Shown here one piece after another: positions 1-64,000 of a stretch of 64,000 bases of DNA (positions within the stretch are counted from its first letter, which is position 1; every line of letters begins with the position of its first letter). The position numbers were made by a program, and so were the translations under genes. The notes beneath the pieces were generated by a model. The model was not told where the DNA came from and ran no database searches. It worked only from the letters and a program-made list of their open reading frames with translations. The stretch spans positions 1,057,529 through 1,121,528 of the forward strand of contig BOKP01000001.1 of the NCBI GenBank assembly GCA_016861045.1, read 5' to 3'. The stretch is from Actinomycetes bacterium. GTDB lineage: Bacteria; Actinomycetota; Thermoleophilia; Solirubrobacterales; 70-9.

Positions 1-1
1 G

Positions 2-1419
<1,418 letters not shown>

Positions 1420-1423
<4 letters not shown>

Positions 1424-1809
1424 GCGGCGACCGGGCCGAGCAGGCGGCGCGTGCGATCGCCGCGATCAACGCGCGCGATCCGGAGCTGATCGCCGCCGCC
1501 TTCGACCCGCTCGCCGAGGTGCGCACCGGCCGCGGCGTCCACCGCGGGATCGAGGCGGTGCTGGCGTGGGCCGCCAAGGCGTACGAGCACCTCGAGCGCC
1601 GCTACGCGATCGTCGCGACGCACACCCGCGGCGAGGAGGTGCTGGCGCTCGGCGCCGTCGAGTACATCTGGCGCGAGGAGGGCGAGGTGGGGGACAGCTC
1701 CCCGATCGCGCTGCGGCTCTCCTTCGCCGGCGACCGCGTCCGCCGCCTCGTCGTCGAGGACGATTCCGGGGCGGCGCTCGACGCCTTCGAATCCGACGCC
1801 CCTGGGTGA
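1420..1809 (+). CDS. Small SnoaL/NTF2-like protein
   Basis: 129-residue soluble protein with the pattern of the NTF2-like cone fold. An N-terminal helix (EQAARAIAAINARDPELIAAAFDP) leads into a strand after the typical RTGRGVHRGIEAV turn, followed by alternating strands that end in a RLVVEDD strand. Such proteins are small-molecule-binding or isomerase-like domains, and I cannot assign a substrate. It starts inside the aspS stop (ATGA), which fixes the ATG and suggests co-translation. Its stop codon lies inside a 12-bp perfect palindrome (1804-1815). Confidence 0.75.
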
Positions 1810-1815
1810 TCACCC
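1804..1815. promoter_or_regulatory. 12-bp perfect palindrome at a gene end
   Basis: GGGTGATCACCC reads identically on both strands and contains the stop codon of the SnoaL-like gene. It could be an operator or simply a chance palindrome; nothing in the sequence identifies a binding protein. Confidence 0.35.
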
Positions 1816-2162
1816 TCGGGAGATGGGAGGCCCCCCGGGGACGTGGGTCATCTGACCCGCGCCAGTCGTGGTTGAGATGACCCAGGTCGGCGGAGCCGGC
1901 GTCCGGGGTGCTCAAGGTTTTCCGCCCTGCCGCCGAACTGCCTTGGTAGCTTGCAGATGGGCCCGAACTCGTTCGACAGCCGCTCCAATTGTGAACCAAC
2001 ACGATTGGCTCGGGAGCCCTCGTCCGGCGCGTCCCAGGACGCGACGGCAGGTTCCCCCCTGTATCCCAGGGTTCAGAAGCCGGGCGGCACCGGCGGGTTG
2101 GAGCCCACCTTCTTCATCTGGCGCCCGCCCTTCATCGGGCGCCGGTACATCCGGGGCGTCCG
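1810..2162. other. 353-bp intergenic region rich in inverted repeats
   Basis: I find no convincing gene here. The region holds a 41-bp inverted-repeat element (1844-1884) and a hairpin with arms GGCGCCCG and CGGGCGCC (2120-2127 and 2136-2143) just before the next gene. A 71-codon frame (1951-2166) overlaps the next start as ATGA; it lacks an RBS and has no recognisable family. Base composition is less GC-rich around 1930-2010 than in the flanking genes. Confidence 0.5.
1844..1884. repeat. 41-bp inverted-repeat element, possible distant relative of the 41-bp family
   Basis: Perfect 10-bp arms TGGGTCATCT (1844-1853) and AGATGACCCA (1875-1884) enclose 21 nt. The total length (41 bp) and the TGGGnCAT...ATGnCCCA ends match the five repeats at 35.9 and 59.1-60.3 kb, but the centre differs. 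Kinship is suggestive only. Confidence 0.45.
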
Positions 2163-2807
2163 ATGAGGAAGGCCCTGAACGAGAACCCGATGGTCCAGGC
2201 CGCGGTCCTCGGCGTCTGCGCCATCGCCTTCGCGGTCATCCTCTTCACCTCGGTCCTGAAAAAGGACGAGGAGCCCGCACCCGCCGCGACCACGACCGCC
2301 GCGACCACCTCCGATCCGGCACCGTCCACCGAAGCCCCGGGCACGACTTCCGCACCGGCGCCGGCCGCCGGCGCCGGTGCCGAGCTCCCCGATCCGGCCG
2401 CGGGCGTGCCGGAGGCCGGCGGCAGCCCGGCCGACGGCCTGCTGCCGTCGAAGGGGCTCCCCGAGGACCTCCTCGTCGCCTTCGCGAAGAACAAGACGAT
2501 CGCCCTTCTGGTCGTCGATCCGAAGGGAATCGCCGACGCGCACGTCAAGCGCCTCACCGCGGCCCTCCGGGCCCGCGACGACGTCGAGGTTTTCGTCGCC
2601 GACGTCGCCGACGTCGCCCGGTACGCGCGGATCACCCAGGGCGTCTCGGTCAGCCGCACGCCGGCGCTGGTCGTCATCCGCCCGCGCAAGCTGACCGGAT
2701 CCGTGCCCGTGGCCACGGTCGCCTACGGCTTCCGGGGCCCGGGCAGCATCGACCAGGCGGTCGGCGACGCCGTCTACAAGGGCAAGCAGGTCCCGAGCTA
2801 CCCGTAG
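2163..2807 (+). CDS. Membrane-anchored thioredoxin-fold protein without CxxC
   Basis: 214 residues. A short cytoplasmic N-terminus is followed by one membrane helix (about residues 11-30, VQAAVLGVCAIAFAVILF), then a Ala/Pro/Thr-rich extracytoplasmic linker to about residue 85, and a C-terminal globular domain. That domain shows a beta-alpha-beta start (TIALLVVDPKG), a DDVEVFVADV strand and SRTPALVVI, which resembles the cis-Pro region of thioredoxins. The domain has no cysteine, so a redox role is unlikely; a scaffold or binding role would fit. I do not recognise a named family. The ATG is chosen for its position before the membrane helix; there is no clear Shine-Dalgarno. Confidence 0.7.
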   Translation: MRKALNENPMVQAAVLGVCAIAFAVILFTSVLKKDEEPAPAATTTAATTSDPAPSTEAPGTTSAPAPAAGAGAELPDPAAGVPEAGGSPADGLLPSKGLPEDLLVAFAKNKTIALLVVDPKGIADAHVKRLTAALRARDDVEVFVADVADVARYARITQGVSVSRTPALVVIRPRKLTGSVPVATVAYGFRGPGSIDQAVGDAVYKGKQVPSYP

Positions 2808-2970
2808 GCGCCCGGCGCGGGGCCCCGGCGGCCCGCCCCCGGCCCGGCCAGGCCCGGTGGCCCGACCCCGACCCGGCCCGCGCCCGGCACCGGTCCCCGC
2901 TCGCGGATCGACGGCCTCCCCGGTCCCGGCGGGCCCGCGCGGGGCTCCGGTCCGTGGGTGTGGCCCGCTC

Positions 2971-2976
2971 TACCCT
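2971..2976 (+). promoter_or_regulatory. -10 TACCCT, 6 nt before mnmA start
   Basis: TACCCT lies 6 nt upstream of ATG 2983 and no Shine-Dalgarno fits between, so the mRNA is probably leaderless. Confidence 0.55.
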
Positions 2977-2982
2977 TCCGGC

Positions 2983-4449
2983 ATGGATTCAGCCGCCTTC
3001 GAGGCCTACCTCGGCGACGACTCGCGGCTCGGCGACCCGCTGCCCGGCGCGGCGCGGGGGGTCGCCGGCGGCGCCGCCTGCGGCGACCGGATCGCGATCT
3101 CGCTGCGCCTCGACGGCGGGCGGGCGGTCGACAGCCGCTGCGAGGCGAGCGGCTGCGCGGCGGCGCGCGCCGCCGCGGCAGCAACGGCGGAGCTGATCGA
3201 CGGCGCGACCCTGCACGAGGCCGGGCTCCTCGACGCCACCCGGATCGCCGCCGAGCTCGGCGGGCTGAGCGCGGTCGGGACGCACGCCGCCGACCTCGCC
3301 TCGGAGGCGGCCCACCGGGCGCTCGGCGCCGCGGTGGCGGGCGGTGCGGATCCGCTCCTCGGGCCGCCCGGCGCCGGTGGCGAGCGTGTCCTCGTCGCCG
3401 TCAGCGGCGGCGTCGACAGCGCCGTCGCGGCGCTCCTCGAGCGCCGGGCCGGCGCCGACGTCATCGCCGTCACCCTCGAGCTCTGGTCCGACCCCGCCGG
3501 CGACGGCGAGCGGAGCTGCTGCTCGGCCGAGGCCGTGCGCGGCGCCCGTGCGGTCGCCCACGGGATGGGGATCCCGCACCTGACGGTCGACCTCCGTGAC
3601 GCGTTCCGGGCCGGGGTCGTCGACCCGTTCCTCGCCGGCCACGCGGCGGGTGAGACGCCGAACCCCTGCGTGCGCTGCAATGGCCGGGTGCGGATCGCGC
3701 CGATGGTCGCGATCGCCGGACGGCTCGGAGCCCGCGGCCTCGCCACCGGCCACTACGCGCGCCTCCGCGACGACGGGGCCGGCGTCCTGCTGACCGCGGC
3801 CGCCGACCGCGGCAAGGACCAGGCCTACATGCTCGCCGGTCTCGACCCGCGGACCCTGGCGCGCCTCCGCTTCCCGCTCGGCGAGCTGACCAAGCCCGAG
3901 GTCCGGGAGATCGCCGCCGACGCCGGGCTCGCGGTCGCGGAGAAGGCGGAGAGCCAGGACCTGTGCTTTCTCGCCGGAGTCGGCAAGGCGGGCTTCCTCG
4001 CCCGTCACGGCGGCCTCGCCGACCGGGTGGGAGAGATCGTCGACTCGGCGGGAACGGTGCTCGGCGCCCACCGCGGCCATCACCGCTTCACGGTCGGCCA
4101 GCGCCGCGGGATCGGGATCGCCTCGCCGGAGCCGCTCTACGTCCTCGCCACCGACGCCGAGGCCAATCGGGTCGTCGTCGGCGGCCCCCGGGAGCTCGCG
4201 ACCAGGCGGGTGCGGATCCGCGATGCGACGCTGCACCGGCCCGGATCGCGGGTCGGCTCGGTCAAGCTCCGCTACCGGTCCCGCCCGCTTCCCTGCCGGA
4301 TCGGGACACCGTCCCCGGACCGGCTGCGCCCGGGCCGCCACGGCCGGCTCGAGCTCGAGCTCGCCGAACCCGCCCGCGCCGCCGCGCCGGGGCAGGCCGC
4401 GATCCTCTTCGACGGCGACCTGATCGTCGGCCACGGCACGATCGCCTGA
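2983..4449 (+). CDS. mnmA: IscU-like domain fused to tRNA 2-thiouridine synthase MnmA
   Basis: 488 residues, against roughly 360 for ordinary MnmA. Residues 1-120 look like an IscU/NifU scaffold: AACGD (Cys33) and SRCEASGC (Cys53, Cys58) match the first two ligand regions. The third usual cysteine is replaced, giving THAAD at 100-104. Residues 135-488 are MnmA, which thiolates U34 of tRNA Lys/Glu/Gln: PP-loop SGGVDS (141-146), TPNPCVRCN with Cys229 and Cys232, LATGHYAR, and the second catalytic cysteine in QDLCFL (Cys328). Some MnmA-type enzymes have been reported to carry Fe-S clusters, which would give the fused scaffold a direct job; that link is inference. The start at 2983 follows a -10 hexamer by 6 nt; the longer upstream frame is low-complexity and rejected. 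Confidence 0.93.
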   Translation: MDSAAFEAYLGDDSRLGDPLPGAARGVAGGAACGDRIAISLRLDGGRAVDSRCEASGCAAARAAAAATAELIDGATLHEAGLLDATRIAAELGGLSAVGTHAADLASEAAHRALGAAVAGGADPLLGPPGAGGERVLVAVSGGVDSAVAALLERRAGADVIAVTLELWSDPAGDGERSCCSAEAVRGARAVAHGMGIPHLTVDLRDAFRAGVVDPFLAGHAAGETPNPCVRCNGRVRIAPMVAIAGRLGARGLATGHYARLRDDGAGVLLTAAADRGKDQAYMLAGLDPRTLARLRFPLGELTKPEVREIAADAGLAVAEKAESQDLCFLAGVGKAGFLARHGGLADRVGEIVDSAGTVLGAHRGHHRFTVGQRRGIGIASPEPLYVLATDAEANRVVVGGPRELATRRVRIRDATLHRPGSRVGSVKLRYRSRPLPCRIGTPSPDRLRPGRHGRLELELAEPARAAAPGQAAILFDGDLIVGHGTIA

Positions 4450-4552
4450 CGGCTCGCTCCCCGCCGAAGAACGGCGATCGACCCGCCATATCCGCGGCCA
4501 GGTCGACATCCTTCGCCGTGCTCCTGGCCCCTCGGCGCCGCGGGCGCCTAGA

Positions 4553-4558
4553 TACCCT
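4553..4558 (+). promoter_or_regulatory. -10 TACCCT, 9 nt before alaS start
   Basis: TACCCT inside TAGATACCCT, 9 nt before ATG 4568. This predicts a leaderless or nearly leaderless alaS transcript. Confidence 0.5.
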
Positions 4559-4567
4559 CCGGCACCG

Positions 4568-7192
4568 ATGGATTCGGAGCAGATCCGCGAGACGTACCTG
4601 TCGTTCTTCGAGGAGCGCGAGCACCTCCGCGTCCCGTCGGCGTCGCTGATCCCGGCCGCCGACGATCCGAGCGTGCTGCTGACGACGGCGGGGATGCAGC
4701 CGTTTCAGCCCTACTTCCTCGGGCGCGAGCAGCCGCCGGCGCCGCGGCTCACCTCCTGCCAGCGCTGCTTCCGCACCCCCGACATCGAGTCGGTCGGGAG
4801 CACCGCCCGCCACCTGACCTGCTTCGAGATGCTCGGCAACTTCGCCTTCGGCGACTACTTCAAGCGCGAGGCGATCGACTTCGCCTGGGAGCTGTCGCTG
4901 GACGGCTTCGGATTCGATCCCGAGCGGCTCTGGGTGACGGTCTTCGGCGGCGACGAGGAGCTCGGGCTCGGCCCCGACACCGAGGCGATCGAGCTCTGGA
5001 GGGAGCGCGGCGTGCCCGCCGAGCGGATCGTCGAGCTGCCCCGCTCGGAGAACTTCTGGCAGGCGGGGGAGAGCGGCCCCTGCGGGCCCTGCTCGGAGCT
5101 CTACATCGACCGCGGGCCCGGTCACGGCGGTCCCGACGAGCGGCCCGGCGACGACGGCGATCGCTTCCTCGAGTACTGGAACCTCGTCTTCACGGCCTAC
5201 GACCTGCGCGACGGCGCGCTCAGCGAGCTGCCGGCGAAGAACATCGACACCGGGCTCGGGCTCGAGCGGATGGCGGCGATCAAGCAGGGCGTCGACTCCG
5301 TCTTCGACACCGACCTGCTGAGGCCGCTGGTCGACCTCGCGACGGAGCTCTCCGGGCGCCCCTACGGCGCCGGCGACGCCGCGGCGACGCGGGCGATGCG
5401 GATCATCGCCGACCACGTGCGCGGCTCGGTCCAGCTCATCGCCGACGGCGTCGTCCCCTCGAACGAGCGCCGCGGCTACGTGCTGCGGCGGATCATGCGC
5501 CGCTCGATCCACCAGGGACGCGTGCTCGGGCTCGAGCCGCCCTACCTCGGCCGCTTCGCCGAGCGGGCGATCGACCTGCTCGCGCCGGTCAACCCGGCGC
5601 TGGCCACGGAGCGCGACGCGATCATGCGCTGGACCGGCTCGGAGGAGGAGAGCTTCGGCCGGACCCTCGATCGCGGCAGCCAGCTCCTCGAGCGCCTGAT
5701 CGACGAGGCGCTCGCGGCCGGCACCTCGTGGGTCGCCGCCGAGTCCGCGTTCGAGCTCCACGACACCTACGGCTTCCCCTATGACCTGACCCGCGAGCTC
5801 GTCGCCGAGCGCGGCCTCAGCGTCGACGACGAGGGCTTCGAGGAGCTGATGGAGCAGCAGCGCGAGCGCGCCCGCAGCCGCGCCGGCTTCGCCGGCGCCG
5901 GAGGCGGCGAGCACGACCGCGTGATCGGCTTCGTAGCCTCGGCGCCCGAGAGCCGCTTCGTCGGCTACGAGGAGCTGCGGGCGCAGACCGGCGTCGCGGC
6001 GGTGGCGGCCGCCGGCGGCGACGTCCTCGTCAAGCTCGAGGAGAGCCCGTTCTATCCCGAGGGCGGCGGCCAGGTCGCCGACGCCGGCACGCTGCGCTGG
6101 GAGGGTGGCGAGGCCGAGGTCCTCGACGTCTACCGGGTCGGCTCCGACCAGGCGTTGAAGGTGAGAGGCGACGCCCCCGAGCGCGGAGCCCGCGTCGAGG
6201 CCGAGGTCGCCCGTCCCGACCGTCACGCGACGATGCGCAACCACACCGCGACCCACCTCCTGCACGCGGCGCTTCGCGAGCGGCTCGGCCGACACGTCCG
6301 CCAGGCGGGCTCGGCGGTGCGGCCCGACAAGCTCCGCTTCGACTTCACCCACGGCGGCAGGCTGGAGGACGGGGACATCGAGGCGATCGCCGAGCGGGTC
6401 AACGGCTGGATCAAGGACAGCGTGCCGGTCCGGGCGATCGAGATGGACCGCGGCGAGGCGGAGCGGCTCGGCGCGATGGCGCTGTTCGGCGAGAAGTACG
6501 GCGAGTGGGTCCGCGTGGTCGAGGTCGAGGGGGTCTCGCGCGAGCTCTGTGGCGGCACCCACGTCGCCAACACCGCCGAGGTCGGGATCTTCGAGATCCT
6601 CTCCGAGGGCTCGAGCGCGTCGAACGTGCGCCGGATCGAAGCCGTCACCGGCCCGGCCGCGATCGACCTCTTCCGCGGGCGCAGCGCCGAGTTGGCGCGG
6701 ACGGCCGCGGCACTCGGCGACCGCGACCCGGCCGCCGCCGCGGCCCGCCTCGCCGAGCGCCTGCGCGAGCTCGAGTCGGCGGCCGCCAGGCGCGGGGCCG
6801 AGGTCGCCACCGACCGGGCCGCCGAGCTGGCCGCGGCGGCCGAGCCGGCGGACGGGATCGGGGTCGTCGTCGGCGAGCTCGGCGAGCTCGCCGACGCGAA
6901 GGCGCTGCTGGCGGCCGCCCACGACGTCAGGTCCCGGGTCGGCGATGCCGCCGTCGTGCTCGGCGCGACGAGCGGCGAGAAGGTGGCGCTCGCGGCGGTC
7001 TTCAGCCCCGCCGCGGTCGAGCGCGGGATCTCCGCCGCCGACGTCATCCGCGAGGCGGCTGCGATAGTCGGCGGCGGAGGGGGCGGCAGGCCGGAGGTCG
7101 CCCAGGCGGGGGGTCGGGACGTCGAGAAGGTCGGTGAAGCCCTGAACGCGGCCCGGGAAGCGGTCATCGGCGGGCTCGGCGGCGAGCGCTAG
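4568..7192 (+). CDS. alaS: Alanine--tRNA ligase
   Basis: 874 residues, full length for bacterial AlaRS. The class II catalytic core opens with RETYLSFFEEREH and LLTTAGMQPF and includes the conserved TARHLTCFEMLGNFAFGDYF. The editing domain has its zinc-type motif as HTATHLLH (about 558-565) and CGGTH (about 661-665). The C-terminal C-Ala domain ends with GGGGGGRPEVAQAGG, the glycine-rich signature of that domain. It charges tRNA-Ala and edits Ser/Gly mischarging. It is followed 3 bp later by ruvX, a pairing common in actinobacteria, and the two are likely one transcript. Confidence 0.98.
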   Translation: MDSEQIRETYLSFFEEREHLRVPSASLIPAADDPSVLLTTAGMQPFQPYFLGREQPPAPRLTSCQRCFRTPDIESVGSTARHLTCFEMLGNFAFGDYFKREAIDFAWELSLDGFGFDPERLWVTVFGGDEELGLGPDTEAIELWRERGVPAERIVELPRSENFWQAGESGPCGPCSELYIDRGPGHGGPDERPGDDGDRFLEYWNLVFTAYDLRDGALSELPAKNIDTGLGLERMAAIKQGVDSVFDTDLLRPLVDLATELSGRPYGAGDAAATRAMRIIADHVRGSVQLIADGVVPSNERRGYVLRRIMRRSIHQGRVLGLEPPYLGRFAERAIDLLAPVNPALATERDAIMRWTGSEEESFGRTLDRGSQLLERLIDEALAAGTSWVAAESAFELHDTYGFPYDLTRELVAERGLSVDDEGFEELMEQQRERARSRAGFAGAGGGEHDRVIGFVASAPESRFVGYEELRAQTGVAAVAAAGGDVLVKLEESPFYPEGGGQVADAGTLRWEGGEAEVLDVYRVGSDQALKVRGDAPERGARVEAEVARPDRHATMRNHTATHLLHAALRERLGRHVRQAGSAVRPDKLRFDFTHGGRLEDGDIEAIAERVNGWIKDSVPVRAIEMDRGEAERLGAMALFGEKYGEWVRVVEVEGVSRELCGGTHVANTAEVGIFEILSEGSSASNVRRIEAVTGPAAIDLFRGRSAELARTAAALGDRDPAAAAARLAERLRELESAAARRGAEVATDRAAELAAAAEPADGIGVVVGELGELADAKALLAAAHDVRSRVGDAAVVLGATSGEKVALAAVFSPAAVERGISAADVIREAAAIVGGGGGGRPEVAQAGGRDVEKVGEALNAAREAVIGGLGGER

Positions 7193-7195
7193 CCG

Positions 7196-7591
7196 ATGCG
7201 GGTCCTCGCGATCGATCACGGCGCCGCCCGCTGTGGCTGCGCGCTCTCGGACCCGAGCGGCACGATCGTGCGCCCGATCGGCCCGATCGAGCCCTGCGCG
7301 GCGAGCGCGGTGCCGGCGATCGTCGCCGAGCACCGGGTCGAGATGGTGGTCGTCGGGCTGCCGGTCTCGCTCGACGGCAGGGAGGGGGCGCAGGCCGCCG
7401 CGGCCCGCGGGTTCGCGGCCGACCTGGCGACGAGGGTCGACGTCCCGGTCCGGACCTACGACGAGCGGCTGACGACGAAGCTGGCCGCGGCCTCGCGGCG
7501 CGGGGGCTCGCGCGCGGCGGAGGACTCGCTGGCGGCGGCGCACCTGCTCGAGTCGTTCCTGCGGGCGAGCGAGCGCGAGGGACGGCGATGA
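7196..7591 (+). CDS. ruvX: YqgF/RuvX family, pre-16S rRNA nuclease / putative Holliday junction resolvase
   Basis: 131 residues with the RNase H-like YqgF fold: first-strand Asp in VLAIDHGAARCG, the VVGLPVSLDG strand-loop, the YDERLTT block with conserved Asp/Glu, and the late SLAAAHLLESFL segment, where most homologues have an Asp in D.xAAxxIL. YqgF acts in 5' maturation of 16S rRNA in E. coli; a recombination role is also proposed for the family. It sits 3 bp after alaS and overlaps mltG by ATGA (7588-7591), so the three form one operon with aroE and pilB downstream. Confidence 0.93.
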   Translation: MRVLAIDHGAARCGCALSDPSGTIVRPIGPIEPCAASAVPAIVAEHRVEMVVVGLPVSLDGREGAQAAAARGFAADLATRVDVPVRTYDERLTTKLAAASRRGGSRAAEDSLAAAHLLESFLRASEREGRR

Positions 7592-9111
7592 GCGGCGAGC
7601 GCGAGCCGCTGCCGCCGGCCGATCCGTTCCTCTCCGACGATCCGGAGGCGCTCGAGCGCGAGCGGCGCCGGCAGCAGCGAGAGGCCAAGCGCAGGGAGCG
7701 CGCCGGCCGCAAGTCGCTCGGCAGGCGCGTCAGCGGCGCCCTCGACAGCGCCGCCGGCAAGGGCCGCGAGGCGATCGAGCAGACGCGCGAGCGGGCGCGG
7801 GGGCGGGAGGTCCCGGCCGACGCCCCCGAGCCCCCCGCGTTCCGGCGCCCGCGGGCGCGCCCCCCCGCCGATCCGGACGGCCTCGCGCCGCCGCCCGCGC
7901 CGTCTCCGGCCGGTCCCGATCGCATCCCGGCGCCGGATCCTGCGGGTCCCGCGGCCGCGGATCGCGCGGGCCCGGCGCCCGCCCCCGGGGATCCCGCCCC
8001 GGCGGACCGCGACCGGGCCGCGGGCGATCTCCCCGAGCCGGCGCGCTACAGCGCCGAGGAGCTGATGCCGCGGCGGCGGACGCGGAGCATGCCGGCGGGC
8101 GGGCCCGGCCGGCAGCCGCCTTCGCCTCCTCCGACCGGCGAGCACGACCCCCTCCGCGACGCGGAGACCGTCCCCCCGCCGCCGGTCCCGCCGGCGCGGC
8201 GCGAGATCGCGACCGGGGACTACCCGCCGCTGCCGCCCCCCGCCGAGCCTCCGAGCGAGGGGCGCCGCGCTGTCTGGGCCCGCCGGCTCGCGGTCCTCGC
8301 GTTCGTGCTCGCCCTCGCGGCCGGCGCCTGGGCCCTGCTCTCCTCCGGCGGCGGATCGGAGCCGGCGCCGCGGGGCCCGGCGACGCTGAAGACCGAGGAC
8401 GTGACGATTCCCGAGGGCTACACGCGCGCGCAGATCGCGGCCGTGGCGAAGGACGTCGGACTTCGCGGCGATTACGAGAAGGCGACGGCGGAGGCGCCGG
8501 GGGGCTTCGACATCGCGAAGACCGGGGCGCCGAAGGACGCTTCGCTCGAGGGCTTCCTGTTCCCGGCGACCTACGAGCTCGAGAAGGGGGCGAAGGTGGA
8601 GGACCTCGTCGACGACCAGCTAGCCGCCTTCGACGACAGCATCGATCAGGTGGACACGAAGGCGGCGGCGAAGAAGAACCTGACGATCTACGACGTCGTC
8701 ATCATCGCCTCGATGATCGAGCGGGAGGTGATGGTGCCGAAGGAGCGGCCGCTCGTCGCGGCGGTCATCTACAACCGCCTCGCGCAGGGGATCCCGCTCG
8801 GGATCGACGCGACCCTGCGCTACGAGCTCGACAACTTCGACGAGCCGCTGACCGAGTCCGATCTCGCCACCGAGAGCCCGTACAACACGCGGCTGGTCAC
8901 CGGCCTGCCGCCGACCCCGATCGCCAACCCCGGCCTCGACTCGCTGAAGGCGGCGGCGGACCCCGCCGGGGTCGACTACCTCTACTACGTCGTCAAGCCC
9001 GGGACCTGCGGCGAGCATTACTTCACCGCCGACTACGACGACTTCCTCGCCGCCTCCGAGCGCTACGACTCCGCCCGCGAGGCCGAGGGCGGCTCGCCGA
9101 CCGATTGCTGA
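7588..9111 (+). CDS. mltG: Endolytic murein transglycosylase MltG
   Basis: 507 residues. A long, charged, Pro/Ala-rich cytoplasmic N-terminus (about 1-230) precedes a single membrane helix (about 232-252). After it come a LysM-like segment (TIPEGYTRAQIAAVAKDVGL) and the YceG catalytic domain with GFLFPATYEL, the catalytic glutamate in ASMIEREV (about residue 378), AAVIYNRL, and the late SPYNTR...GLPPTPIANPG block. It cleaves nascent peptidoglycan strands in the periplasm-like space. The 230-residue cytoplasmic tail is longer than in most bacteria and is probably disordered. Gene order ruvX-mltG-aroE is widespread in Gram-positive bacteria. Confidence 0.95.
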   Translation: MSGEREPLPPADPFLSDDPEALERERRRQQREAKRRERAGRKSLGRRVSGALDSAAGKGREAIEQTRERARGREVPADAPEPPAFRRPRARPPADPDGLAPPPAPSPAGPDRIPAPDPAGPAAADRAGPAPAPGDPAPADRDRAAGDLPEPARYSAEELMPRRRTRSMPAGGPGRQPPSPPPTGEHDPLRDAETVPPPPVPPARREIATGDYPPLPPPAEPPSEGRRAVWARRLAVLAFVLALAAGAWALLSSGGGSEPAPRGPATLKTEDVTIPEGYTRAQIAAVAKDVGLRGDYEKATAEAPGGFDIAKTGAPKDASLEGFLFPATYELEKGAKVEDLVDDQLAAFDDSIDQVDTKAAAKKNLTIYDVVIIASMIEREVMVPKERPLVAAVIYNRLAQGIPLGIDATLRYELDNFDEPLTESDLATESPYNTRLVTGLPPTPIANPGLDSLKAAADPAGVDYLYYVVKPGTCGEHYFTADYDDFLAASERYDSAREAEGGSPTDC

Positions 9112-9136
9112 TGGAGCGGGTCGCGGGGCGGCGGCG

Positions 9137-9982
9137 ATGAGGCGGCTCGCCGTCGTCGGCCACCCGGTCGCCCACTCCCGCTCCCCGGCGATGCACAACG
9201 CCGCGTTCGCGGCGCTCGGGCTCGCCGGCGAGTGGAGCTACGAGGCGATCGACCTGGCGCCGGAGCGGTTCGCGGCCGGCATCGCCGGGCTGCGCGAGCG
9301 CGGCTTCGCGGGCGTCAACGTCACGGTGCCGCACAAGCGCGCCGCCTGCGAGCTCGCCGACGCGCGCTCCGACGCCGTCGCCGCGATCGGGGCCGCGAAC
9401 ACGCTCAGCTTCACCGCGGCCGGCATCCGCGCCGACAACACCGACGCCGGCGGGCTGCTCGCGGCGCTGCCGGCGGGGTTCGACCCCCGCGGCGCCGCGT
9501 CGCTGGTGCTCGGCGCCGGCGGCTCCGCCCGCGCCGCGGCCTGGGCGCTCGCCGGGGCGGGGGCGGAGGTCACGATCGCCAATCGCACCGCGTCGCGGGC
9601 CGCCGCGCTCGCCGCCGAGCTCGGCGCGACCGCCGTCCCGCTGCCGGCCCCCGGCGCCGGCTTCGACCTGGGCGGCTTCGACCTGCTCGTCAACGCCACC
9701 TCGGTCGGGCTTGCAACCCCGGGTGCGCCGCCGCCGGCGCCGGGCGCGGACCTAAAGGCGCTCCGCCTCGAGGCCGATCAACTGGTCAGCCCCCTCGTGG
9801 TGGTGGACCTCGTATACGGGTCCGAGCCGACCGAGCTGGCCGCGACGTCCATAAGCGGCGGGGCGACCCTGATCGACGGGCTCGAGGTCCTGGTGCGCCA
9901 GGGCGCCGACTCGTTCCGGATCTGGGTCGGGCGAGAGCCGCCGATCGAAGTGATGCGAAGCGCGATCCGAGACAGCAGATGA
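9137..9982 (+). CDS. aroE: Shikimate dehydrogenase
   Basis: 281 residues. NADPH-dependent reduction of 3-dehydroshikimate in aromatic amino-acid synthesis. Shikimate-binding signature VGHPVAHSRSPAMHN at the start, catalytic lysine in NVTVPHK, catalytic Asp in ADNTDAGG, nucleotide loop GAGGSARAA, and the NATSVGL block. The last four bases (ATGA, 9979-9982) are shared with pilB, so a biosynthetic gene is translationally coupled to a pilus ATPase. The remaining pathway genes aroC, aroKB and aroQ lie on the far side of the pilus locus. Confidence 0.96.
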   Translation: MRRLAVVGHPVAHSRSPAMHNAAFAALGLAGEWSYEAIDLAPERFAAGIAGLRERGFAGVNVTVPHKRAACELADARSDAVAAIGAANTLSFTAAGIRADNTDAGGLLAALPAGFDPRGAASLVLGAGGSARAAAWALAGAGAEVTIANRTASRAAALAAELGATAVPLPAPGAGFDLGGFDLLVNATSVGLATPGAPPPAPGADLKALRLEADQLVSPLVVVDLVYGSEPTELAATSISGGATLIDGLEVLVRQGADSFRIWVGREPPIEVMRSAIRDSR

Positions 9983-11793
9983 GCGAGCCGGGCGACCGCT
10001 ACGGGCACCTGCGTCCGGTCCCCTCGACGCCTCCGGCGCCCGCGGTCAGCGGCAGCGAGGCGCTCGAGCCGGAACCGGCCACGGGCGGCACCCCCGGCCT
10101 GACGCCGCCGCGGACCCGCACCCACAGCGGCCGCTTCATCACCGACGTCGCCGTCGAGCTCGGGTATCTGACCCGCGAGCGGGTCGATCAGGCGATCGAC
10201 GAGGCGCGCGTCGCCGGGCGCTCGCCGGAGGCGCTGATGGTCGACCAGGGCGTCCTCAGCGCCGACCAGCTCTCGCGCGCGGTCGCCGAGCGCTACGGCC
10301 TCGACCACGTCGATCTCAACGTCTTCCATGTCGACATGGGCGCCGCCAACCTCGTCTCGGTGCAGACCGCGCGCCGGTTCCACGCCGTCCCGGTCAGCTA
10401 CGTCGACTCGGAGACGCTGCTGGTCGCGATGGCCGACCCGGCCAACGTCCTCGCCGTCGATGACATGAAGATGATGACCGGCCTCAACTGCCGGGTCGCG
10501 GTCGCCGCCGAGGTCGACATCGAGGGGCTGATCAGCCGCCTCAACTCGCTCGAGTCGGCGGTCTCGGAGGCGATCTCCGAGGACGAGGAGGAGGCGGCGA
10601 TCGGGGGCGCCGACGTCACCGAGCTCCGTGAGTCGGCCGACGACGCGCCGGTGATCAAGCTCGTCTACTCGATCCTCGGCCAGGCGGTGAACGAGGGCGC
10701 CTCCGACGTCCACTTCGAGATCGAGGAGAAGGACATGCGGGTCCGCTTCCGCGTCGACGGCGTCCTCACCGAGGCCGCGCGGGTGCCGCGGCGGATGGTC
10801 GCCGGCGTGATCTCCCGCGTCAAGATCATGAGCGAGCTCGACATCGCCGAGAAGCGGATCCCCCAGGACGGCCGGGTCGCGGTCAACGTCAACGACCGCC
10901 GGATCGACCTCCGCGTCGTCACCGTGCCGACCGAGCGCGGCGAGGGGGCGACGATCCGCATCCTCGACAAGACCGAAGCGCTGCGGACGCTCGACGAGCT
11001 CGGCTTCAGCGGCGACGCGCGAAGGCGCTTCACCGAGGCCTACACCCAGCCCTACGGCGCCGTCCTCGTCACCGGGCCGACCGGCTCGGGCAAGTCGACG
11101 ACGCTCTACTCGGCGCTGGCCGAGCTCAACGACGTCGACAAGAACATCATCACGATCGAGGACCCGGTCGAGTACCAGCTCCCCGGCATCAACCAGATGG
11201 GCGTCAACCGCAAGGCGGGCCTCGACTTCGCCACCGGCCTGCGCTCGATCCTCCGCGCCGACCCGGACGTGATCATGGTCGGCGAGGTCCGCGACCCGGA
11301 GACGGCGCGGATCGCGATCGAGGCGGCGCTGACGGGCCACATGGTGCTGACGACCCTGCACACCAACGACGCCCCGAGCGCGGTCACCCGGCTCGCGAAG
11401 ATGGGGATCGAGTCCTTTCTGACCGCCTCGGCGGTCGATTGCGTCGTCGCCCAGCGACTCGCCCGCACGCTCTGCACCGACTGCAAGCGCCGGACCGTGC
11501 TCGAGCAGGCGGTCCTCGAGGAGGCGGGCTTCCGGGTCGGCACCGACATCGAGGCCTGGGACCCGGTCGGCTGCGCCCGCTGCGGCGGCACCGGCTACCG
11601 TGGCCGCGCCGGCCTCTTCTCGGTGATGCGGATGTCGGAGCAGCTCAAGGACCTGACCGTCGCCGGCGCGCCCCAGGCAGAGCTCACCCGGCTCGCCCGC
11701 GAGGAGGGAATGCAGACGCTGCGCGAGGACGGCCTCGCCAAGGTCAAGGAGGGCGTCACGAGCATCGCCGAGGTCGCCCGCGTCGCCGTATAG
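9979..11793 (+). CDS. pilB: Type IV pilus assembly ATPase PilB
   Basis: 604 residues. N-terminal MshEN-type domain (about 50-190), known in the family to bind c-di-GMP in some members, then the hexameric secretion ATPase. Walker A GPTGSGKST near residue 366, Asp box TIEDPVEYQ, Walker B region GEVRDPETA near 434, His box LTTLHTNDAPSA, and a zinc tetracysteine made of CTDC (about 499) and CARC (about 532). It powers pilin polymerisation at the inner face of the membrane. An upstream in-frame extension exists inside aroE, but the ATGA overlap marks 9979 as the start. Confidence 0.96.
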   Translation: MSEPGDRYGHLRPVPSTPPAPAVSGSEALEPEPATGGTPGLTPPRTRTHSGRFITDVAVELGYLTRERVDQAIDEARVAGRSPEALMVDQGVLSADQLSRAVAERYGLDHVDLNVFHVDMGAANLVSVQTARRFHAVPVSYVDSETLLVAMADPANVLAVDDMKMMTGLNCRVAVAAEVDIEGLISRLNSLESAVSEAISEDEEEAAIGGADVTELRESADDAPVIKLVYSILGQAVNEGASDVHFEIEEKDMRVRFRVDGVLTEAARVPRRMVAGVISRVKIMSELDIAEKRIPQDGRVAVNVNDRRIDLRVVTVPTERGEGATIRILDKTEALRTLDELGFSGDARRRFTEAYTQPYGAVLVTGPTGSGKSTTLYSALAELNDVDKNIITIEDPVEYQLPGINQMGVNRKAGLDFATGLRSILRADPDVIMVGEVRDPETARIAIEAALTGHMVLTTLHTNDAPSAVTRLAKMGIESFLTASAVDCVVAQRLARTLCTDCKRRTVLEQAVLEEAGFRVGTDIEAWDPVGCARCGGTGYRGRAGLFSVMRMSEQLKDLTVAGAPQAELTRLAREEGMQTLREDGLAKVKEGVTSIAEVARVAV

Positions 11794-11796
11794 TCG

Positions 11797-11812
11797 GACT
11801 CCGTTTGGAGTC
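11797..11812 (+). terminator. Short hairpin after pilB
   Basis: GACTCC-GTTT-GGAGTC, a 6-bp perfect stem with a 4-nt loop, 3 nt after the pilB stop. There is no T-run, so it is only a weak intrinsic terminator candidate or an RNA 3' stabiliser. Confidence 0.4.
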
Positions 11813-11847
11813 GAGCTCGATGCCGATCGACAGGCGGCGCGACGTCA

Positions 11848-11915
11848 CCGGCGCCCCGCAGGGCGAAGCCCGAGGTGGCGCCGGGATCCACGCGCCGCGG
11901 TTCGCCGGTGAACCG
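11848..11915 (+). other. Structured leader before the metallo-hydrolase gene
   Basis: Nested hairpin: CCGGCGCC (11848-11855) pairs with GGCGCCGG (11877-11884) around an inner GGGC-GAA-GCCC, followed by CGGTTC (11898-11903) pairing with GAACCG (11910-11915). It ends 44 nt before the ATG at 11960. It may be a cis-regulatory RNA; I could not match it to a known riboswitch class. Confidence 0.35.
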
Positions 11916-11959
11916 GCGGGAGCGGACGCGTAGCGGAGCATTCCGCCGGAGGCATCTGC

Positions 11960-12706
11960 ATGCGGATCACCTACCTCGGGCATTCCTCGGTGATCATCGA
12001 GCTCGCCGGGCTCAAGGTGCTGACCGATCCGCTCCTGCGGCGACGGGTGCTGCATCTGCGCCGGGTCGCGCCGGACGCGACCCCCGAGCAGCTCGCCGAC
12101 ACCGATCTGATCCTCGTCTCCCATGCCCACCACGACCACCTCGACACGCGGTCGCTGAAGCTGGTCGGCGGGACGCCGCGGCTGCTCTGCCCGGCGCCCG
12201 CCCGGCGCGCGGCGGCGGCGGCGGGGCTGCGGCCGGAGGTGATGGCGGCCGGCGGCCACGCTCGCGTCGGCGAGGCCGAGGTCGAGGCCGTCCGCGCCGA
12301 CCACGACGGTCGCCGCTATCCGCACCACCGGCGCTCCGAGGCGCTCGGCTTCGTCGTGCGCGGCGCCGGCGGCTCCGTCTACTTCGCCGGCGACACCGGC
12401 TGGTTCGAGGGGATCGGCGACGTCGGCGCGGTGGACGTCGCGCTGCTGCCGGTCGCCGGCTGGGGCCCGCACCTCGGCCCCGGCCACCTCAACCCCGAGG
12501 AGGCGGCGAGCGCTGCGGCGCTGATCTCCCCGCGGGTCGCGATCCCGATCCACTGGGGCACCTATGAGCGGATCGCGATGACGGTTGTCGGGCACCGCGC
12601 GGACCCGGCCAGGCGGTTTTGCGATCAGCTCGCCGAGCTCGCCCCCGGCGTCGCCGCGGAGCTGCTCGAGCCCGGGGCATCGCTCGACGTCGCGCCGTCG
12701 GCGTAG
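11960..12706 (+). CDS. UlaG-like metallo-beta-lactamase-fold hydrolase
   Basis: 248 residues. MBL fold starting directly at the first strand (RITYLGHSSVIIE) with metal ligands in SHAHHDHLD, a third His in RADHDG, Asp in FAGDTGW and the last His in IPIHWGTYE. The short form lacking long loops groups it with the UlaG / NAPE-PLD-like branch, which hydrolyses lactones or phosphodiesters; the substrate is unknown. GGAGG lies 8 nt before ATG 11960. Its last 82 bp overlap the 3' end of the convergent holin/phosphatase gene. Confidence 0.85.
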   Translation: MRITYLGHSSVIIELAGLKVLTDPLLRRRVLHLRRVAPDATPEQLADTDLILVSHAHHDHLDTRSLKLVGGTPRLLCPAPARRAAAAAGLRPEVMAAGGHARVGEAEVEAVRADHDGRRYPHHRRSEALGFVVRGAGGSVYFAGDTGWFEGIGDVGAVDVALLPVAGWGPHLGPGHLNPEEAASAAALISPRVAIPIHWGTYERIAMTVVGHRADPARRFCDQLAELAPGVAAELLEPGASLDVAPSA

Positions 12707-14745
12707 GCGTCCTGCCCGAGGCCCGCGAGCCAGCCGCGGAAGATCCTGTGCACGGCCTCGGCGCCGACGACCTCCTCGCCGGGCCACTCGAGGTCGGCCG
12801 GCGCGAGCACGAACGGGAAGGACTGCGGGCCGCCCATGCCGCCGTGGGAGCCGACCAGCTCCTCGAACGCGGCGACCTCGGTCGGCTCGTGCCAGACGGT
12901 GCTGTTGACGACGATGTCGGGGCAGTGCGGGAAGCGGTGGGTGCGGAGCACGTGCCGGGCGGCGTTCGGCCCGAAGGGGGCGAGCGGGTCGGCCCCGAGC
13001 ACCTCGCCCCTCTCGAGCCGGTTGACGCCGCCGGCGCCGATCGCGAGCGCGCCGTTGCGCTCGGAGTCGACGAGGAGGAAGCCGACTCCGTCGTGGGCGC
13101 GGAGCTCCTCGATCAGCGTCGGGTGGAGCGCCTCGATCCGCTCCAGCGTCATCCGCCCGGGCTCGCGCGGGAAGCTGATCAGCCCGAGACAGCCCGACGC
13201 CATCACCGCGACCTCGGGCAGATCCTCGCCCGGCGTCCGCCCGGCGCCGCCGTCCCGGGCCGGGTGGGCGAGGTCGAGCTTCTCGGCGGTCGCCCCGAGC
13301 GCGCGGGTGACCGGGGTCTGATCGCGGTCGAGCTCGGTCATGCTCGCGCCCATGTAGGCGCTCGCCTCGGCGCCGTCGCCGCTCGACGCGTAGGTGCTGG
13401 CCGAGTCGCAGGCCTTGTCGACCAGCTCCTGGAGGCTGTAGCCGTAGCGCTGCAGGAACGTCGCCCCCTGCGATTGGCCGTGGTCGGCGAGGACGACGAG
13501 CCGGTACGGGCGCGGGGCTTCCGCCGCGGCCTTCGAGATCCGGGCGATCTGGCGATCGACCTTGCGCAGCACCGCGAGCGTGTCGGGGCGCTCGATGCCG
13601 GAGTGGTGGGCGACCTCGTCGTAGGCGAGGAAGGTCGTGTAGACGACCGGGCGGCCGGCGAGCAGGTCGCCGACGACGGCGGCGACCTGGAGGTCGAGCT
13701 GGATCACCGTCGCCCAGGCACGGACCAGCGCGTAGCGGCGGTCGCGATCGATCCGCGGCCGCTCGTCGCGTCGCCGCTGCGAGATCGCTGCCCAGCGCTC
13801 GCGGAAGAACTCGGCGACGACCGCGTTCAGCGTCTTCAGGGTCGCGTAGGGGCGGGCGAAGTAGGCGGCGTAGTCGCGGCCGATCGGGCGCCGCCGGGTC
13901 AGCACGGTGCTCATCGTCAGCATCGAGTGGGCGGCGTCGCCGGAGAGGATGTTGGCGCGGCTCGCGCCGTCGGCGTGCAGCAGCCCGCGGCCGTCGGAGT
14001 GCCGGCGCTCGATCTCGACAGCGTCCTTGGGGTGGTTGGTGACGATCGGCGCTCCCCGCTCCTTCTCCCACCAGCGGAAGGCGGGCATGTCGTCGTTGTC
14101 GCCGTGCAGCAGCCCGGCCTGGCAGGCGCCGGTCTGCGACGACCAGTCGGTCTCCCAGCGGTGCAGCCGATGCGAGCCGCGCTCGATCCAGGCGGCGAGC
14201 GTGGGCGCGTTCTCGGCCGCGATCGCCCGCTCCAGGACCTCGTGCGCGAGGCCGTCGATCTCGAGGAAGAGGACGCCGGGGACGTTGGTCCGGTTGACGG
14301 TCTCCCGCCCCCGCGACTGGACCCGGACGACGTTGCGGTACCAGCTCTCGTCGTCGTCGATCGCCAGCAGCGCCGAGGTCGCCGAGGTCGAGAGCGTGAG
14401 GGCGAGCGTGACCACGATCGCCTCGGCGAGCCCCCTGATCTCGGCGCCGGGCACGAGGTCGATCGCGAAGGCGACGAGGATCGCGTTGACGACGACCGCG
14501 GCGAGCCCGAGCGTGAGCACGCTCAGGGGGAGCGTCAGCCGCGCCAGGGTGGGGAAGACGAGCGCGTTGAGGACGCCGATCAGAAGCGAGGCGCCGATCG
14601 CGGCGCCGGCGCCGTCGAGGGTGAAGCGGTCGAGCAGCGAAGCGAGGACGAGCAGGACGACGGCGTCGACCGCGACCACGACGATCAGGCGCCGGAACGC
14701 CAGAAGCGGGTCCGAGAAGGCGTCCGATGCGTGCTTAGGATCCAT
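12625..14745 (-). CDS. Four-helix phage-holin-like membrane domain fused to an alkaline-phosphatase-superfamily domain
   Basis: 706 residues. Residues 1-130 carry four membrane helices of the actinobacterial holin-superfamily-IV type (RRLIVVVAVDAVVLLVLASLL and three more). The rest is an extracytoplasmic phosphodiesterase of the alkaline phosphatase superfamily: metal Asp in FLEIDGL, nucleophile Thr in SSQTGACQAG, YDEVAHHSG and ADHGQSQG ligand motifs. The substrate may be a surface nucleotide, lipid or glycan phosphodiester; this is not determinable here. ATG at 14745 is preferred to TTG at 14757. It diverges from the AI-2E-type permease with only 4 bp between the two ATGs, and converges with the metallo-hydrolase with an 82-bp overlap. 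Confidence 0.85.
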   Translation of the reverse strand: MDPKHASDAFSDPLLAFRRLIVVVAVDAVVLLVLASLLDRFTLDGAGAAIGASLLIGVLNALVFPTLARLTLPLSVLTLGLAAVVVNAILVAFAIDLVPGAEIRGLAEAIVVTLALTLSTSATSALLAIDDDESWYRNVVRVQSRGRETVNRTNVPGVLFLEIDGLAHEVLERAIAAENAPTLAAWIERGSHRLHRWETDWSSQTGACQAGLLHGDNDDMPAFRWWEKERGAPIVTNHPKDAVEIERRHSDGRGLLHADGASRANILSGDAAHSMLTMSTVLTRRRPIGRDYAAYFARPYATLKTLNAVVAEFFRERWAAISQRRRDERPRIDRDRRYALVRAWATVIQLDLQVAAVVGDLLAGRPVVYTTFLAYDEVAHHSGIERPDTLAVLRKVDRQIARISKAAAEAPRPYRLVVLADHGQSQGATFLQRYGYSLQELVDKACDSASTYASSGDGAEASAYMGASMTELDRDQTPVTRALGATAEKLDLAHPARDGGAGRTPGEDLPEVAVMASGCLGLISFPREPGRMTLERIEALHPTLIEELRAHDGVGFLLVDSERNGALAIGAGGVNRLERGEVLGADPLAPFGPNAARHVLRTHRFPHCPDIVVNSTVWHEPTEVAAFEELVGSHGGMGGPQSFPFVLAPADLEWPGEEVVGAEAVHRIFRGWLAGLGQDAYADGATSSDAPGSSSSAATPGASSAS
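14736..14741 (+). promoter_or_regulatory. -10 TAGGAT inside the divergent gene
   Basis: TAGGAT is 8 nt before ATG 14750 and lies within codons 2-4 of the divergent gene, so the permease promoter overlaps the neighbour's coding start. Confidence 0.5.
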
Positions 14746-14749
14746 CCGG

Positions 14750-15943
14750 ATGGCCAATGATTCCCGATCTCTCGGCGGGGAGGATCAGCCGGCCGGTCCC
14801 GACGCCGCCATCGTTGCCGTCCAGCAGCACGAGCCGACCCTGCGCGGGATCATCCGCGTCGTCGCGACCGTCGTCGCCAGCGCCGTCGCCCTCTACCTCG
14901 TCTACCTGCTGCGAACGCCGATCGCCTGGCTCTGCATCGCCACCTTCATCGCCGTCGCGGTGGCGGCCCCGGTGGGGATGCTGGAGCGGCGGATGCCGCG
15001 GGGGCTCGCGATCGCGCTCGTCTACCTGATCCTGATCCTGATTCCGATCGGCATCGGGCTGATCCTCGTCCCGCCCGCGGTCACCGCCGGCAGCGACCTC
15101 GTCAACGACCTGCCCGGATACGTCAGCGACCTCAACGAGACGGTCCAGGAGAACGAGACGCTGCGGGGGCTGAACGAGGACTACGACCTCGTCGGCAAGC
15201 TCGAGGACGTCGCCAACGACGCCGCCGGATCGCTCGACGACGTCGCGGCGACGCTGGCGGACATCGGCGCCGGGTTGATCGGCTCGCTGTTCGCGCTGTT
15301 CACGATCATCGTGATGAGCATCTTCATGGTCTCGCGCGGGCACCAGTGGATCCGGGCGATCCTGGCGACCCGCCGGCCGCACGAGGCGGAGGCGATCGAC
15401 GGGGCGCTCGGGCGGATGGCGATCGCGGTCTCGAGCTACGTCGGCGGCGCGCTCGCCCAGGCGGTCATCGCCGCGGTCGTCGCCTTCATCGTGCTCACCA
15501 TCCTCGGCGTGCCGGCGCCGCTCGCGCTCGCGGTGATAATCGGCATCCTCGATCTGATCCCGCTGGTCGGGGCGACGCTCGGCGCCTTCCTCGTCGCGCT
15601 CGTCACCCTCTTCAACGACTTCCCGACCGACACGATCGTCTGGGTCGTCTTCGCGATCGCCTACCAGCAGTTCGAGAACTACGTCGTCCAGCCGCGGATC
15701 CAGAGCCGGGCGGTCAAGCTCGACCCGTTCGTGATCGTGGTCGCGGCGATCTTCGGCGGGACGCTGCTCGGCATCGTCGGCGCCCTGCTCGCGATCCCGG
15801 TCGCCGCTGCCGGCCAGATCGGGGTCCGCGAGTTCATGCTCTACCGCCGCGCCGGGTCCGGCCGGGCGGGCGGCGATCGCGCCGGGGGCCTTTCGTCCGA
15901 GGGCGCGGGCGGCGGCCGCGCGGAGGGCCCGGCCGCGACGTAG
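14750..15943 (+). CDS. AI-2E family transporter (TqsA/YdiK-like permease)
   Basis: 397 residues with the family layout: two N-terminal helices (about 30-50 and 52-70), a third helix (VYLILILIPIGIGLILV), a soluble segment (about 115-180, VNDLPGYVSDLNETV), then five C-terminal helices. The C-terminal half shows the conserved GVPAPLALAVIIGILDLIPLVG and NYVVQPRI motifs. Family members export small molecules or act as Na+/H+ antiporters; being in this family does not prove AI-2 transport. The long upstream frame is antisense to the neighbouring gene, so 14750 is the start. Confidence 0.9.
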   Translation: MANDSRSLGGEDQPAGPDAAIVAVQQHEPTLRGIIRVVATVVASAVALYLVYLLRTPIAWLCIATFIAVAVAAPVGMLERRMPRGLAIALVYLILILIPIGIGLILVPPAVTAGSDLVNDLPGYVSDLNETVQENETLRGLNEDYDLVGKLEDVANDAAGSLDDVAATLADIGAGLIGSLFALFTIIVMSIFMVSRGHQWIRAILATRRPHEAEAIDGALGRMAIAVSSYVGGALAQAVIAAVVAFIVLTILGVPAPLALAVIIGILDLIPLVGATLGAFLVALVTLFNDFPTDTIVWVVFAIAYQQFENYVVQPRIQSRAVKLDPFVIVVAAIFGGTLLGIVGALLAIPVAAAGQIGVREFMLYRRAGSGRAGGDRAGGLSSEGAGGGRAEGPAAT

Positions 15944-16028
15944 GCGGGTCCCGGGCCCCGGCGCGATCGGCCCTGCGCCGGGCGCTCGCCGCTCAAGCGA
16001 ACCGGGCCCCGTGACGACATAGAGCGGG

Positions 16029-17159
16029 ATGAGTGACTTCGACTTCGCCGAGGTGCTCACGCGGATGGTCGACATGAACGCCTCCGACGTGCACCTGACT
16101 GCGGGCTTCCATCCCGCGGTCCGCGTCCGCGGCCAGATCGCCGCGCTCGATGACCTGCCCGTCCTCACCCCGCAGGAGACCCGCGAGATCGTCTACTCGA
16201 TCCTCAACGACGACCAGCGCAAGCGCTTCGAGAACCACCTCCAGCTCGACTTCGCCTACGCGATCCCCAGCGTCGCCCGCTTCCGCGTCAACTGCTACTT
16301 CCAGCGGGGCGCGGTCAGCGCCGCCTTCCGCCACATCCCCCAGCAGATCAAGACGCTGCCCGAGCTCGGCCTGCCGGCCGTGCTCGAGGACTTCACCCGC
16401 AAGCCGCGCGGCTTCGTCCTCGTCACCGGCCCGACCGGCTCCGGCAAGACGACGTCGCTGGCGGCGATGCTCGACCTGATCAACCGCGAGCGCGAGGAGC
16501 ACATCCTCACGATCGAGGACCCGATCGAGTTCCTGCACCCGCACCGCAGGTGCATCATCAACCAGCGCGAGATCGGCAGCGACGCCGAGGATTTCTCGCT
16601 GGCGCTGAAGGCGGCGCTGCGGCAGGACCCCGACGTGATCCTGGTCGGCGAGATGCGCGACACCGAGACGATCGCGACGGCGCTGACCGCGGCCGAGACC
16701 GGCCACCTCGTGTTCGCGACCCTGCACACCCAGTCGACCTCGCAGACCGTCGACCGGATCATCGACGTCTTCCCGGCCGAGCAGCAGCACCAGGTGCGGA
16801 TGCAGCTGTCGATCGCGCTGCAGGGGATCGTCACCCAGCAGCTCCTGCCGACCGCCGACGGCTCCGGCCGGATCTGCGCCTGCGAGGTGCTGGTCCCGAC
16901 CCCGGCGGTGCGGAACCTGATCCGCGAGGGCAAGACGCACCAGATCTACTCGGCGATCCAGACCTCGGGCGCGACCGGGATGCAGACGATGGACGCCCAC
17001 CTCGCCCAGCTCGTCCGCCAGGGGCAGATCACCGGCCAGCTCGCGATGCAGCGGGCGGCGGTCCCGGAGGAGCTCCGCCGCCTGCTCGGCGGGGCCGTCG
17101 CCGGCAACGGGGGCCCGCAGTACGAGGGCGCCGCCGCCTCGCTCGGGGCGACGGCATGA
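16029..17159 (+). CDS. pilT: Type IV pilus retraction ATPase PilT
   Basis: 376 residues. Walker A GPTGSGKTT near residue 133, Asp box TIEDPIEFLH, Walker B region GEMRDTETI, His box FATLHTQST, and the retraction-specific AVRNLIREGKTHQI close to the AIRNLIRE signature that separates PilT from PilB. It depolymerises the pilus, so the locus encodes retractable pili (twitching, DNA uptake). GAGCGGG before the ATG is a weak RBS. pilC follows after 25 bp. Confidence 0.95.
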   Translation: MSDFDFAEVLTRMVDMNASDVHLTAGFHPAVRVRGQIAALDDLPVLTPQETREIVYSILNDDQRKRFENHLQLDFAYAIPSVARFRVNCYFQRGAVSAAFRHIPQQIKTLPELGLPAVLEDFTRKPRGFVLVTGPTGSGKTTSLAAMLDLINREREEHILTIEDPIEFLHPHRRCIINQREIGSDAEDFSLALKAALRQDPDVILVGEMRDTETIATALTAAETGHLVFATLHTQSTSQTVDRIIDVFPAEQQHQVRMQLSIALQGIVTQQLLPTADGSGRICACEVLVPTPAVRNLIREGKTHQIYSAIQTSGATGMQTMDAHLAQLVRQGQITGQLAMQRAAVPEELRRLLGGAVAGNGGPQYEGAAASLGATA

Positions 17160-17184
17160 CGGGGCCGGGGAGGAGGCCGCGGCG

Positions 17185-18417
17185 GTGAGCACCTACGCGT
17201 TCCGGGCGATCGACGTCGCCGGCACCCCCTCGCGGGGCGAGCTCGAGGCCGAGTCGAAGTCCCAGGTCACCGACCAGCTTCGCCAGCGCGGCCTGATCGT
17301 CCTCGACGTCTCCGAGAAGCGCGAGGCGATGCGGCTCGACGGCTTCCTCGATCGCTTCCAGAAGACCAGCATGCGTGACCTCGCCGTGTTCTCGCGGCAG
17401 TTCGCAACGCTGATCGGCTCCGGGATGCCGATGCTGCGCTCCCTCTACACGCTCGAGGACCAGACCGAGGACGACAAGATCACGGCGGCGATCGTCGACC
17501 TCCACAAGGACGTCGAGGCGGGCAGCTCCGTCGCCGACGCGATGGAGCGCAACCCGATGATCTTCGACCCCCTCTACCGCTCGATGGTCCGGGCTGGGGA
17601 AGGGTCGGGCCGGCTCGAGCAGGCGCTCGACATGGTCGCCGTCCAGCTCGAGAAGCTCGACGCCCTGAGGCGCCAGGTGCGGTCGGCGATGATGTACCCG
17701 ATGCTCGTCTTCACGTTCGCGATCATCGTGATGGCGATCGTCGTCGCGTTCATCGTCCCGGTCTTCACGGGGATCTTCGAGGACCTCGCCAGGGACTCGG
17801 GCGGCAGCGCCGACCTGCCGCTGATGACCCAGATCACGGTCGCCGTCTCCGACGCGCTGACCGGGGCCTGGTTCATCATTCTGCCGGTCATCGGCGGGCT
17901 GATCTTCGCCTTCGTGCAGTGGAAGAAGACCGAGCGCGGACGGCGGCAGTGGGACGCGATGAAGCTACGGCTGCCGGCGAAGATCGGCGACGTCGTCCAG
18001 AAGGTCGCGATCGCGCGCTGGTCGCGGGTGTTCGCGGGCACCGTCTCCGCCGGCGTCCCGATCCTCCAGGCGATCAAGATCGCCGGCGAGACCTCCGGCA
18101 ACGCGATCGTCGCCGACGCGATGGAGGACGTCTACAACTCGGTCCGCCAGGGCGGCACCATCGCCGCCCCCCTCGGTCGCTCGGCCGTCTTCCCGACGAT
18201 GGTCACCCACATGGTCTCGGTCGGAGAGGAGACCGGCCAGCTCGAGCAGATGCTCGACAAGATCGCCGACTTCTACGAGGCCGAGGTCGACGCCAAGATC
18301 AAGGCCCTCACCTCCCTGATCGAGCCCCTGATGATCATCTTCGTCGGCGTCGTCGTCGGCTTCATCGTGATCTCGATGTACCTGCCGATCTTCAGCCTCT
18401 ACGACAAGATCAGGTAG
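17185..18417 (+). CDS. pilC: Type IV pilus inner-membrane platform protein PilC
   Basis: 410 residues with the N-terminal YAFRAIDVAGTPSRGELEA extension and two GspF domains (about 70-190 and 270-400), each with the FSRQFATLIGSGMPML / WSRVFAGTVSAGVPIL repeat. Three membrane segments are visible: MLVFTFAIIVMAIVVAFIVPV, WFIILPVIGGLIFAFV and the C-terminal LMIIFVGVVVGFIVISMYLPI. It links the PilB/PilT motors to the pilin base. GTG start supported by a GGGGAGGAGG Shine-Dalgarno about 10 nt upstream. Confidence 0.95.
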   Translation: MSTYAFRAIDVAGTPSRGELEAESKSQVTDQLRQRGLIVLDVSEKREAMRLDGFLDRFQKTSMRDLAVFSRQFATLIGSGMPMLRSLYTLEDQTEDDKITAAIVDLHKDVEAGSSVADAMERNPMIFDPLYRSMVRAGEGSGRLEQALDMVAVQLEKLDALRRQVRSAMMYPMLVFTFAIIVMAIVVAFIVPVFTGIFEDLARDSGGSADLPLMTQITVAVSDALTGAWFIILPVIGGLIFAFVQWKKTERGRRQWDAMKLRLPAKIGDVVQKVAIARWSRVFAGTVSAGVPILQAIKIAGETSGNAIVADAMEDVYNSVRQGGTIAAPLGRSAVFPTMVTHMVSVGEETGQLEQMLDKIADFYEAEVDAKIKALTSLIEPLMIIFVGVVVGFIVISMYLPIFSLYDKIR

Positions 18418-18458
18418 CGGGCTGCGTGCGGACCTCACCCGTCGTCTCGGGCTCCCAT

Positions 18459-18488
18459 TGGCGACGGGCGGTGCGGATCGGATAGCCT
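18459..18488 (+). promoter_or_regulatory. Promoter of the small lipoprotein gene
   Basis: TTGGCG (18459-18464), 18-nt spacer, TAGCCT (18483-18488). It leaves a leader of about 37 nt containing the tetraloop hairpin GCCG-CCTT-CGGC and a GAGG Shine-Dalgarno. Confidence 0.5.
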
Positions 18489-18531
18489 GCCGCCTTCGGC
18501 TGCCCATGCCTGAACGACCGTGAGGAGCGAG

Positions 18532-18933
18532 ATGCGCATGGAGGCAGGGATCATGATCGTCATCGGCCTGCTGGCCTTCGGTGGCATCGCCGCCGCCGGT
18601 TGCGGCGGCGATGACTCAACGAGCCACACGACGTTGTCGGCCGAGGACACCGATGCCACGACGACCACCGAGGGCGCCGACACCACGGTGACGTCGACCG
18701 AGGGCGATGCCGGCGAGGGCGCCTCGCCGGAGGCGGTCTACGAGGCGTGCACCGGTGCGATCTCCGGTACGCCCGCGGAGGCGGCGGGCGAGGCGGCGTG
18801 CGGGCAGGCCCGCGACGCGTTCCAGAAGTGCATCGACACGGCGGCGACGCTCGACGGGGACGCCAAGGATCAGGCCCTGCAGGCCTGCCACGACGCCGCC
18901 GATCAGGCGATCGCGCAGCTCAGCGGGCAGTAG
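18532..18933 (+). CDS. Small four-cysteine lipoprotein, unknown function
   Basis: 133 residues. Signal peptide (MIVIGLLAFGGIAAAGC) with a lipobox ending AAGC, then a Thr/Glu/Asp-rich linker to about residue 65, and a helical C-terminal domain of about 70 residues. Four cysteines spaced CTGA, CGQA, CIDT and CHDA suggest two disulfides clamping helices outside the cell. No family recognised. GAGG 7 nt before ATG 18532 decides this start over the GTG 12 bp upstream. Confidence 0.75.
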   Translation: MRMEAGIMIVIGLLAFGGIAAAGCGGDDSTSHTTLSAEDTDATTTTEGADTTVTSTEGDAGEGASPEAVYEACTGAISGTPAEAAGEAACGQARDAFQKCIDTAATLDGDAKDQALQACHDAADQAIAQLSGQ

Positions 18934-19095
18934 CCGGGATCGGATGCGGCGCGGGGAGCTCGGCTCGCCGGCCCGAGGCGGCGTGGCCGGGCCCGCGGAT
19001 GGCGCCGGGCGGCCACCTCGCCTTCTACCTGCGTCGTAGCCGCCGTAGCGACGGGAGGACCCGCCCCCGGCCTTCTCGCCCGGCCCATCGGCCCC

Positions 19096-19119
19096 GGCGG
19101 GGAGACGATCCTCCCCGCC
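19096..19119. promoter_or_regulatory. 9-bp inverted repeat abutting the protease promoter
   Basis: GGCGGGGAG (19096-19104) and CTCCCCGCC (19111-19119), perfect arms with a 6-nt spacer. The right arm touches the -10 TAGAAT (19120-19125), so it covers the -35 region. An operator is the simplest reading. Confidence 0.5.
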
Positions 19120-19125
19120 TAGAAT
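19120..19125 (+). promoter_or_regulatory. -10 TAGAAT, 7 nt before TTG start of the protease
   Basis: One mismatch to TATAAT; 7 nt before TTG 19133. Supports the TTG as a leaderless start. Confidence 0.5.
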
Positions 19126-19132
19126 CGGTCCG

Positions 19133-20104
19133 TTGGCTGCGTGGGGGAAACCGGCTTTGGCGTCGCTCCTCGGGGCCGCGATCCTGTTGGCCTGCGCCGG
19201 CTCGGCGGTCGGCATGCCGGGCGCGGGGACGACGCTCGAGCCGGAGGGCGTGCGCCGGTACTGGACGCCGCGGCGGATGGCGGCCGCCGAGCCGGTGGAG
19301 GCGCCCGTCGCGACCGGGGCGCCGGCGCCGCGCCCGGCGGCGCGCCGCGGCCCGCGGCCGGGCGGCGTGCCCGGGTTCCTGCCGCCGACCCCGCCACGGG
19401 GACGCGCGGCGGGGTCGAGGCGCGGCACCGGCGAGGTTCCTGCCCAGCGGCGGTTTCCGCAGCGGGCGAACGGCAAGCTGTTCTTCACCCGCGGGAAGCG
19501 GCGCTACGTGTGCTCGGCGGTGGTCGTCCAGTCGCCGTCGGACGACGTCGTCCTCACCGCCGGCCACTGCGTCCGTTACCGGGGACGCTGGAGCCGGCGG
19601 GTCCTGTTCGTGCCCGCCTACCGGCGAGGGGCTCGCCCGTTCGGCCTCTTTCGCGGCGCCGCGGCGGCCGTCCCGCGACCGTGGCTCGCGCAGAACCCCA
19701 ACTACGACTACGGCGCGATCAGGTTGCGCCGCGGGTCACGGGGGCGCCGCGTCGGCGCCGTCACCGGCGAGGTCGGCGTGAGCTGGAACTACCCGCGCGA
19801 CCAGCTCTACCGGATCATCGGCTATCCGGTCAACTACGGCGGCGGCGAGCGGATGTGGGGCTGCTCGTCGCGGTTCCGGCGTCGGGACGGGAGGCGCTTC
19901 GCCGGTCCGGCCTCGCTCGGCGTCGCCTGCAGGATGCGGAAGGGCTCGAGCGGCGGCGGCTGGACCTACGACCGCGCTCCCGGCAACGGCCCCTTCGTCG
20001 CGTCGGTGACGAGCCACTATCACCCGCGCGATCCCGGGCTCCTGTTCGGGCCCTACTTCGACCGCCGGGTCCCGGAGCTGATCCGCTACGCGAGCCGGCG
20101 CTGA
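19133..20104 (+). CDS. Secreted trypsin-like serine protease
   Basis: 323 residues. Signal peptide (ASLLGAAILLACAGSAVG), a basic Pro/Ala/Gly-rich pro-region to about residue 105, then a chymotrypsin-fold domain. Catalytic triad: His in TAGHCV (about 144), Asp in NYDYGAI (about 191), Ser in KGSSGGGW (about 275). Cysteines at YVCSA and GHCV pair as in trypsins, and a second pair (GCSS, VACR) lies further on. It is similar in layout to the glutamyl-endopeptidase/V8-like group. Possibly an extracellular processing protease; the target is unknown. Start TTG is supported by the -10 hexamer 7 nt upstream. It converges with the next gene, 12 bp apart. Confidence 0.85.
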   Translation: MAAWGKPALASLLGAAILLACAGSAVGMPGAGTTLEPEGVRRYWTPRRMAAAEPVEAPVATGAPAPRPAARRGPRPGGVPGFLPPTPPRGRAAGSRRGTGEVPAQRRFPQRANGKLFFTRGKRRYVCSAVVVQSPSDDVVLTAGHCVRYRGRWSRRVLFVPAYRRGARPFGLFRGAAAAVPRPWLAQNPNYDYGAIRLRRGSRGRRVGAVTGEVGVSWNYPRDQLYRIIGYPVNYGGGERMWGCSSRFRRRDGRRFAGPASLGVACRMRKGSSGGGWTYDRAPGNGPFVASVTSHYHPRDPGLLFGPYFDRRVPELIRYASRR

Positions 20105-20116
20105 GCCGCCGCTCGC

Positions 20117-20662
20117 TCAGCCGCGTGGCGTCGCGCGGCGGAGGGATCGCGACCGGACGCCGCCGAGGACGGCGCCGCCGAGGGCGCCGCAGGTCTCCCC
20201 GAACGCCCCGCCCGACCCGAATCCGGGCGTGAACAGCTCCGAGTCGAGCAGGCAGAGCCGGCCGGCGGGCGCCGAGCGCGCGACGACGGCGAGCGCGGCA
20301 TCGAGGTCGGCGCTCGACGCGAAGCCGAGCAGGAACGTGCCGGCGTCGGCGACGCCGTCCTCGCAGGCGATGTAGGAGACGCGGGCGGCCCTTCGCGCCG
20401 CAAGGCGGGCGGCGGGCGCGGCGATCGCAGGGACCGCGTCGTCCTCGATCACGGTCGAGCCGCCGAACAGGCCGCCGGGAGCCGGGCACGACTCACGGGC
20501 GACGCGCTTGGCGATCGCCTGCGCGGTCGGGTCCGCGTCGGGGCCGAGGACGACCCAGCCGAGCATGCCGGCCAGCGCCAGGACGACGAGGCCGGAGGGC
20601 GCGCGACGCGCCCACGCCGCCGACCGATGAGTTTCGCCTGCCCGCCCGGTCATTGCGGGCAT
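20117..20662 (-). CDS. Single-pass membrane protein, unknown function
   Basis: 181 residues. A short Arg-rich N-terminus, one membrane helix (about residues 23-41, SGLVVLALAGMLGWVVLG), then an Ala-rich extracytoplasmic domain with four cysteines (ESCPAPGG, IACEDG, RLCLLD, ETCGAL), probably two disulfides. No family recognised. Start at 20662 or the second ATG at 20653. It is divergent from the VOC-type gene with about 40 bp between the starts. Confidence 0.6.
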   Translation of the reverse strand: MPAMTGRAGETHRSAAWARRAPSGLVVLALAGMLGWVVLGPDADPTAQAIAKRVARESCPAPGGLFGGSTVIEDDAVPAIAAPAARLAARRAARVSYIACEDGVADAGTFLLGFASSADLDAALAVVARSAPAGRLCLLDSELFTPGFGSGGAFGETCGALGGAVLGGVRSRSLRRATPRG

Positions 20663-20703
20663 GATGAGGCAGGCGGCAGGTTCCCGGGAGGAGAGATAGC
20701 GAC

Positions 20704-21189
20704 ATGAGCCAGAAGATCACACCGAACCTGTGGTTCGACACCGAGGCCGAGGAGGCGGCGAGGTTCTACGTCGACGTGTTCCCGGACGGAAAGGTGCACA
20801 GCGTCTCCCGCTACCCGGAGGGCGCGCCCGGCCCGGCCGGCGAGGTGATGACCGTCGAGTGGGAGGTGCTGGGCATGCGGTTCGTGGGGATCAACGGCGG
20901 CCCCCGGTTCGAGTTCGACGAGGCGGTCTCGTTCATGATCGGCTGCAAGGACCAGGACGAGGTCGACTACTACTGGGGACGGCTCGCCGAGGGTGGCACC
21001 GAGAGCCGCTGCGGCTGGCTCCAAGACCGCTACGGGCTCTCCTGGCAGGTCGTCCCCGAGGGGATGGACGAGATCTTCAGCGACCCCGACCCGACCAGGG
21101 CCGAGCGGGCGATGCAGGCGATGCTGAAGATGCGGAAGCTGGACATCACGGCGCTGCGGGCCGCCGCCGACGGCGAGAAGGTCGCGTAG
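20704..21189 (+). CDS. VOC / 3-demethylubiquinone-methyltransferase-like (PhnB-type) protein
   Basis: 161 residues of the glyoxalase-fold family PF06983: KITPNLWFDTEAEEAARFYVDVFPDGKV at the start, FVGINGGPRFEFDEAVSFMI in the middle, and the family signature YYWGRLAEGG...CGWLQDRYGLSWQVVP. Despite the historic name it is not a methyltransferase; members bind metal or small molecules. A strong Shine-Dalgarno GGGAGGAGAG about 7 nt before the ATG, the same 10-mer that precedes the secreted protein gene at 46218. Confidence 0.88.
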   Translation: MSQKITPNLWFDTEAEEAARFYVDVFPDGKVHSVSRYPEGAPGPAGEVMTVEWEVLGMRFVGINGGPRFEFDEAVSFMIGCKDQDEVDYYWGRLAEGGTESRCGWLQDRYGLSWQVVPEGMDEIFSDPDPTRAERAMQAMLKMRKLDITALRAAADGEKVA

Positions 21190-21235
21190 GGCGCTCCCGC
21201 CGGCCGACAGGCGGCGCAGCGCTTCCGGCAGGCCG

Positions 21236-22099
21236 ATGGGGCTGTCGCGATCGCAGCGGCGCCGGACGCCGCGAACGGTCCGGCGGACGCGGACGCGCGG
21301 CAGCCCGGAGCGTTCCGCCGGCGGTGAATGGGCGAAGATCAGCCGCCTGTCGGCATTCGAGCTCATCGCGATCGTCGCGGCCGGTTTCGGGGCCGGGACG
21401 ATCAACGCCGTGATCGGGTCGGGGACCCTGATCACCTTCCCGGTGCTGCTCGCGTTCGGCTACCCGCCGGTGCTCGCCAACGTCAGCAACAACATCGGCC
21501 TGGTGCCGGGCGCGGTCAGCACCGCCTGGGCCTATCGCCGCGAGCTCGCGGGAGGGGCCGCGCGGCTGCGCCGCTACGCGCCGGCGACGGCGAGCGGAGC
21601 GGTGGCGGGAGCGATCCTGCTGCTCGAGCTGCCGGCGGAGTCGTTTCAGGCGATCGTGCCGGTCCTGATCGCCGCCTCGCTGGTCCTGATCGTCCTGCAG
21701 CCGCGGATCACCGCCGCGGTCCTGGCCCGAAGGCGGCGCGAGCGCCCCCACGGGGGCCCGCTGCTGGTCGCCGGGATCTTCGCCACCGGGGTCTATGGCG
21801 GCTACTTCGGGGCCGGCCAGGGGATCCTGCTCTTCGGGCTGCTCGCGAGCTCCCTCGGCGGCGAGTTGCGCGAGGTCAACGCGATCCGCGCCGTCCTCGC
21901 CGGCCTCGCCAACCTGGTCGCGGCGATCGCCTTCCTGTTCATCGCCGAGGTCGCCTGGGGGGCCGCGGCGCTGATCGCCGTCGGCGCCGCCGCCGGCGGC
22001 CTCGCCGGGGCCGGGATCGGCCGCCGCCTTCCCGATCTCTGGCTGCGCGCCGTGATCGTCACCGTCGGCCTCGCGGCGATCGCCCAGCTCGCGCTCTGA
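21236..22099 (+). CDS. TSUP-family permease (TauE/SafE-like)
   Basis: 287 residues, eight predicted helices in two repeats. Family signatures are GTINAVIGSGTLITFPVLL in the first helix pair and TGVYGGYFGAGQGILLF in the second half, with NAIRAVLAGLANLVAAI near the end. Members export sulfite, sulfoacetate or related anions; the substrate here is unknown. The N-terminal 30 residues encoded from ATG 21236 are basic and unusual for the family; the true start may be nearer 21340, where only CTG is available, so the start is uncertain. Confidence 0.85.
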   Translation: MGLSRSQRRRTPRTVRRTRTRGSPERSAGGEWAKISRLSAFELIAIVAAGFGAGTINAVIGSGTLITFPVLLAFGYPPVLANVSNNIGLVPGAVSTAWAYRRELAGGAARLRRYAPATASGAVAGAILLLELPAESFQAIVPVLIAASLVLIVLQPRITAAVLARRRRERPHGGPLLVAGIFATGVYGGYFGAGQGILLFGLLASSLGGELREVNAIRAVLAGLANLVAAIAFLFIAEVAWGAAALIAVGAAAGGLAGAGIGRRLPDLWLRAVIVTVGLAAIAQLAL

Positions 22100-22150
22100 G
22101 CGGGAGCCCCGCCCTGGGACCGCCGCAGGGCGCCGGGCGCAGCGACCGGC

Positions 22151-22600
22151 TCAGCGGCGCCCGCCGCTGCGCGCCGCGGCGACCTCGATCCGGCCGAGGA
22201 GGGCGCCGCTGTCGGCATCGCGGATCGGCAGGGTTCCGGCCTCGCGCAGGAGCAGGTTGAAGGTCGCCGGAGCGTCCGGGACGGCGTCGGCGGCAACCCC
22301 GAACGCGGGGATCTCGACGAGCCGGGCGCGGTCGCTGGCGACGGCGAGCCCGAGCTGGTCGCCGACGCGCGCCTCGACCGACTGCGGCCGGGCGGCCGAG
22401 GCGTCGATCCGGCCCGACACGGCGGCGCCGCCCGGCGGCCGCTCCGTCGAGCTCGTCGTCGGGCTCGCCGTGGTCGTCGTCGAGGCGCGCTCGGAGCGGT
22501 CGCCCAGCAGGGTGCCGCGACGGTCGGGGGCGATCACCGCCGCCGCGACCGAGATCGCGAAGAGGGCGATAAGGACGATGATCAGCCGCCGCGCCGCCAT
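22151..22600 (-). CDS. Membrane-anchored protein with cupredoxin-like C-terminal domain
   Basis: 149 residues. N-terminal membrane helix (RLIIVLIALFAISVAAAVIA), a Ser/Thr-rich linker (about 38-55), then about 85 residues whose pattern (strand, VEIPAFGV turn, ATFNLLLREAGTLPIRD, final GRIEVA strand) resembles a cupredoxin sandwich. The Cys/His/Met copper ligands are absent. Function unknown. It is divergent from the major pilin; a 7-bp hairpin lies just upstream of its start. Confidence 0.6.
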   Translation of the reverse strand: MAARRLIIVLIALFAISVAAAVIAPDRRGTLLGDRSERASTTTTASPTTSSTERPPGGAAVSGRIDASAARPQSVEARVGDQLGLAVASDRARLVEIPAFGVAADAVPDAPATFNLLLREAGTLPIRDADSGALLGRIEVAAARSGGRR

Positions 22601-22625
22601 CAGCGCGCGGCGCCATGGGGGCCAG

Positions 22626-22645
22626 CCCCCAGACGCGCCTGGGGG
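22626..22645. promoter_or_regulatory. 7-bp inverted repeat upstream of the cupredoxin-like gene
   Basis: CCCCCAG and CTGGGGG around ACGCGC. It lies in the divergent promoter region between the cupredoxin-like gene and the major pilin; possible operator. Confidence 0.35.
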
Positions 22646-22685
22646 CGGCCGCTCAACGGCTGTTCGATCGATCCATCACTGACGC

Positions 22686-22713
22686 TAAAGGCGGCTTCCC
22701 GGACAGCCGATAG
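22686..22713 (+). promoter_or_regulatory. Sigma-28-type promoter of the major pilin
   Basis: TAAA (22686-22689), 16 nt, GCCGATAG (22706-22713). The sigma-28/SigD consensus is TAAA-N15-GCCGATAA. Predicted start of transcription near 22719, giving a leader of about 72 nt with GAGGAGGG before the ATG. Confidence 0.6.
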
Positions 22714-22790
22714 GTCGCCGGTAAAGGCAATCGAGCTGGGGCTCTGGAAGGGCTTCGGCTCCAATTCAGTTGACCCCGAGGAGGGTAACC

Positions 22791-23225
22791 ATGCTGGAGA
22801 TGTACCGCGCGCGGCGCGGGGAGGAGGCCGGTTTCACCCTGGTCGAGCTCCTCGTAGTCATGCTGATCCTGGGCATCCTGGCTGCGATCGCGATCCCCGC
22901 GTTCTTCAGTCAGCGTGACAAGGGCTACGACTCGGACGCGAAGGCGAACGTCCGGACCGTCCAGACCGCCTACGAGACCTACGCGGTCGACAACGACGGG
23001 TCCTACAACACGAGCGCGATCGCCGACCTCTCGGCGATCGAGCCGACGATCACCGATTTCGCCGCCGACATGACGATCACCGGCACGCCCACCGGTTACA
23101 CGATCGTCGGCGCCTCCGACTCCGGCAACTCGTTCACGCTGGAGCGGACCGCCGCCGGCGCCCTCAATTACACCTGCGCCACCGCCGGTGACGGGGGCTG
23201 CCCGAGCACCGGCGACTGGGGCTAG
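22791..23225 (+). CDS. pilA: Major type IV pilin (prepilin)
   Basis: 144 residues. Short basic leader (MLEMYRARRGEEAG) cleaved before Phe: G/FTLVELLVVMLILGILAAIAIPAF, with Glu at mature position 5 and the classic N-terminal helix. The mature protein is about 130 residues; a D-region loop is closed by two cysteines (YTCATAG and GGCPS) near the C-terminus. It is the likely main subunit because it has its own strong leader, promoter and downstream hairpin. ATG 22791 has GAGGAGGG 8 nt upstream, which decides it against the upstream TTG. Confidence 0.93.
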   Translation: MLEMYRARRGEEAGFTLVELLVVMLILGILAAIAIPAFFSQRDKGYDSDAKANVRTVQTAYETYAVDNDGSYNTSAIADLSAIEPTITDFAADMTITGTPTGYTIVGASDSGNSFTLERTAAGALNYTCATAGDGGCPSTGDWG

Positions 23226-23258
23226 TCGGGTAGGAGCGGGCGAACACGCCCAACGGAC

Positions 23259-23289
23259 CGAGGAGGCGGGCCCCGTGCCCGCCTCCTCG
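23259..23289 (+). terminator. 13-bp hairpin after the major pilin
   Basis: CGAGGAGGCGGGC (23259-23271) pairs perfectly with GCCCGCCTCCTCG (23277-23289) around CCCGT. No T-run follows. It probably ends or stabilises most pilin mRNA and separates it from the minor-pilin genes. Confidence 0.65.
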
Positions 23290-23352
23290 CGTTCCGGACG
23301 CGTCCGCGGGGCTCAAGAACCCGGTTGCCGGAGCCGATGGTTATTGACGCGC

Positions 23353-24714
23353 ATGAATGCTGAGCTGGCAAGCAGGAGGGCTCGCGCCGGCGCATCGTCG
23401 GAGGAGGGATTCACGCTGATCGAGGTGCTCGTCACCGCGATCGTCGTCGTCCTCGTCCTCACCGCCACCTTCGCCGGGCTCTCCGCCGCCGGCCGGGCCG
23501 GCGCCGAGCAGCGCCGCCACGCCGAGTCCTACGCGGTCGCGCAGAAGGATCAGGCGCGCCTGCGGGCGCTGCGGATCTCCGAGCTCAACGGCCTCGACGA
23601 GACCCGGATCGTGACCGTCGGCGGCACCGACTACGAGGTCCACTCGACCGGCCAGTTCGTCAACGACCTGACCGGCACCGCATCCTGCGAGGAGGGCACC
23701 AACTCCTCCGACTACATCAGCATCACCTCGGAGGTGAGCTGGCCCTCGATCGGATCGCGGCCGCCGACGGTGATCAAGAGCATCGTCGCGCCGCCGGCCG
23801 GGTCGCTGTCGGAGGACACCGGAGCGCTGGCCGTCGTCATCCGCGACGCCGCCGGGGTCGGCACCCCGAACGTCCCGGTCAGCGGAACGGGGGCGGGGTC
23901 GTTCAGCGGCTCGACCGGTCCCACGGGCTGCGTCCTCTTCACCGACCTCCCCGCCGGCAACTACACCCTGACTCCGAGCGCCGCCGCCGGGCTCGTCGAC
24001 GCCGACGGCGATCCGCCGGGGCAGATCACCGTCAGCGTCGTCGGCCAGAGCACCAACACCGTCGTCCTCCGCTACGACACTCCGGGCTCGATCGACGTCC
24101 ACTTCCGGACCAGGATCAACGGCAGCGTCCAGGACACGACCACCGACTCGCTGGTCGTCTTCAACACCGGGATGACGCAGGAGCGGTCGTTCGGGACGGT
24201 CGGCACGCAGGCGTCGACGATCAGCGCCGCGCCGCTGTTCCCGTTCACCTCCCCCTACGCGGTCTACGCCGGAAGCTGCGCGGCGAACAACCCGAACCCC
24301 GACGAGCTCCCCGATCCCCCGGCCGGGGAGGCGCTGGCCGCCGTCAACGTCGTCGCCAACCAGACGGCCTCGGCGACGATCCAGCTCCCGGCGCTCGACC
24401 TGACCGTGATGAGCGGCAGCTCCTCGGGCTCGCCGGGCTCGCCGGTCAGCGGCGCCACCGTCAAGGTCACCGACACCGAGTGCGACGACGCCGGCGGCAG
24501 CCCGATCGAGCGGACCTACACGACGAACTCCTCCGGCGAGCTGCCCAACCCCGGCCTGCCCTACGGGGTCTATGACATCTGCGCGTACCGCCCGAGCACG
24601 AACCGCAAGAACACCGCCGCCGACGTCGCGGTGCAGACGACCGACACCGACACGGTGCAGACGATCTACGTCGGCTGGGGCGCGTCGGGCTCGAGCAGCG
24701 GGAGCTGTCCGTGA
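23353..24714 (+). CDS. Prepilin-like protein with two CnaB/carboxypeptidase-regulatory-like domains
   Basis: 453 residues, far longer than a normal minor pilin. Leader ends SSEEG, then FTLIEVLVTAIVVVLVLTATF with Glu at +5. After a pilin-like stalk (to about residue 135) there are two beta-sandwich modules with the prealbumin-like pattern: ALAVVIRDAAGVGTPNVPV...LPAGNYTL (about 155-225) and LDLTVMSGSS...GVYDICAY (about 345-415). Such modules occur in adhesive pilins and surface proteins, so a tip adhesin role is plausible. A sigma-28-like -10 (GCCGATGG, 23333-23340) lies just upstream. Its stop overlaps the next gene (GTGA). Confidence 0.85.
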   Translation: MNAELASRRARAGASSEEGFTLIEVLVTAIVVVLVLTATFAGLSAAGRAGAEQRRHAESYAVAQKDQARLRALRISELNGLDETRIVTVGGTDYEVHSTGQFVNDLTGTASCEEGTNSSDYISITSEVSWPSIGSRPPTVIKSIVAPPAGSLSEDTGALAVVIRDAAGVGTPNVPVSGTGAGSFSGSTGPTGCVLFTDLPAGNYTLTPSAAAGLVDADGDPPGQITVSVVGQSTNTVVLRYDTPGSIDVHFRTRINGSVQDTTTDSLVVFNTGMTQERSFGTVGTQASTISAAPLFPFTSPYAVYAGSCAANNPNPDELPDPPAGEALAAVNVVANQTASATIQLPALDLTVMSGSSSGSPGSPVSGATVKVTDTECDDAGGSPIERTYTTNSSGELPNPGLPYGVYDICAYRPSTNRKNTAADVAVQTTDTDTVQTIYVGWGASGSSSGSCP

Positions 24715-25403
24715 CCGGGGCGCGGCCGCTCGCCGACGAGCGCGGGATCACGATCGTCGAGCTGCTCGTCTCGATGCTGATCGGGCTCACGGTCCTCGGC
24801 GGCATCGTCACGCTCGTGACCGTCACCGCGCGCAGCAGCGGCCGCGTCTCCGAGCGGGTCGCGGCCGACCAGATCGCGCGGCCGATGATGACGCGGATCA
24901 TGAACGAGCTCCACTCGACCTGCGTCTCGCCCGGGCTCGCGCCGATCCTCGCCGGCAGCGACGGGAGCTCGGTCTCGTTCATCCACGGCACCGGCTCGGC
25001 GGTCGCCGTGACGCCGGCGAAGCGGACGGTCGAGCTCAACGGCGACGTCCTCACCGACTCGACCTACGAGCGGACCGGGGGCACGGCGCCGAACTGGACC
25101 TTCGCGACGAGCCCGTCCCAGACCTACAAGCTGCTCGAGAACGTCGGCACGATCGACTCGACGCCGGTCTTCCGCTACTACGCCTACGAGAACGGCGTCA
25201 TCGCCACCGACCCGCTGCCGACCCCGCTCAGCGACGACGATGCCGCGCGCACGGTCGAGGTCGCGGTCGCGATCTCGGTGTCGCCGAGCAAGAGCGGGAC
25301 CTCGGGGGAGGAGGGCGCGCCGGTCCAGCTCAGCGACTCGGCGTTCGTGCGCTTCTCGCCGAGCAACGAGGACACCGAGGAGGCGGGGCTGCCGTGCAGC
25401 TGA
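24711..25403 (+). CDS. PilW/PulJ-like minor prepilin
   Basis: 230 residues. Leader ends DERG, then ITIVELLVSMLIGLTVLGGIV: Ile at +1 instead of Phe, but Glu at +5 is kept. The rest has the alpha/beta character of PilW-type minor pilins. These prime pilus assembly at the tip complex. GTG start overlaps the previous stop; the end overlaps the next gene by 10 nt, so the three minor-pilin genes are translated together. Confidence 0.85.
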   Translation: MTGARPLADERGITIVELLVSMLIGLTVLGGIVTLVTVTARSSGRVSERVAADQIARPMMTRIMNELHSTCVSPGLAPILAGSDGSSVSFIHGTGSAVAVTPAKRTVELNGDVLTDSTYERTGGTAPNWTFATSPSQTYKLLENVGTIDSTPVFRYYAYENGVIATDPLPTPLSDDDAARTVEVAVAISVSPSKSGTSGEEGAPVQLSDSAFVRFSPSNEDTEEAGLPCS

Positions 25404-27031
25404 GCGGGCCGATCATCGCGGCCGCCCGCCGCCGCCTCGGCGCCGAGGACGGGTTCACGATGGCGACGGCGATGCTGGCGACGCTGGTCGTGACGCTCGC
25501 GCTTGCGGCGACGGTGAGCGCCGTCAACGGCGACATCAACCTGACCGGGCGCGACCTCGACCAGAAGCGCGCCTACGAGGCGGCCCAGGCCGGCCTCGCC
25601 GACTACTCCTTCCACCTCAACAAGGACAACGGCTACTGGGCCAAGTGCACGAACGTGCCGACCCCGAACGCGGTCAACAACGTCGGCTCGACGACCCGGC
25701 GCCGCAACGTCCCCGGCAACACCGGCGCCACCTACGCGCTCGAGCTGATCCCGGCGACGGGGCACAGCATCTGCAACCCGAGCGATCCGGTCAACAGCAT
25801 GATCGAGCAGTCGGGCGGCACCAGCAACGGCACCTTCAGGGTCCGCTCGACCGGGTACTCCGGCGATACCCGGCAGAGCATCGTCGCCTCGTTCAAGCGG
25901 GCGTCGTTCCTCGACTACGTCTACTTCACCCAGTTCGAGACCTCCGACCCGGTCACCTACGGCTCCTCCTGGGCGATCAGCCAGGCCTACCAGCAGTGCG
26001 TGATGACCTACCGCGACGGGCGCCGGAACAGCACCCTGCCCTGCGTCGAGATCGTCTTCGCCAACGGCGAGTACATCAACGGGCCGCTGCACACCAACGA
26101 CGAGCTCAACATCTGCGGCTCGCCGACCTTCGGCCGCACCCCCTCGGACCTGATCGAGGTGAGCTCGCCGCCGGCCGGTTACCGCGGCTCGGGCGGCTGC
26201 GGCTCGCCCAACCCGAACTTCCGCGGCACCTACCTGACGAACGCGCCGGTGCTGACCCCGCCGAGCACCAACGACAGCCTCAAGACCGTGCAGGGCGCCG
26301 CCCTCTACAGCGGCCAGACTCGGATCAGGCTCAGCGGCACCGACATGACCGTGACGACGAGCTCGGGGTCGACGAGCACGATCCCGGTCCCGAGCAGCGG
26401 CGTGATCTACGTCGCCAACAGCACCAGCTCGGCCTGCAACAACGCCTACTCGCCGTTCGTCCGCAACACGACGATGTACCCGTCGAGCTCTGCCTGCGGG
26501 AACGTCTACATCTCGGGCAGCTACTCGGGCCAGCTCACGATCGCCGCCGAGAACGACATCGTCGTCGAGAACGACCTCTGCCGCGGCAGCTGCTCGTCGG
26601 GCCCGAGCGGTGACGGCCTCCTCGGCCTGATCGCCAACAACTTCATCCGCGTCTTCCACCCGGTCACGCCGACCTGGCAGAGCACGTCGGCCGGCAGCTG
26701 CAACGGCGTCGGCAACCTCTGGTCCGGATCGACCCCCTACGGCGGCGGCTCCCAGAGCAACCTGCGGATCGATGCCGCGATGCTGGCGATCCAGCACTCG
26801 TTCATCGTCGACCACTACAACTGCGGCAGCCCGCTCGGGACGCTGACGGTGAACGGCGCGATCTCGCAGAAGTTCCGCGGGCCGGTCGGGACGGTCAGCG
26901 GCGGCACGCCGGTCTCCGGCTACAGCAAGAACTACGTCTACGACGACCGCCTCCGCTACCTGGCGCCGCCGCACTTCCTCGACCCGGTCGAGTCGGCGTG
27001 GCACATGCAGCGGCAGACGATCGATCCCTGA
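25394..27031 (+). CDS. Large PilX-like prepilin, cysteine-rich, lacking Glu5
   Basis: 545 residues. Leader ends GAEDG, then FTMATAMLATLVVTLALAATV: the processing Gly/Phe is present but the Glu at +5 is replaced by Thr. The following DLDQKRAYEAAQAGLADYSF matches the PilX/GspK-like start. The remaining 450 residues are Ser/Gly/Asn-rich with about 18 cysteines and a beta-helical look, with LHTNDELNICGSP and VENDLCRGSC blocks, like the large DUF4900-type domain of some pilus tip proteins. It probably sits at the pilus tip. GTG 25394 chosen because it precedes the leader and overlaps the previous gene. Confidence 0.82.
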   Translation: MQLSGPIIAAARRRLGAEDGFTMATAMLATLVVTLALAATVSAVNGDINLTGRDLDQKRAYEAAQAGLADYSFHLNKDNGYWAKCTNVPTPNAVNNVGSTTRRRNVPGNTGATYALELIPATGHSICNPSDPVNSMIEQSGGTSNGTFRVRSTGYSGDTRQSIVASFKRASFLDYVYFTQFETSDPVTYGSSWAISQAYQQCVMTYRDGRRNSTLPCVEIVFANGEYINGPLHTNDELNICGSPTFGRTPSDLIEVSSPPAGYRGSGGCGSPNPNFRGTYLTNAPVLTPPSTNDSLKTVQGAALYSGQTRIRLSGTDMTVTTSSGSTSTIPVPSSGVIYVANSTSSACNNAYSPFVRNTTMYPSSSACGNVYISGSYSGQLTIAAENDIVVENDLCRGSCSSGPSGDGLLGLIANNFIRVFHPVTPTWQSTSAGSCNGVGNLWSGSTPYGGGSQSNLRIDAAMLAIQHSFIVDHYNCGSPLGTLTVNGAISQKFRGPVGTVSGGTPVSGYSKNYVYDDRLRYLAPPHFLDPVESAWHMQRQTIDP

Positions 27032-27051
27032 CCAGCCGCCGCCGCGGCCAA

Positions 27052-27057
27052 TAGCTT
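27052..27057 (+). promoter_or_regulatory. -10 TAGCTT, 9 nt before prepilin peptidase start
   Basis: TAGCTT 9 nt upstream of GTG 27067. Confidence 0.45.
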
Positions 27058-27066
27058 CCCCGACCC

Positions 27067-27831
27067 GTGCCGATCGTCGCCTTGGCCATCGCCCTGCTCG
27101 GGCTCGCGCTCGGCAGCTTCGCCGGGGTCGTCGCCCACCGCGTCGTCCGCGGCGAGTCGCCGCTCGGCGGCCGCTCGCGCTGCGACTCCTGCGGCGCCGA
27201 GATCGCCGCCCGCGACAACGTCCCGCTCGCGTCCTGGCTGCTTCTGCGCGGCCACTGCCGGAGCTGCGGCGCCGCGATCCCGCTCCGCTACCCGCTCGTC
27301 GAGGCGGGGCTGGCAGCCGGCTTCGCCGCCGCGTATCTCGCGTTCGGGGACGGCGGGGCCGCCGAGGTGGCGCTCGCCTGCGCCTTCCTGTTCGTGCTCG
27401 CGATCGTCACCCTGACCGACCTCGAGCGCCGGATCATCCCCAACGTCGTCGTCGGCCCCGCTGCCGTGGCCGCGGTCGCGCTGACCGCGCTCGCCGACCC
27501 CGGGGAGCTGCCGGCGAGGCTGCTCGCGGCGGCGATCGCCGGCGGCGCCCTGCTGGCCGTCTCACTCGCCTACCCCCGCGGGATGGGGATGGGAGACGCC
27601 AAGCTCGCGTTCGTGATGGGCCTGTTCCTCGGCCGCGCCGTCGCCCCGGCGCTCCTCGTCGGCTTCGCCGCCGGCGCGCTCTGGGGCCTGATGCTGATCA
27701 CGAGGCACGGCGCCGGGGCGCGCAAGCGGGCGGTCCCGTTCGGCCCGTTCCTCGCGCTCGGCGGGGTCGTCGGCCTGTTCGCCGGCGATCGGCTCGTCGA
27801 CTGGTACCTGGACTCGTTCTTCGGCGGCTGA
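27067..27831 (+). CDS. pilD: Prepilin leader peptidase / N-methyltransferase
   Basis: 254 residues, A24 aspartyl protease family. N-terminal methyltransferase-type domain with the zinc cysteines CDSC (about 39-42) and CRSC (about 65-68). Catalytic aspartates in TLTDLERRIIPN (about 119) and GMGMGDAKL (about 178). Seven to eight membrane helices. It cleaves the Gly/Phe junction of the four prepilins encoded just upstream and N-methylates the new N-terminus. Confidence 0.96.
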   Translation: MPIVALAIALLGLALGSFAGVVAHRVVRGESPLGGRSRCDSCGAEIAARDNVPLASWLLLRGHCRSCGAAIPLRYPLVEAGLAAGFAAAYLAFGDGGAAEVALACAFLFVLAIVTLTDLERRIIPNVVVGPAAVAAVALTALADPGELPARLLAAAIAGGALLAVSLAYPRGMGMGDAKLAFVMGLFLGRAVAPALLVGFAAGALWGLMLITRHGAGARKRAVPFGPFLALGGVVGLFAGDRLVDWYLDSFFGG

Positions 27832-27896
27832 ACGAGGCCTGCCGGAAGCGGGCTCCGATTCAAGCACCGGCCGCGGCGCGCCGATGAGGTCGTCGT

Positions 27897-29003
27897 ATGG
27901 GTTTGTCGCTGGGAGCGCGCAAGGCGAAGACGATCGTCGGGCTCGACATCGAGGCCGCGACCGTCGCCGCGACCGAGGTCGTCACCAACGGCGACGTCCG
28001 GCTCGGGCGCTCCGGGATCGCGCAGCTCGGAAGCGGCGTCACCCGCGAGGGCGAGATCAGCGATCCCGAGGCGCTGTCGGCGACGATCAAGGAGCTCTTC
28101 ACCGAGCAGAAGCTGTCGCGGAACGTCCGCGTTGGAATCGCCAACCAGCGGGTCATCGTCCGCACCCTGCGAATGCCGAGGATCGAGGACGAGAGCGAGC
28201 TCGACTCGGCGATCCGCTTTCAGGCGCAGGAGGAGCTCGCGATGCCGCTCGAGCAGTCGGTGCTCGACTGGCAGGCGCTGCGACCCGACCCCGAGCTCCA
28301 GGCGGCCGGCAAGCGCGACGTCGTCGTCGTCGCGGCGCGGCGGGAGATGGTCACGAGCCTGGTCCGGGTCGTCCGCGAGGCCGGGCTGCGCCCGGTCGGC
28401 ATCGACGTCTCCGCCTTCGGCCTGATCCGCGCGATGGCCACGGACCCGGGAGCGCCGCCGCCCGCCGGCGCCTCACCGGATGCCGACCCGGCGGCGGTGC
28501 CGTCGCCGGCTCCCGCCCAGCTGTTCTGCTGCCTCGGCGACATCACCAACCTCGCGGTCGCCCGCGAGGGCGACTGCCTGTTCACGCGCGTCTCCCCGTT
28601 CGGCATCGAGGGCATCGCCCAGCGCCTCGCCGAGCGCCGGGAGCTGACTCTCGAGCACTCGCGGCAGTGGCTCGCGCACGTCGGCGTCGAGGACCCGGTC
28701 GAGTCCGTGGACGGCGATCCCGAGATCGTCGCAGCGGCCCGCGAGGTCCTCGAGGAAGGGGTCGCGAAGCTCGCCGACGAGATGCGGCTCTCGCTCGACT
28801 ACTACGGCACCCAGGAGAACGCGCAGGCGATCGAGGAGATCGTCGTCTGCGGGGCGGGCTCGGTGATCCCCGGGATCGGCGCCGAGCTCGAGCGGCACCT
28901 CGGTCACCGTGTCCGGATCGGCCGCCCGCCGGCCCTCGCCGGCCTCGAGGGCGACGCCGCCGCCCGGCTCACCGTCCCCTACGGGCTGGCGCTGGAGGCA
29001 TAG
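27897..29003 (+). CDS. pilM: Type IV pilus assembly protein PilM
   Basis: 368 residues, actin-like ATPase fold. The start has VGLDIEAATVAATEV (phosphate-1 region), the middle RFQAQEELAMPLEQ and GIDVSAFGLIRA, and the end the glycine-rich CGAGSVIPGI of the adenosine region. PilM binds the short cytoplasmic N-terminus of PilN. GAGG lies 6 nt before the ATG. A Pro/Ala-rich insert at about 182-203 is not usual. Confidence 0.92.
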   Translation: MGLSLGARKAKTIVGLDIEAATVAATEVVTNGDVRLGRSGIAQLGSGVTREGEISDPEALSATIKELFTEQKLSRNVRVGIANQRVIVRTLRMPRIEDESELDSAIRFQAQEELAMPLEQSVLDWQALRPDPELQAAGKRDVVVVAARREMVTSLVRVVREAGLRPVGIDVSAFGLIRAMATDPGAPPPAGASPDADPAAVPSPAPAQLFCCLGDITNLAVAREGDCLFTRVSPFGIEGIAQRLAERRELTLEHSRQWLAHVGVEDPVESVDGDPEIVAAAREVLEEGVAKLADEMRLSLDYYGTQENAQAIEEIVVCGAGSVIPGIGAELERHLGHRVRIGRPPALAGLEGDAAARLTVPYGLALEA

Positions 29004-29006
29004 CGC

Positions 29007-29801
29007 GTGCGTCCGGTCAACCTGATCCCCGAGGACGAGCGCCGCGGCGCGTCCGCCCCCGGTCGCGTCGGGCTCTTGTCGTACTTCCTCGTCGGCGGGC
29101 TCGCGCTGGTCCTCGCCGGCGTCTGCGCCGTCGTCCTGCTCGGCAACTCGGTCGACGACAAGCAGGCCGAGCTCGACGCGCTCGAGGCGGAGGCGGTCGA
29201 GACCGAGGCCCGGGCCGAGAGCCTCGCCCCCTACGTCGCCTTCCAGCAGATGCGCCAGTCCCGGTCGGCCACGATCGACTCGCTGGCCAAGAGCCGCTTC
29301 GACTGGGAGCGCGTGATCAGCGAGCTCGCCCGGGTGATCCCGGGCGGCATCTCGCTCTCGAACCTGACCGGCACCGTCTCCCCCGAGGTCCAGATCGAGG
29401 ACGGAGCCGCGATCCCGCTGCGAACCGAGGTTCCCGGCCCGGCGCTCGAGCTCGTGGGCTGCGCGCGCTCGCAGCCCGGCGTCGCCAGCCTCGTCGCCGC
29501 CCTGCACGACATCGACGGGGTGACCCGGGTCACGGCCGCGAACGGGATCAAGCCGACGGTCACCGACTCCGACCAGGCCGCCAGCGACGACACCGAGGCC
29601 GGCACCGACGGCAGCTGCCAGCGCTCGCAGCCGGCCTTCCAGGTCGTCGTCGCGTTCGACGCGGTGCCGACGGCCGGAGCCGACCTGCCGCCCGCCGCGG
29701 TCACGCCCGGCACGGGTTCGACCGTGATCGGCGAGCAGCAGGCGGTCGAGGAGGCCGACGCGAGGGTGAGCGAGGCGACCGATCTGGTGCCGGGAGGCTG
29801 A
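29007..29801 (+). CDS. pilN: Type IV pilus assembly protein PilN
   Basis: 264 residues. It begins RPVNLIPEDERR, the PilM-binding peptide typical of PilN, followed by one membrane helix (FLVGGLALVLAGVCAVVLLG), a coiled coil (about 50-95) and a ferredoxin-like domain. GTG start with GGAGG 9 nt upstream inside the end of pilM. The C-terminal 50 residues are longer than in proteobacterial PilN. Confidence 0.9.
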   Translation: MRPVNLIPEDERRGASAPGRVGLLSYFLVGGLALVLAGVCAVVLLGNSVDDKQAELDALEAEAVETEARAESLAPYVAFQQMRQSRSATIDSLAKSRFDWERVISELARVIPGGISLSNLTGTVSPEVQIEDGAAIPLRTEVPGPALELVGCARSQPGVASLVAALHDIDGVTRVTAANGIKPTVTDSDQAASDDTEAGTDGSCQRSQPAFQVVVAFDAVPTAGADLPPAAVTPGTGSTVIGEQQAVEEADARVSEATDLVPGG

Positions 29802-29802
29802 C

Positions 29803-30675
29803 GTGAAGAAGAGCGACCGGATGATCCTGCTCGCGATCCCGATGATCGCCCTCGTCGTCGGCTTCTACCTGCTCGTCGTCTCGCCGAAGCAGAAGGAGAT
29901 CGGGGACCTCGACGATCAGATCGCCGATGTGCAGACGCGAATCGACTCGGCCGAGGGCGAGGCGCAGGCGGCTGAGGCCGCGCGCGAGTCGTTCGCGCGC
30001 AACTACGCCGCGATCGTCTCGATGGGAAGCGCCGTCCCCGAGGACAGCGACCAGGCGACGCTGCTCTACGACTTCACGAAGGTCGGCGAGAAGTCGAACG
30101 TGAGATTCCGCTCGTTCGAGCTGACCGAGGACGTGCCGGGCGCGGACGGGGCCGCGCCGGCGCCGGCGGAGCCGGCGACCCCCGACTCCTCCGAGGAGGA
30201 CGGCTCCTCCGGGGACGGCTCCTCCGGGGAGGGTTCCGCGGAGGGCTCGACCGTGACGGTGACCGCCCCGGCTACCGAGGCCGCCTCCGCCGCGCTTCCG
30301 ATCGGGGCCAGGGTCGGATCGGCCGGCCTGCCGGTGATGCCGTACAAGCTCCGCTTCAGCGGCAGCTTCTTCGACATGGCCGACTTCTTCGGGAACCTCG
30401 ACGACACCGTCGACGTCGTCGATCGCGGCGGCGATCCCGAGGTCCGGGGGCGGCTGATGACGCTGAACGGCTTCGCGATGGTCGGCGACCCGATCCGCGG
30501 CTTCCCGCTCGTCCAGGCGAGCATGTCGCTGAACACCTACGTCGTCCCCTCCGAGCAGGGCATCGCCGCCGGCGCCACCCCGGCCGGCCCCTCCCCGGTC
30601 GCCGGGTCGCCCACCTCGGTCGCCGCGCCCGACTCGAGCGCGTCCGTCCCCGGAACCGCGGCGGTGACGCCATGA
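29803..30675 (+). CDS. pilO: Type IV pilus assembly protein PilO
   Basis: 290 residues. N-terminal membrane helix (MILLAIPMIALVVGFYLLVV), periplasm-side coiled coil (KQKEIGDLDDQIADVQTRID...), then a ferredoxin-like domain with a Glu/Ser/Gly-rich insert (about 115-160). It pairs with PilN in the alignment complex. It starts 1 bp after pilN, GTG start, and overlaps the next gene by ATGA. Confidence 0.88.
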   Translation: MKKSDRMILLAIPMIALVVGFYLLVVSPKQKEIGDLDDQIADVQTRIDSAEGEAQAAEAARESFARNYAAIVSMGSAVPEDSDQATLLYDFTKVGEKSNVRFRSFELTEDVPGADGAAPAPAEPATPDSSEEDGSSGDGSSGEGSAEGSTVTVTAPATEAASAALPIGARVGSAGLPVMPYKLRFSGSFFDMADFFGNLDDTVDVVDRGGDPEVRGRLMTLNGFAMVGDPIRGFPLVQASMSLNTYVVPSEQGIAAGATPAGPSPVAGSPTSVAAPDSSASVPGTAAVTP

Positions 30676-31481
30676 ACCGCGTTTCGACGTTCGCGAGCGA
30701 CCTCGTCCAGGACCTCCGGGAGCGCAACCTGCTGATCCCCGTGATCGCGCTGCTCGCAGCGATCGTCGCCGTCCCGGTGCTGCTCGGGGGCGGTGGCGGC
30801 GAGGGTGACGCGGACGTCGCGCCGCCGGCCTCCCAGCCGGCGCCGCTCGCGGGCGCCGCGGAGGTCGACCCGGTCGTGCTCGCCGAGGTCCCGGGAATCC
30901 GCGACTACCGCGAGCGGCTGACCGGGAAGAAGCGCAACCCGTTCATCCAGATCAGCGAGGCGAGCTCCGAGGCCGCGGGCGCCGAGGGCGGCGGCTCCGG
31001 CGGCTCCAGCGGCGGCGGTGGTGGCGGCGGGTCCGCCTCGACGGCGACCGACGACGCCGCCTCGGCGCCGCCGGCGGACAGCTCCGGCTCCCCGGCGCCG
31101 CCGGAGCCGGAGCCGACCGACGAGGTTCGCACCGAGACCCGCGTGATCACCTTCACGGTCGATGTCCGGGTCAGTCACGACGGCAACAAGCGGGTCATCG
31201 AAGGGGCCGAGGCGATGACGCTTCTGCCGGGCAAGCAGCGGCCGGTCGTCCAGTACCTCGGCGCCGGCGCCGACGGCGAGCGGGCCGGCTTCGTCGTCTC
31301 CCCCGAGGTCGTCTCCGCGGCCGGCGACGGCAACTGCGATCCGGGCCGCAACGACTGCCAGTTCCTGTCGATGCGGGCCGGCGACTCGCAGACCTTCCGC
31401 TACGGCGAGGACGAGCGGATCCGCCTCGACCTGCTCGCGATCAACCGGGTCGTCACCGAGAAGACCGGCTCGGCGGGCTGA
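30672..31481 (+). CDS. PilP-like pilus alignment protein (tentative)
   Basis: 269 residues. One membrane helix (LLIPVIALLAAIVAVPVLLG), a linker with KKRNPF resembling the RNPF/RDPF motif of PilP, a long Gly/Ser tract (about 103-125), and a C-terminal beta domain with a CDPGRNDC pair. It has no lipobox. Position after pilO and the motif suggest the PilP slot, adapted to a single-membrane cell without PilQ. I could not confirm homology by eye. Confidence 0.65.
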   Translation: MNRVSTFASDLVQDLRERNLLIPVIALLAAIVAVPVLLGGGGGEGDADVAPPASQPAPLAGAAEVDPVVLAEVPGIRDYRERLTGKKRNPFIQISEASSEAAGAEGGGSGGSSGGGGGGGSASTATDDAASAPPADSSGSPAPPEPEPTDEVRTETRVITFTVDVRVSHDGNKRVIEGAEAMTLLPGKQRPVVQYLGAGADGERAGFVVSPEVVSAAGDGNCDPGRNDCQFLSMRAGDSQTFRYGEDERIRLDLLAINRVVTEKTGSAG

Positions 31482-31538
31482 TCGACCGCCCACCGGGCGC
31501 AGGGCCCGGTCGCCCGCCCCCGATCGCCGCGCGCGGGC

Positions 31539-31544
31539 TAGCCT
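31539..31544 (+). promoter_or_regulatory. -10 TAGCCT, 7 nt before aroC start
   Basis: TAGCCT then TCCGGCG then ATG 31552; marks the switch from pilus to aro transcription. Confidence 0.55.
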
Positions 31545-31551
31545 TCCGGCG

Positions 31552-32712
31552 ATGACGCGATTCGACTTCGTCACCGCCGGCGAGTCCCACGGCCCGGGCC
31601 TGACGGCGATCGTCGAGGGCATGCCGGCCGGCCTCGAGCTCGACCGCGAGGCGCTCGACCGTGACCTCGCCCGGCGCCAGCTCGGCCACGGGCGCGGGGG
31701 TCGGATGAAGATCGAGCGCGACGCCGCCGAGGTCCGCTCCGGCGTCCGCCACGGCCGCACCCTCGGCAGCCCGATCGCGCTGCTGGTCGCCAACCGCGAC
31801 TACGAGAACTGGGTCGAGCGGATGGGGCCGTGGGAGAGCGGGGAGGGGGTGGAGCAGGTGCACCTGCCGCGGCCCGGCCACGCGGACCTGCCGGGCCTGC
31901 TCAAGTACGGCTTCGAGGACGTCCGCGACGTCCTCGAGCGGGCCAGCGCCCGCGAGACGGCGGCCCGGGTGGCGGCGGGGGCGCTCGCGCGCCAGTTCCT
32001 CGCCGCGCTCGGGGTCACGATCCGAAGCCACGTGACCCGGATCGCCGGGGTCGCGGCGCCGGCGCCGCACACGCTCGCGCCCGCCGCCTTCGACGGGGTC
32101 GACGAGGACCCAGTCCGCTGCCTCGACCCCGAGGCCTCGAAGGCGATGGTCGCCGAGATCGACCGGCTGCGGAAGGAGAACGAGAGCCTCGGCGGCAGCT
32201 TCGAGGTCCGTGCCTGGGGGCTCGTCCCGGGGCTCGGCTCGCACGTCTCCTGGTCGGAGCGGCTCGACGGCCGGATCGCCCAGGCGATGGTCTCGATCCA
32301 GTCGGTCAAGGGGGTCAGCATCGGACCCGCCTGGGAGGTCGCCGCGAGCCCCGGCTCGGAGGCCCACGACGAGATCCTCTACGAGCCCGGGCGCGGCTAC
32401 CACCGGGAGACCAACCGCGCCGGCGGGCTCGAGGGCGGGATGACCAACGGCGAGACGCTGATCGTGCAGGTGGCGATCAAGCCGATCTCGACCCTGACCA
32501 GGCCGCTGCGCTCGGTCGACGTCCACACCAAGGAGCCGCGGGCGGCGCACAAGGAGCGCACCGATTCGACCGTGGTGCCGGCCGCCGGGGTCGTCGGCGA
32601 GGCGATGCTGGCGCTGACCTTGGCCCGCGCCTACCGCGAGAAGTTCGGCGGCGACCACATCGATGACGTCAGGGCCGCGGTCGAGGCCTACCGGCGCCGG
32701 GTCGGTGACTGA
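31552..32712 (+). CDS. aroC: Chorismate synthase
   Basis: 386 residues, normal length. Signatures: TAGESHGPGL at the N-terminus, RRQLGHGRGGRMKIE, SARETAARVAAGALARQFL, and GLEGGMTNGETLIVQVAIKPISTL. FMN-dependent conversion of EPSP to chorismate, last common step to aromatic compounds. It heads the aroC-aroKB-aroQ cluster. Confidence 0.98.
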   Translation: MTRFDFVTAGESHGPGLTAIVEGMPAGLELDREALDRDLARRQLGHGRGGRMKIERDAAEVRSGVRHGRTLGSPIALLVANRDYENWVERMGPWESGEGVEQVHLPRPGHADLPGLLKYGFEDVRDVLERASARETAARVAAGALARQFLAALGVTIRSHVTRIAGVAAPAPHTLAPAAFDGVDEDPVRCLDPEASKAMVAEIDRLRKENESLGGSFEVRAWGLVPGLGSHVSWSERLDGRIAQAMVSIQSVKGVSIGPAWEVAASPGSEAHDEILYEPGRGYHRETNRAGGLEGGMTNGETLIVQVAIKPISTLTRPLRSVDVHTKEPRAAHKERTDSTVVPAAGVVGEAMLALTLARAYREKFGGDHIDDVRAAVEAYRRRVGD

Positions 32713-32773
32713 CCGCGCGCCCGCGGCGGGGCACCCCGCGACCGCCCGGCGCCGGGGGAGGATCGGGCGCCGA

Positions 32774-32779
32774 TAGGCT
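32774..32779 (+). promoter_or_regulatory. -10 TAGGCT, 6 nt before aroKB start
   Basis: TAGGCT 6 nt upstream of GTG 32786. Confidence 0.5.
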
Positions 32780-32785
32780 GGGCGC

Positions 32786-34336
32786 GTGCCCGCCCCGGCG
32801 TCCGCCTCGATCGTCTTCATCGGCTTCATGGGCGCCGGCAAGTCGACCGCCGCCCGCGGTGCCGCGCGCGCGCTCGGCGTCGAGCCGATCGACACCGACG
32901 ACCTGATCGCGGCCGAGGTCGGCCCGATCGGGGCGTTCTTCGACGAGCACGGGGAGGCGGCGTTCCGCGAGGTGGAGGAGCGCGTCGCCCTCGCCGCGCT
33001 GGGGCGCGGCGGGGTCGTCGCGCTGGGCGGTGGGGCCGTCGGGAGCGAGCGGATCCGGAGGGCGCTAGGCGAGCACGCGACCGCCTGGTGCCGGGTCGGG
33101 GAGGAGGACGCCTGGGAGCGCTGCCGCGATGGCGACCGGCCGCTGGCCCGCGATCGCGCCGGCTTCCGCCGCCGCTTCGCGGAGCGCCTGCCGCTGTACG
33201 AGGAGTGCGGACGGATCGTCCTGCCGACCGGCGGCGAGGCGATCGGGGCCGCGGCGGCGCCGTGGCTCGACGCGCTGCGCTCGGCGCCCGCGATGCGGAT
33301 GGCCTGGTACCGGGGCGAGTCCGGTGGCGGCCCGGCAATCGTCGGCGCGGGGGTGACGCGGATCCTCGACTCGCGCCCCGACCTGCGTCCGGGAGCTCGC
33401 CTGTTCGGGCTCGCCGACCGCGACGCGCTCGCCGCGACCGGCGGGTTGATGCCGGCGGTGGAGGGGGAGGGGCCGATCGAGCTCGCCGGAGGCGAGGCGG
33501 CGAAGACGGTCGGCGCCGCCGAGGCGGCCCTGCGCGAGCTTGCCCGCGCCGGCGTCCGCCGCGAGGACGCACTGGTCGCCTTCGGCGGCGGCGTCGCCGG
33601 CGATCTCGCCGGCTTCTGCGCTGCCGTCTACCAGCGCGGGGTGCCGGTCGTCCAGGTCCCGACGACGCTCGTCGCCCAGGTCGACTCCGCCTACGGCGGC
33701 AAGACCGGGGTCGATCTGCCGGAGGGCAAGAACTACGTCGGCGCCTTCCACCAGCCGGCCGCCGTGCTCGCCGATCCGGCGGCGCTCGCCACGCTGCCCG
33801 AGGCCGAGCTCGCGGCCGGGTTCGCCGAGGTCGTGAAGACGGCGCTGATCGCCGGCGGTCCGCTCTGGGAGCGCGTGCGGGCGGTGGCGGCGACCGACGC
33901 CGTCGCCGTCGCCCCGCTCGTCTTCGACTGCGCCCGGGTCAAGCTCGACGTCGTCGCCGCCGACGAGCGCGACTCGGGCCGGCGAGCCGTGCTCAACCTC
34001 GGCCACACGGTCGGGCACGCGATCGAGGCAGCCACCGGCTACGAGCGCTACCGGCACGGGGAGGCGGTCGCGATCGGCCTCCTCGCCGCGCTCCGGCTCT
34101 CGGGGGCCGACGAGCTCGCCGCCGAGGTCGGCGAGCTGCTGCGGCGGGCCGGGCTGCCGGTCAGGCTCGACCCGCCGGTCGACGTCGACGCCGTCCTCGC
34201 CGCGGTCGGCCGCGACAAGAAGCGGACGGCCGCTGGGGTGGGCTTCGTGCTGCTCTCCGAGCCCGGCCGGGTCTCGTTCGGCAACCGGGTCGGTGACGCT
34301 AGCCTGCGGCGCGTGGTCGAGGAGCTGAGCGCGTGA
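32786..34336 (+). CDS. aroKB: Bifunctional shikimate kinase / 3-dehydroquinate synthase
   Basis: 516 residues. Residues 1-165 are shikimate kinase: P-loop GFMGAGKST, DTDDLI, VALGGGAV, and RPLARD of the lid. Residues 175-516 are dehydroquinate synthase: GGEAAKT, GGGVAGDLAGF, PTTLVAQVDSAYGGKTGVDLPEGKN, and metal ligands in LNLGHTVGHAIEA and RHGEAVAIG. Steps 2 and 5 of the shikimate pathway on one chain. No stop or frameshift lies between them. The order kinase-then-synthase matches the usual aroK-aroB gene order, so the fusion probably arose by loss of the intervening stop. Confidence 0.95.
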   Translation: MPAPASASIVFIGFMGAGKSTAARGAARALGVEPIDTDDLIAAEVGPIGAFFDEHGEAAFREVEERVALAALGRGGVVALGGGAVGSERIRRALGEHATAWCRVGEEDAWERCRDGDRPLARDRAGFRRRFAERLPLYEECGRIVLPTGGEAIGAAAAPWLDALRSAPAMRMAWYRGESGGGPAIVGAGVTRILDSRPDLRPGARLFGLADRDALAATGGLMPAVEGEGPIELAGGEAAKTVGAAEAALRELARAGVRREDALVAFGGGVAGDLAGFCAAVYQRGVPVVQVPTTLVAQVDSAYGGKTGVDLPEGKNYVGAFHQPAAVLADPAALATLPEAELAAGFAEVVKTALIAGGPLWERVRAVAATDAVAVAPLVFDCARVKLDVVAADERDSGRRAVLNLGHTVGHAIEAATGYERYRHGEAVAIGLLAALRLSGADELAAEVGELLRRAGLPVRLDPPVDVDAVLAAVGRDKKRTAAGVGFVLLSEPGRVSFGNRVGDASLRRVVEELSA

Positions 34337-34779
34337 GCACCCGCAACAGGGTGGCGGTGATGCACGGCGTCAACCTCGACATGCTCGGCCATCGCGACCC
34401 CGGGATCTACGGGAGCGAGACGCTCGCGCAGCTCGAGTACCGGGTGCACGGCTTCGCCCGCCAGCTCGGGCTCGAGGCCTCCTTCTTCCAGACCAACCAC
34501 GAGGGCGAGTTCTGCGAGTACCTGCACCGGGTCCCGGAGACGGCCGACGCCGTCCTCGTCAACGCCGGCGCCTGGTCCCACTACTCGTGGGCGATCCGCG
34601 ACGCGCTCGAGGTCGCCGCCAAGCCCGCAGTCGAGGTCCACATCAGCGACGTGGAGGCGCGCGAGGCCTGGCGCTCGGTCTCGGTCTTCGACGGGCTCGT
34701 CGCCGCGAAGATCTCCGGCCGCGGGCTCGAGGGCTACCGCGAGGCGCTGGAGGTGCTCGTCGCGGAGCTCGACCTGTGA
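34333..34779 (+). CDS. aroQ: Type II 3-dehydroquinate dehydratase
   Basis: 148 residues, the dodecameric type II size. Catalytic Arg and Tyr are in GHRDPGIYG, and the catalytic His in VEVHISD. Usual family blocks are altered: NxPNLN(L/M)LG reads HGVNLDMLG, NPGAYTH(T/S)S reads NAGAWSHYS, and the SNIHARE block reads SDVEARE, losing the second conserved His. Step 3 of the shikimate pathway; activity is likely but the variation deserves note. GTGA overlaps on both sides couple it to aroKB and to the peptidase. Confidence 0.88.
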   Translation: MSTRNRVAVMHGVNLDMLGHRDPGIYGSETLAQLEYRVHGFARQLGLEASFFQTNHEGEFCEYLHRVPETADAVLVNAGAWSHYSWAIRDALEVAAKPAVEVHISDVEAREAWRSVSVFDGLVAAKISGRGLEGYREALEVLVAELDL

Positions 34780-35867
34780 TCGCCGCGCCCGATGGCCGCG
34801 CCGAGCGGCTCGCGGCGGCCGTCGCCGACGCCGGCCTCGAGATGGCGATCGTCGGCGACCTCGTCCGGCCCGGCGACTCGGGGCGGGATGCGATGGCCGA
34901 CGTCGCCTGGCTCACCGGCTTCTTCGGCTCCAGCGGGCTCGCCGTCGTCGGCGCCGGGACCCGCGCCTTCCTGACCGACTTCCGCTACGCGACGAGGGCG
35001 GCCGACACCGTCCCGGAGTCGTTTCGGGTCGTCGACGCGACGGGCGAGATCGTCGTCGAGCTGGCGCGCCTGCTGGCCGGTCGGGTCGGGATCGACCCGG
35101 CGAAGACGAGTGTCGAGTGCCACCGAAAGCTCGCCGAGGCGGTCGGCGAAGGTGTCGAGATCGTCGCCGTCGGGGGGCTCGTCGCCGACCTGCGCCGGGT
35201 CAAGGACGAGGCCGAGATCGCGGCGATCGCCGCTGCCGCCGAGCTCGCCGACGAGGTCTACGCCGGCATCGAGGAGGGCGGCCTGGCGGGGCGGACCGAG
35301 CGCGAGGTGGCGCTGGCGGCGGAAGCCAGGATGCGCGAGCTCGGCGCCGAGGGGCCGTCGTTTCCGACGATCGTCGCCGCCGGCCCGAACGCGGCCCAGC
35401 CGCACGCCGTGCCCGGCGAGCGCGAGATCGGCGCTGGCGAGTACGTCATCGTCGACATGGGGGCGATCCTCGACGGCTACTGCTCCGATTGCACGCGGAC
35501 GCTCGTCGACGGGGAGCCGGACCCGGGCCGGCGTGAGGTCTACGAGCTGGTGCTGGCCGCGCAACGGGCGGGGCTGGAGGCGATTCGCGGGGGCGTCGGC
35601 GGCCGCGTCGCGGACGCGATCGCCCGCGAGGTGATCGCCAGCGCCGGCTACGGCGAGCGTTTCGGCCACGGGCTCGGACACGGCGTCGGCATCGAGGTCC
35701 ACGAGCCGCCCCGCCTGTCGAAGCGCTCCGACGACGTCCTCCGCGCCGGCGAGGTGGTCACCGTCGAGCCCGGCGTCTACGTCCCCGGCGAGTTCGGGAT
35801 CAGGATCGAGGATCTCGTCGTCGTCACCGCCGACGGCCATCGCAACCTCAGCACGTACCCGAAGTAG
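34776..35867 (+). CDS. pepP: M24 Xaa-Pro aminopeptidase-like protein
   Basis: 363 residues. Creatinase N-terminal domain (about 1-125) and pita-bread M24 domain. Dinuclear metal ligands: Asp in IVDMGA and CSDCTRT, His in GHGLGHGVG, Glu in TVEPGVY and GIRIEDLVV. It removes N-terminal residues before proline. The aroQ-pepP-efp order is common in Gram-positive bacteria; here 5 kb with yidC-like, cfa-like, SDR and MFS genes separates pepP from efp. GTG 34776 overlaps the aroQ stop. Confidence 0.92.
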   Translation: MIAAPDGRAERLAAAVADAGLEMAIVGDLVRPGDSGRDAMADVAWLTGFFGSSGLAVVGAGTRAFLTDFRYATRAADTVPESFRVVDATGEIVVELARLLAGRVGIDPAKTSVECHRKLAEAVGEGVEIVAVGGLVADLRRVKDEAEIAAIAAAAELADEVYAGIEEGGLAGRTEREVALAAEARMRELGAEGPSFPTIVAAGPNAAQPHAVPGEREIGAGEYVIVDMGAILDGYCSDCTRTLVDGEPDPGRREVYELVLAAQRAGLEAIRGGVGGRVADAIAREVIASAGYGERFGHGLGHGVGIEVHEPPRLSKRSDDVLRAGEVVTVEPGVYVPGEFGIRIEDLVVVTADGHRNLSTYPK

Positions 35868-35895
35868 CCTCGATTCCGCCCCCACCCTCGGAAGC

Positions 35896-35936
35896 TGGGG
35901 CATTCCGCGGCCGCATAGGGTGCTGAAAATGCCCCA
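35896..35936 (+). repeat. 41-bp palindromic repeat, copy 1
   Basis: Arms TGGGGCATT (35896-35904) and AATGCCCCA (35928-35936); core begins CCGCGGCCGCATA then GGGTGCTGAA. GGAAGC precedes it, as in copy 2. Confidence 0.9.
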
Positions 35937-35957
35937 CCCCCCTCAGCTCCGGGAAGC

Positions 35958-35998
35958 TGGGGCATTCCGCGGCCGCATACGGTGCTGAAAATGCCCCA
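35958..35998 (+). repeat. 41-bp palindromic repeat, copy 2
   Basis: Identical to copy 1 except one base in the core (G to C after CCGCATA). It starts exactly 62 bp after copy 1, leaving a 21-bp spacer (35937-35957). Confidence 0.9.
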
Positions 35999-36035
35999 CG
36001 TCGGAGAGGGCGGGCGGGAGGGCAAGTAGCGTCAG

Positions 36036-36041
36036 TAGGCT
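36036..36041 (+). promoter_or_regulatory. -10 TAGGCT, 9 nt before the YidC-like start
   Basis: TAGGCT 9 nt before GTG 36051 and 37 bp after repeat copy 2. Confidence 0.5.
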
Positions 36042-36050
36042 TTCTCGCCG

Positions 36051-36893
36051 GTGCCGGTCGCTGCCAACATCCTGCAGCCGCTCAACGACGTCGAGGAATG
36101 GGTGCTCGAGGCGCTGCATGGCGCGGGGCTGACCTGGGGGCTTGCGATCGTCGGGCTGACCCTGCTGACGCGGGTGCTGATGCTGCCGCTGGTCGTCCGC
36201 CAGTTCCGCTCGCAGCGGGAGCTGAAGCTGCACATGCCGGAGCTGAGGAGGATCCGAGAGGAGCACGGGGGCGATCGGGAGAGGCTGCAGCGGGAGATGG
36301 CCGCCTACTACCGCGAGCACGGGATCAACCCGCTCGCCTCGATCGGCCCGCTGCTCCTTCAGGTGCCGATCTTCATCTCGCTCTACATGCTGCTGCGGCA
36401 CGACGCCGCCGACGGGCTCTTCGGCGGCTCCGGATTCCTCTTGATCCCCGACCTGACGGCGAAGCCGACCGGCGCCGTGCTGGTCGCGATGCTCCTGGTC
36501 TACGTCTGCTCGCAGCTCGTCTCGAGCGCGATCGCGACCCGGACGATGCAGGGCAGCCATCGGGGCATCGCGATGGGGCTGCCGCTGCTCTTCGCGACCG
36601 TGATCGCCCGCTTCCCCGCCGGGCTCGCGATCTACTCGATCACGACGAGCCTCTGGAGCCTCGGCCAGCAGATCACCTTCTGGCGCCTGGCGCCGGCGAT
36701 CCCGGCGGGTGCGCCGGCACTTCTCGCCGAGGCCGAGGATGTGCTCGACGCCGGCGCGGGCTCGAAGCTCGAGGCCGCGGGCGATTTGGGGGGCGGCGGA
36801 GGCGCGGCGGCGCCGGCCCGCGCGCGGCCCGTGCACCCGCGTTCGAAGAAGAAGAAGAAGAAGGGCCGCCGCCGCCGGATCCGGCGGTCCTAG
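36051..36893 (+). CDS. YidC/Oxa1-family membrane protein insertase paralogue
   Basis: 280 residues, five helices of the YidC core: first helix WGLAIVGLTLLTRVLMLPLV with the conserved Arg of the hydrophilic groove, a cytoplasmic helical hairpin (ELKLHMPELRRIREEHGGD), then INPLASIGPLLLQVPIFISLY, FLLIPDL, LVAMLLVYVCSQLVSSAI and FPAGLAIYSITTSLWSLGQQ. The tail ends KKKKKKGRRRRIRR, a ribosome-binding type C-terminus. It lacks a lipobox, so it is not the usual Gram-positive SpoIIIJ lipoprotein. The main yidC, normally near rpmH/rnpA, is not in this window. Confidence 0.92.
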   Translation: MPVAANILQPLNDVEEWVLEALHGAGLTWGLAIVGLTLLTRVLMLPLVVRQFRSQRELKLHMPELRRIREEHGGDRERLQREMAAYYREHGINPLASIGPLLLQVPIFISLYMLLRHDAADGLFGGSGFLLIPDLTAKPTGAVLVAMLLVYVCSQLVSSAIATRTMQGSHRGIAMGLPLLFATVIARFPAGLAIYSITTSLWSLGQQITFWRLAPAIPAGAPALLAEAEDVLDAGAGSKLEAAGDLGGGGGAAAPARARPVHPRSKKKKKKGRRRRIRRS

Positions 36894-36901
36894 CCGCCGC
36901 G

Positions 36902-38116
36902 ATGGCGCTCGCATCGACCTCACCGCTGCGTCGGGCGCTCGCCACCGCGCTCCCCGATCGCCCGTTCACGGTCGAGCTCTGGGACGGCAGCCGGATCGGG
37001 CCGACCGTCGCCGGCGGGCCCGCCTTCCGCGCCCGCTCGCCGCGCGCCGTCGCCCACGTCCTCGGCGCCCCCGGCCAGCTCGGCATCGGTCGCGCCTACG
37101 TGAGCGGCGAGCTCGAGGTCGACGATCTCGAGCTCGTCATCGGCCTTCTCAACGACTGGAAGCCGCCGCCGATCGCGACTGCGGACCGGTTGCGGCTGAT
37201 CGCCGCTGCGCTCGCGGCGAACGGCCTCACCCCGCCGCCGCCGGCGCCGAGGGCCGAGCTGCGGCCACGGGGTACGCGTCGAACGAAGGAGCGCGACGCC
37301 CGCGCCGTCCGCCACCACTACGACCTGCCGCCGGAGTTCTTCGCGCTCTTCCTCGACGAGTCGATGACCTACAGCTGCGCGATCTTCTCGCGCGGCGCCG
37401 GTACGCTCGAGCAGGCGCAGGAGGCGAAGCTCGAGATGGTCTGCACGAAGCTGGCCCTCAGCCCCGGCGAGCGCGTCCTCGACATCGGCTGCGGCTGGGG
37501 GAGCTTCGCGGTCCACGCGGCCTCCCGCCACGGCGTCGACGTCGTCGGCATCACCCTGTCGGAGCCACAGGCCCGCGCCGCCCGCGAGCGCGCCGAGCGC
37601 GCCGGCGTCGGCGAGCGGGTCGAGATCCGCGTCATGGACTACCGCGACCTCGCCGGCGAGCGCTTCGACGCGATCGCGAGCATCGGCATGGTCGAGCACG
37701 TCGGGGGCGAGCGGATCGACCTCTACGCCGAGCGGCTCGCCGCGCTGCTGCCGGCCGGCGGGCGGCTGCTCAACCACGGCATCGCCCGGCTCCGCCACAG
37801 CGATCCCGAGGCGGGGCCGTTCTCGGAGCGCTACGTCTTCCCCGACGGGGAGCCGCTGCAGCTCTCGCGGGTGCTCCTCGCGCTCGAGCGGGCCGGGTTC
37901 GTCACCGAGCACGTCGAGGGCTTCGCCTCCGACTACGCCGAGACCCTGCGGCACTGGGCCGCGCGCCTCGACGAGAGCCTCGAGCGGGCGGTCGAGCTGG
38001 CGGGGCCGGAGCGGGTCCGCGTCTGGCGCCTCTACCTGCGCGCCGCCCGGAACGGGTTCGAGAACGGGTTCACCTCGATCTACCAGGTCAGGTCGCGCCG
38101 GGCGACGGACGGATAG
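36902..38116 (+). CDS. Cyclopropane-fatty-acyl-phospholipid synthase family methyltransferase
   Basis: 404 residues. An N-terminal lipid-binding-type domain (about 1-125), then RHHYDLPPEFFALFLDESMTYSCAIF, the SAM motif LDIGCGWGS, and MVEHVGG. It adds a methylene or methyl group to double bonds of membrane lipids; actinobacterial members also make mycolic-type or 10-methyl branches, so the exact product is open. ATG 36902 is 8 bp after the YidC-like stop. Its stop codon is part of the next gene's -10 hexamer. Confidence 0.88.
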   Translation: MALASTSPLRRALATALPDRPFTVELWDGSRIGPTVAGGPAFRARSPRAVAHVLGAPGQLGIGRAYVSGELEVDDLELVIGLLNDWKPPPIATADRLRLIAAALAANGLTPPPPAPRAELRPRGTRRTKERDARAVRHHYDLPPEFFALFLDESMTYSCAIFSRGAGTLEQAQEAKLEMVCTKLALSPGERVLDIGCGWGSFAVHAASRHGVDVVGITLSEPQARAARERAERAGVGERVEIRVMDYRDLAGERFDAIASIGMVEHVGGERIDLYAERLAALLPAGGRLLNHGIARLRHSDPEAGPFSERYVFPDGEPLQLSRVLLALERAGFVTEHVEGFASDYAETLRHWAARLDESLERAVELAGPERVRVWRLYLRAARNGFENGFTSIYQVRSRRATDG

Positions 38117-38119
38117 CGT
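38114..38119 (+). promoter_or_regulatory. -10 TAGCGT, 7 nt before the SDR start
   Basis: The TAG is also the stop codon of the upstream methyltransferase gene. Confidence 0.45.
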
Positions 38120-38126
38120 TGCGGCG

Positions 38127-38984
38127 ATGAGCAGCGACCGGACCCTCGCCGGCAGGACCCTGCTGGTCAGCGGCGGCAGCCGCGGGATCGGCCTCGCGGT
38201 CGCCCTGCGGGCGGCTCGCGACGGCGCCAACGTCGCGCTGATCGCCAAGACCGACCAGCCACACCCGAAGCTCGAGGGCACTATCCACACCGCGGCGGCG
38301 GCGATCGAGGAGGCCGGCGGCGAGGCGCTGGCGATCGTCGGCGACATCCGCGAGACCGACCGCGTCGAAGCGGCGGTGGCGGCGACCGTCGAGCGCTTCG
38401 GCGGGATCGACGCCTGCGTCAACAACGCGAGCGCGATCGCGCTGCTCGGCACCGAGCAGCTCGAGATGAAGCGCTACGACCTGATGCAGGACATCAACGC
38501 CCGCGGGACCTTCCTGCTCTCGAAGCTCTGCATCCCGCACCTGAGGCGGGCCGACAACCCCCATGTCCTGACGCTCTCGCCCCCGCTCAGCCTCGAGCCG
38601 CGCTGGGCGAAGGACCACGTCGGCTACACGATCGCCAAGTACGGGATGAGCCTCTGCACGCTCGGGATGGCGGCGGAGTTCTCGGGCGACGGGATCGCTT
38701 TCAACTCGCTCTGGCCGCGGGCGATCGTCGCCACCGCGGCGGTCCAGAACCTGCTCGGCGGCGACGCCGCGATGGCGCGCTCGCGGACGCCCGAGGTGAT
38801 GGCCGACGCCGCCCACGCGATCCTCACCCGGCCGAGCCACGGGTGCACCGGCAACTTCTTCCTCGCCGAGGACGTGCTGGTCGAGGAAGGGGCCACCGAC
38901 CTCGGGCGCTACCTGGCCGTCCCCGGCGCCGAGCCCGCCGTCGACCTCTATGTCGACGAGGTCGATCCGCCCGGGATCGGCTGA
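38127..38984 (+). CDS. SDR-family oxidoreductase, HSDL2-like
   Basis: 285 residues. Rossmann motif SGGSRGIG near residue 16, NNAS, the catalytic Ser position in LTLSPPLSL, and YTIAKYG for Tyr/Lys. The insertion DQPHPKLEGTIHTAAAAIEEAGG after the third strand is characteristic of the HSDL2 / atypical short-chain dehydrogenases. NAD(P)-dependent; the substrate, perhaps a fatty acyl or steroid-like ketone, is unknown. Confidence 0.88.
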   Translation: MSSDRTLAGRTLLVSGGSRGIGLAVALRAARDGANVALIAKTDQPHPKLEGTIHTAAAAIEEAGGEALAIVGDIRETDRVEAAVAATVERFGGIDACVNNASAIALLGTEQLEMKRYDLMQDINARGTFLLSKLCIPHLRRADNPHVLTLSPPLSLEPRWAKDHVGYTIAKYGMSLCTLGMAAEFSGDGIAFNSLWPRAIVATAAVQNLLGGDAAMARSRTPEVMADAAHAILTRPSHGCTGNFFLAEDVLVEEGATDLGRYLAVPGAEPAVDLYVDEVDPPGIG

Positions 38985-39067
38985 GCGGGGCGACCCCGAC
39001 CCTCGCCCGGACCGGGTGATCGCGATCGCCGCCGGCGCCTGTAGGGTGCCGCCGCGAGGATCGTCGG

Positions 39068-40666
39068 ATGTCGAACGCGAGCAGCGACGGGGGAGGGGCG
39101 AAGCCGGAGCGCGCCGGCGCCGTGCTCGGCGTCCTGATCCTCGTCGCCGCCGTCGCCAACCTCAACCTCTCGGTCGCCAACGTCGCCCTGCCCGACATCG
39201 GCAAGGCGTTCGACGCGAGCCAGACCGAGCTCAACCTCGTCGCGGTCGGCTATTCGCTCGGCCTTGCCGCCTCGGTCCTCTACCTCGGCGCGGTCGGCGA
39301 CCACTACGGGCGCAAGCTGATGGTCGTCCTCGGGATGGCGATCACGATCCCGGCGTCGCTGCTCGCCGGGCTCGCGCCCTCGGTCGAGGTCCTGTTCGGC
39401 GCCCGCGTCCTCGGCGGCCTCGCCGCCGGGATGGCCTTCCCGACGACGCTGGCGTTGATCACCGCACTCTGGTCGGGGGCCGAGCGGACGAAGGCGATCG
39501 CGCTCTGGTCGGCGATCGGCGGTGCGCTCTCGGCGCTCGGCCCGATGATCTCGGGGGCGCTGCTCCAGCACTTCGACTGGGGCTCTTCCTTCCTCGTCAC
39601 GCTGCCGCTCGCCGTGATCGCGCTGCTCGCGGCGCTGCGGTTGATCCCCGCCCACGTCAACGAGACCTCCGATCCGGTCGACAACCTCGGCGGGATGCTC
39701 TCGATCCTGATGGTCGCAGCGCTCGTCCTCGGGATCAACTTCGCGGCCGTACCCGGCGAGGGGGCGCTCGTGATCGGCCTGCTCGCGGTGGCGCTGGCGG
39801 CGATCGCCGGGTTCGTGATCCGCCAGCGCCGCGCCGCCAACCCGCTCTACGACCTCCACGTCGCCGCGCGGCCCACGTTCTGGGTGGCGGCCGTCGCCGG
39901 GATCATCGTCTTCGGCTCGCTGATGGCCGCCGCATTCATCGGCCAGCAGTTCCTCCAGAACGTGCTCGAGTACTCGACCTTCGAGGCCGGCGTCTCGATC
40001 CTCCCCGCGGCGGCGCTGATGATCGTGGTCGCGCCGCGGTCGGCCGGGCTCGTCGAGGCGCGAGGCGCCCGCTTCACGCTCCTGCTCGGCTACGCCTTCA
40101 TCCTCGCAGGGTTCCTGACGATGCTGCTGGTCTGGGGCGAGTCGAGCCCGTACTGGCACATCGGCCTCGCCTACGGCCTCGTCGGGATCGGGATCGGCTT
40201 CGCCGGCACCCCGGCCTCGCACTCGCTGACCGGCTCGGTGCCCGTCGACCGCGCCGGGATGGCCTCGGCGACCGCCGACCTCCAGCGCGACCTCGGCGGG
40301 GCGATCATGCAGTCGATCCTCGGCGCCGTCCTCACCGCCGGCTATGCGGCGTCCGTCTCGAGCCAGATCGCCGCCGCGCCGAACGCCGACAAGGTGACCG
40401 ACGGGACCGAGGCGACCCTGCAGAAGTCGTTCTCGAGCGCCGCCAACCTCGCCGGCCAGTACCCGCAGTACAAGGACCAGATCATCGCCGGCGCCCGCGA
40501 CGCGTTCCTGCAGGGCGACGATTGGGCCTACGTCGCCGGCATCGTCGCGATCCTGACCGGTGCCTTCGTCGTCTTCCGCTTCTTCCCCCGCTACGAGCGC
40601 GAGCGCGAGCTGCTCGCGGGCTACGGGTCCGAGGGGACTGCCGACCGGGCGTCGACGGCAGCTTGA
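39068..40666 (+). CDS. MFS transporter, DHA2-like (14-helix drug/proton antiporter)
   Basis: 532 residues with fourteen predicted helices. Motif A is GDHYGRKLMVVLG between helices 2 and 3; the antiporter motif C region lies in helix 5 (WSAIGGALSALGPMISGAL). FGSLMAAAFIGQQFLQNVLEYSTFEAG is typical of the DHA2 branch. It exports drugs or lipids by proton antiport; the substrate is unknown. A -10 TAGGGT lies about 20 nt upstream of the ATG. A strong hairpin follows the gene at 40707. Confidence 0.9.
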   Translation: MSNASSDGGGAKPERAGAVLGVLILVAAVANLNLSVANVALPDIGKAFDASQTELNLVAVGYSLGLAASVLYLGAVGDHYGRKLMVVLGMAITIPASLLAGLAPSVEVLFGARVLGGLAAGMAFPTTLALITALWSGAERTKAIALWSAIGGALSALGPMISGALLQHFDWGSSFLVTLPLAVIALLAALRLIPAHVNETSDPVDNLGGMLSILMVAALVLGINFAAVPGEGALVIGLLAVALAAIAGFVIRQRRAANPLYDLHVAARPTFWVAAVAGIIVFGSLMAAAFIGQQFLQNVLEYSTFEAGVSILPAAALMIVVAPRSAGLVEARGARFTLLLGYAFILAGFLTMLLVWGESSPYWHIGLAYGLVGIGIGFAGTPASHSLTGSVPVDRAGMASATADLQRDLGGAIMQSILGAVLTAGYAASVSSQIAAAPNADKVTDGTEATLQKSFSSAANLAGQYPQYKDQIIAGARDAFLQGDDWAYVAGIVAILTGAFVVFRFFPRYERERELLAGYGSEGTADRASTAA

Positions 40667-40706
40667 GACCGGCTCGCTACGGCGCGGCTCGGCGAAGATC
40701 GTCGAG

Positions 40707-40729
40707 TTGGGGGCGTCATGCGCCCCCAA
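40707..40729 (+). terminator. Terminator hairpin after the MFS gene
   Basis: TTGGGGGCG and CGCCCCCAA pair perfectly (9 bp) around TCATG, followed by a moderately T-rich stretch (ATCGTCCTTCTT). Confidence 0.6.
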
Positions 40730-40848
40730 ATCGTCCTTCTTGGCGCGCGCGGGCCGTGTGGCCCGCCGCTGCCGCCCCGGACCCCGGGCCAGGCAAGGCG
40801 CATGACGGGGTCACCGATCGCGCCGGGGCGGCGGACCGGCGCCGCCGC

Positions 40849-40854
40849 TAGCCT
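40849..40854 (+). promoter_or_regulatory. -10 TAGCCT, 8 nt before efp start
   Basis: TAGCCT 8 nt upstream of GTG 40863. Confidence 0.5.
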
Positions 40855-40862
40855 ACGCCGCC

Positions 40863-41423
40863 GTGATCTCGACCAACCAGTTCAAGAACGGGACCCATAT
40901 CGAGGTCGACGGCAGGGTCTTCCGGATCATGGAGTTCCAGCACGTGAAGCCCGGCAAGGGCGGGGCGTTCGTGCGCACGAAGCTGCGGCGGGTCGACGAC
41001 GGCTCGGTGATCGACAAGACCTTCCGGGCCGGTGAGAAGTTCCGCCCGGTCCGGACCGAGACCCGCCGCATGCAGTTCCTCTACGACTCCGGCGACGCCC
41101 AGGTCTTCATGGACAGCCAGAGCTACGAGCAGCTCGAGATCCCCGCCGACCTCGATCCCGGCCCGATGCGCTGGGTCCGGCCAAACGACGAGGTCGAGAT
41201 CCTGTTCGTCGACGAGCGCCCGGCCGGCGTCCAGATCCCGAGCGCTGTCGACCTCACGGTCACCGAGACCCAGCCCGGACTGAAGGGCGACACCGCCTCC
41301 GGCGGCGGCTCGAAGCCGGCGACGCTCGAGACCGGGGTGACGATCGAGGTGCCGCTCTTCATCGAGGAGGGCGAGGCGGTCCGCGTCGACACCCGATCCG
41401 GGGAGTACGTGTCGCGCTCGTAG
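40863..41423 (+). CDS. efp: Elongation factor P
   Basis: 186 residues, three OB-like domains. The tip loop of domain I reads KPGKGGAFVRTK, with the Lys that is modified or left bare depending on the lineage. Domain III ends GVTIEVPLFIEEGEAVRVDTRSGEYVSR, the family signature. It relieves ribosome stalling on polyproline; the Pro-rich proteins in this window (for example MltG) would need it. It is followed by nusB as in many Gram-positives. Confidence 0.97.
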   Translation: MISTNQFKNGTHIEVDGRVFRIMEFQHVKPGKGGAFVRTKLRRVDDGSVIDKTFRAGEKFRPVRTETRRMQFLYDSGDAQVFMDSQSYEQLEIPADLDPGPMRWVRPNDEVEILFVDERPAGVQIPSAVDLTVTETQPGLKGDTASGGGSKPATLETGVTIEVPLFIEEGEAVRVDTRSGEYVSRS

Positions 41424-41550
41424 CGGCTCGCCCGCGCCTGCCGTCGAGCCGGCCGGGCTGGGACGGCTCGATGACGAGACCCGGCGGCCCGCCGGCCTCC
41501 CGGCCCTGCTCCTCGGGCCGGCGGAGCGCCGGACCGGCCACCCGGCCCCG

Positions 41551-41556
41551 TAACCT
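41551..41556 (+). promoter_or_regulatory. -10 TAACCT, 7 nt before nusB start
   Basis: TAACCT then CCCCGCC then GTG 41564. Confidence 0.5.
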
Positions 41557-41563
41557 CCCCGCC

Positions 41564-41953
41564 GTGCGCAGATCCGACCAGCGGCGCGATGCCGCCTTCG
41601 CCCTCTATCAGCGTGACGTGACCGGGCGTCCGCTCGACGACCTGCTCGCGGGCGCGAAGCCGTTCACGCGTGAGCTCGCCACCGGTGCCGACGGCGCGCT
41701 CGCGGAGGTCGACGCGGCGATCGCCGCGAACGCCCACGGCTGGTCGCTCGAGCGGATCGCGCCGCTCGAGCGCGGGATCATGCGGGTCGCCGTGTTCGAG
41801 ATCCTCCACCGCGACGAGATCCCGGTCCCGGTCTCGATCGACGAGGCGGTGTCCCTGGCCCGCCGCTACTGCGGGGCTGATGCTCCCGGGTTCGTCAACG
41901 GGGTGCTCGCGGCGGTCGCCCGCGGGGTCGGCGCCGAGGAGGCGCGAGCTTGA
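41564..41953 (+). CDS. nusB: Transcription antitermination factor NusB
   Basis: 129 residues, all-helical NusB fold. RDAAFALYQRDVTG at the N-terminus (typical R..A..LY..), IAPLERGIMRVAVFEIL and VPVSIDEAVSLARRYCG...FVNGVLAAV at the end. It binds boxA of rRNA operons with NusE. GTG 41564 chosen because of the -10 hexamer; the upstream frame is low-complexity. The TTGA overlap couples it to the xseB-like gene. Confidence 0.93.
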   Translation: MRRSDQRRDAAFALYQRDVTGRPLDDLLAGAKPFTRELATGADGALAEVDAAIAANAHGWSLERIAPLERGIMRVAVFEILHRDEIPVPVSIDEAVSLARRYCGADAPGFVNGVLAAVARGVGAEEARA

Positions 41954-42147
41954 GCTCGGGCGGGATCGAGGAGCTGCGGCGGGCGTCGGCGCGGCTCGAG
42001 GCGATCGCAGCCGAGCTCGCCGACGGCGCGACCGCCGACGCCGAGGCCGTCGAGCTCGCCCGGGAGGCGGCGCGGATCGCGGCCGAGGCCGGCAGCGCCG
42101 CGGCGGAGGCCGCCCGGGAGGCGGCCGAGAGCGCCGAGAGCCCCTGA
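41950..42147 (+). CDS. xseB: XseB-like small protein (exonuclease VII small subunit, tentative)
   Basis: 65 residues, two helices. IEELRRASARLEAIAAELADGA followed by a second helix of Glu/Ala repeats resembles the XseB pattern of LE-I--LE-G--L-EA-. It would pack as a coiled subunit of exonuclease VII. The large subunit gene xseA, usually next to it, is absent here, and the second helix is unusually Ala-rich. TTG start within the nusB stop. The position between nusB and ispA supports the assignment more than the sequence does. Confidence 0.6.
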   Translation: MSSGGIEELRRASARLEAIAAELADGATADAEAVELAREAARIAAEAGSAAAEAAREAAESAESP

Positions 42148-42149
42148 GC

Positions 42150-43016
42150 GTGGGCGGGTATCCGGACGATCTCCAGCGCCTGGTCGAGGACCATCTCGGG
42201 CGGCTCACCTACTCGCGCCGGGATGCCACCGCGGGGCTGGAGGAGGCGATGCGGTACTCGCTGCTCGCCGGCGGCAAGCGGATCCGGCCGGTGCTCTGCC
42301 TCGCGACCGGGCGCGCGGTCGGGATCGACCCGCCCGAGCTCCTCGACATCTCCTCGGCGCTGGAGCTGATCCACACCTACTCGCTGATCCATGACGATCT
42401 GCCCTGCATGGACGACGACGACCTCCGCCGCGGCCGCCCGACCTCGCACGTCGCCCACGGCGAGGACGTCGCGATCCTCGCCGGCGACGCGCTGTTCGCG
42501 GAGGCGGTGCGGCTCGCCTGCGTACAGCCGGGGCGGCCCGAGCGGGTGCTCGCCGCGGTTCGCGAGATCACCGCCGCGACCGGCGTCGACGGGATGGTCG
42601 GCGGCCAGTACATCGACGTGACCGGTGAGGAACGGGATCCTGGGGCGCTGCGCCGCCTGCACTCGCTTAAGACCGGACGCCTGATCGCCGCCTGCGTCGG
42701 GGCGGCGCTGGCGATCGCCGGGCTCTCGCCCGAGCGCCAGGCGCCCTACCGGCGCTTCGCGACCGAGCTCGGCCTGTTGTTTCAGATCGTCGACGACATC
42801 CTCGACGTGACCGGAAGCGAGGAGGAGCTGGGCAAGCCGAGCGGCTCCGACGCCCGCCACGGCAAGGTGACCTACGTGAGCCTCCACGGCGTCGACCGCG
42901 CTCGCGAGCTCGCGGCGGAGTCCCACCGCGCCGCGCTCGCCGCGCTCGCCGAAGCGGCCGGGGAGACCGACACCCTGCGCCGGATCGCGGACTTCATCTT
43001 CACCCGCACGTCGTGA
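42150..43016 (+). CDS. ispA: Polyprenyl (geranylgeranyl/farnesyl) diphosphate synthase
   Basis: 288 residues. First Asp-rich motif DDLPCMDDDDLRRG (class with four residues between the aspartates, as in bacterial FPP/GPP synthases), second Asp-rich motif FQIVDDILD, GGKRIRP substrate motif near the N-terminus and GQYIDV. The residues before the first motif (ALELIHTYSLIH) have Tyr at the chain-length position, suggesting a C15 product by analogy. It works downstream of dxs in the same cluster. GTG 42150 starts 3 bp after the xseB-like stop. Confidence 0.93.
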   Translation: MGGYPDDLQRLVEDHLGRLTYSRRDATAGLEEAMRYSLLAGGKRIRPVLCLATGRAVGIDPPELLDISSALELIHTYSLIHDDLPCMDDDDLRRGRPTSHVAHGEDVAILAGDALFAEAVRLACVQPGRPERVLAAVREITAATGVDGMVGGQYIDVTGEERDPGALRRLHSLKTGRLIAACVGAALAIAGLSPERQAPYRRFATELGLLFQIVDDILDVTGSEEELGKPSGSDARHGKVTYVSLHGVDRARELAAESHRAALAALAEAAGETDTLRRIADFIFTRTS

Positions 43017-43074
43017 TCGGCCGCCGGGCCGGCCTTCAGCCCGGTGGATCGAGCGCCCCCGGGAGGGGCAACCT

Positions 43075-45138
43075 GTGACAATCGACGTGGCCGCGGGGCA
43101 GCGCGGTCGACCCGAGGGCGTCCCGATGAGCAAGAGCAAGAGCACTCAGCCCCCGTACCTGCTCGACCGGATCCACGGTCCCGCCGACCTGCACGCGCTC
43201 GACGACGAGCAGCTCCAGCAGGTCGCACAGGAGACGCGTGAGCTGATCATCGACACGATCGGCGAGATCGGCGGCCACTTCGGCGCCAACCTCGGCACCT
43301 GCGAGCTCGCGGTGGCGCTGCACAGCCTGATGGACTCGCCCCGCGACAAGATCCTCTGGGACGTCGGCCACCAGGCCTACCCGCACAAGATCCTGACCGG
43401 GCGCCGGGAGCGCCTGGCGACGATCCGCCAGTACGGCGGCCTCGCCCCGTTCTGCTCGATCGCCGAGTCCGAGCACGACATCATGGGCGCCGGTCACGCC
43501 TCGACCTCGATCGGCTACGCGGTCGGGCTCAAGGAGGCGATGCGGCGCGGGATCGGCCCCGACGGCAGGGTCGTCGCCGTGATCGGCGACGGGGCCCTGA
43601 CCGGGGGCGTCGCCTACGAGGCGCTGCATCAGGCCGGCGGCCTCGAGACGCCGATCGTGATCGTGCTCAACGACAACGGGATGTCGATCTCGCCGAACGT
43701 CGGCGCGCTGTCCCACTACTTCAACCGGTTCCGCCTCAACCCGCGGCTCTTCCATGCCCGCGAGGACGTCGAGGAGCGGCTGACGCGGCTGCCGCTCGGG
43801 CTCGGCCGCCGGATCGAGCGCCTCGGGCCGGAGATCAAGTCGGCGATCAAGGCCTACTGGGCGCCCGGGCTCCTGTTCGAGGAGCTCGGGATCGCCTACA
43901 TGGGCGTCGTCGACGGCCATGACGTCGCCGATCTCCGCTGGGCCCTGCGGCGGGCCTTCGAGGCCGAGCGCCCGGTCGTCGTCCACATCCACACCGTCAA
44001 GGGGCGCGGCTTCGCGGCCGCCGAGGAGGGCGGCCTCGAGGGGATGGAGAAGTGGCACGCGGCCAAGCCCGGCTCGATCGTCGACCGCCGCCCGGCCGAC
44101 GAGCCGAAGCTGATCCCGGTGACCGAGTCCGACTCCCCCGGGTCGATCGCGCCCGAGAAGCTCGAGCGGCCGGCGCCGAAGCCGGCGCCGCCGGCCTACA
44201 CCGCCGTCTTCGCCGAGGCGATGGTGGCCGAGGCGAGGCGCGACCCCCGCGTGATCGGGATCACCGCGGCGATGGCGGGTGGGACCGGGCTCGACGCGCT
44301 CGCCGCCGCGGTGCCGGAGCAGTACGTCGACGTCGGCATCGCCGAGCAGGAGGCGGTCCTGTTCGCCTCCGGGCTGGCGTTGCAGGGGGCGAAGCCCGTC
44401 TGCGCGATCTACTCGACGTTCCTGCAGCGCGCGTTCGACCAGATCGTCCACGACGTCTGCCTGCAGGGGCTCAACGTCGTCTTCGCGATGGACCGGGCCG
44501 GGCTCGTCGGCGACGACGGGCCGACCCATCACGGCGCCTTCGACGTCTCCTACCTGCGGCCGCTGCCGAACATCGTCCTGATGGCGCCCCGCGACGAGGC
44601 GATGCTGGTGACGATGCTGCGCACCGCGCTGCTCCACGACGACGGGCCGATCGCCTTCCGCTACCCGCGCGGCACCGCCGAGGGGGTGCCGCTGCCGGAG
44701 CCGCCGCGCCCGATCGAGATCGGCACCGGCGAGGTGCTCCAAGAGGGGGAGCGGGTGGCGCTGCTCGGCTACGGCTGGGGCGTCCAGGCCGCCAACGAGG
44801 CGGCGACGGCCCTCGCCGGGCACGGCCTGCAGCCGACCGTCGCCGACGCCCGCTTCGCGAAGCCGCTCGACACCGGGCTCGTCGACCGCCTCGCCGCCGA
44901 GCACGAGCTCGTCGTCACGATCGAGGAGAACGTGCTCCCGGGCGGCTTCGGCGCGGCGGTGCTGGAGCACCTCGAGGACGCCCGCGGAGCCGACCGGGCC
45001 CGGGTCGTCCGCGTCGGCCTCCCCGACCGCTACGTGACCCACGGCAAGCCGGCGCTGCTCCGGGCCGAGGTCGGCCTCAGCGGCGACGCCGTCGCCGAGC
45101 GGGCGCTGACGGCGCTCGGCGCCCGAACCGGCGCGTAG
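43075..45138 (+). CDS. dxs: 1-deoxy-D-xylulose-5-phosphate synthase
   Basis: 687 residues. Thiamine-diphosphate enzyme and first step of the MEP isoprenoid pathway. GHFGANLGTCELAVALH, DVGHQAYPHKILTGR, GHASTSIGYAVG, TPP motif VIGDGALTGGVAYEAL...NDNGMSIS, then the DVGIAEQEAV and FLQRAFDQIVHDV blocks of the pyrimidine-binding domain. GTG 43075 has GGGAGGGG about 7 nt upstream and is preferred; ATG 43126, with CGAGGG upstream, is the alternative and would give 670 residues. Confidence 0.96.
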   Translation: MTIDVAAGQRGRPEGVPMSKSKSTQPPYLLDRIHGPADLHALDDEQLQQVAQETRELIIDTIGEIGGHFGANLGTCELAVALHSLMDSPRDKILWDVGHQAYPHKILTGRRERLATIRQYGGLAPFCSIAESEHDIMGAGHASTSIGYAVGLKEAMRRGIGPDGRVVAVIGDGALTGGVAYEALHQAGGLETPIVIVLNDNGMSISPNVGALSHYFNRFRLNPRLFHAREDVEERLTRLPLGLGRRIERLGPEIKSAIKAYWAPGLLFEELGIAYMGVVDGHDVADLRWALRRAFEAERPVVVHIHTVKGRGFAAAEEGGLEGMEKWHAAKPGSIVDRRPADEPKLIPVTESDSPGSIAPEKLERPAPKPAPPAYTAVFAEAMVAEARRDPRVIGITAAMAGGTGLDALAAAVPEQYVDVGIAEQEAVLFASGLALQGAKPVCAIYSTFLQRAFDQIVHDVCLQGLNVVFAMDRAGLVGDDGPTHHGAFDVSYLRPLPNIVLMAPRDEAMLVTMLRTALLHDDGPIAFRYPRGTAEGVPLPEPPRPIEIGTGEVLQEGERVALLGYGWGVQAANEAATALAGHGLQPTVADARFAKPLDTGLVDRLAAEHELVVTIEENVLPGGFGAAVLEHLEDARGADRARVVRVGLPDRYVTHGKPALLRAEVGLSGDAVAERALTALGARTGA

Positions 45139-45159
45139 GGGCCGGCCCCCCGCGTCCCG

Positions 45160-45183
45160 CCGAACCGCGCTCGCTGCGGTCGG
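45160..45183 (+). terminator. Hairpin after dxs
   Basis: Eight base pairs with one bulged A: CCG/CGG outside ACCGC/GCGGT, loop GCTCGCT, 22 nt after the dxs stop. No T-run. Confidence 0.4.
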
Positions 45184-45230
45184 GCCGCCCGGAGCCTCGA
45201 CCCGATGCCGGCCCCGACGCGAACGCGACC

Positions 45231-45635
45231 TCAGCCGCCGGCGGCCTCCTCCGCGGCCGAGCGGCCGCCGGGCGCACCCCCGGCTCCGGAGTCGCCCCCG
45301 ACGGCCTTCTCCGCCGCCGAGCCGGAGGGGTCGAGGCCGGCTCCGTCCGCCGGCTCCGCCGCCGCGGTCGCCGCCGAGCCGCCCCCGGGGCCGCCGGCCG
45401 CCGAGCCGCCCCCGTCGCCTTCGCGGCCGCCGCGCGAGCGCTCGGGGGACTCCCCGCCGCTCCCTGCCCCCGGCGTCGTCGTACCCTCCACGGCGGCGGT
45501 CGCCGTCGCGGCGGCGGTCGCCGGGACGGTCGTCGCGGCGGCCTCCGGGCTGGACGGATCCTCCCCGCCGGAGCCGCAGGCCCCGGCGGGGAGGGCGATC
45601 GCGGCCACCGCCGCGGCAGTGGCCGCCCGCCTCAT
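45231..45635 (-). CDS. Putative low-complexity lipoprotein
   Basis: 134 residues. Signal peptide RRAATAAAVAAIALPAGAC with a lipobox-like AGAC, then an Ala/Gly/Ser/Glu-rich, probably disordered chain with no hydrophobic core. It begins 4 bp after the stop of the secreted-protein gene and could be co-transcribed with it. The low complexity leaves open that this is a fortuitous frame. Confidence 0.45.
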   Translation of the reverse strand: MRRAATAAAVAAIALPAGACGSGGEDPSSPEAAATTVPATAAATATAAVEGTTTPGAGSGGESPERSRGGREGDGGGSAAGGPGGGSAATAAAEPADGAGLDPSGSAAEKAVGGDSGAGGAPGGRSAAEEAAGG

Positions 45636-45639
45636 CCGC

Positions 45640-46218
45640 TCAGTTGTCGGGCCGGTAGGTGATCCCGTCGAGGAACCCGTACGTGGCGCAGTTGGCCGGA
45701 GCGATGCTGAACACCGACACAGTGCCGCTCGACAGGATCTCGACGTGGCCGACGCCGCCCGAGCAGCGGATCACGTAGCTGCGGTGCGTCGCCGGCCGGA
45801 CGCCCTCCGGGAGCGTGAACACCGTCGCGCCGGTGCCGTTGTGGAGGCTGCCCTGGATGTTCACCACGCCGTCCTCGTCGACCCAATATCCCGGCTCCGA
45901 CCAGGTAGCCGCAAACCGGCTCCAATTGTTCTGCAGCGTCGCCGGGGTGAACTGCGTCAGGCCCTTCTTCTGGTAGTCGGATGCAGGGCTGCCGCCGAGG
46001 CTGCTCGCGTCGTCGGCCAGGTTCACGTGCGAGTTGTTCACGTTCGCCTTCAGCTGCTTCGTCGCCTGCTTCTTGGCGATCTGCTTGACCTTCGACTTCG
46101 TCAGCTTCGGATAGATCGACCCGTCGTTGGCGGCGACCGCGGTTCCGACCACCGCGAACGCGATCGCCGCGACGGCGACGATCAGCGCCGGCGACGGCAC
46201 CTTGCTGAGTGCTCTCAT
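45640..46218 (-). CDS. Secreted or membrane-anchored stalk-like protein, unknown function
   Basis: 192 residues. N-terminal hydrophobic segment (ALIVAVAAIAFAVVGTAVAA) acting as signal peptide or anchor, a Lys-rich helix (KLTKSKVKQIAKKQATKQLK), the stalk motif SSLGGSPASDYQKKG seen in many thermoleophilial surface proteins, and a beta-rich C-terminal domain with two cysteines (IRCSGG, ANCATYG). Composition is less GC-rich than its neighbours. ATG 46218 is decided by GGGAGGAGAG ending 9 nt upstream; a TTGACA promoter lies at 46280-46308. Confidence 0.75.
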   Translation of the reverse strand: MRALSKVPSPALIVAVAAIAFAVVGTAVAANDGSIYPKLTKSKVKQIAKKQATKQLKANVNNSHVNLADDASSLGGSPASDYQKKGLTQFTPATLQNNWSRFAATWSEPGYWVDEDGVVNIQGSLHNGTGATVFTLPEGVRPATHRSYVIRCSGGVGHVEILSSGTVSVFSIAPANCATYGFLDGITYRPDN

Positions 46219-46279
46219 CGGCTTGACTCTCCTCCCGGGGGCCCCGTTCGGATCCGGGGCCTGCTCGCTTGACCGTCCC

Positions 46280-46308
46280 AGCCTGCCTTGAGCGCGCTCT
46301 GCTGTCAA
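46280..46308 (-). promoter_or_regulatory. Housekeeping-type promoter of the stalk-like protein
   Basis: On the minus strand: TTGACA (46308-46303), 17 nt, CAGGCT (46285-46280). The perfect -35 is rare in this window. The leader of about 55 nt has a GGCCCCG/CGGGGCC hairpin just before the Shine-Dalgarno. Confidence 0.65.
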
Positions 46309-46350
46309 GGGTCGCGCGAAAGCCTGGACGTTCGTCCGGGACCCGCCCCA

Positions 46351-46380
46351 CAAAGCGAAAGCGCCCCACAAGGGGGCGCT
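46351..46380 (-). terminator. Intrinsic terminator, minus strand
   Basis: Read on the minus strand: AGCGCCCC, loop CTTGT, GGGGCGCT, then TTCGCTTTG. It is the only hairpin I noticed in the window with a clear T-rich tail. Confidence 0.7.
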
Positions 46381-46472
46381 CTCGGGTACAGGGAGGAGAG
46401 TTATGTGTGTTGAGAGGGACCGGCCCTTGGGACGCCGCGATATGGGGCGGCGGCCGGCCGGTCTTTAAGCCT
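46352..46472 (-). ncRNA. Predicted CRP-controlled small RNA, about 121 nt
   Basis: Not an annotated family; inferred from a promoter at 46479-46522 and a terminator at 46351-46380 with no reading frame of note between. Read on the minus strand, the 5' part folds into a long hairpin (outer stem GACCGGCC/GGCCGGTC, 46463-46456 with 46425-46418; inner stem CGCCGC/GCGGCG). A C/U-rich unpaired stretch containing ACTCTCCTCCC (46401-46391) follows, then the terminator. That stretch is complementary over 11 nt to the Shine-Dalgarno of the neighbouring stalk-like gene and over 10 nt to that of the VOC gene at 20704. This resembles the C-rich-loop regulatory RNAs of actinobacteria in logic, not in sequence. 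Confidence 0.55.
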
Positions 46473-46478
46473 GCGGCC

Positions 46479-46484
46479 ACTATA
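46479..46484 (-). promoter_or_regulatory. -10 TATAGT of the predicted small RNA
   Basis: TATAGT on the minus strand; predicted start of transcription 46472. The -35 position reads CACACA, far from TTGACA, as expected for an activator-dependent promoter. Confidence 0.55.
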
Positions 46485-46504
46485 CGAACACATGTCCGGC
46501 TTGT

Positions 46505-46522
46505 GTGTGAGTCCGGTCACAC
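46505..46522. promoter_or_regulatory. CRP/GlxR-type operator
   Basis: GTGTGA-GTCCGG-TCACAC, containing the exact CRP consensus TGTGA-N6-TCACA. Its centre is 41.5 bp upstream of the predicted minus-strand start, the class II activation position. It is also about 73 bp upstream of tlyA. Confidence 0.7.
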
Positions 46523-46572
46523 GCGGCCGGGAATTGGCCAACGGGCGCGCCGGGGCCGGCTCCGGCGGCCGT

Positions 46573-46578
46573 TACGGT
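46573..46578 (+). promoter_or_regulatory. -10 TACGGT, 8 nt before tlyA start
   Basis: TACGGT 8 nt upstream of GTG 46587. Confidence 0.45.
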
Positions 46579-46586
46579 TCCGGGCC

Positions 46587-47366
46587 GTGGCCCGGTCCCG
46601 GCTCGACTCCCTGATCGCCGAACGCGGCCTGGCGCCGTCGCGGACCGCTGCCGCCGAGTCGATCCGGGCCGGCCTCGTGCGGATCGGTCGCGGCGGCGAG
46701 CGGGCCCTGAAGCCCGGCCAGACCGTGCCCGACGACATCGCGATCGAGATCGAGGCGGGGCGGCGCTACGTCTCCCGCGGCGGCCTCAAGCTCGAGGCGG
46801 CGCTCGACGCGCTCGCGGTCGACGTCGCCGGCCGCGACTGCCTCGACGTCGGCGCCTCGACCGGAGGGTTCACCGACTGCCTCCTGCAGCGGGGGGCGGC
46901 GCGGGTGATCGCTCTCGACGTCGGCAGCGGCCAGCTCGACTGGTCGCTGCGCAGCGACGAGCGCGTGACCGTGGTCGAGGGATGCAACGCGCGCGAGCTC
47001 GACCGGGCCGGGCTGCCGTTCCCGCCCGGGCTCGCGACGGTCGATGTCAGCTTCATCTCACTGGCCAAGGTGCTCGGGCCGGTCGCCCGCTCGATCGCCG
47101 ATGATGGGGAGGTGCTGGCGATGGTCAAACCGCAGTTCGAGCTCGGCCGCGGCCGGGTCAAAGGCGGCGTCGTCCGCGACCCGGCCGAGCGCCGCGAGGC
47201 GGTCGCCGCCGTCGTCGCGGCGGGAGCCGCCGCCGGGTTGGGCGCGCGCGCAGTCGCCGCCGCCGGGGTGCCGGGCCCGAAGGGCAACCGCGAGTACTTC
47301 GTCCGCTTCGCCCGCGGGACCGGCAGCGCCGGGATCGAGGACGCGATCGCGGAGGTCGTGACGTGA
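46587..47366 (+). CDS. tlyA: TlyA family rRNA 2'-O-methyltransferase
   Basis: 259 residues. N-terminal S4 RNA-binding domain (RLDSLIAERGLAPSRTAAAESIRAGLVRIG), linker RYVSRGGLKLEAALDA, SAM motif LDVGASTGGFTD, then KPQFELGRG and VRDPAERR. It methylates 16S C1409 and 23S C1920 in mycobacteria, where it also sets capreomycin sensitivity. First gene of the conserved actinobacterial run tlyA-nadK-recN-steA-mctB-pyrG. Confidence 0.95.
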   Translation: MARSRLDSLIAERGLAPSRTAAAESIRAGLVRIGRGGERALKPGQTVPDDIAIEIEAGRRYVSRGGLKLEAALDALAVDVAGRDCLDVGASTGGFTDCLLQRGAARVIALDVGSGQLDWSLRSDERVTVVEGCNARELDRAGLPFPPGLATVDVSFISLAKVLGPVARSIADDGEVLAMVKPQFELGRGRVKGGVVRDPAERREAVAAVVAAGAAAGLGARAVAAAGVPGPKGNREYFVRFARGTGSAGIEDAIAEVVT

Positions 47367-48214
47367 GGCTGGTCTCCGTCCTCACCCACACCCGGCCGAG
47401 CAACACCGACCAGGCGCTCGTCGCCGCCGCAGCGGCGGCCGCGGAGGCCGGATGCGAGCTCGTCGTCGTCGAGCGGGAGCCCGATCGCGGGAGCGAGCGC
47501 GGCGGCGCCGAGGGGATCCGCTTCGCCGATGAGCTTCCCGCCGGGGCCGATCTCTGCCTGGCGCTCGGCGGCGACGGCACGATCCTCCGCGCGCTCCGCC
47601 ACTATGCCGGCGCCGCAGTGCCGGTCTTCGGGATCAACTACGGCACGGTCGGGTTCCTCGCCGCCGCCGAGTCCGACGAGCTCGAGAGCGCGCTGCGGCG
47701 GGCGCTCGCCGGCGAGTTCGAGACGGTCGAGCTCCCCGGGCTCGAGATCGAGATCGGCGGCGCCGGCAAGATCGCCGTCAACGACGTCTCCTTCACCCGC
47801 CGGCCCCACCACCGCGTCGCCGAGCTCAGCTACAGCGTCGGCGGCCGCGAGGTCGGGCGCGTCCGCTGCGACGGCCTCGTCGCCGCCACCCCGGCCGGCT
47901 CGACCGGCTACAACCTCGCCAACAACGGCCCGATCCTCGCTTGGGGCGTCGAGGGCTACGTCGTCAGCTTCATCGCTCCACACACGCTCACCGCACGCGC
48001 GCTGGTCGTCGCCCCCGACGACGTCCTCCACGTGACCAACGTCGGCCACCGCGACTCGGTCGACGTCGGGATCGACGGGATCGAGTCGGGCACGCTCGCC
48101 CCCGGCGAGGAGGTGACCGTCCGCTTCCGCGACAACCTCGCGCTTCTCGCGCAGTTCGAGGGCGAGACGTTCTACCGGCGGATACGCGAGAAGTTCGGCC
48201 GCCTCGCCCACTGA
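47363..48214 (+). CDS. nadK: NAD kinase
   Basis: 283 residues. LALGGDGTILRAL, PVFGINYGTVGFL, the NDVSF block and PAGSTGYNLANNGPI of the NAD-binding region, and the all-beta C-terminal domain. Makes NADP in the cytoplasm. GTG start shares GTGA with the tlyA stop. A duplicated, hairpin-rich spacer follows. Confidence 0.96.
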   Translation: MRLVSVLTHTRPSNTDQALVAAAAAAAEAGCELVVVEREPDRGSERGGAEGIRFADELPAGADLCLALGGDGTILRALRHYAGAAVPVFGINYGTVGFLAAAESDELESALRRALAGEFETVELPGLEIEIGGAGKIAVNDVSFTRRPHHRVAELSYSVGGREVGRVRCDGLVAATPAGSTGYNLANNGPILAWGVEGYVVSFIAPHTLTARALVVAPDDVLHVTNVGHRDSVDVGIDGIESGTLAPGEEVTVRFRDNLALLAQFEGETFYRRIREKFGRLAH

Positions 48215-48215
48215 C

Positions 48216-48268
48216 GGGCCGCGAGGCGCCTGCTCGGCGTCATCGCGGGCTCACGGCCGAAGGCCGCT
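48216..48268 (+). repeat. Direct repeat, first copy (53 bp)
   Basis: Begins GGGCCGCGAGGCGCCTGC and ends with the small hairpin CGGCC-GAA-GGCCG; starts 1 bp after the nadK stop. Confidence 0.85.
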
Positions 48269-48313
48269 ACGCCCTGCTCTTCCTTGATCTGACGCCTCGC
48301 GACCTCGTCAGGT

Positions 48314-48367
48314 GGGCCGCGAGGCGCCTGCTCGGCGTCATCGCGGGGCTCACGGCCGAAGGCCGCT
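48314..48367 (+). repeat. Direct repeat, second copy (54 bp)
   Basis: Same sequence as the first copy with one extra G; 98 bp downstream. Confidence 0.85.
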
Positions 48368-48742
48368 TCTCCGGCCCCGCCGTCGATCCGCGGCTCGCGG
48401 CTCCGTCGGACCCCGCCGGGCCGCGGCTCGCGGGCCCGGCGTCGCCGGTCGGCTCGCGGCCCGAGGCCGTACCCCCGACGAGCGGGCGCTTTCGTGGCAC
48501 TCGGCGCCGGGCGGCGATCGAGATCCACGAATGGGTCCCTATTTGCCCCGTTCGTGACGATCGAGCCGTCCGGCCGCCCGAGATCCGCGAAAGCGCGCCG
48601 CGATCGTCGCTTCGGGCGATGGGGTCCCCACGGGACGGGCCCGGCACGTCCGGACGAGCCGTTCGGTGCCGATCGACCGCCGGAATCGGAGACCTCGGCT
48701 CGCAGGAGTCGTCTCGCCGCCCGATCCGTCGGCGGCGCTTGC

Positions 48743-48748
48743 TACCCA
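48743..48748 (+). promoter_or_regulatory. -10 TACCCA, 7 nt before recN start
   Basis: TACCCA (last base off consensus) 7 nt upstream of GTG 48756. Confidence 0.4.
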
Positions 48749-48755
48749 TCGGCCC

Positions 48756-50429
48756 GTGCTGCGCGAGCTGCGGATCGAGAACCTGCTCCTGATCGAGCGC
48801 GCCGAGCTCCGCCTCGGCCCGGGGCTGAACGTGATCACGGGCGAGACGGGGGCGGGCAAGACCGTCCTCGCCCGCTCGCTAGACCTGCTGACGGGCGGAC
48901 GGCCGAGGAGCGGGATCGTGCGGCCCGGCGCCGAGGAGGCCTGGGTCGAGGGGACCTTCGAGCTGCCGGCGGAGCTTCGCGACGACCCCGAGCTGGCCGA
49001 GTTGATGGAGCGCCTGCCGGAAGGCGACGAGGTGGTGTTGGCGAGGCGCGTCGGCGCCGGCTCCGGGCGCTCGTCGGCGTTCGTCGCCGGCCGGACGGCC
49101 TCCGCCGGCGATCTGCGTGCGCTCGGGTCGCGGCTGCTCGCCTTCTACGGCCAGCACGAGCACCGGAAGCTGACCCTGGCCGCCGCGCAGCGCGGGATCC
49201 TCGACGGCTTCGGCGGTCACGGGGACCTGCTCGCCTCCTACCGCGCCGCGCACGGCGAGGTGACGGCGCTCGCTCGCGAGCGCGACGAGCTCCACGCCCG
49301 CGAGGGGGCGCGCGAGCGCGACATCGACCTGCTCCGCTTCGAGCTCGCCGAGATCGACGCGGCCGCGATCGATCCCGGCGCGGTCGACGGGCTGGCCGCC
49401 GAGCGCGACCGCCTCCGTCACGCCGAGTCGCTTCGCGCCGGGGCCGGGGCGGCGCTGGCCGCGATCGCCGGCGGGGAGGAGGAGGCCGGGTCGGCGGGCC
49501 TGCTGGCCGAGGCCGAGGCGGCGCTCGCGGGCGGCACCGGGGTCGACCCTGCCCTGGCGCCCCTGCACGGGCGCGCCGCGGCCGCGGCGCTGGAGCTCGC
49601 CGACCTCGCTGCGGACCTGCGCTCCTACCTGGACGCCCTCGCGTCCGACCCGGCGCGGCTCGAGGAGGTCGAGGCGCGGCTGGCCGAGGTCGACCGCCTC
49701 GCCCGCAAGCACGGCGGCGACGTCGCGGCCGTGCTCGCCCACGCCGGGCGCTGCCGGGCCGAGCTCGAGCGGCTCGAGGGCGCGGCCGAGCGCGGGGCCG
49801 GGCTCGACACCGCCCTGACCGCCGCCGAGGCCCGGCGCGACGAGCTCGGGAGGCGCCTCTCGAAGGCGCGTTCGGCGGCGGCGCCGAGGCTCCGCGAACG
49901 GGTCGAGTCGGAGCTCGCCGGCCTCGCGATGGAGGGCGCCCGGATCGAGGTCGCGCTCGAGCCGGCGGCCGACGGATACGGCCCGGGCGGCCGCGAGACG
50001 GTCGAGCTGCGCGTCGCCGCGAACCCGGGGATGCCGATCGCGCCGTTGAGCGAGGTCGCTTCCGGCGGCGAGCTCTCGCGGGTGATGCTGGCGCTGGTGG
50101 AGGCGGGTGCCGGCGGTGAGGTGGGGACGCTGGCCTTCGACGAGATCGACGCCGGCGTCGGTGGCAAGGTGGCGCGCCGGGTCGGCGAGCGGCTGCGCGC
50201 GCTCGGGGCGTCCCGGCAGGTCGTCTGCATCACCCACCTCGCGCAGGTGGCCGCGCTCGCGAGCACCCACTTCCGCGTCGTCAAGGAGTCGGCGGGCGAT
50301 GCGGCCGTGGCCCGCGTCGACGCCGTCTGTGACGAGGCGCGCGAGGAGGAGATCGTCCGCATGCTCGGCGCCGAGGGCGACGACGAGGCGGCCGGCCGGC
50401 ACGCGCAGGAGCTGCTCGCTGCCGCATAG
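48756..50429 (+). CDS. recN: DNA repair protein RecN
   Basis: 557 residues, SMC-like. N-terminal half-ATPase LRIENLLLIERAEL with Walker A ITGETGAGKT, FYGQHEHRKL, two antiparallel coiled coils (about 180-380), then the ABC signature SEVASGGELSRVMLAL, Walker B LAFDEIDAGVGG and THLAQVAALA. Acts early in double-strand break repair. GTG 48756 is placed by the -10 hexamer and by alignment of the first strand; the longer frame from 48666 is rejected. Confidence 0.95.
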   Translation: MLRELRIENLLLIERAELRLGPGLNVITGETGAGKTVLARSLDLLTGGRPRSGIVRPGAEEAWVEGTFELPAELRDDPELAELMERLPEGDEVVLARRVGAGSGRSSAFVAGRTASAGDLRALGSRLLAFYGQHEHRKLTLAAAQRGILDGFGGHGDLLASYRAAHGEVTALARERDELHAREGARERDIDLLRFELAEIDAAAIDPGAVDGLAAERDRLRHAESLRAGAGAALAAIAGGEEEAGSAGLLAEAEAALAGGTGVDPALAPLHGRAAAAALELADLAADLRSYLDALASDPARLEEVEARLAEVDRLARKHGGDVAAVLAHAGRCRAELERLEGAAERGAGLDTALTAAEARRDELGRRLSKARSAAAPRLRERVESELAGLAMEGARIEVALEPAADGYGPGGRETVELRVAANPGMPIAPLSEVASGGELSRVMLALVEAGAGGEVGTLAFDEIDAGVGGKVARRVGERLRALGASRQVVCITHLAQVAALASTHFRVVKESAGDAAVARVDAVCDEAREEEIVRMLGAEGDDEAAGRHAQELLAAA

Positions 50430-50431
50430 CC

Positions 50432-50437
50432 GATAAT
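50432..50437 (+). promoter_or_regulatory. -10 GATAAT, 8 nt before steA start
   Basis: GATAAT overlapping TAATCG; 8 nt (or 6 nt) before ATG 50446. Confidence 0.4.
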
Positions 50438-50445
50438 CGGTTCCG

Positions 50446-51639
50446 ATGAGCTCGGGTGGGAGGCTTCGTGCGCTGCTCGCTCGGCACCCCAGGGCCGAGG
50501 TCGATACCGACCCCGAGCGGACGATCGTCGGTCCGGTCCGGCTCGGCAAGCGCACCAAGGACCTCGTCAAGCGGCTCGAGCTCGGCGAGATCGCGGTCAT
50601 CGACCATGCCGACCTCGACCGGATCGCCGCCGAGGACCTCGCCGCCGCCGGCGTCGCCGCCGCCGTCAACGTCGCGCCGTTCTCCACCGGCCGCTATCCG
50701 AACGTCGGCCCGCTGCTGCTCGCCCGCGCCGGCGTCGTCCTCATCGAGGCCGAGGGCGCGCCGCTGTTCGAGACGCTCGATCGCGGTGACGTCATCGAGC
50801 TCGCCGGTGGCGAGCTGCGGATGGGAGGGGTCCGCATCGCCGCCGGCCGGCGTCCGTCGATCGCCGAGCTCGAGGAGCGGCTCGCCGCCCAGCGGGCCCG
50901 GGTCGACACCGCGATCGCCGCCTTCGCGACGAACACGATCGAGCACGTCCGCGAGGAGAGCGGCCTGCTCTCGGGGGAGATCGCCCTGCCTCCGACGCGG
51001 ACGCGCTTCGACGGCCGTCAGGTGCTGATCGTCGTCCGCGGCCCCCGCTACCGCGAGGACCTCGCCGCCCTCAACGCCTACATCCGCGACGTCCGGCCCC
51101 TGATCATCGGGGTCGACGGCGGCGCCGACGCCGTCCTCGCGGCGGGCCTGAGGCCCGATGTCATCCTTGGCGACATGGACAGCGCCACCGATCGGGCGCT
51201 GCGGTCGGGGGCGGAGCTGATCGTCCACGCGTACCCTGACGGGCGCGCGCCGGGCCGCGAGCGCGTGGAGCAGGCGGGGCTCGAGCACCTCGTGATTCCC
51301 GCCCCCGGCACGAGCCAGGACGTCGCGATGCTGCTCGCCCACGAGAAGGGGGCCCAGCTCATCGTCATGGTCGGCGCCCACTTCAACCTCACCGAGTTCC
51401 TCGACAAGAACCGGGCCGGCATGTCTTCGACGTTCCTGACCCGCCTCCGCGTCGGCGAGACGCTCGTCGACGCCAAGGGCGTGAGCCGTCTCTACCGGCC
51501 CGGCATCGGCGCCCCCGGCATCGCCCTGTTCGCGCTCGCGTTCGTCCTGGTGATCGCCGCCGTCGTCATCGCCTCGCCCGGGATCGACAACGTCTTCGAG
51601 CTCCTCTGGATCAAGGTCAGGGATGCGTTCGGTGGCTGA
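50446..51639 (+). CDS. steA: SteA-like putative cytokinetic ring protein
   Basis: 397 residues. Soluble N-terminal part with VGPVRLGKRTKDLVKRL and NVAPFSTGRYPNVGP, a thiamine-pyrophosphokinase-like domain (about 215-330, IIGVDGGADAVLAAGLRPDVILGDMDSA, DVAMLLAHEKGA), and one C-terminal membrane helix (IALFALAFVLVIAAVVIA). In Corynebacterium SteA and SteB form a complex at the division site and affect cell separation. It is followed by the SteB/MctB homologue, as there. Confidence 0.9.
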   Translation: MSSGGRLRALLARHPRAEVDTDPERTIVGPVRLGKRTKDLVKRLELGEIAVIDHADLDRIAAEDLAAAGVAAAVNVAPFSTGRYPNVGPLLLARAGVVLIEAEGAPLFETLDRGDVIELAGGELRMGGVRIAAGRRPSIAELEERLAAQRARVDTAIAAFATNTIEHVREESGLLSGEIALPPTRTRFDGRQVLIVVRGPRYREDLAALNAYIRDVRPLIIGVDGGADAVLAAGLRPDVILGDMDSATDRALRSGAELIVHAYPDGRAPGRERVEQAGLEHLVIPAPGTSQDVAMLLAHEKGAQLIVMVGAHFNLTEFLDKNRAGMSSTFLTRLRVGETLVDAKGVSRLYRPGIGAPGIALFALAFVLVIAAVVIASPGIDNVFELLWIKVRDAFGG

Positions 51640-51677
51640 GATCACCGCACCGCCGCGCCTGCGAGCCTTCTGCAGTC

Positions 51678-52550
51678 ATGGGATATAGCGGCCGCTATCA
51701 CGCCGCCTCGCTGGCGGCGGTGTTCATCGCGCTCGCGGTCGGCATCCTGATCGGGATCGGTCTCGCCGACGACGTCGTCTCGAGCGCGTCCGAGGAGCTC
51801 GAGGCGAGCCTCCGATCCGACCTCAAGGCTGCGCAGGGGGAGGCCGAGGAGCTCCGCGGGGCGCTCGAACGAAGCGACAAGTTCGGCCAGCAGATCCTCG
51901 CCGAGGTGCTCGCCGGCCGCCTCGTCGGCAGGCGCGTGGCCCTGGTCGAGCTCGGCGGCGCCGACGCCGAGCTGACCACGGCCGCCCGCGACGCGGTCGA
52001 GGCCGCGGACGGCAGGCTCGCCGCGGTCGCAGAGGTCGCGCTTCCGCCCGACGAGGAGGCGCTCCTCGACGACCTTCCCGGCCGCTACGCGCGGCTCCGG
52101 CTCGACGGCGATCCGCTCGCGGCGATCGGCCGCGCGGTCGGCCGCCAGCTCTCCGGCGGCGGGCCCCTGATCGACGCGCTCGCGCCCGACCTCTTCACGC
52201 GGTTCAGCGGCAACCTGCGCGGGGTCGACGCGATCGTCATCACCCGGAGCCCGCCCGAGGACCTCGCCGGCGCCGAGCGCGACGCCGCCGACGGCTTCGA
52301 GAACGCCCTGCTCGGCTCGGTCGCCGGCCCGAGCGCCGATGTCGCCGGGGCCGAGCTGACGACGACCGACCCGAGCACGCTCGGGCCGATCATCGAGGCG
52401 GGGATCCCGACCGTCGACCATCTCGACCTGCCGGCCGGGAAGGTCGGCCTCGTCTACGAGCTGACCGGCGTCGACGGGAACTTCGGGGTCAAGGAGGAGG
52501 CCCGCGGCTACCTGCCCGACTTCGGCCGCCCGCCGGCCGGCCAGCCGTGA
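51678..52550 (+). CDS. mctB: MctB/SteB-like membrane-anchored protein
   Basis: 290 residues. N-terminal membrane helix (AASLAAVFIALAVGILIGIGL), then the coiled coil ELEASLRSDLKAAQGEAEELRGAL and an alpha/beta extracytoplasmic domain. In mycobacteria the homologue is called a copper transporter; in corynebacteria it partners SteA in cytokinesis. No copper-binding Cys or Met cluster is visible here, so I favour the division role. GTGA overlap with the next gene. Confidence 0.88.
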   Translation: MGYSGRYHAASLAAVFIALAVGILIGIGLADDVVSSASEELEASLRSDLKAAQGEAEELRGALERSDKFGQQILAEVLAGRLVGRRVALVELGGADAELTTAARDAVEAADGRLAAVAEVALPPDEEALLDDLPGRYARLRLDGDPLAAIGRAVGRQLSGGGPLIDALAPDLFTRFSGNLRGVDAIVITRSPPEDLAGAERDAADGFENALLGSVAGPSADVAGAELTTTDPSTLGPIIEAGIPTVDHLDLPAGKVGLVYELTGVDGNFGVKEEARGYLPDFGRPPAGQP

Positions 52551-53407
52551 CGATCGCCGGGCTCGCCCTCTCGACGCTCCTGGCGCTCTGGCTCCTGCCC
52601 GCCTGGACGGCCGACATGCTGCGGACCGGCCTGGCCCGCGAGAACTGGCGCGGTCGCGCGGTCGCCTTCCCCGCCGGCGCGCTCGCGATCTCGGTGTCGG
52701 TGATCGCTCTCGCCCCGCTCGCGGTCCTCAACGACCGCGCCGACCTCGACCTGCTCGAGCCCGACCTCGCGCGCTGGGCGACCTACGTTCTCGGGATCGC
52801 GCTGCTCGGCCTGCTCGACGACGTCCTCGGCCGCGGCGCCGCCGGCGACACCGCGCGCGGCTGGCGCGGCCACGCCCGCGCGGTGCTGGCCGGGCGGCTT
52901 TCGACCGGGGCGATCAAGGCGGCCGGGGCGTTCGGCCTCGCCGCCTTCGCCGTCTCCGGGCTCGGCCGCGAGTGGCCCGGATACCTCGCCGACCTGGCGT
53001 TGCTGTTGCTCGTCACCAACCTCTTCAACCTGCTCGACCTGCGACCCGGGCGGGTCGAGAAGGCGCTCGCGATCGTGCTCGCCGGGGTCTGCCTCGGCGC
53101 CTGGACGGTCTTTCCGCTGCAGCTCCTCGGCGTCTTCATCGGGCCGCTCCTGGTCGGGGCGGCGCTGACGCTGCGCGAGCGGGCGATGCTCGGGGACTGC
53201 GGCGCCAACCTCGCCGGCGCCGTCGCCGGGGTGGCGCTGTTCGCGGCGCTCGGCACCGAGGCGCGCCTGGTCGCGCTGGCGGTGGTCGCCCTGCTCACCG
53301 TCTACGGAGAGTTCCGCTCGATCTCGTCCGCGATCGAGCGGGTCCCGCCGCTCCGGGCGCTCGACCGGATCGGGCGGCTGCCGGTGCCGGGCGGGCGGCA
53401 GCGGTAG
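52547..53407 (+). CDS. MraY/WecA-like phosphoglycosyltransferase paralogue
   Basis: 286 residues, about eight helices. Family motifs are present: LGLLDDVLG (Mg-binding Asp pair), NLFNLLDLRPGR (nucleotide site) and MLGDCGANLAGA. The N-terminal helices of MraY are shortened, and the cytoplasmic His-rich loop 5 is not visible, so full catalytic activity is uncertain. It is coupled to mctB, so a function in septal envelope synthesis is plausible. Confidence 0.8.
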   Translation: MTIAGLALSTLLALWLLPAWTADMLRTGLARENWRGRAVAFPAGALAISVSVIALAPLAVLNDRADLDLLEPDLARWATYVLGIALLGLLDDVLGRGAAGDTARGWRGHARAVLAGRLSTGAIKAAGAFGLAAFAVSGLGREWPGYLADLALLLLVTNLFNLLDLRPGRVEKALAIVLAGVCLGAWTVFPLQLLGVFIGPLLVGAALTLRERAMLGDCGANLAGAVAGVALFAALGTEARLVALAVVALLTVYGEFRSISSAIERVPPLRALDRIGRLPVPGGRQR

Positions 53408-53435
53408 GCGGCGGGGGACCCGGGGGAGCTCGCCG

Positions 53436-53909
53436 TCAGCCGGCGTCCCGCCGGGCCTCCTCGGCGAGCTTGGCGTAGTCGACCCGCTCCTCGAAGCGGG
53501 GGAGCCCGTCGTCGGGCACCGGCGCCCACGCCGGCGCGTAGGCGGTGAACTGGTGGAAGGCGGGGCGGACGCCGGGATCCTCGTCGAAGCCGCCCATCCG
53601 CATCCCGATCAGCGAATCGTCCTCGGGATTGGTCGTGAACAGCGCCGAGCCGCATTCGCCGCAGAAGTGCTTGTGCCAGCCGGTCTCCGGCCGCCAGGCT
53701 GAGATCGAGCCCTCGCCGGCGGTGATCGTGAACGTGTCGGCCCGCGCCAGCGCGGTCATCGAGACCGAGGTCCCGGTTCGGCGCCGGCACCGCGTGCAGT
53801 GGCAGTAGGCGCACCCGATCGGCAGCTCCGAGAGCTCCCAGCGGACGGCGCCGCAGCCGCAGCCGCCGGTCAGCGGCGTCGCCGTCGGCGGGTCGGCCTC
53901 GCTGCCCAT
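53436..53909 (-). CDS. GFA / CENP-V domain protein
   Basis: 157 residues. Zinc-binding pattern of the GFA fold: GGCGCGAVRWEL, CAYCHCTRCRRRTGT and CGECGSALF. Members include glutathione-dependent formaldehyde-activating enzyme, but most are of unknown function. ATG 53909 is preferred to GTG 53921 because TAGTGT lies 8 nt upstream. It converges with the preceding gene and is on the opposite strand to the run around it, so it looks like an insertion between mctB-type genes and pyrG. Confidence 0.88.
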   Translation of the reverse strand: MGSEADPPTATPLTGGCGCGAVRWELSELPIGCAYCHCTRCRRRTGTSVSMTALARADTFTITAGEGSISAWRPETGWHKHFCGECGSALFTTNPEDDSLIGMRMGGFDEDPGVRPAFHQFTAYAPAWAPVPDDGLPRFEERVDYAKLAEEARRDAG

Positions 53910-53917
53910 GGCCACCC

Positions 53918-53923
53918 ACACTA
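53918..53923 (-). promoter_or_regulatory. -10 TAGTGT, 8 nt before the GFA gene start
   Basis: On the minus strand, TAGTGT then GGGTGGCC then ATG 53909. Confidence 0.5.
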
Positions 53924-54003
53924 CCTCGGTGGCGGCGCCCGCAACACGCGGATTCCCGGCCGGCGGGGCCGGGCGGCGTCCCCGCTTCCGTCCCCTCGCC
54001 CAC

Positions 54004-54009
54004 TAGACT
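54004..54009 (+). promoter_or_regulatory. -10 TAGACT of pyrG
   Basis: TAGACT 23 nt before ATG 54033, or 11 nt before an in-frame TTG at 54021; unlike most genes here it leaves a short leader. Confidence 0.45.
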
Positions 54010-54032
54010 CGGCTCCCGGTTTGAGCGTACGG

Positions 54033-55697
<1,665 letters not shown>

Positions 55698-55791
55698 GCC
55701 GGCGCCCGCCCGCGCCGGCCGGCGGCGTCGGCGGCCGGATCGGCGGGGCCGATCGCCGCCCGCGGGCGGGGCGGTGCAGGCGCCGAGCCCA

Positions 55792-55797
55792 TAGCCT
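55792..55797 (+). promoter_or_regulatory. -10 TAGCCT, 7 nt before the M20 peptidase start
   Basis: TAGCCT 7 nt upstream of GTG 55805. Confidence 0.5.
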
Positions 55798-55804
55798 TCG
55801 CCAC

Positions 55805-56959
55805 GTGAGCGAGGCCCGGCTGCTGGAGAGGTTCGTCCGCTACTGCGAGACGCCTAGCGTCACCGGCGAGGAGCGGGCGATGGTCGATACGCTCGCCGCG
55901 GAGCTCGCCGGGCTCGGAATCGAGTGCCTGGAGGACGACGCCGCGGGCCCGGCGCGGGCGGGCGCCGGGAACCTGATCGCGCGCATCCCTCCCGCCGGGG
56001 GGCCGGAAACGTCCCCCGGGGAGGCGGGGGTGCCGTCTCGCGGGGCCGCGTGGATCGCGTTCTTCGCCCACGTCGACACCGTTCCCCACGACGGGCCGAT
56101 CGCCGTCGTCGACGACGGCGGCACCTTTCGCTCGGCCGGGCCGACGATCCTCGGCGCCGACAACAAGGCCGCCGTCGCGGTCGCGATGGAGCTGGCGACG
56201 AGGCTCGCCGCCGAGCCGGGCCCGGTCGGGGTCGAGCTGGTCTTCACCGTCGCCGAGGAGCAGGGGCTGCGCGGGGCCACGGCCCTCGACGTCGAGGCGC
56301 TGCGGTCGGGCTGCGGCTTCGTCCTCGACCACGCGACCCCGATCGGCGAGGTGATCGTCGCGGCGCCGACTTACAAGAAGCTGATCGCGGACTTCCGCGG
56401 CGTCGAGTCCCACGCCGGGATCAGGCCGGAGGCGGGGCGGAGCGCGATCGCGGCGGCCACGGCGGCGATCGCGACGATGGACCTCGGGCGGCTCGACGGG
56501 GAGACGACCGCGAACATCGGCGTGATCGACGGCGGAACTGCGCCGAACGTGGTCGCCGGCCGCTGCCGGGTCGAGGGGGAGGCACGGGCGCTCGACGCCG
56601 GACGCGCCGAGCAGGTCGCGCAGGCGATGGTCGATGCCTGCTCGTGGGCCGCCGGTGAGGCGGGCGTCGACGTCGACCTGCTTGTCGAGACCTACTTCCG
56701 CGGCTACCGGCTCAAGCCGTCTTCGCGGCCGCTGGCGATCGCGCGGGCGGCGCTGGAGGATCGCGGGATCGAGCCGGTCGAGGTCTCCACCGGCGGCGGC
56801 AGCGACGCGAACGCCCTTCGAGCCGCCGGCTTCGACGCCCTCCTGCTCGCCAACGGCACCGCGGCCAACCACACGGCGGACGAGTCGGTCGGGGCCGATG
56901 CCCTGGTCGAGATGCTGGGCGTCTGCATGGCGATCGTCGACGAGGCGGGGCGGCGCTGA
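55805..56959 (+). CDS. M20 family metallopeptidase, PepT-like
   Basis: 384 residues. Metal-binding HVDTVPHDG, the bridging Asp in LGADNKAAVA, catalytic Glu pair in FTVAEEQGLRGA, Asp in LDHATPIGE and His in NHTADE. A dimerisation domain (about 185-290) contains FRGVESHAGIRPEAGRSAI. The closest family group is tripeptidase T; it probably trims peptides in the cytoplasm. It lies between pyrG and the DUF3866 gene. Confidence 0.9.
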   Translation: MSEARLLERFVRYCETPSVTGEERAMVDTLAAELAGLGIECLEDDAAGPARAGAGNLIARIPPAGGPETSPGEAGVPSRGAAWIAFFAHVDTVPHDGPIAVVDDGGTFRSAGPTILGADNKAAVAVAMELATRLAAEPGPVGVELVFTVAEEQGLRGATALDVEALRSGCGFVLDHATPIGEVIVAAPTYKKLIADFRGVESHAGIRPEAGRSAIAAATAAIATMDLGRLDGETTANIGVIDGGTAPNVVAGRCRVEGEARALDAGRAEQVAQAMVDACSWAAGEAGVDVDLLVETYFRGYRLKPSSRPLAIARAALEDRGIEPVEVSTGGGSDANALRAAGFDALLLANGTAANHTADESVGADALVEMLGVCMAIVDEAGRR

Positions 56960-56960
56960 G

Positions 56961-58001
56961 ATGCTGAAGCTGCGGCGCGGGGTCGTCGTCGAGGCCGGCG
57001 AGGACGGCCGGCTCGTCGTCGAGGTCGACGGCGAGCGCCGCCGTGCCTGGGCGGACGAGGCGATGGTCGGTCCCGCCGCGGTCGGCGACGACGTCGTCGT
57101 CAACACCGCCGCGCTCGACCTCGGCCTCGGCTCGGGCGGCTTCGACATCGTCCACGTCAACCTGACCGGTGGGCTCGACGGCGGTGCGACGCCGCCCGGG
57201 GTCCACGTGATGAAGCTGAACTACAGCCCGCTCCAGCATCCGGTCGACCCCGTCGAGCTTCCGGCCGACGCGGTGCCGCGCCCGGCCCGCCGACCGCCGG
57301 TCCTCGTCCTGCCGCTGCACGGGCACCTCGCTCCCGCCGCCTGGGCCGCGAGCCGGTGCGGCGCCGGGGCCATCGGCTTCATCCAGGCCGGCGGCGGCGG
57401 GCTGCCGGGCGGCCTCTCGACCGACGTTCGCGAGCTGCGCCGGCGTGGGCTCCTCGCCGGCGCGGTCACCGCCTCGCCGTCCTACGGCGGCGAGCGCGAG
57501 GCGATCAGCCTCGTCGGCGCCCTCCATGCCGCCGCCGAGGCCGAGGCCTGGGAGGCGATCCTGGTCGGGCCCGGCCCCGGGATCCTCGGCTCCTCGACCC
57601 GGTACGGGCACGGCGGCATGGCGGCGCTCGACGCCGCTCACGCGGCGCTGGCGCTGGAGATGCCGACGCTGCTGTCTCCGCGGATGTCCTCCGGCGATCC
57701 CCGCCCCCGCCACCTCGGCCTCAGCCACCACACGCGCTCGGTCCTCGACTTGCTGCTGGGGGCCGTCGAGGTGCCGCTGCCGGAGGGGCTCGAGGCGCTC
57801 TGGCCGCTCGCCGCCGGCGACCCCGACCCGGTCATCGCCGAGGCGGGCGACGGGCACCGGCTCACGACCGCCGCCGCCGACCTGCCCGGTTACGCGGAGT
57901 CGGGCCTGCCGCGACGGACGATGGGGCGCGATCTCGACCGGGACCGGCTCTTCTTCGCGGCGCCGCTGGCGGCCGGCGCGGCGCTCGCGGCAGCCCGCTG
58001 A
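56961..58001 (+). CDS. DUF3866 family protein
   Basis: 346 residues. A beta-rich N-terminal domain (MLKLRRGVVVEAGEDGRLVVEVDG) then HVMKLNYSPLQHPVDPVE and a Rossmann-like region with GFIQAGGGGLPGGLS, ILVGPGPGILGSSTRYGHGGM and LGLSHHTRSVLDLLLG. The family is found in actinobacteria and some Firmicutes, commonly next to xerD or NUDIX genes; no biochemical role is known to me. It starts 1 bp after the M20 gene and is probably co-transcribed with it. Confidence 0.85.
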   Translation: MLKLRRGVVVEAGEDGRLVVEVDGERRRAWADEAMVGPAAVGDDVVVNTAALDLGLGSGGFDIVHVNLTGGLDGGATPPGVHVMKLNYSPLQHPVDPVELPADAVPRPARRPPVLVLPLHGHLAPAAWAASRCGAGAIGFIQAGGGGLPGGLSTDVRELRRRGLLAGAVTASPSYGGEREAISLVGALHAAAEAEAWEAILVGPGPGILGSSTRYGHGGMAALDAAHAALALEMPTLLSPRMSSGDPRPRHLGLSHHTRSVLDLLLGAVEVPLPEGLEALWPLAAGDPDPVIAEAGDGHRLTTAAADLPGYAESGLPRRTMGRDLDRDRLFFAAPLAAGAALAAAR

Positions 58002-58152
58002 TCTTCTCCGCGTCGGGTCCCGCTCCCGCCCACCGGGTCGAGCCTTCTCTCCGCGGGCGGTGTCTGCCCGCCCTCGTCGGGTCAAGGGGCTTCGCCGCGG
58101 GTGGGCGGTTGCACCGGCAGGGGACGGCACGCCGGTCGGAAAGCTCACTGCG

Positions 58153-59115
58153 ATGGCGACGACGGCAACCGAGCCGGCCGCGGCGAGACCGGCCCAACCC
58201 GACGCCCGCTTCGAGGTGCTTCTCCTCGACTTCCTCGCCTATCTCGAGTTCGAGCGCGGCCTGTCGAGGAACACCCTGGCCGCCTACCGGACCGACCTGC
58301 TCCAGTACGGAACGTTCCTGGCCGGGCGCGGCGTTGCCGCGACCGAGGCCGGGGGGGGCGACGTCGGCGAGTTCCTCGCCGGCCTCGCGACCGGCGACGA
58401 CGCGCGGCCCGCCTGCGGCGCCGCGACCCTGAACCGGAAGACGGCCTGCCTGCGCTCCTTCTACCGTCACCTGCGGCGCGCCGAGTTGATCGACGTCGAC
58501 CCGACCGCCGGTGTCCGACCGCCGCGGAAGGGGCGGACGCTGCCGAAGGTGCTCGGCTACGCCGAGGTGAAGCGGCTGATCGACTCGGTCTCGGGCGCCG
58601 AGCCGGCCGACCTTCGCGACCGGGCGATCCTCGAGGTCATGTACGGCTGCGGGCTCCGCGCCTCGGAGGCGGTTGGGCTCGAGATCGGCTCGATCGACCT
58701 CGGGCGCGGCTTCATTCGCGCCTACGGCAAGGGCTCGAAGGAGCGGATCGTCCCGGTCGGACGCGAGGCGGTCGCGGCGGTCAGGCGCTATCTGCGCGCC
58801 GGGCGCCCCGAGCTCGCCGCCGGCGCCGACCTTCGCGCCCTCTTCCTCAACCAGCGCGGCGGCCCGCTCACCCGCCAGGGCCTCTACAAGGTGATCCAGG
58901 GCCGCGCCCGCGACGTCGGCCTCGCCGATCGGATGAGCCCGCATACCCTGCGCCACAGCTTCGCCACGCACCTGCTCGCCGGCGGCTGCGACCTGCGGTC
59001 GGTCCAGGAGATGCTCGGGCATGCCGACGTCGCGACGACCCAGATCTACACGCACCTGTCGGCCGACCGGATCAAGGAGGTCTACTTCGAGGCCCATCCC
59101 CGCGCGAAGTCCTGA
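58153..59115 (+). CDS. xerD: Site-specific tyrosine recombinase XerD
   Basis: 320 residues. SAM-like core-binding domain (FLAYLEFERGLSRNTLAAYRTDL) and catalytic domain with Arg in YGCGLRASE (about 169), HTLRHSFATHLL (His and second Arg, about 265-268), GHADVATTQIYTH (His and Tyr nucleophile, about 290-299). Resolves chromosome dimers at dif with XerC. The position after pyrG matches other actinobacteria. A 41-bp repeat begins 14 bp after the stop, where the normal gene run is interrupted. Confidence 0.95.
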   Translation: MATTATEPAAARPAQPDARFEVLLLDFLAYLEFERGLSRNTLAAYRTDLLQYGTFLAGRGVAATEAGGGDVGEFLAGLATGDDARPACGAATLNRKTACLRSFYRHLRRAELIDVDPTAGVRPPRKGRTLPKVLGYAEVKRLIDSVSGAEPADLRDRAILEVMYGCGLRASEAVGLEIGSIDLGRGFIRAYGKGSKERIVPVGREAVAAVRRYLRAGRPELAAGADLRALFLNQRGGPLTRQGLYKVIQGRARDVGLADRMSPHTLRHSFATHLLAGGCDLRSVQEMLGHADVATTQIYTHLSADRIKEVYFEAHPRAKS

Positions 59116-59129
59116 CCCCACACCCGAGG

Positions 59130-59170
59130 TGGGGCATTTCGCGGCCGCATAGGGTGCTCAGAATGCCCCA
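59130..59170 (+). repeat. 41-bp palindromic repeat, copy 3
   Basis: Arms TGGGGCATT (59130-59138) and AATGCCCCA (59162-59170), with three core differences from copy 1. It supplies the stop codon of the convergent nuclease-like gene. Confidence 0.9.
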
Positions 59171-60066
59171 CCATGGAGGCGGAGGCCGGCTGCCAGGTCC
59201 CGAACCACTTCGTCGGGCTCCCGGTGCAGGCGGTTACTGGTGATTCGCAGCGAGCTGATGCCGGCACGCAGGAGCGTTGCGTCACGCTTCCGGTCGCGCT
59301 CGTGCGCATGCCAGGTCTTGTGCCATCCCTGGCTGTCGAGCTCGACGACGAATCGCGCCTCCTGCCACCAGCAGTCGACCAGCAGGCCTTCGACGAGCAC
59401 GTTCGTCTGCGGGGTGGGAAGCCCGTGCTTGCGCAGGAACAGCTGGAACTCCCGCTCGGTTCCCTCGTTCGTGTTCGGCGTCGAGATGAACCTCCCGATG
59501 ATCCGCTTCAGCGGCTTCTCGCCTTGATGGCCGCGGTACCGCTCGATGGCGTCCCTGACGGCTCCGATGTCGAGAACCTCCAGCCGGTCAGCAGACTCGA
59601 CGACCTTCTCCAGGCGGGTGATCGGCAGGATCTGGGCAAGATCGAGCAGCGTACGGGGGATCGAAGTCATCGGGAGGCCGTCGATCAGGACCCGATCCTC
59701 GGGATCGATCCGTCGCGGCCTGTGGACGATCACGCCTTCGAGCCGGCGCTGAACTCTCGAGGAGATCGAGACGTGGATCGTCGCCGTGGAGCGCATCAGG
59801 TCCTGGCGCGCGGCGGAGCTGATGTGGGTGAGCAGTGGATCCGGCCCGATTGCCAGCAGGGCGGCGCGCTCCCGGCCATCCCTGGTCAGCGCCTGGGGCC
59901 CGAGCGCGTAGACGCCTTCGTGGACGACCCGGAGCCGCTGCCTCGTCAAGGACCGTCCAATCGATCTCGGGCTGAAGCCGAGCCCGAGAAGCTGTTGCCG
60001 CGACACCACGCCGAACTGGCGGCGTCCGAGTTCGGAGAGGCGACGGTCCCGATCCTCGCTTGCCAT
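59158..60066 (-). CDS. AbiEi-type winged-helix domain fused to DUF559 (Vsr-like nuclease fold)
   Basis: 302 residues. N-terminal winged helix of the AbiEi antitoxin type (RRQFGVVSRQQLLGLGFSPRSI, VHEGVYALG), a middle region (about 75-200) typical of these fusions, and a C-terminal DUF559 domain related to very-short-patch-repair nucleases: Asp231 in VDCWW, Glu242 and Asp244 in VVELD, then HERDRKRDATLLRAG. The PD-(D/E)xK-type residues are in place, so nuclease activity is plausible. Third codon positions are clearly less GC-rich than in neighbours, a sign of transfer. The gene lies between repeat copies 3 and 4/5 and separates xerD from mutM. Confidence 0.85.
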   Translation of the reverse strand: MASEDRDRRLSELGRRQFGVVSRQQLLGLGFSPRSIGRSLTRQRLRVVHEGVYALGPQALTRDGRERAALLAIGPDPLLTHISSAARQDLMRSTATIHVSISSRVQRRLEGVIVHRPRRIDPEDRVLIDGLPMTSIPRTLLDLAQILPITRLEKVVESADRLEVLDIGAVRDAIERYRGHQGEKPLKRIIGRFISTPNTNEGTEREFQLFLRKHGLPTPQTNVLVEGLLVDCWWQEARFVVELDSQGWHKTWHAHERDRKRDATLLRAGISSLRITSNRLHREPDEVVRDLAAGLRLHGGAF

Positions 60067-60157
60067 CCGGTGACCATGCCATCCGGTCGGATACAGGTGG
60101 CCACATGACTGTGCCCACCCAGGCTCAATCTCGTGAAAGCTCTCCTACCACCCGAGG

Positions 60158-60198
60158 TGGGCCATTCCGCGGCCGCATACGGTGCTGAGAATGCCCCA
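60158..60198 (+). repeat. 41-bp palindromic repeat, copy 4
   Basis: Left arm TGGGCCATT has one change against the right arm AATGCCCCA. Same core as copy 2 except for one A-to-G near the right arm. Confidence 0.9.
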
Positions 60199-60219
60199 CC
60201 CCCGGGAGGGAGCGGAGGG

Positions 60220-60260
60220 TGGGCCATTCCGCGGCCGCATACGGTGCTGAGAATGCCCCA
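60220..60260 (+). repeat. 41-bp palindromic repeat, copy 5
   Basis: Identical to copy 4 and 62 bp downstream of it, with a 21-bp spacer (60199-60219). Confidence 0.9.
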
Positions 60261-60302
60261 CCTCTGGTGGGTGGGGCGGGTGGGGTGGACGGCGCATGCG
60301 CC

Positions 60303-60308
60303 TAATCT
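60303..60308 (+). promoter_or_regulatory. -10 TAATCT, 7 nt before mutM start
   Basis: TAATCT 7 nt upstream of GTG 60316. Confidence 0.55.
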
Positions 60309-60315
60309 TGCTCCC

Positions 60316-61215
60316 GTGCCGGAGCTGCCCGAGGTCGAGACGATCCGCCGCCAGATCGAGCCCGAGGTCGTCGGGCGGACGATCGTCGCGGCGCGGATCC
60401 TCGACGAGCGCTGGACGCGGCCGCTCGACCCCGAGCCCGTCGCCCGGGCGCTGGTCGGACGCGAGGTCGTCTCGGCGGGCCGCCGCGGCAAGTACCTGCT
60501 GCTCGGACTCGACGACGGCTCGACGCTGCTGATGCACCTGCGGATGACCGGCAACCTGCTGCTCGCCGAGCCACTCGGGGCTGCCCGGCGCTTCGGCATG
60601 GACCGGCTCTACCCGGCGCCGACCGAGCCCGCGTACCTGAAGGCGGAGCTCGAGCTCGACGACGGACGCCTACTCCGGTTCACCGATCCGCGTCGCTTCG
60701 GTCACGCCTCGCTGCTCGGGCCGGACGAGCTCGAGCCCTACCTCGGCTCGCGGGTCGGCGTCGAGCCGCTCGGCGGCGAGCTCACGGCGGAGCTGATCGG
60801 GCGGATCGCCGAGGGGCGGAAGGCGCCGCTGAAGTCGTTCCTTCTCGACCAGCGGGGAATCGCCGGGATCGGGAACATCTACGCCGACGAGGCTCTCCAT
60901 AGGGCCGAGCTCCACCCGCTCTCGCCGGCCGGCTCGATGCGGCGCGAGCACTGGGAGGCGCTTCGCGAGGGGATCGTCGAGGCGCTCGGCGAGGGCCTCC
61001 GGAACGGCGGCGCGTCGATCGACGACTACCTCGACTCGCGCGGCGAGCGGGGCGTGATGCAGGACGAGTTCCTCGTCCACACCCGGGAGGGGGAGGAGTG
61101 CCCGCGCTGCGGCGAGCGGATCAACCGGATCGTCGTCGCCGGCCGCTCGACCTACTTCTGCCCGGGCTGTCAGGTCCGGCTGCGGCGCCGGCGCCGGCGA
61201 CGGAAGCGGCGATGA
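60316..61215 (+). CDS. mutM: Formamidopyrimidine-DNA glycosylase
   Basis: 299 residues. Mature N-terminus PELPEVETIRR (catalytic Pro, Glu), catalytic Lys in GRRGKYLLL, LLMHLRMTGNL, DPRRFG, helix-two-turn-helix GIAGIGNIYADEALHRAELHP, and a C-terminal zinc finger CPRCGERI...CPGC. Removes 8-oxoguanine. GTG 60316 is fixed by the PELPE start and the -10; the longer frame reads through the repeats. A very basic tail (RRRRRRRKRR) is unusual. The end overlaps the next gene by ATGA. Confidence 0.96.
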   Translation: MPELPEVETIRRQIEPEVVGRTIVAARILDERWTRPLDPEPVARALVGREVVSAGRRGKYLLLGLDDGSTLLMHLRMTGNLLLAEPLGAARRFGMDRLYPAPTEPAYLKAELELDDGRLLRFTDPRRFGHASLLGPDELEPYLGSRVGVEPLGGELTAELIGRIAEGRKAPLKSFLLDQRGIAGIGNIYADEALHRAELHPLSPAGSMRREHWEALREGIVEALGEGLRNGGASIDDYLDSRGERGVMQDEFLVHTREGEECPRCGERINRIVVAGRSTYFCPGCQVRLRRRRRRRKRR

Positions 61216-62156
61216 GCGCGGGCTCCCAGCCGCCGCCTGAGGGGTTCGCGGTCGGCCACTGGACCGCGCCCGATGCGCCAACCGGCTGCACGGTCGTCCT
61301 GCCGCCGGCCGGGACCAGGGCCGCGGCCGACGTGCGCGGCGGCGGGCCGGGGACGCGGGAGACCGACGTGATCGACCCGCTCGCCAACCCGCAGGAGGTC
61401 ACCGCGGTGCTGCTGAGCGGCGGCAGCGCCCACGGCCTCGCGGCCGCCGACGGGGTCGTCCGCTGGTGCGAGGAGCGGCGCAGGGGCTACGCGACCCCGG
61501 CCGGGCTCGTCCCGCTCGTCCCGGCGGCGGTGATCTACGACCTCAACGCCGACCCCGACGGCCCCGCGGTCCGGCCGGGGCCGGATGCGGGCTACGCCGC
61601 CTGCGAGGCGGCCGCCCCGGGTGTGCCCGGACGTGGCAGCGTCGGCGCCGGCCGCGGCGCCGCAGTCGCCAAGGTCCGCGGCCGCGGGGCGGGCGCACCG
61701 GGCGGGGTCGGCTGGGCGGCGCTCGGGACCGGGGTGGGGGAGACGGTCGCGGCGCTCGCCGTCGTCAACGCCACCGGCGACATCCTCGACGAGTCCGGCG
61801 GGCTGATCGCCGGCCCGCGCGACGATCGGGGGCGGATGATGCGGAGCTCCGAGCTGCTCGCGGGCGGGCAGCCGCCTCCGTACGAGCTGCCGGAGCGGCA
61901 GAGCACGACCCTGGTCTGCGTCCTCACCGACGCCGGCCTCGACAAGCTCGGCTGCGCGAAGGTGGCGCGGATGGCGAGCGCCGGCATCGCCCGCGCCGTC
62001 GACCCCGTCTTCACCCCGTTCGACGGCGACGTCGTCTTCTGCCTGTCGGCTGGCGATTCGGAGCCCGACCCGTGGCGCCTCGTCCGGGTAGGCACGGCGG
62101 CGGCGACCGCGGTCGCCGCGGCGATCCGGGACGGGGTCAGAAGCGCCGCCGGATGA
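61212..62156 (+). CDS. P1 family (S58) peptidase, DmpA-like
   Basis: 314 residues. GHWTAPDAPTGCTVVLPP at the N-terminus, LLSGGSAHGLAAADGV (the family glycine/Ser-rich turn), GVGWAALGTG, and the autoprocessing region ERQSTTLVCVLTDA, where Thr is the likely nucleophile of the self-cleaving Ntn-type fold. Substrates are short peptides or beta-amino acyl compounds in characterised members. ATGA overlap with mutM. Confidence 0.88.
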   Translation: MSAGSQPPPEGFAVGHWTAPDAPTGCTVVLPPAGTRAAADVRGGGPGTRETDVIDPLANPQEVTAVLLSGGSAHGLAAADGVVRWCEERRRGYATPAGLVPLVPAAVIYDLNADPDGPAVRPGPDAGYAACEAAAPGVPGRGSVGAGRGAAVAKVRGRGAGAPGGVGWAALGTGVGETVAALAVVNATGDILDESGGLIAGPRDDRGRMMRSSELLAGGQPPPYELPERQSTTLVCVLTDAGLDKLGCAKVARMASAGIARAVDPVFTPFDGDVVFCLSAGDSEPDPWRLVRVGTAAATAVAAAIRDGVRSAAG

Positions 62157-62206
62157 ACAGCACCTGAGCCGACCGCCGCGGCCGTCATCCTTCGAAGTGG
62201 AGGTCC

Positions 62207-62947
62207 ATGCCCGGAAGCTTCAAGACAGAGGGCGTCGTGCTGCGCAGCATCCGCTACGGCGAGGCCGACCGGATCCTCCATCTCTACACCGCCGAGCGGG
62301 GCCGGGTGAACGCGATCGCGAAGGGGTCGCGGCGGCCGAGGTCGCGATTCGGCGGGCGCCTCGAGCCGTTCTTCCGGCTCGACCTGATGCTGCACGAGGG
62401 CCGCAGCGAGCTCTGCACGGTGACCGGCGCCGCGACCGTCGACGGCTACCCCGCGCTGCGGGCCGACGGCGACGCGATCGACGCGGCGGCCCGCGGCTGC
62501 GATGCGGTGCTCCGCCTGCTCGACTCGGCCGAGCCGAACCGGGCCGCCTACGGCCTGCTCTGCCGCTACCTGGCGCTGCTCGACCGCGGCGCCGGCGCCG
62601 ACGGCGCCGATGCGGCGGGCGCTGACCGCCACGCCGTCGGGCTCGCGTTCCGGCTCAAGCTCCTGCTCGCCTCCGGCTTCGCGCCCGAGCTCGGCTCCTG
62701 CGCCCGCTGCGGGGAGCGCGAGGGGATCGTCTCGTTCTCGGGCGCGGCGGGCGGCGTCGTCTGCGGATCCTGTGAGGCCAGCGGCTTCCCGGTCTCGGCG
62801 GAGGCGCACCGCTTCATGGCCGCCGCGATCGGCGGCCCGATCGCCGAGCTGCCGCCGGTCTCGGAGCCCGCCCGCCGTCAGGTCGACCGGGCGATCGGCG
62901 ACACGCTCGCACACCATGCCCACGTCAACCTCCGAGCGGTCGCCTGA
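62207..62947 (+). CDS. recO: DNA repair protein RecO
   Basis: 246 residues. N-terminal OB fold (KTEGVVLRSIRYGEADRILHLYTAERG), helical core, and zinc-type cysteines CARCGE and CGSCEA. Loads RecA with RecR during gap repair. GGAGG 5 nt before ATG 62207. It is followed 4 bp later by dgt. Confidence 0.94.
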   Translation: MPGSFKTEGVVLRSIRYGEADRILHLYTAERGRVNAIAKGSRRPRSRFGGRLEPFFRLDLMLHEGRSELCTVTGAATVDGYPALRADGDAIDAAARGCDAVLRLLDSAEPNRAAYGLLCRYLALLDRGAGADGADAAGADRHAVGLAFRLKLLLASGFAPELGSCARCGEREGIVSFSGAAGGVVCGSCEASGFPVSAEAHRFMAAAIGGPIAELPPVSEPARRQVDRAIGDTLAHHAHVNLRAVA

Positions 62948-62951
62948 GCGC

Positions 62952-63965
62952 ATGGCCGTGCCGCCGCCTGACCTCGAGGCGCGGATCCGGGCCCTGGAGG
63001 ACGAGTTCCTCTGGGACCGGGCCACCAGCTCGTATCCAGCGAAGCGCCGCACCCCCGAGCCCGACAGCCCGGTCCGGACCCCGTTTCAGCGCGACCGCGA
63101 CCGGATCGCCCACTCGAAGGCCTTCCGCAGGCTCAAGCACAAGACCCAGGTCTTCATCGCTCCCGAGGGCGACCACTACCGGACCCGGCTCACCCACACG
63201 CTCGAGACCTGCTTCATCGCCCGCACCGTCGCCCGCGCGCTCGCCCTCAACGAGGACCTGACCGAGGCGATCGGGCTCGGCCATGACCTCGGCCACCCGC
63301 CGTTCGGCCACATCGGCGAGGAGGTGCTCGACGCGGCGATCAGCGAGCGCGGCGGCGACGGCTTTCGCCACAACGAGCACTCGCTGCGGCTCGTCGACGA
63401 TCTCGAGCGCGACGGACGCGGGCTCAACCTGACCGAGCCGGTCCGCGACGGGATCCGCAACCACACCGGCCCGGTCAAGCCGGCGACGCTCGAGGGCCGG
63501 ATCGTCCGCCTCGTCGACCGGGTCGCCTACATCAACCACGACATCGACGACGCCGTCCGCGCCGGCGTCATCTCCGAGGGCGACCTGCCCCGCGAGCAGA
63601 TCGAGCGCCTCGGGCCGACCGGGGCGGCCCGGATCGACGCCCTCGTTCAGGACATCGTCGCGCGCTCGCGCGAGGCCGGCGACATCGTCCAGAGCGAGGA
63701 GATGGGCGGCGCGATGCTGCGCCTCCGCAAGTTCATGTTCGACAGCGTCTATCTCGGCCCGGCGGCGCGCTCCGAGCACGATCGCGTCGAGCGCACGCTG
63801 ACGACGCTGATCGACCACTATCTGGAGGACCCCGCGCGGATGCCGCCGGACCGGAGCGGCGGCGACCCCCTCCAGCGGGTCGCCGATTACGTCGCCGGGA
63901 TGACCGACCGCTTCTGCATCGCCACCTTCCGCCGCATCGCGCTTCCCGAGGAATCACGGCTGTAG
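62952..63965 (+). CDS. dgt: Deoxyguanosinetriphosphate triphosphohydrolase-like HD protein
   Basis: 337 residues. RDRDRIAHSKAFRRLKHKTQVF, THTLETCFIAR, HD motif GHDLGHPPFGHIGE, then FRHNEHSLRLVDDLE and DRVAYINHDIDDA. Hydrolyses dNTPs to nucleosides and triphosphate in studied homologues. recO-dgt is followed by dnaG and rpoD in many actinobacteria; that part lies beyond the window. Confidence 0.94.
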   Translation: MAVPPPDLEARIRALEDEFLWDRATSSYPAKRRTPEPDSPVRTPFQRDRDRIAHSKAFRRLKHKTQVFIAPEGDHYRTRLTHTLETCFIARTVARALALNEDLTEAIGLGHDLGHPPFGHIGEEVLDAAISERGGDGFRHNEHSLRLVDDLERDGRGLNLTEPVRDGIRNHTGPVKPATLEGRIVRLVDRVAYINHDIDDAVRAGVISEGDLPREQIERLGPTGAARIDALVQDIVARSREAGDIVQSEEMGGAMLRLRKFMFDSVYLGPAARSEHDRVERTLTTLIDHYLEDPARMPPDRSGGDPLQRVADYVAGMTDRFCIATFRRIALPEESRL

Positions 63966-64000
63966 CGGGGCTCGCCGATCCCGCCGGGGCGCGCGCTTGC

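Follow-up and report, generated by a model that had tools for sequence, protein, structure and literature searches.

Does the nuclease gene that lies between xerD and mutM form a unit with the short palindromes beside it, and if so, of what kind? The window (the whole stretch of DNA analyzed here, 64,000 nucleotides) contains an AbiEi-DUF559 fusion gene in the intergenic region between xerD and mutM, with intact palindromes on both flanks. The first-pass annotation had proposed that the gene is bracketed by palindromes, and these are real, one copy (R1) being located on one side and a tandem of two (R2 and R3) on the other. The repeat that it gave as 41 bp long also exists, although its unit is an imperfect palindrome of 43 bp. 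The features considered below are as follows.

59129..59171, + strand: palindrome copy R1, overlapping the 3' end of the nuclease gene, whose stop codon it includes
59158..60066, - strand: AbiEi-DUF559 fusion gene, 302 aa
59476..60066, - strand: AbiEi-like DNA-binding and C-terminal domains, residues ~1-197 (PADLOC AbiEi, fold match)
59167..59472, - strand: DUF559/Vsr-like nuclease domain, residues ~199-300 (Pfam, conserved residues, fold match)
60157..60199, + strand: palindrome copy R2, 5' of the nuclease gene; dyad 112 bp upstream of the annotated start
60219..60261, + strand: palindrome copy R3, on the mutM side of the nuclease gene; forms a direct tandem with R2, period 62 bp
35895..35937 and 35957..35999, + strand: pair of dispersed copies of the R1-R3 palindrome, no nuclease gene beside them

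Copies R1 and R2 share 92% identity over 52 bp, and no repeat matches were obtained in dinucleotide shuffles of the window. Comparison of 18 copies gave an invariant part that, on the strand of the nuclease gene, reads TATGCGGC or CATGCGGC. As had been claimed, the stop codon of the gene (59158-59160) falls inside a repeat copy, R1, and the composition of the gene is atypical, with a GC content of 67.1% vs 73.6% for the window. No adjacent gene for an AbiEii nucleotidyltransferase toxin is evident at the locus, its neighbors being xerD and mutM. The pair at 35895-35999, which the first-pass annotation had not mentioned, is situated just past a prolidase-like gene and ahead of a YidC-like gene.

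The domain assignment made from the sequence, a DNA-binding winged helix followed by a Vsr-like nuclease with its active-site residues intact, is borne out by domain searches, an alignment of 56 homologues and fold matches. The window protein scores 28.2 against DUF559, a Pfam domain of unknown function, with a cut-off of 20.6. Its match to AbiEi_4 is weak in Pfam; the PADLOC AbiEi models match it with an E-value of 6e-20, and AbiEi_4 is present in 53 of the 56 homologues. Three acidic residues (D231, E242, and D258) are invariant among these homologues, and E204, D244, and H249 are nearly so. In an AlphaFold2 model built from the same alignment (mean pLDDT 92.9), the stretch from residue 5 to 194 resembles in fold the AbiEi antitoxin from Streptococcus agalactiae (6y8q; Z 14.1 over 183 residues) and Rv2827c (1zel; Z 11.1), and that from 199 to 300 resembles I-Bth0305I (3r3p; Z 12.9), a homing endonuclease, and Vsr (1cw0; Z 9.8). 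As modeled, the window protein joins a DNA-binding regulator of AbiEi type to a nuclease like Vsr and I-Bth0305I. Such genes occur commonly in the order, with matches at E<=1e-20 in 43 of 50 genomes of the family and up to 14 matches per genome. No homologue was found in plasmid records at 1e-10.

The genome (2.70 Mb, 97% complete) carries at least 18 strong copies of the window repeat at 10 sites. Seven sites are direct pairs with copies 61-62 bp apart, three are solitary copies, and the xerD-mutM site has R1 as a third copy. The repeat sites inspected all lie between predicted genes in various arrangements, several of them between convergent genes, and no nuclease gene is near any of the nine sites outside xerD-mutM. 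The check proposed earlier, a search for the window repeat at the other DUF559/AbiEi paralogues of the same genome (about ten), came out negative. Therefore, on that evidence alone, the module would have resembled a coincidence, that is, an ordinary dispersed palindrome that happens to lie beside one of some ten DUF559 genes, as both the nine sites without DUF559 and the paralogues without the window repeat would allow. The verdict was a misleading negative obtained by seeking only the window's repeat, since those paralogues were then found to have palindromes of their own. For example, a 48-bp repeat (96% identical) flanks the paralogue at C4:475339 on both sides, and palindromes similar to those of four paralogues occur as solitary copies at sites that lack a DUF559 gene within 1.5 kb.

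Two further observations concern the same genome. A second dispersed repeat with the core CTCCTCGTCGGCTCACGGCCCGCTTCGGCCGCTTCGCCTCC occupies about eight sites (near C1:657850-657960, C4:268313, C4:316276, C1:370095, C1:616444, C1:355102, and others), one of them beside the DUF559 paralogue at C1:658024. In addition, a DUF559-AbiEi paralogue at C1:842869-843758 (L051, L052) is seemingly broken into two frames, which suggests a decaying copy.

In the relatives, the window repeat was absent at <=1 mismatch from the 49 other genomes of the family, and neither GTDB genome contigs nor viral contigs contained it. A covariance model of the repeat found only weak matches of other kinds in 232 genomes of the order. 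The single match to an arms-only pattern, in an Arthrobacter MAG, was taken as chance. In two congeners (MutM 85-86% identical) the genes flanking comparable repeat sites align and the repeats are missing; at three of the repeat sites the gap in the congener is just ~1-18 bp. The intergenic flanks of the repeat sites have diverged between the genomes compared. The window repeat is thus a lineage-specific spread to 10 sites in this genome.

The xerD-mutM gap itself is variable within the family. The Xer and MutM genes are directly adjacent, without a DUF559 gene, in most of the family, and in both congeners (L056/G028, L057/G027) the gap holds a different minus-strand gene whose product has a collagen-like GPP/GEKGDKG stretch. 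A clean empty site, for which the first-pass annotation had proposed a search, was therefore not found: most relatives lack the block, and the two congeners have another gene in its place.

A search with a looser pattern turned up palindromes of the same build and other sequence in a handful of genomes from the order. In G224, which belongs to another family, a direct tandem pair adjoins the 5' end of an AbiEi-DUF559 gene; therefore, we scanned regions chosen by a DUF559-AbiEi match, picking 60 of them solely for that match with the palindrome criteria fixed. Palindromes proved ~4.5 times denser beside AbiEi-DUF559 genes (38 in 14.8 kb) than in other intergenic DNA (68 in 119 kb), in a scan that also took in 12 earlier regions, ten of which had been picked for palindromes. 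The earlier regions were excluded from the controlled test, in which 176 other genes from the segments of 56 AbiEi-DUF559 genes, called crudely by a simple codon-bias ORF caller, served as controls. A palindrome was located within 300 bp of 38 of the 56 genes vs 38 of the 176 controls (p 4e-10), and within -110..+45 of the start in 39 vs 15 (p 7e-19). Palindromes on both sides were found for 11 genes vs one control (p 7e-7), and a direct repeat common to both flanks for 12 vs two (p 9e-7). These flank-shared repeats are palindromes of 38-52 bp, and the one case of 114 bp is a tandem pair. Altogether, 44 palindromes were upstream and 20 downstream, and ~30% of the 56 genes had no palindrome under the criteria used. 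Not all of the 56 genes are independent: they form 32 locus clusters, 23 of which have a palindrome.

Chance had been disfavored already, and we consider it very improbable given the strong enrichment of gene-specific palindromes in this independent set, the tandem pair that G224, from another family, has at a DUF559 gene, and the 55-bp palindrome 42 bp upstream of the closest homologue (50% identical, congener G028). The first-pass interpretation is supported in part. Its core, that a DUF559-type gene and its palindrome form a unit, has good support well outside this locus, from the clustering across the family, the placement on both sides in a subset of genes, and the gene-specific sequences; the form of the evidence differs from the one anticipated.

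The most specific regularity concerns the start codon. An in-frame start codon lay within 5 nt of the dyad in 29 of the 56 genes and in none of the 176 controls (p 1e-21), or in 16 of the 32 locus clusters, with the rule noticed and tested in one data set. The window gene breaks this rule: its own start codon is not at any dyad, and the ATG within R2 and R3 is in a different reading frame from the gene. A start codon in the loop region of so many genes would fit a palindrome that acts as RNA, with a fold across the messenger's start codon that controls translation. Single copies do fold well on either strand (R1, z -4.8), and R2, the spacer, and R3 together (60149-60270) form a single long hairpin of ~120 nt on the strand of the gene (-82 kcal/mol, z -7.8). 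However, the stem of the window family displays no excess of compensatory changes (86.5% of cells paired vs 87.6% in shuffles), copies also lie downstream of genes and remote from any start codon, no Rfam match was obtained, and the N-terminal part of the protein has the DNA-binding fold of AbiEi. We regard control at the RNA level as improbable.

How far palindromes follow their genes can be judged from their similarity. Palindrome similarity correlates with protein similarity (Spearman 0.25, with none of 2000 permutations as high), a correlation that would arise from common descent alone too. At orthologous loci with flanks 80-90% identical, the palindromes differ and are sometimes changed on both arms with pairing kept, as between L199 and L217, where three positions have changed on both arms. 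We also observed pairs at the same locus with well-conserved flanks (L199/L251, L218/L237, and L207/L227) in which the DNA of the gene aligns at the nuclease end alone. The palindrome and the DNA-binding end of the gene are dissimilar, a pattern suggestive of swapped or rapidly evolving specificity.

Evidence for dispersal elsewhere is thinner. The palindromes of other genes had two distant same-genome copies in 1.9 Mb-queries vs a background of 0.35 per Mb, in a small sample from other genomes. The genome G225 has nine copies of a palindrome family whose counterpart flanks a DUF559 gene in the congener G224. Dispersal in genomes beyond that of the window is weakly supported. The related palindromes of the two congeners have the form GTGGGACCTTTT...AAAAGGTCCCAC (L182 5852-5976, L184-L191), in nine copies in G225 and as the tandem pair at the DUF559 gene of G224. 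Many gene modules keep one chromosomal locus across a genus; therefore, the gene behaves as a resident and not as a free transposon. Of the mobility suggested by the first-pass annotation, movement of the repeats is seen only as their lineage-specific presence.

The explanation that we favor, and hold to be reasonably probable as a whole, is that a regulator of AbiEi type has been fused to a nuclease and that the palindrome is the recognition site of the gene's own protein. In its own promoter, AbiEi occupies two inverted repeats of 23 bp with 3 bp between them, Rv2827c binds two tandem pairs at -1 to -131 of its start codon, and both proteins autorepress via these inverted repeats (PMC7319586). 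The size and layout of these operators are matched by the palindromes of 43-55 bp, single or tandem, and therefore we read the palindrome as the cognate site. By analogy with both proteins, the fusion protein very probably binds its palindrome, with two AbiEi moieties predicted to sit on its two halves, and it likely represses its own gene in this way. The 5' palindrome would then be an autoregulatory operator, placed over the start codon in about half of the relatives. A plain operator explains neither the nuclease part of the protein nor the copies at 3' ends and at dispersed sites. The simplest addition would be a nuclease that cuts at or near its sites and a repair that multiplies the palindromes. 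We see an even chance that such cutting takes place at or near the palindrome; that cutting and repair have spread the palindromes, as proposed for REP/TnpAREP, is put forward tentatively.

A more economical proposal is that the palindrome is an autoregulatory operator of AbiEi type and nothing else, that the nuclease acts elsewhere (e.g. on phage DNA), and that the dispersed copies stem from an unrelated repeat amplification. AbiEi and Rv2827c repress their own genes by way of inverted repeats comparable in size and position (PMC7319586), and the AbiEi part is recognized by PADLOC. The preponderance of upstream palindromes (44 vs 20 downstream), the frequent persistence of genes at one locus across a genus, with little movement, and the weak spread in most other genomes sampled agree with it as well. 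Such an operator does not account for the matching copies beyond the stop codon in 12 of the 56 genes, for the tandem pairs, or for the 18 copies at 10 sites, several of them between convergent genes. A Y1/RAYT transposase partner that might be responsible for the spread was also not found in the genome (no match to Y1_Tnp, PF01797). We judge the operator-only account to be rather unlikely.

The fusion of regulator and nuclease acting on its own palindrome leads to a wider proposal, which is speculative and which we consider somewhat doubtful: AbiEi-DUF559 genes could supply the enzyme for palindromic mobile DNA of a new kind, recognizing the palindrome at the start codon and cutting its copies, which repair would then disperse, in parallel to REP/TnpAREP with an unrelated enzyme. 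If the nuclease does spread palindromes, the question of how bacterial genomes come by many copies of short palindromes would gain a second answer, one that evolved independently. A literature search for DUF559 with palindromes, repeats, or AbiEi returned nothing relevant, which is weak evidence, since the coverage of subscription papers was small. A private palindrome for nearly every gene offers a direct handle on the binding of each protein, so that specificity can be read from sequence and tested pair by pair.

Three known systems share parts of this arrangement. The C-terminal domain resembles the Vsr-like homing endonuclease I-Bth0305I in its fold (Z 12.9, compared with 9.8 for Vsr) and in its conserved acidic and histidine residues. 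Unlike the gene for that enzyme, the window gene is not in an intron, an intein, or an interrupted target; an AbiEi domain precedes the nuclease, and the putative site is palindromic and intact beside the gene. With the AbiEi antitoxin and Rv2827c of the type IV toxin-antitoxin system AbiE, the protein shares the fold of its N-terminal two thirds and the inverted repeats upstream, namely R2 and R3 in the window and the palindromes of 39 of the 56 family genes, the known operators being paired 23-bp repeats in a single or two tandem pairs (PMC7319586). In contrast to these proteins, the window protein continues into a nuclease, the AbiEii toxin partner of the AbiE operon is not evident at its locus, and the palindromes of the gene family often span the start codon and can recur past the stop codon, that of the window gene being dispersed in its genome. 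The third system is the REPtron (TnpAREP/RAYT), in which TnpAREP genes adjoin REPs, are usually single-copy, and co-vary with their REPs (PMC8266576, PMC3116915). The differences lie in the enzyme, an AbiEi-Vsr/DUF559 fusion in place of an HUH (Y1) enzyme (the genome gave no match to Y1_Tnp), and in the low copy number of the window repeat (18). The likeness to REPtrons extends from a gene bordered by its own palindromes, with species-specific palindromes dispersed between genes, to a low mobility of the gene and to protein and palindrome types that go together (PMC8266576, PMC3116915).
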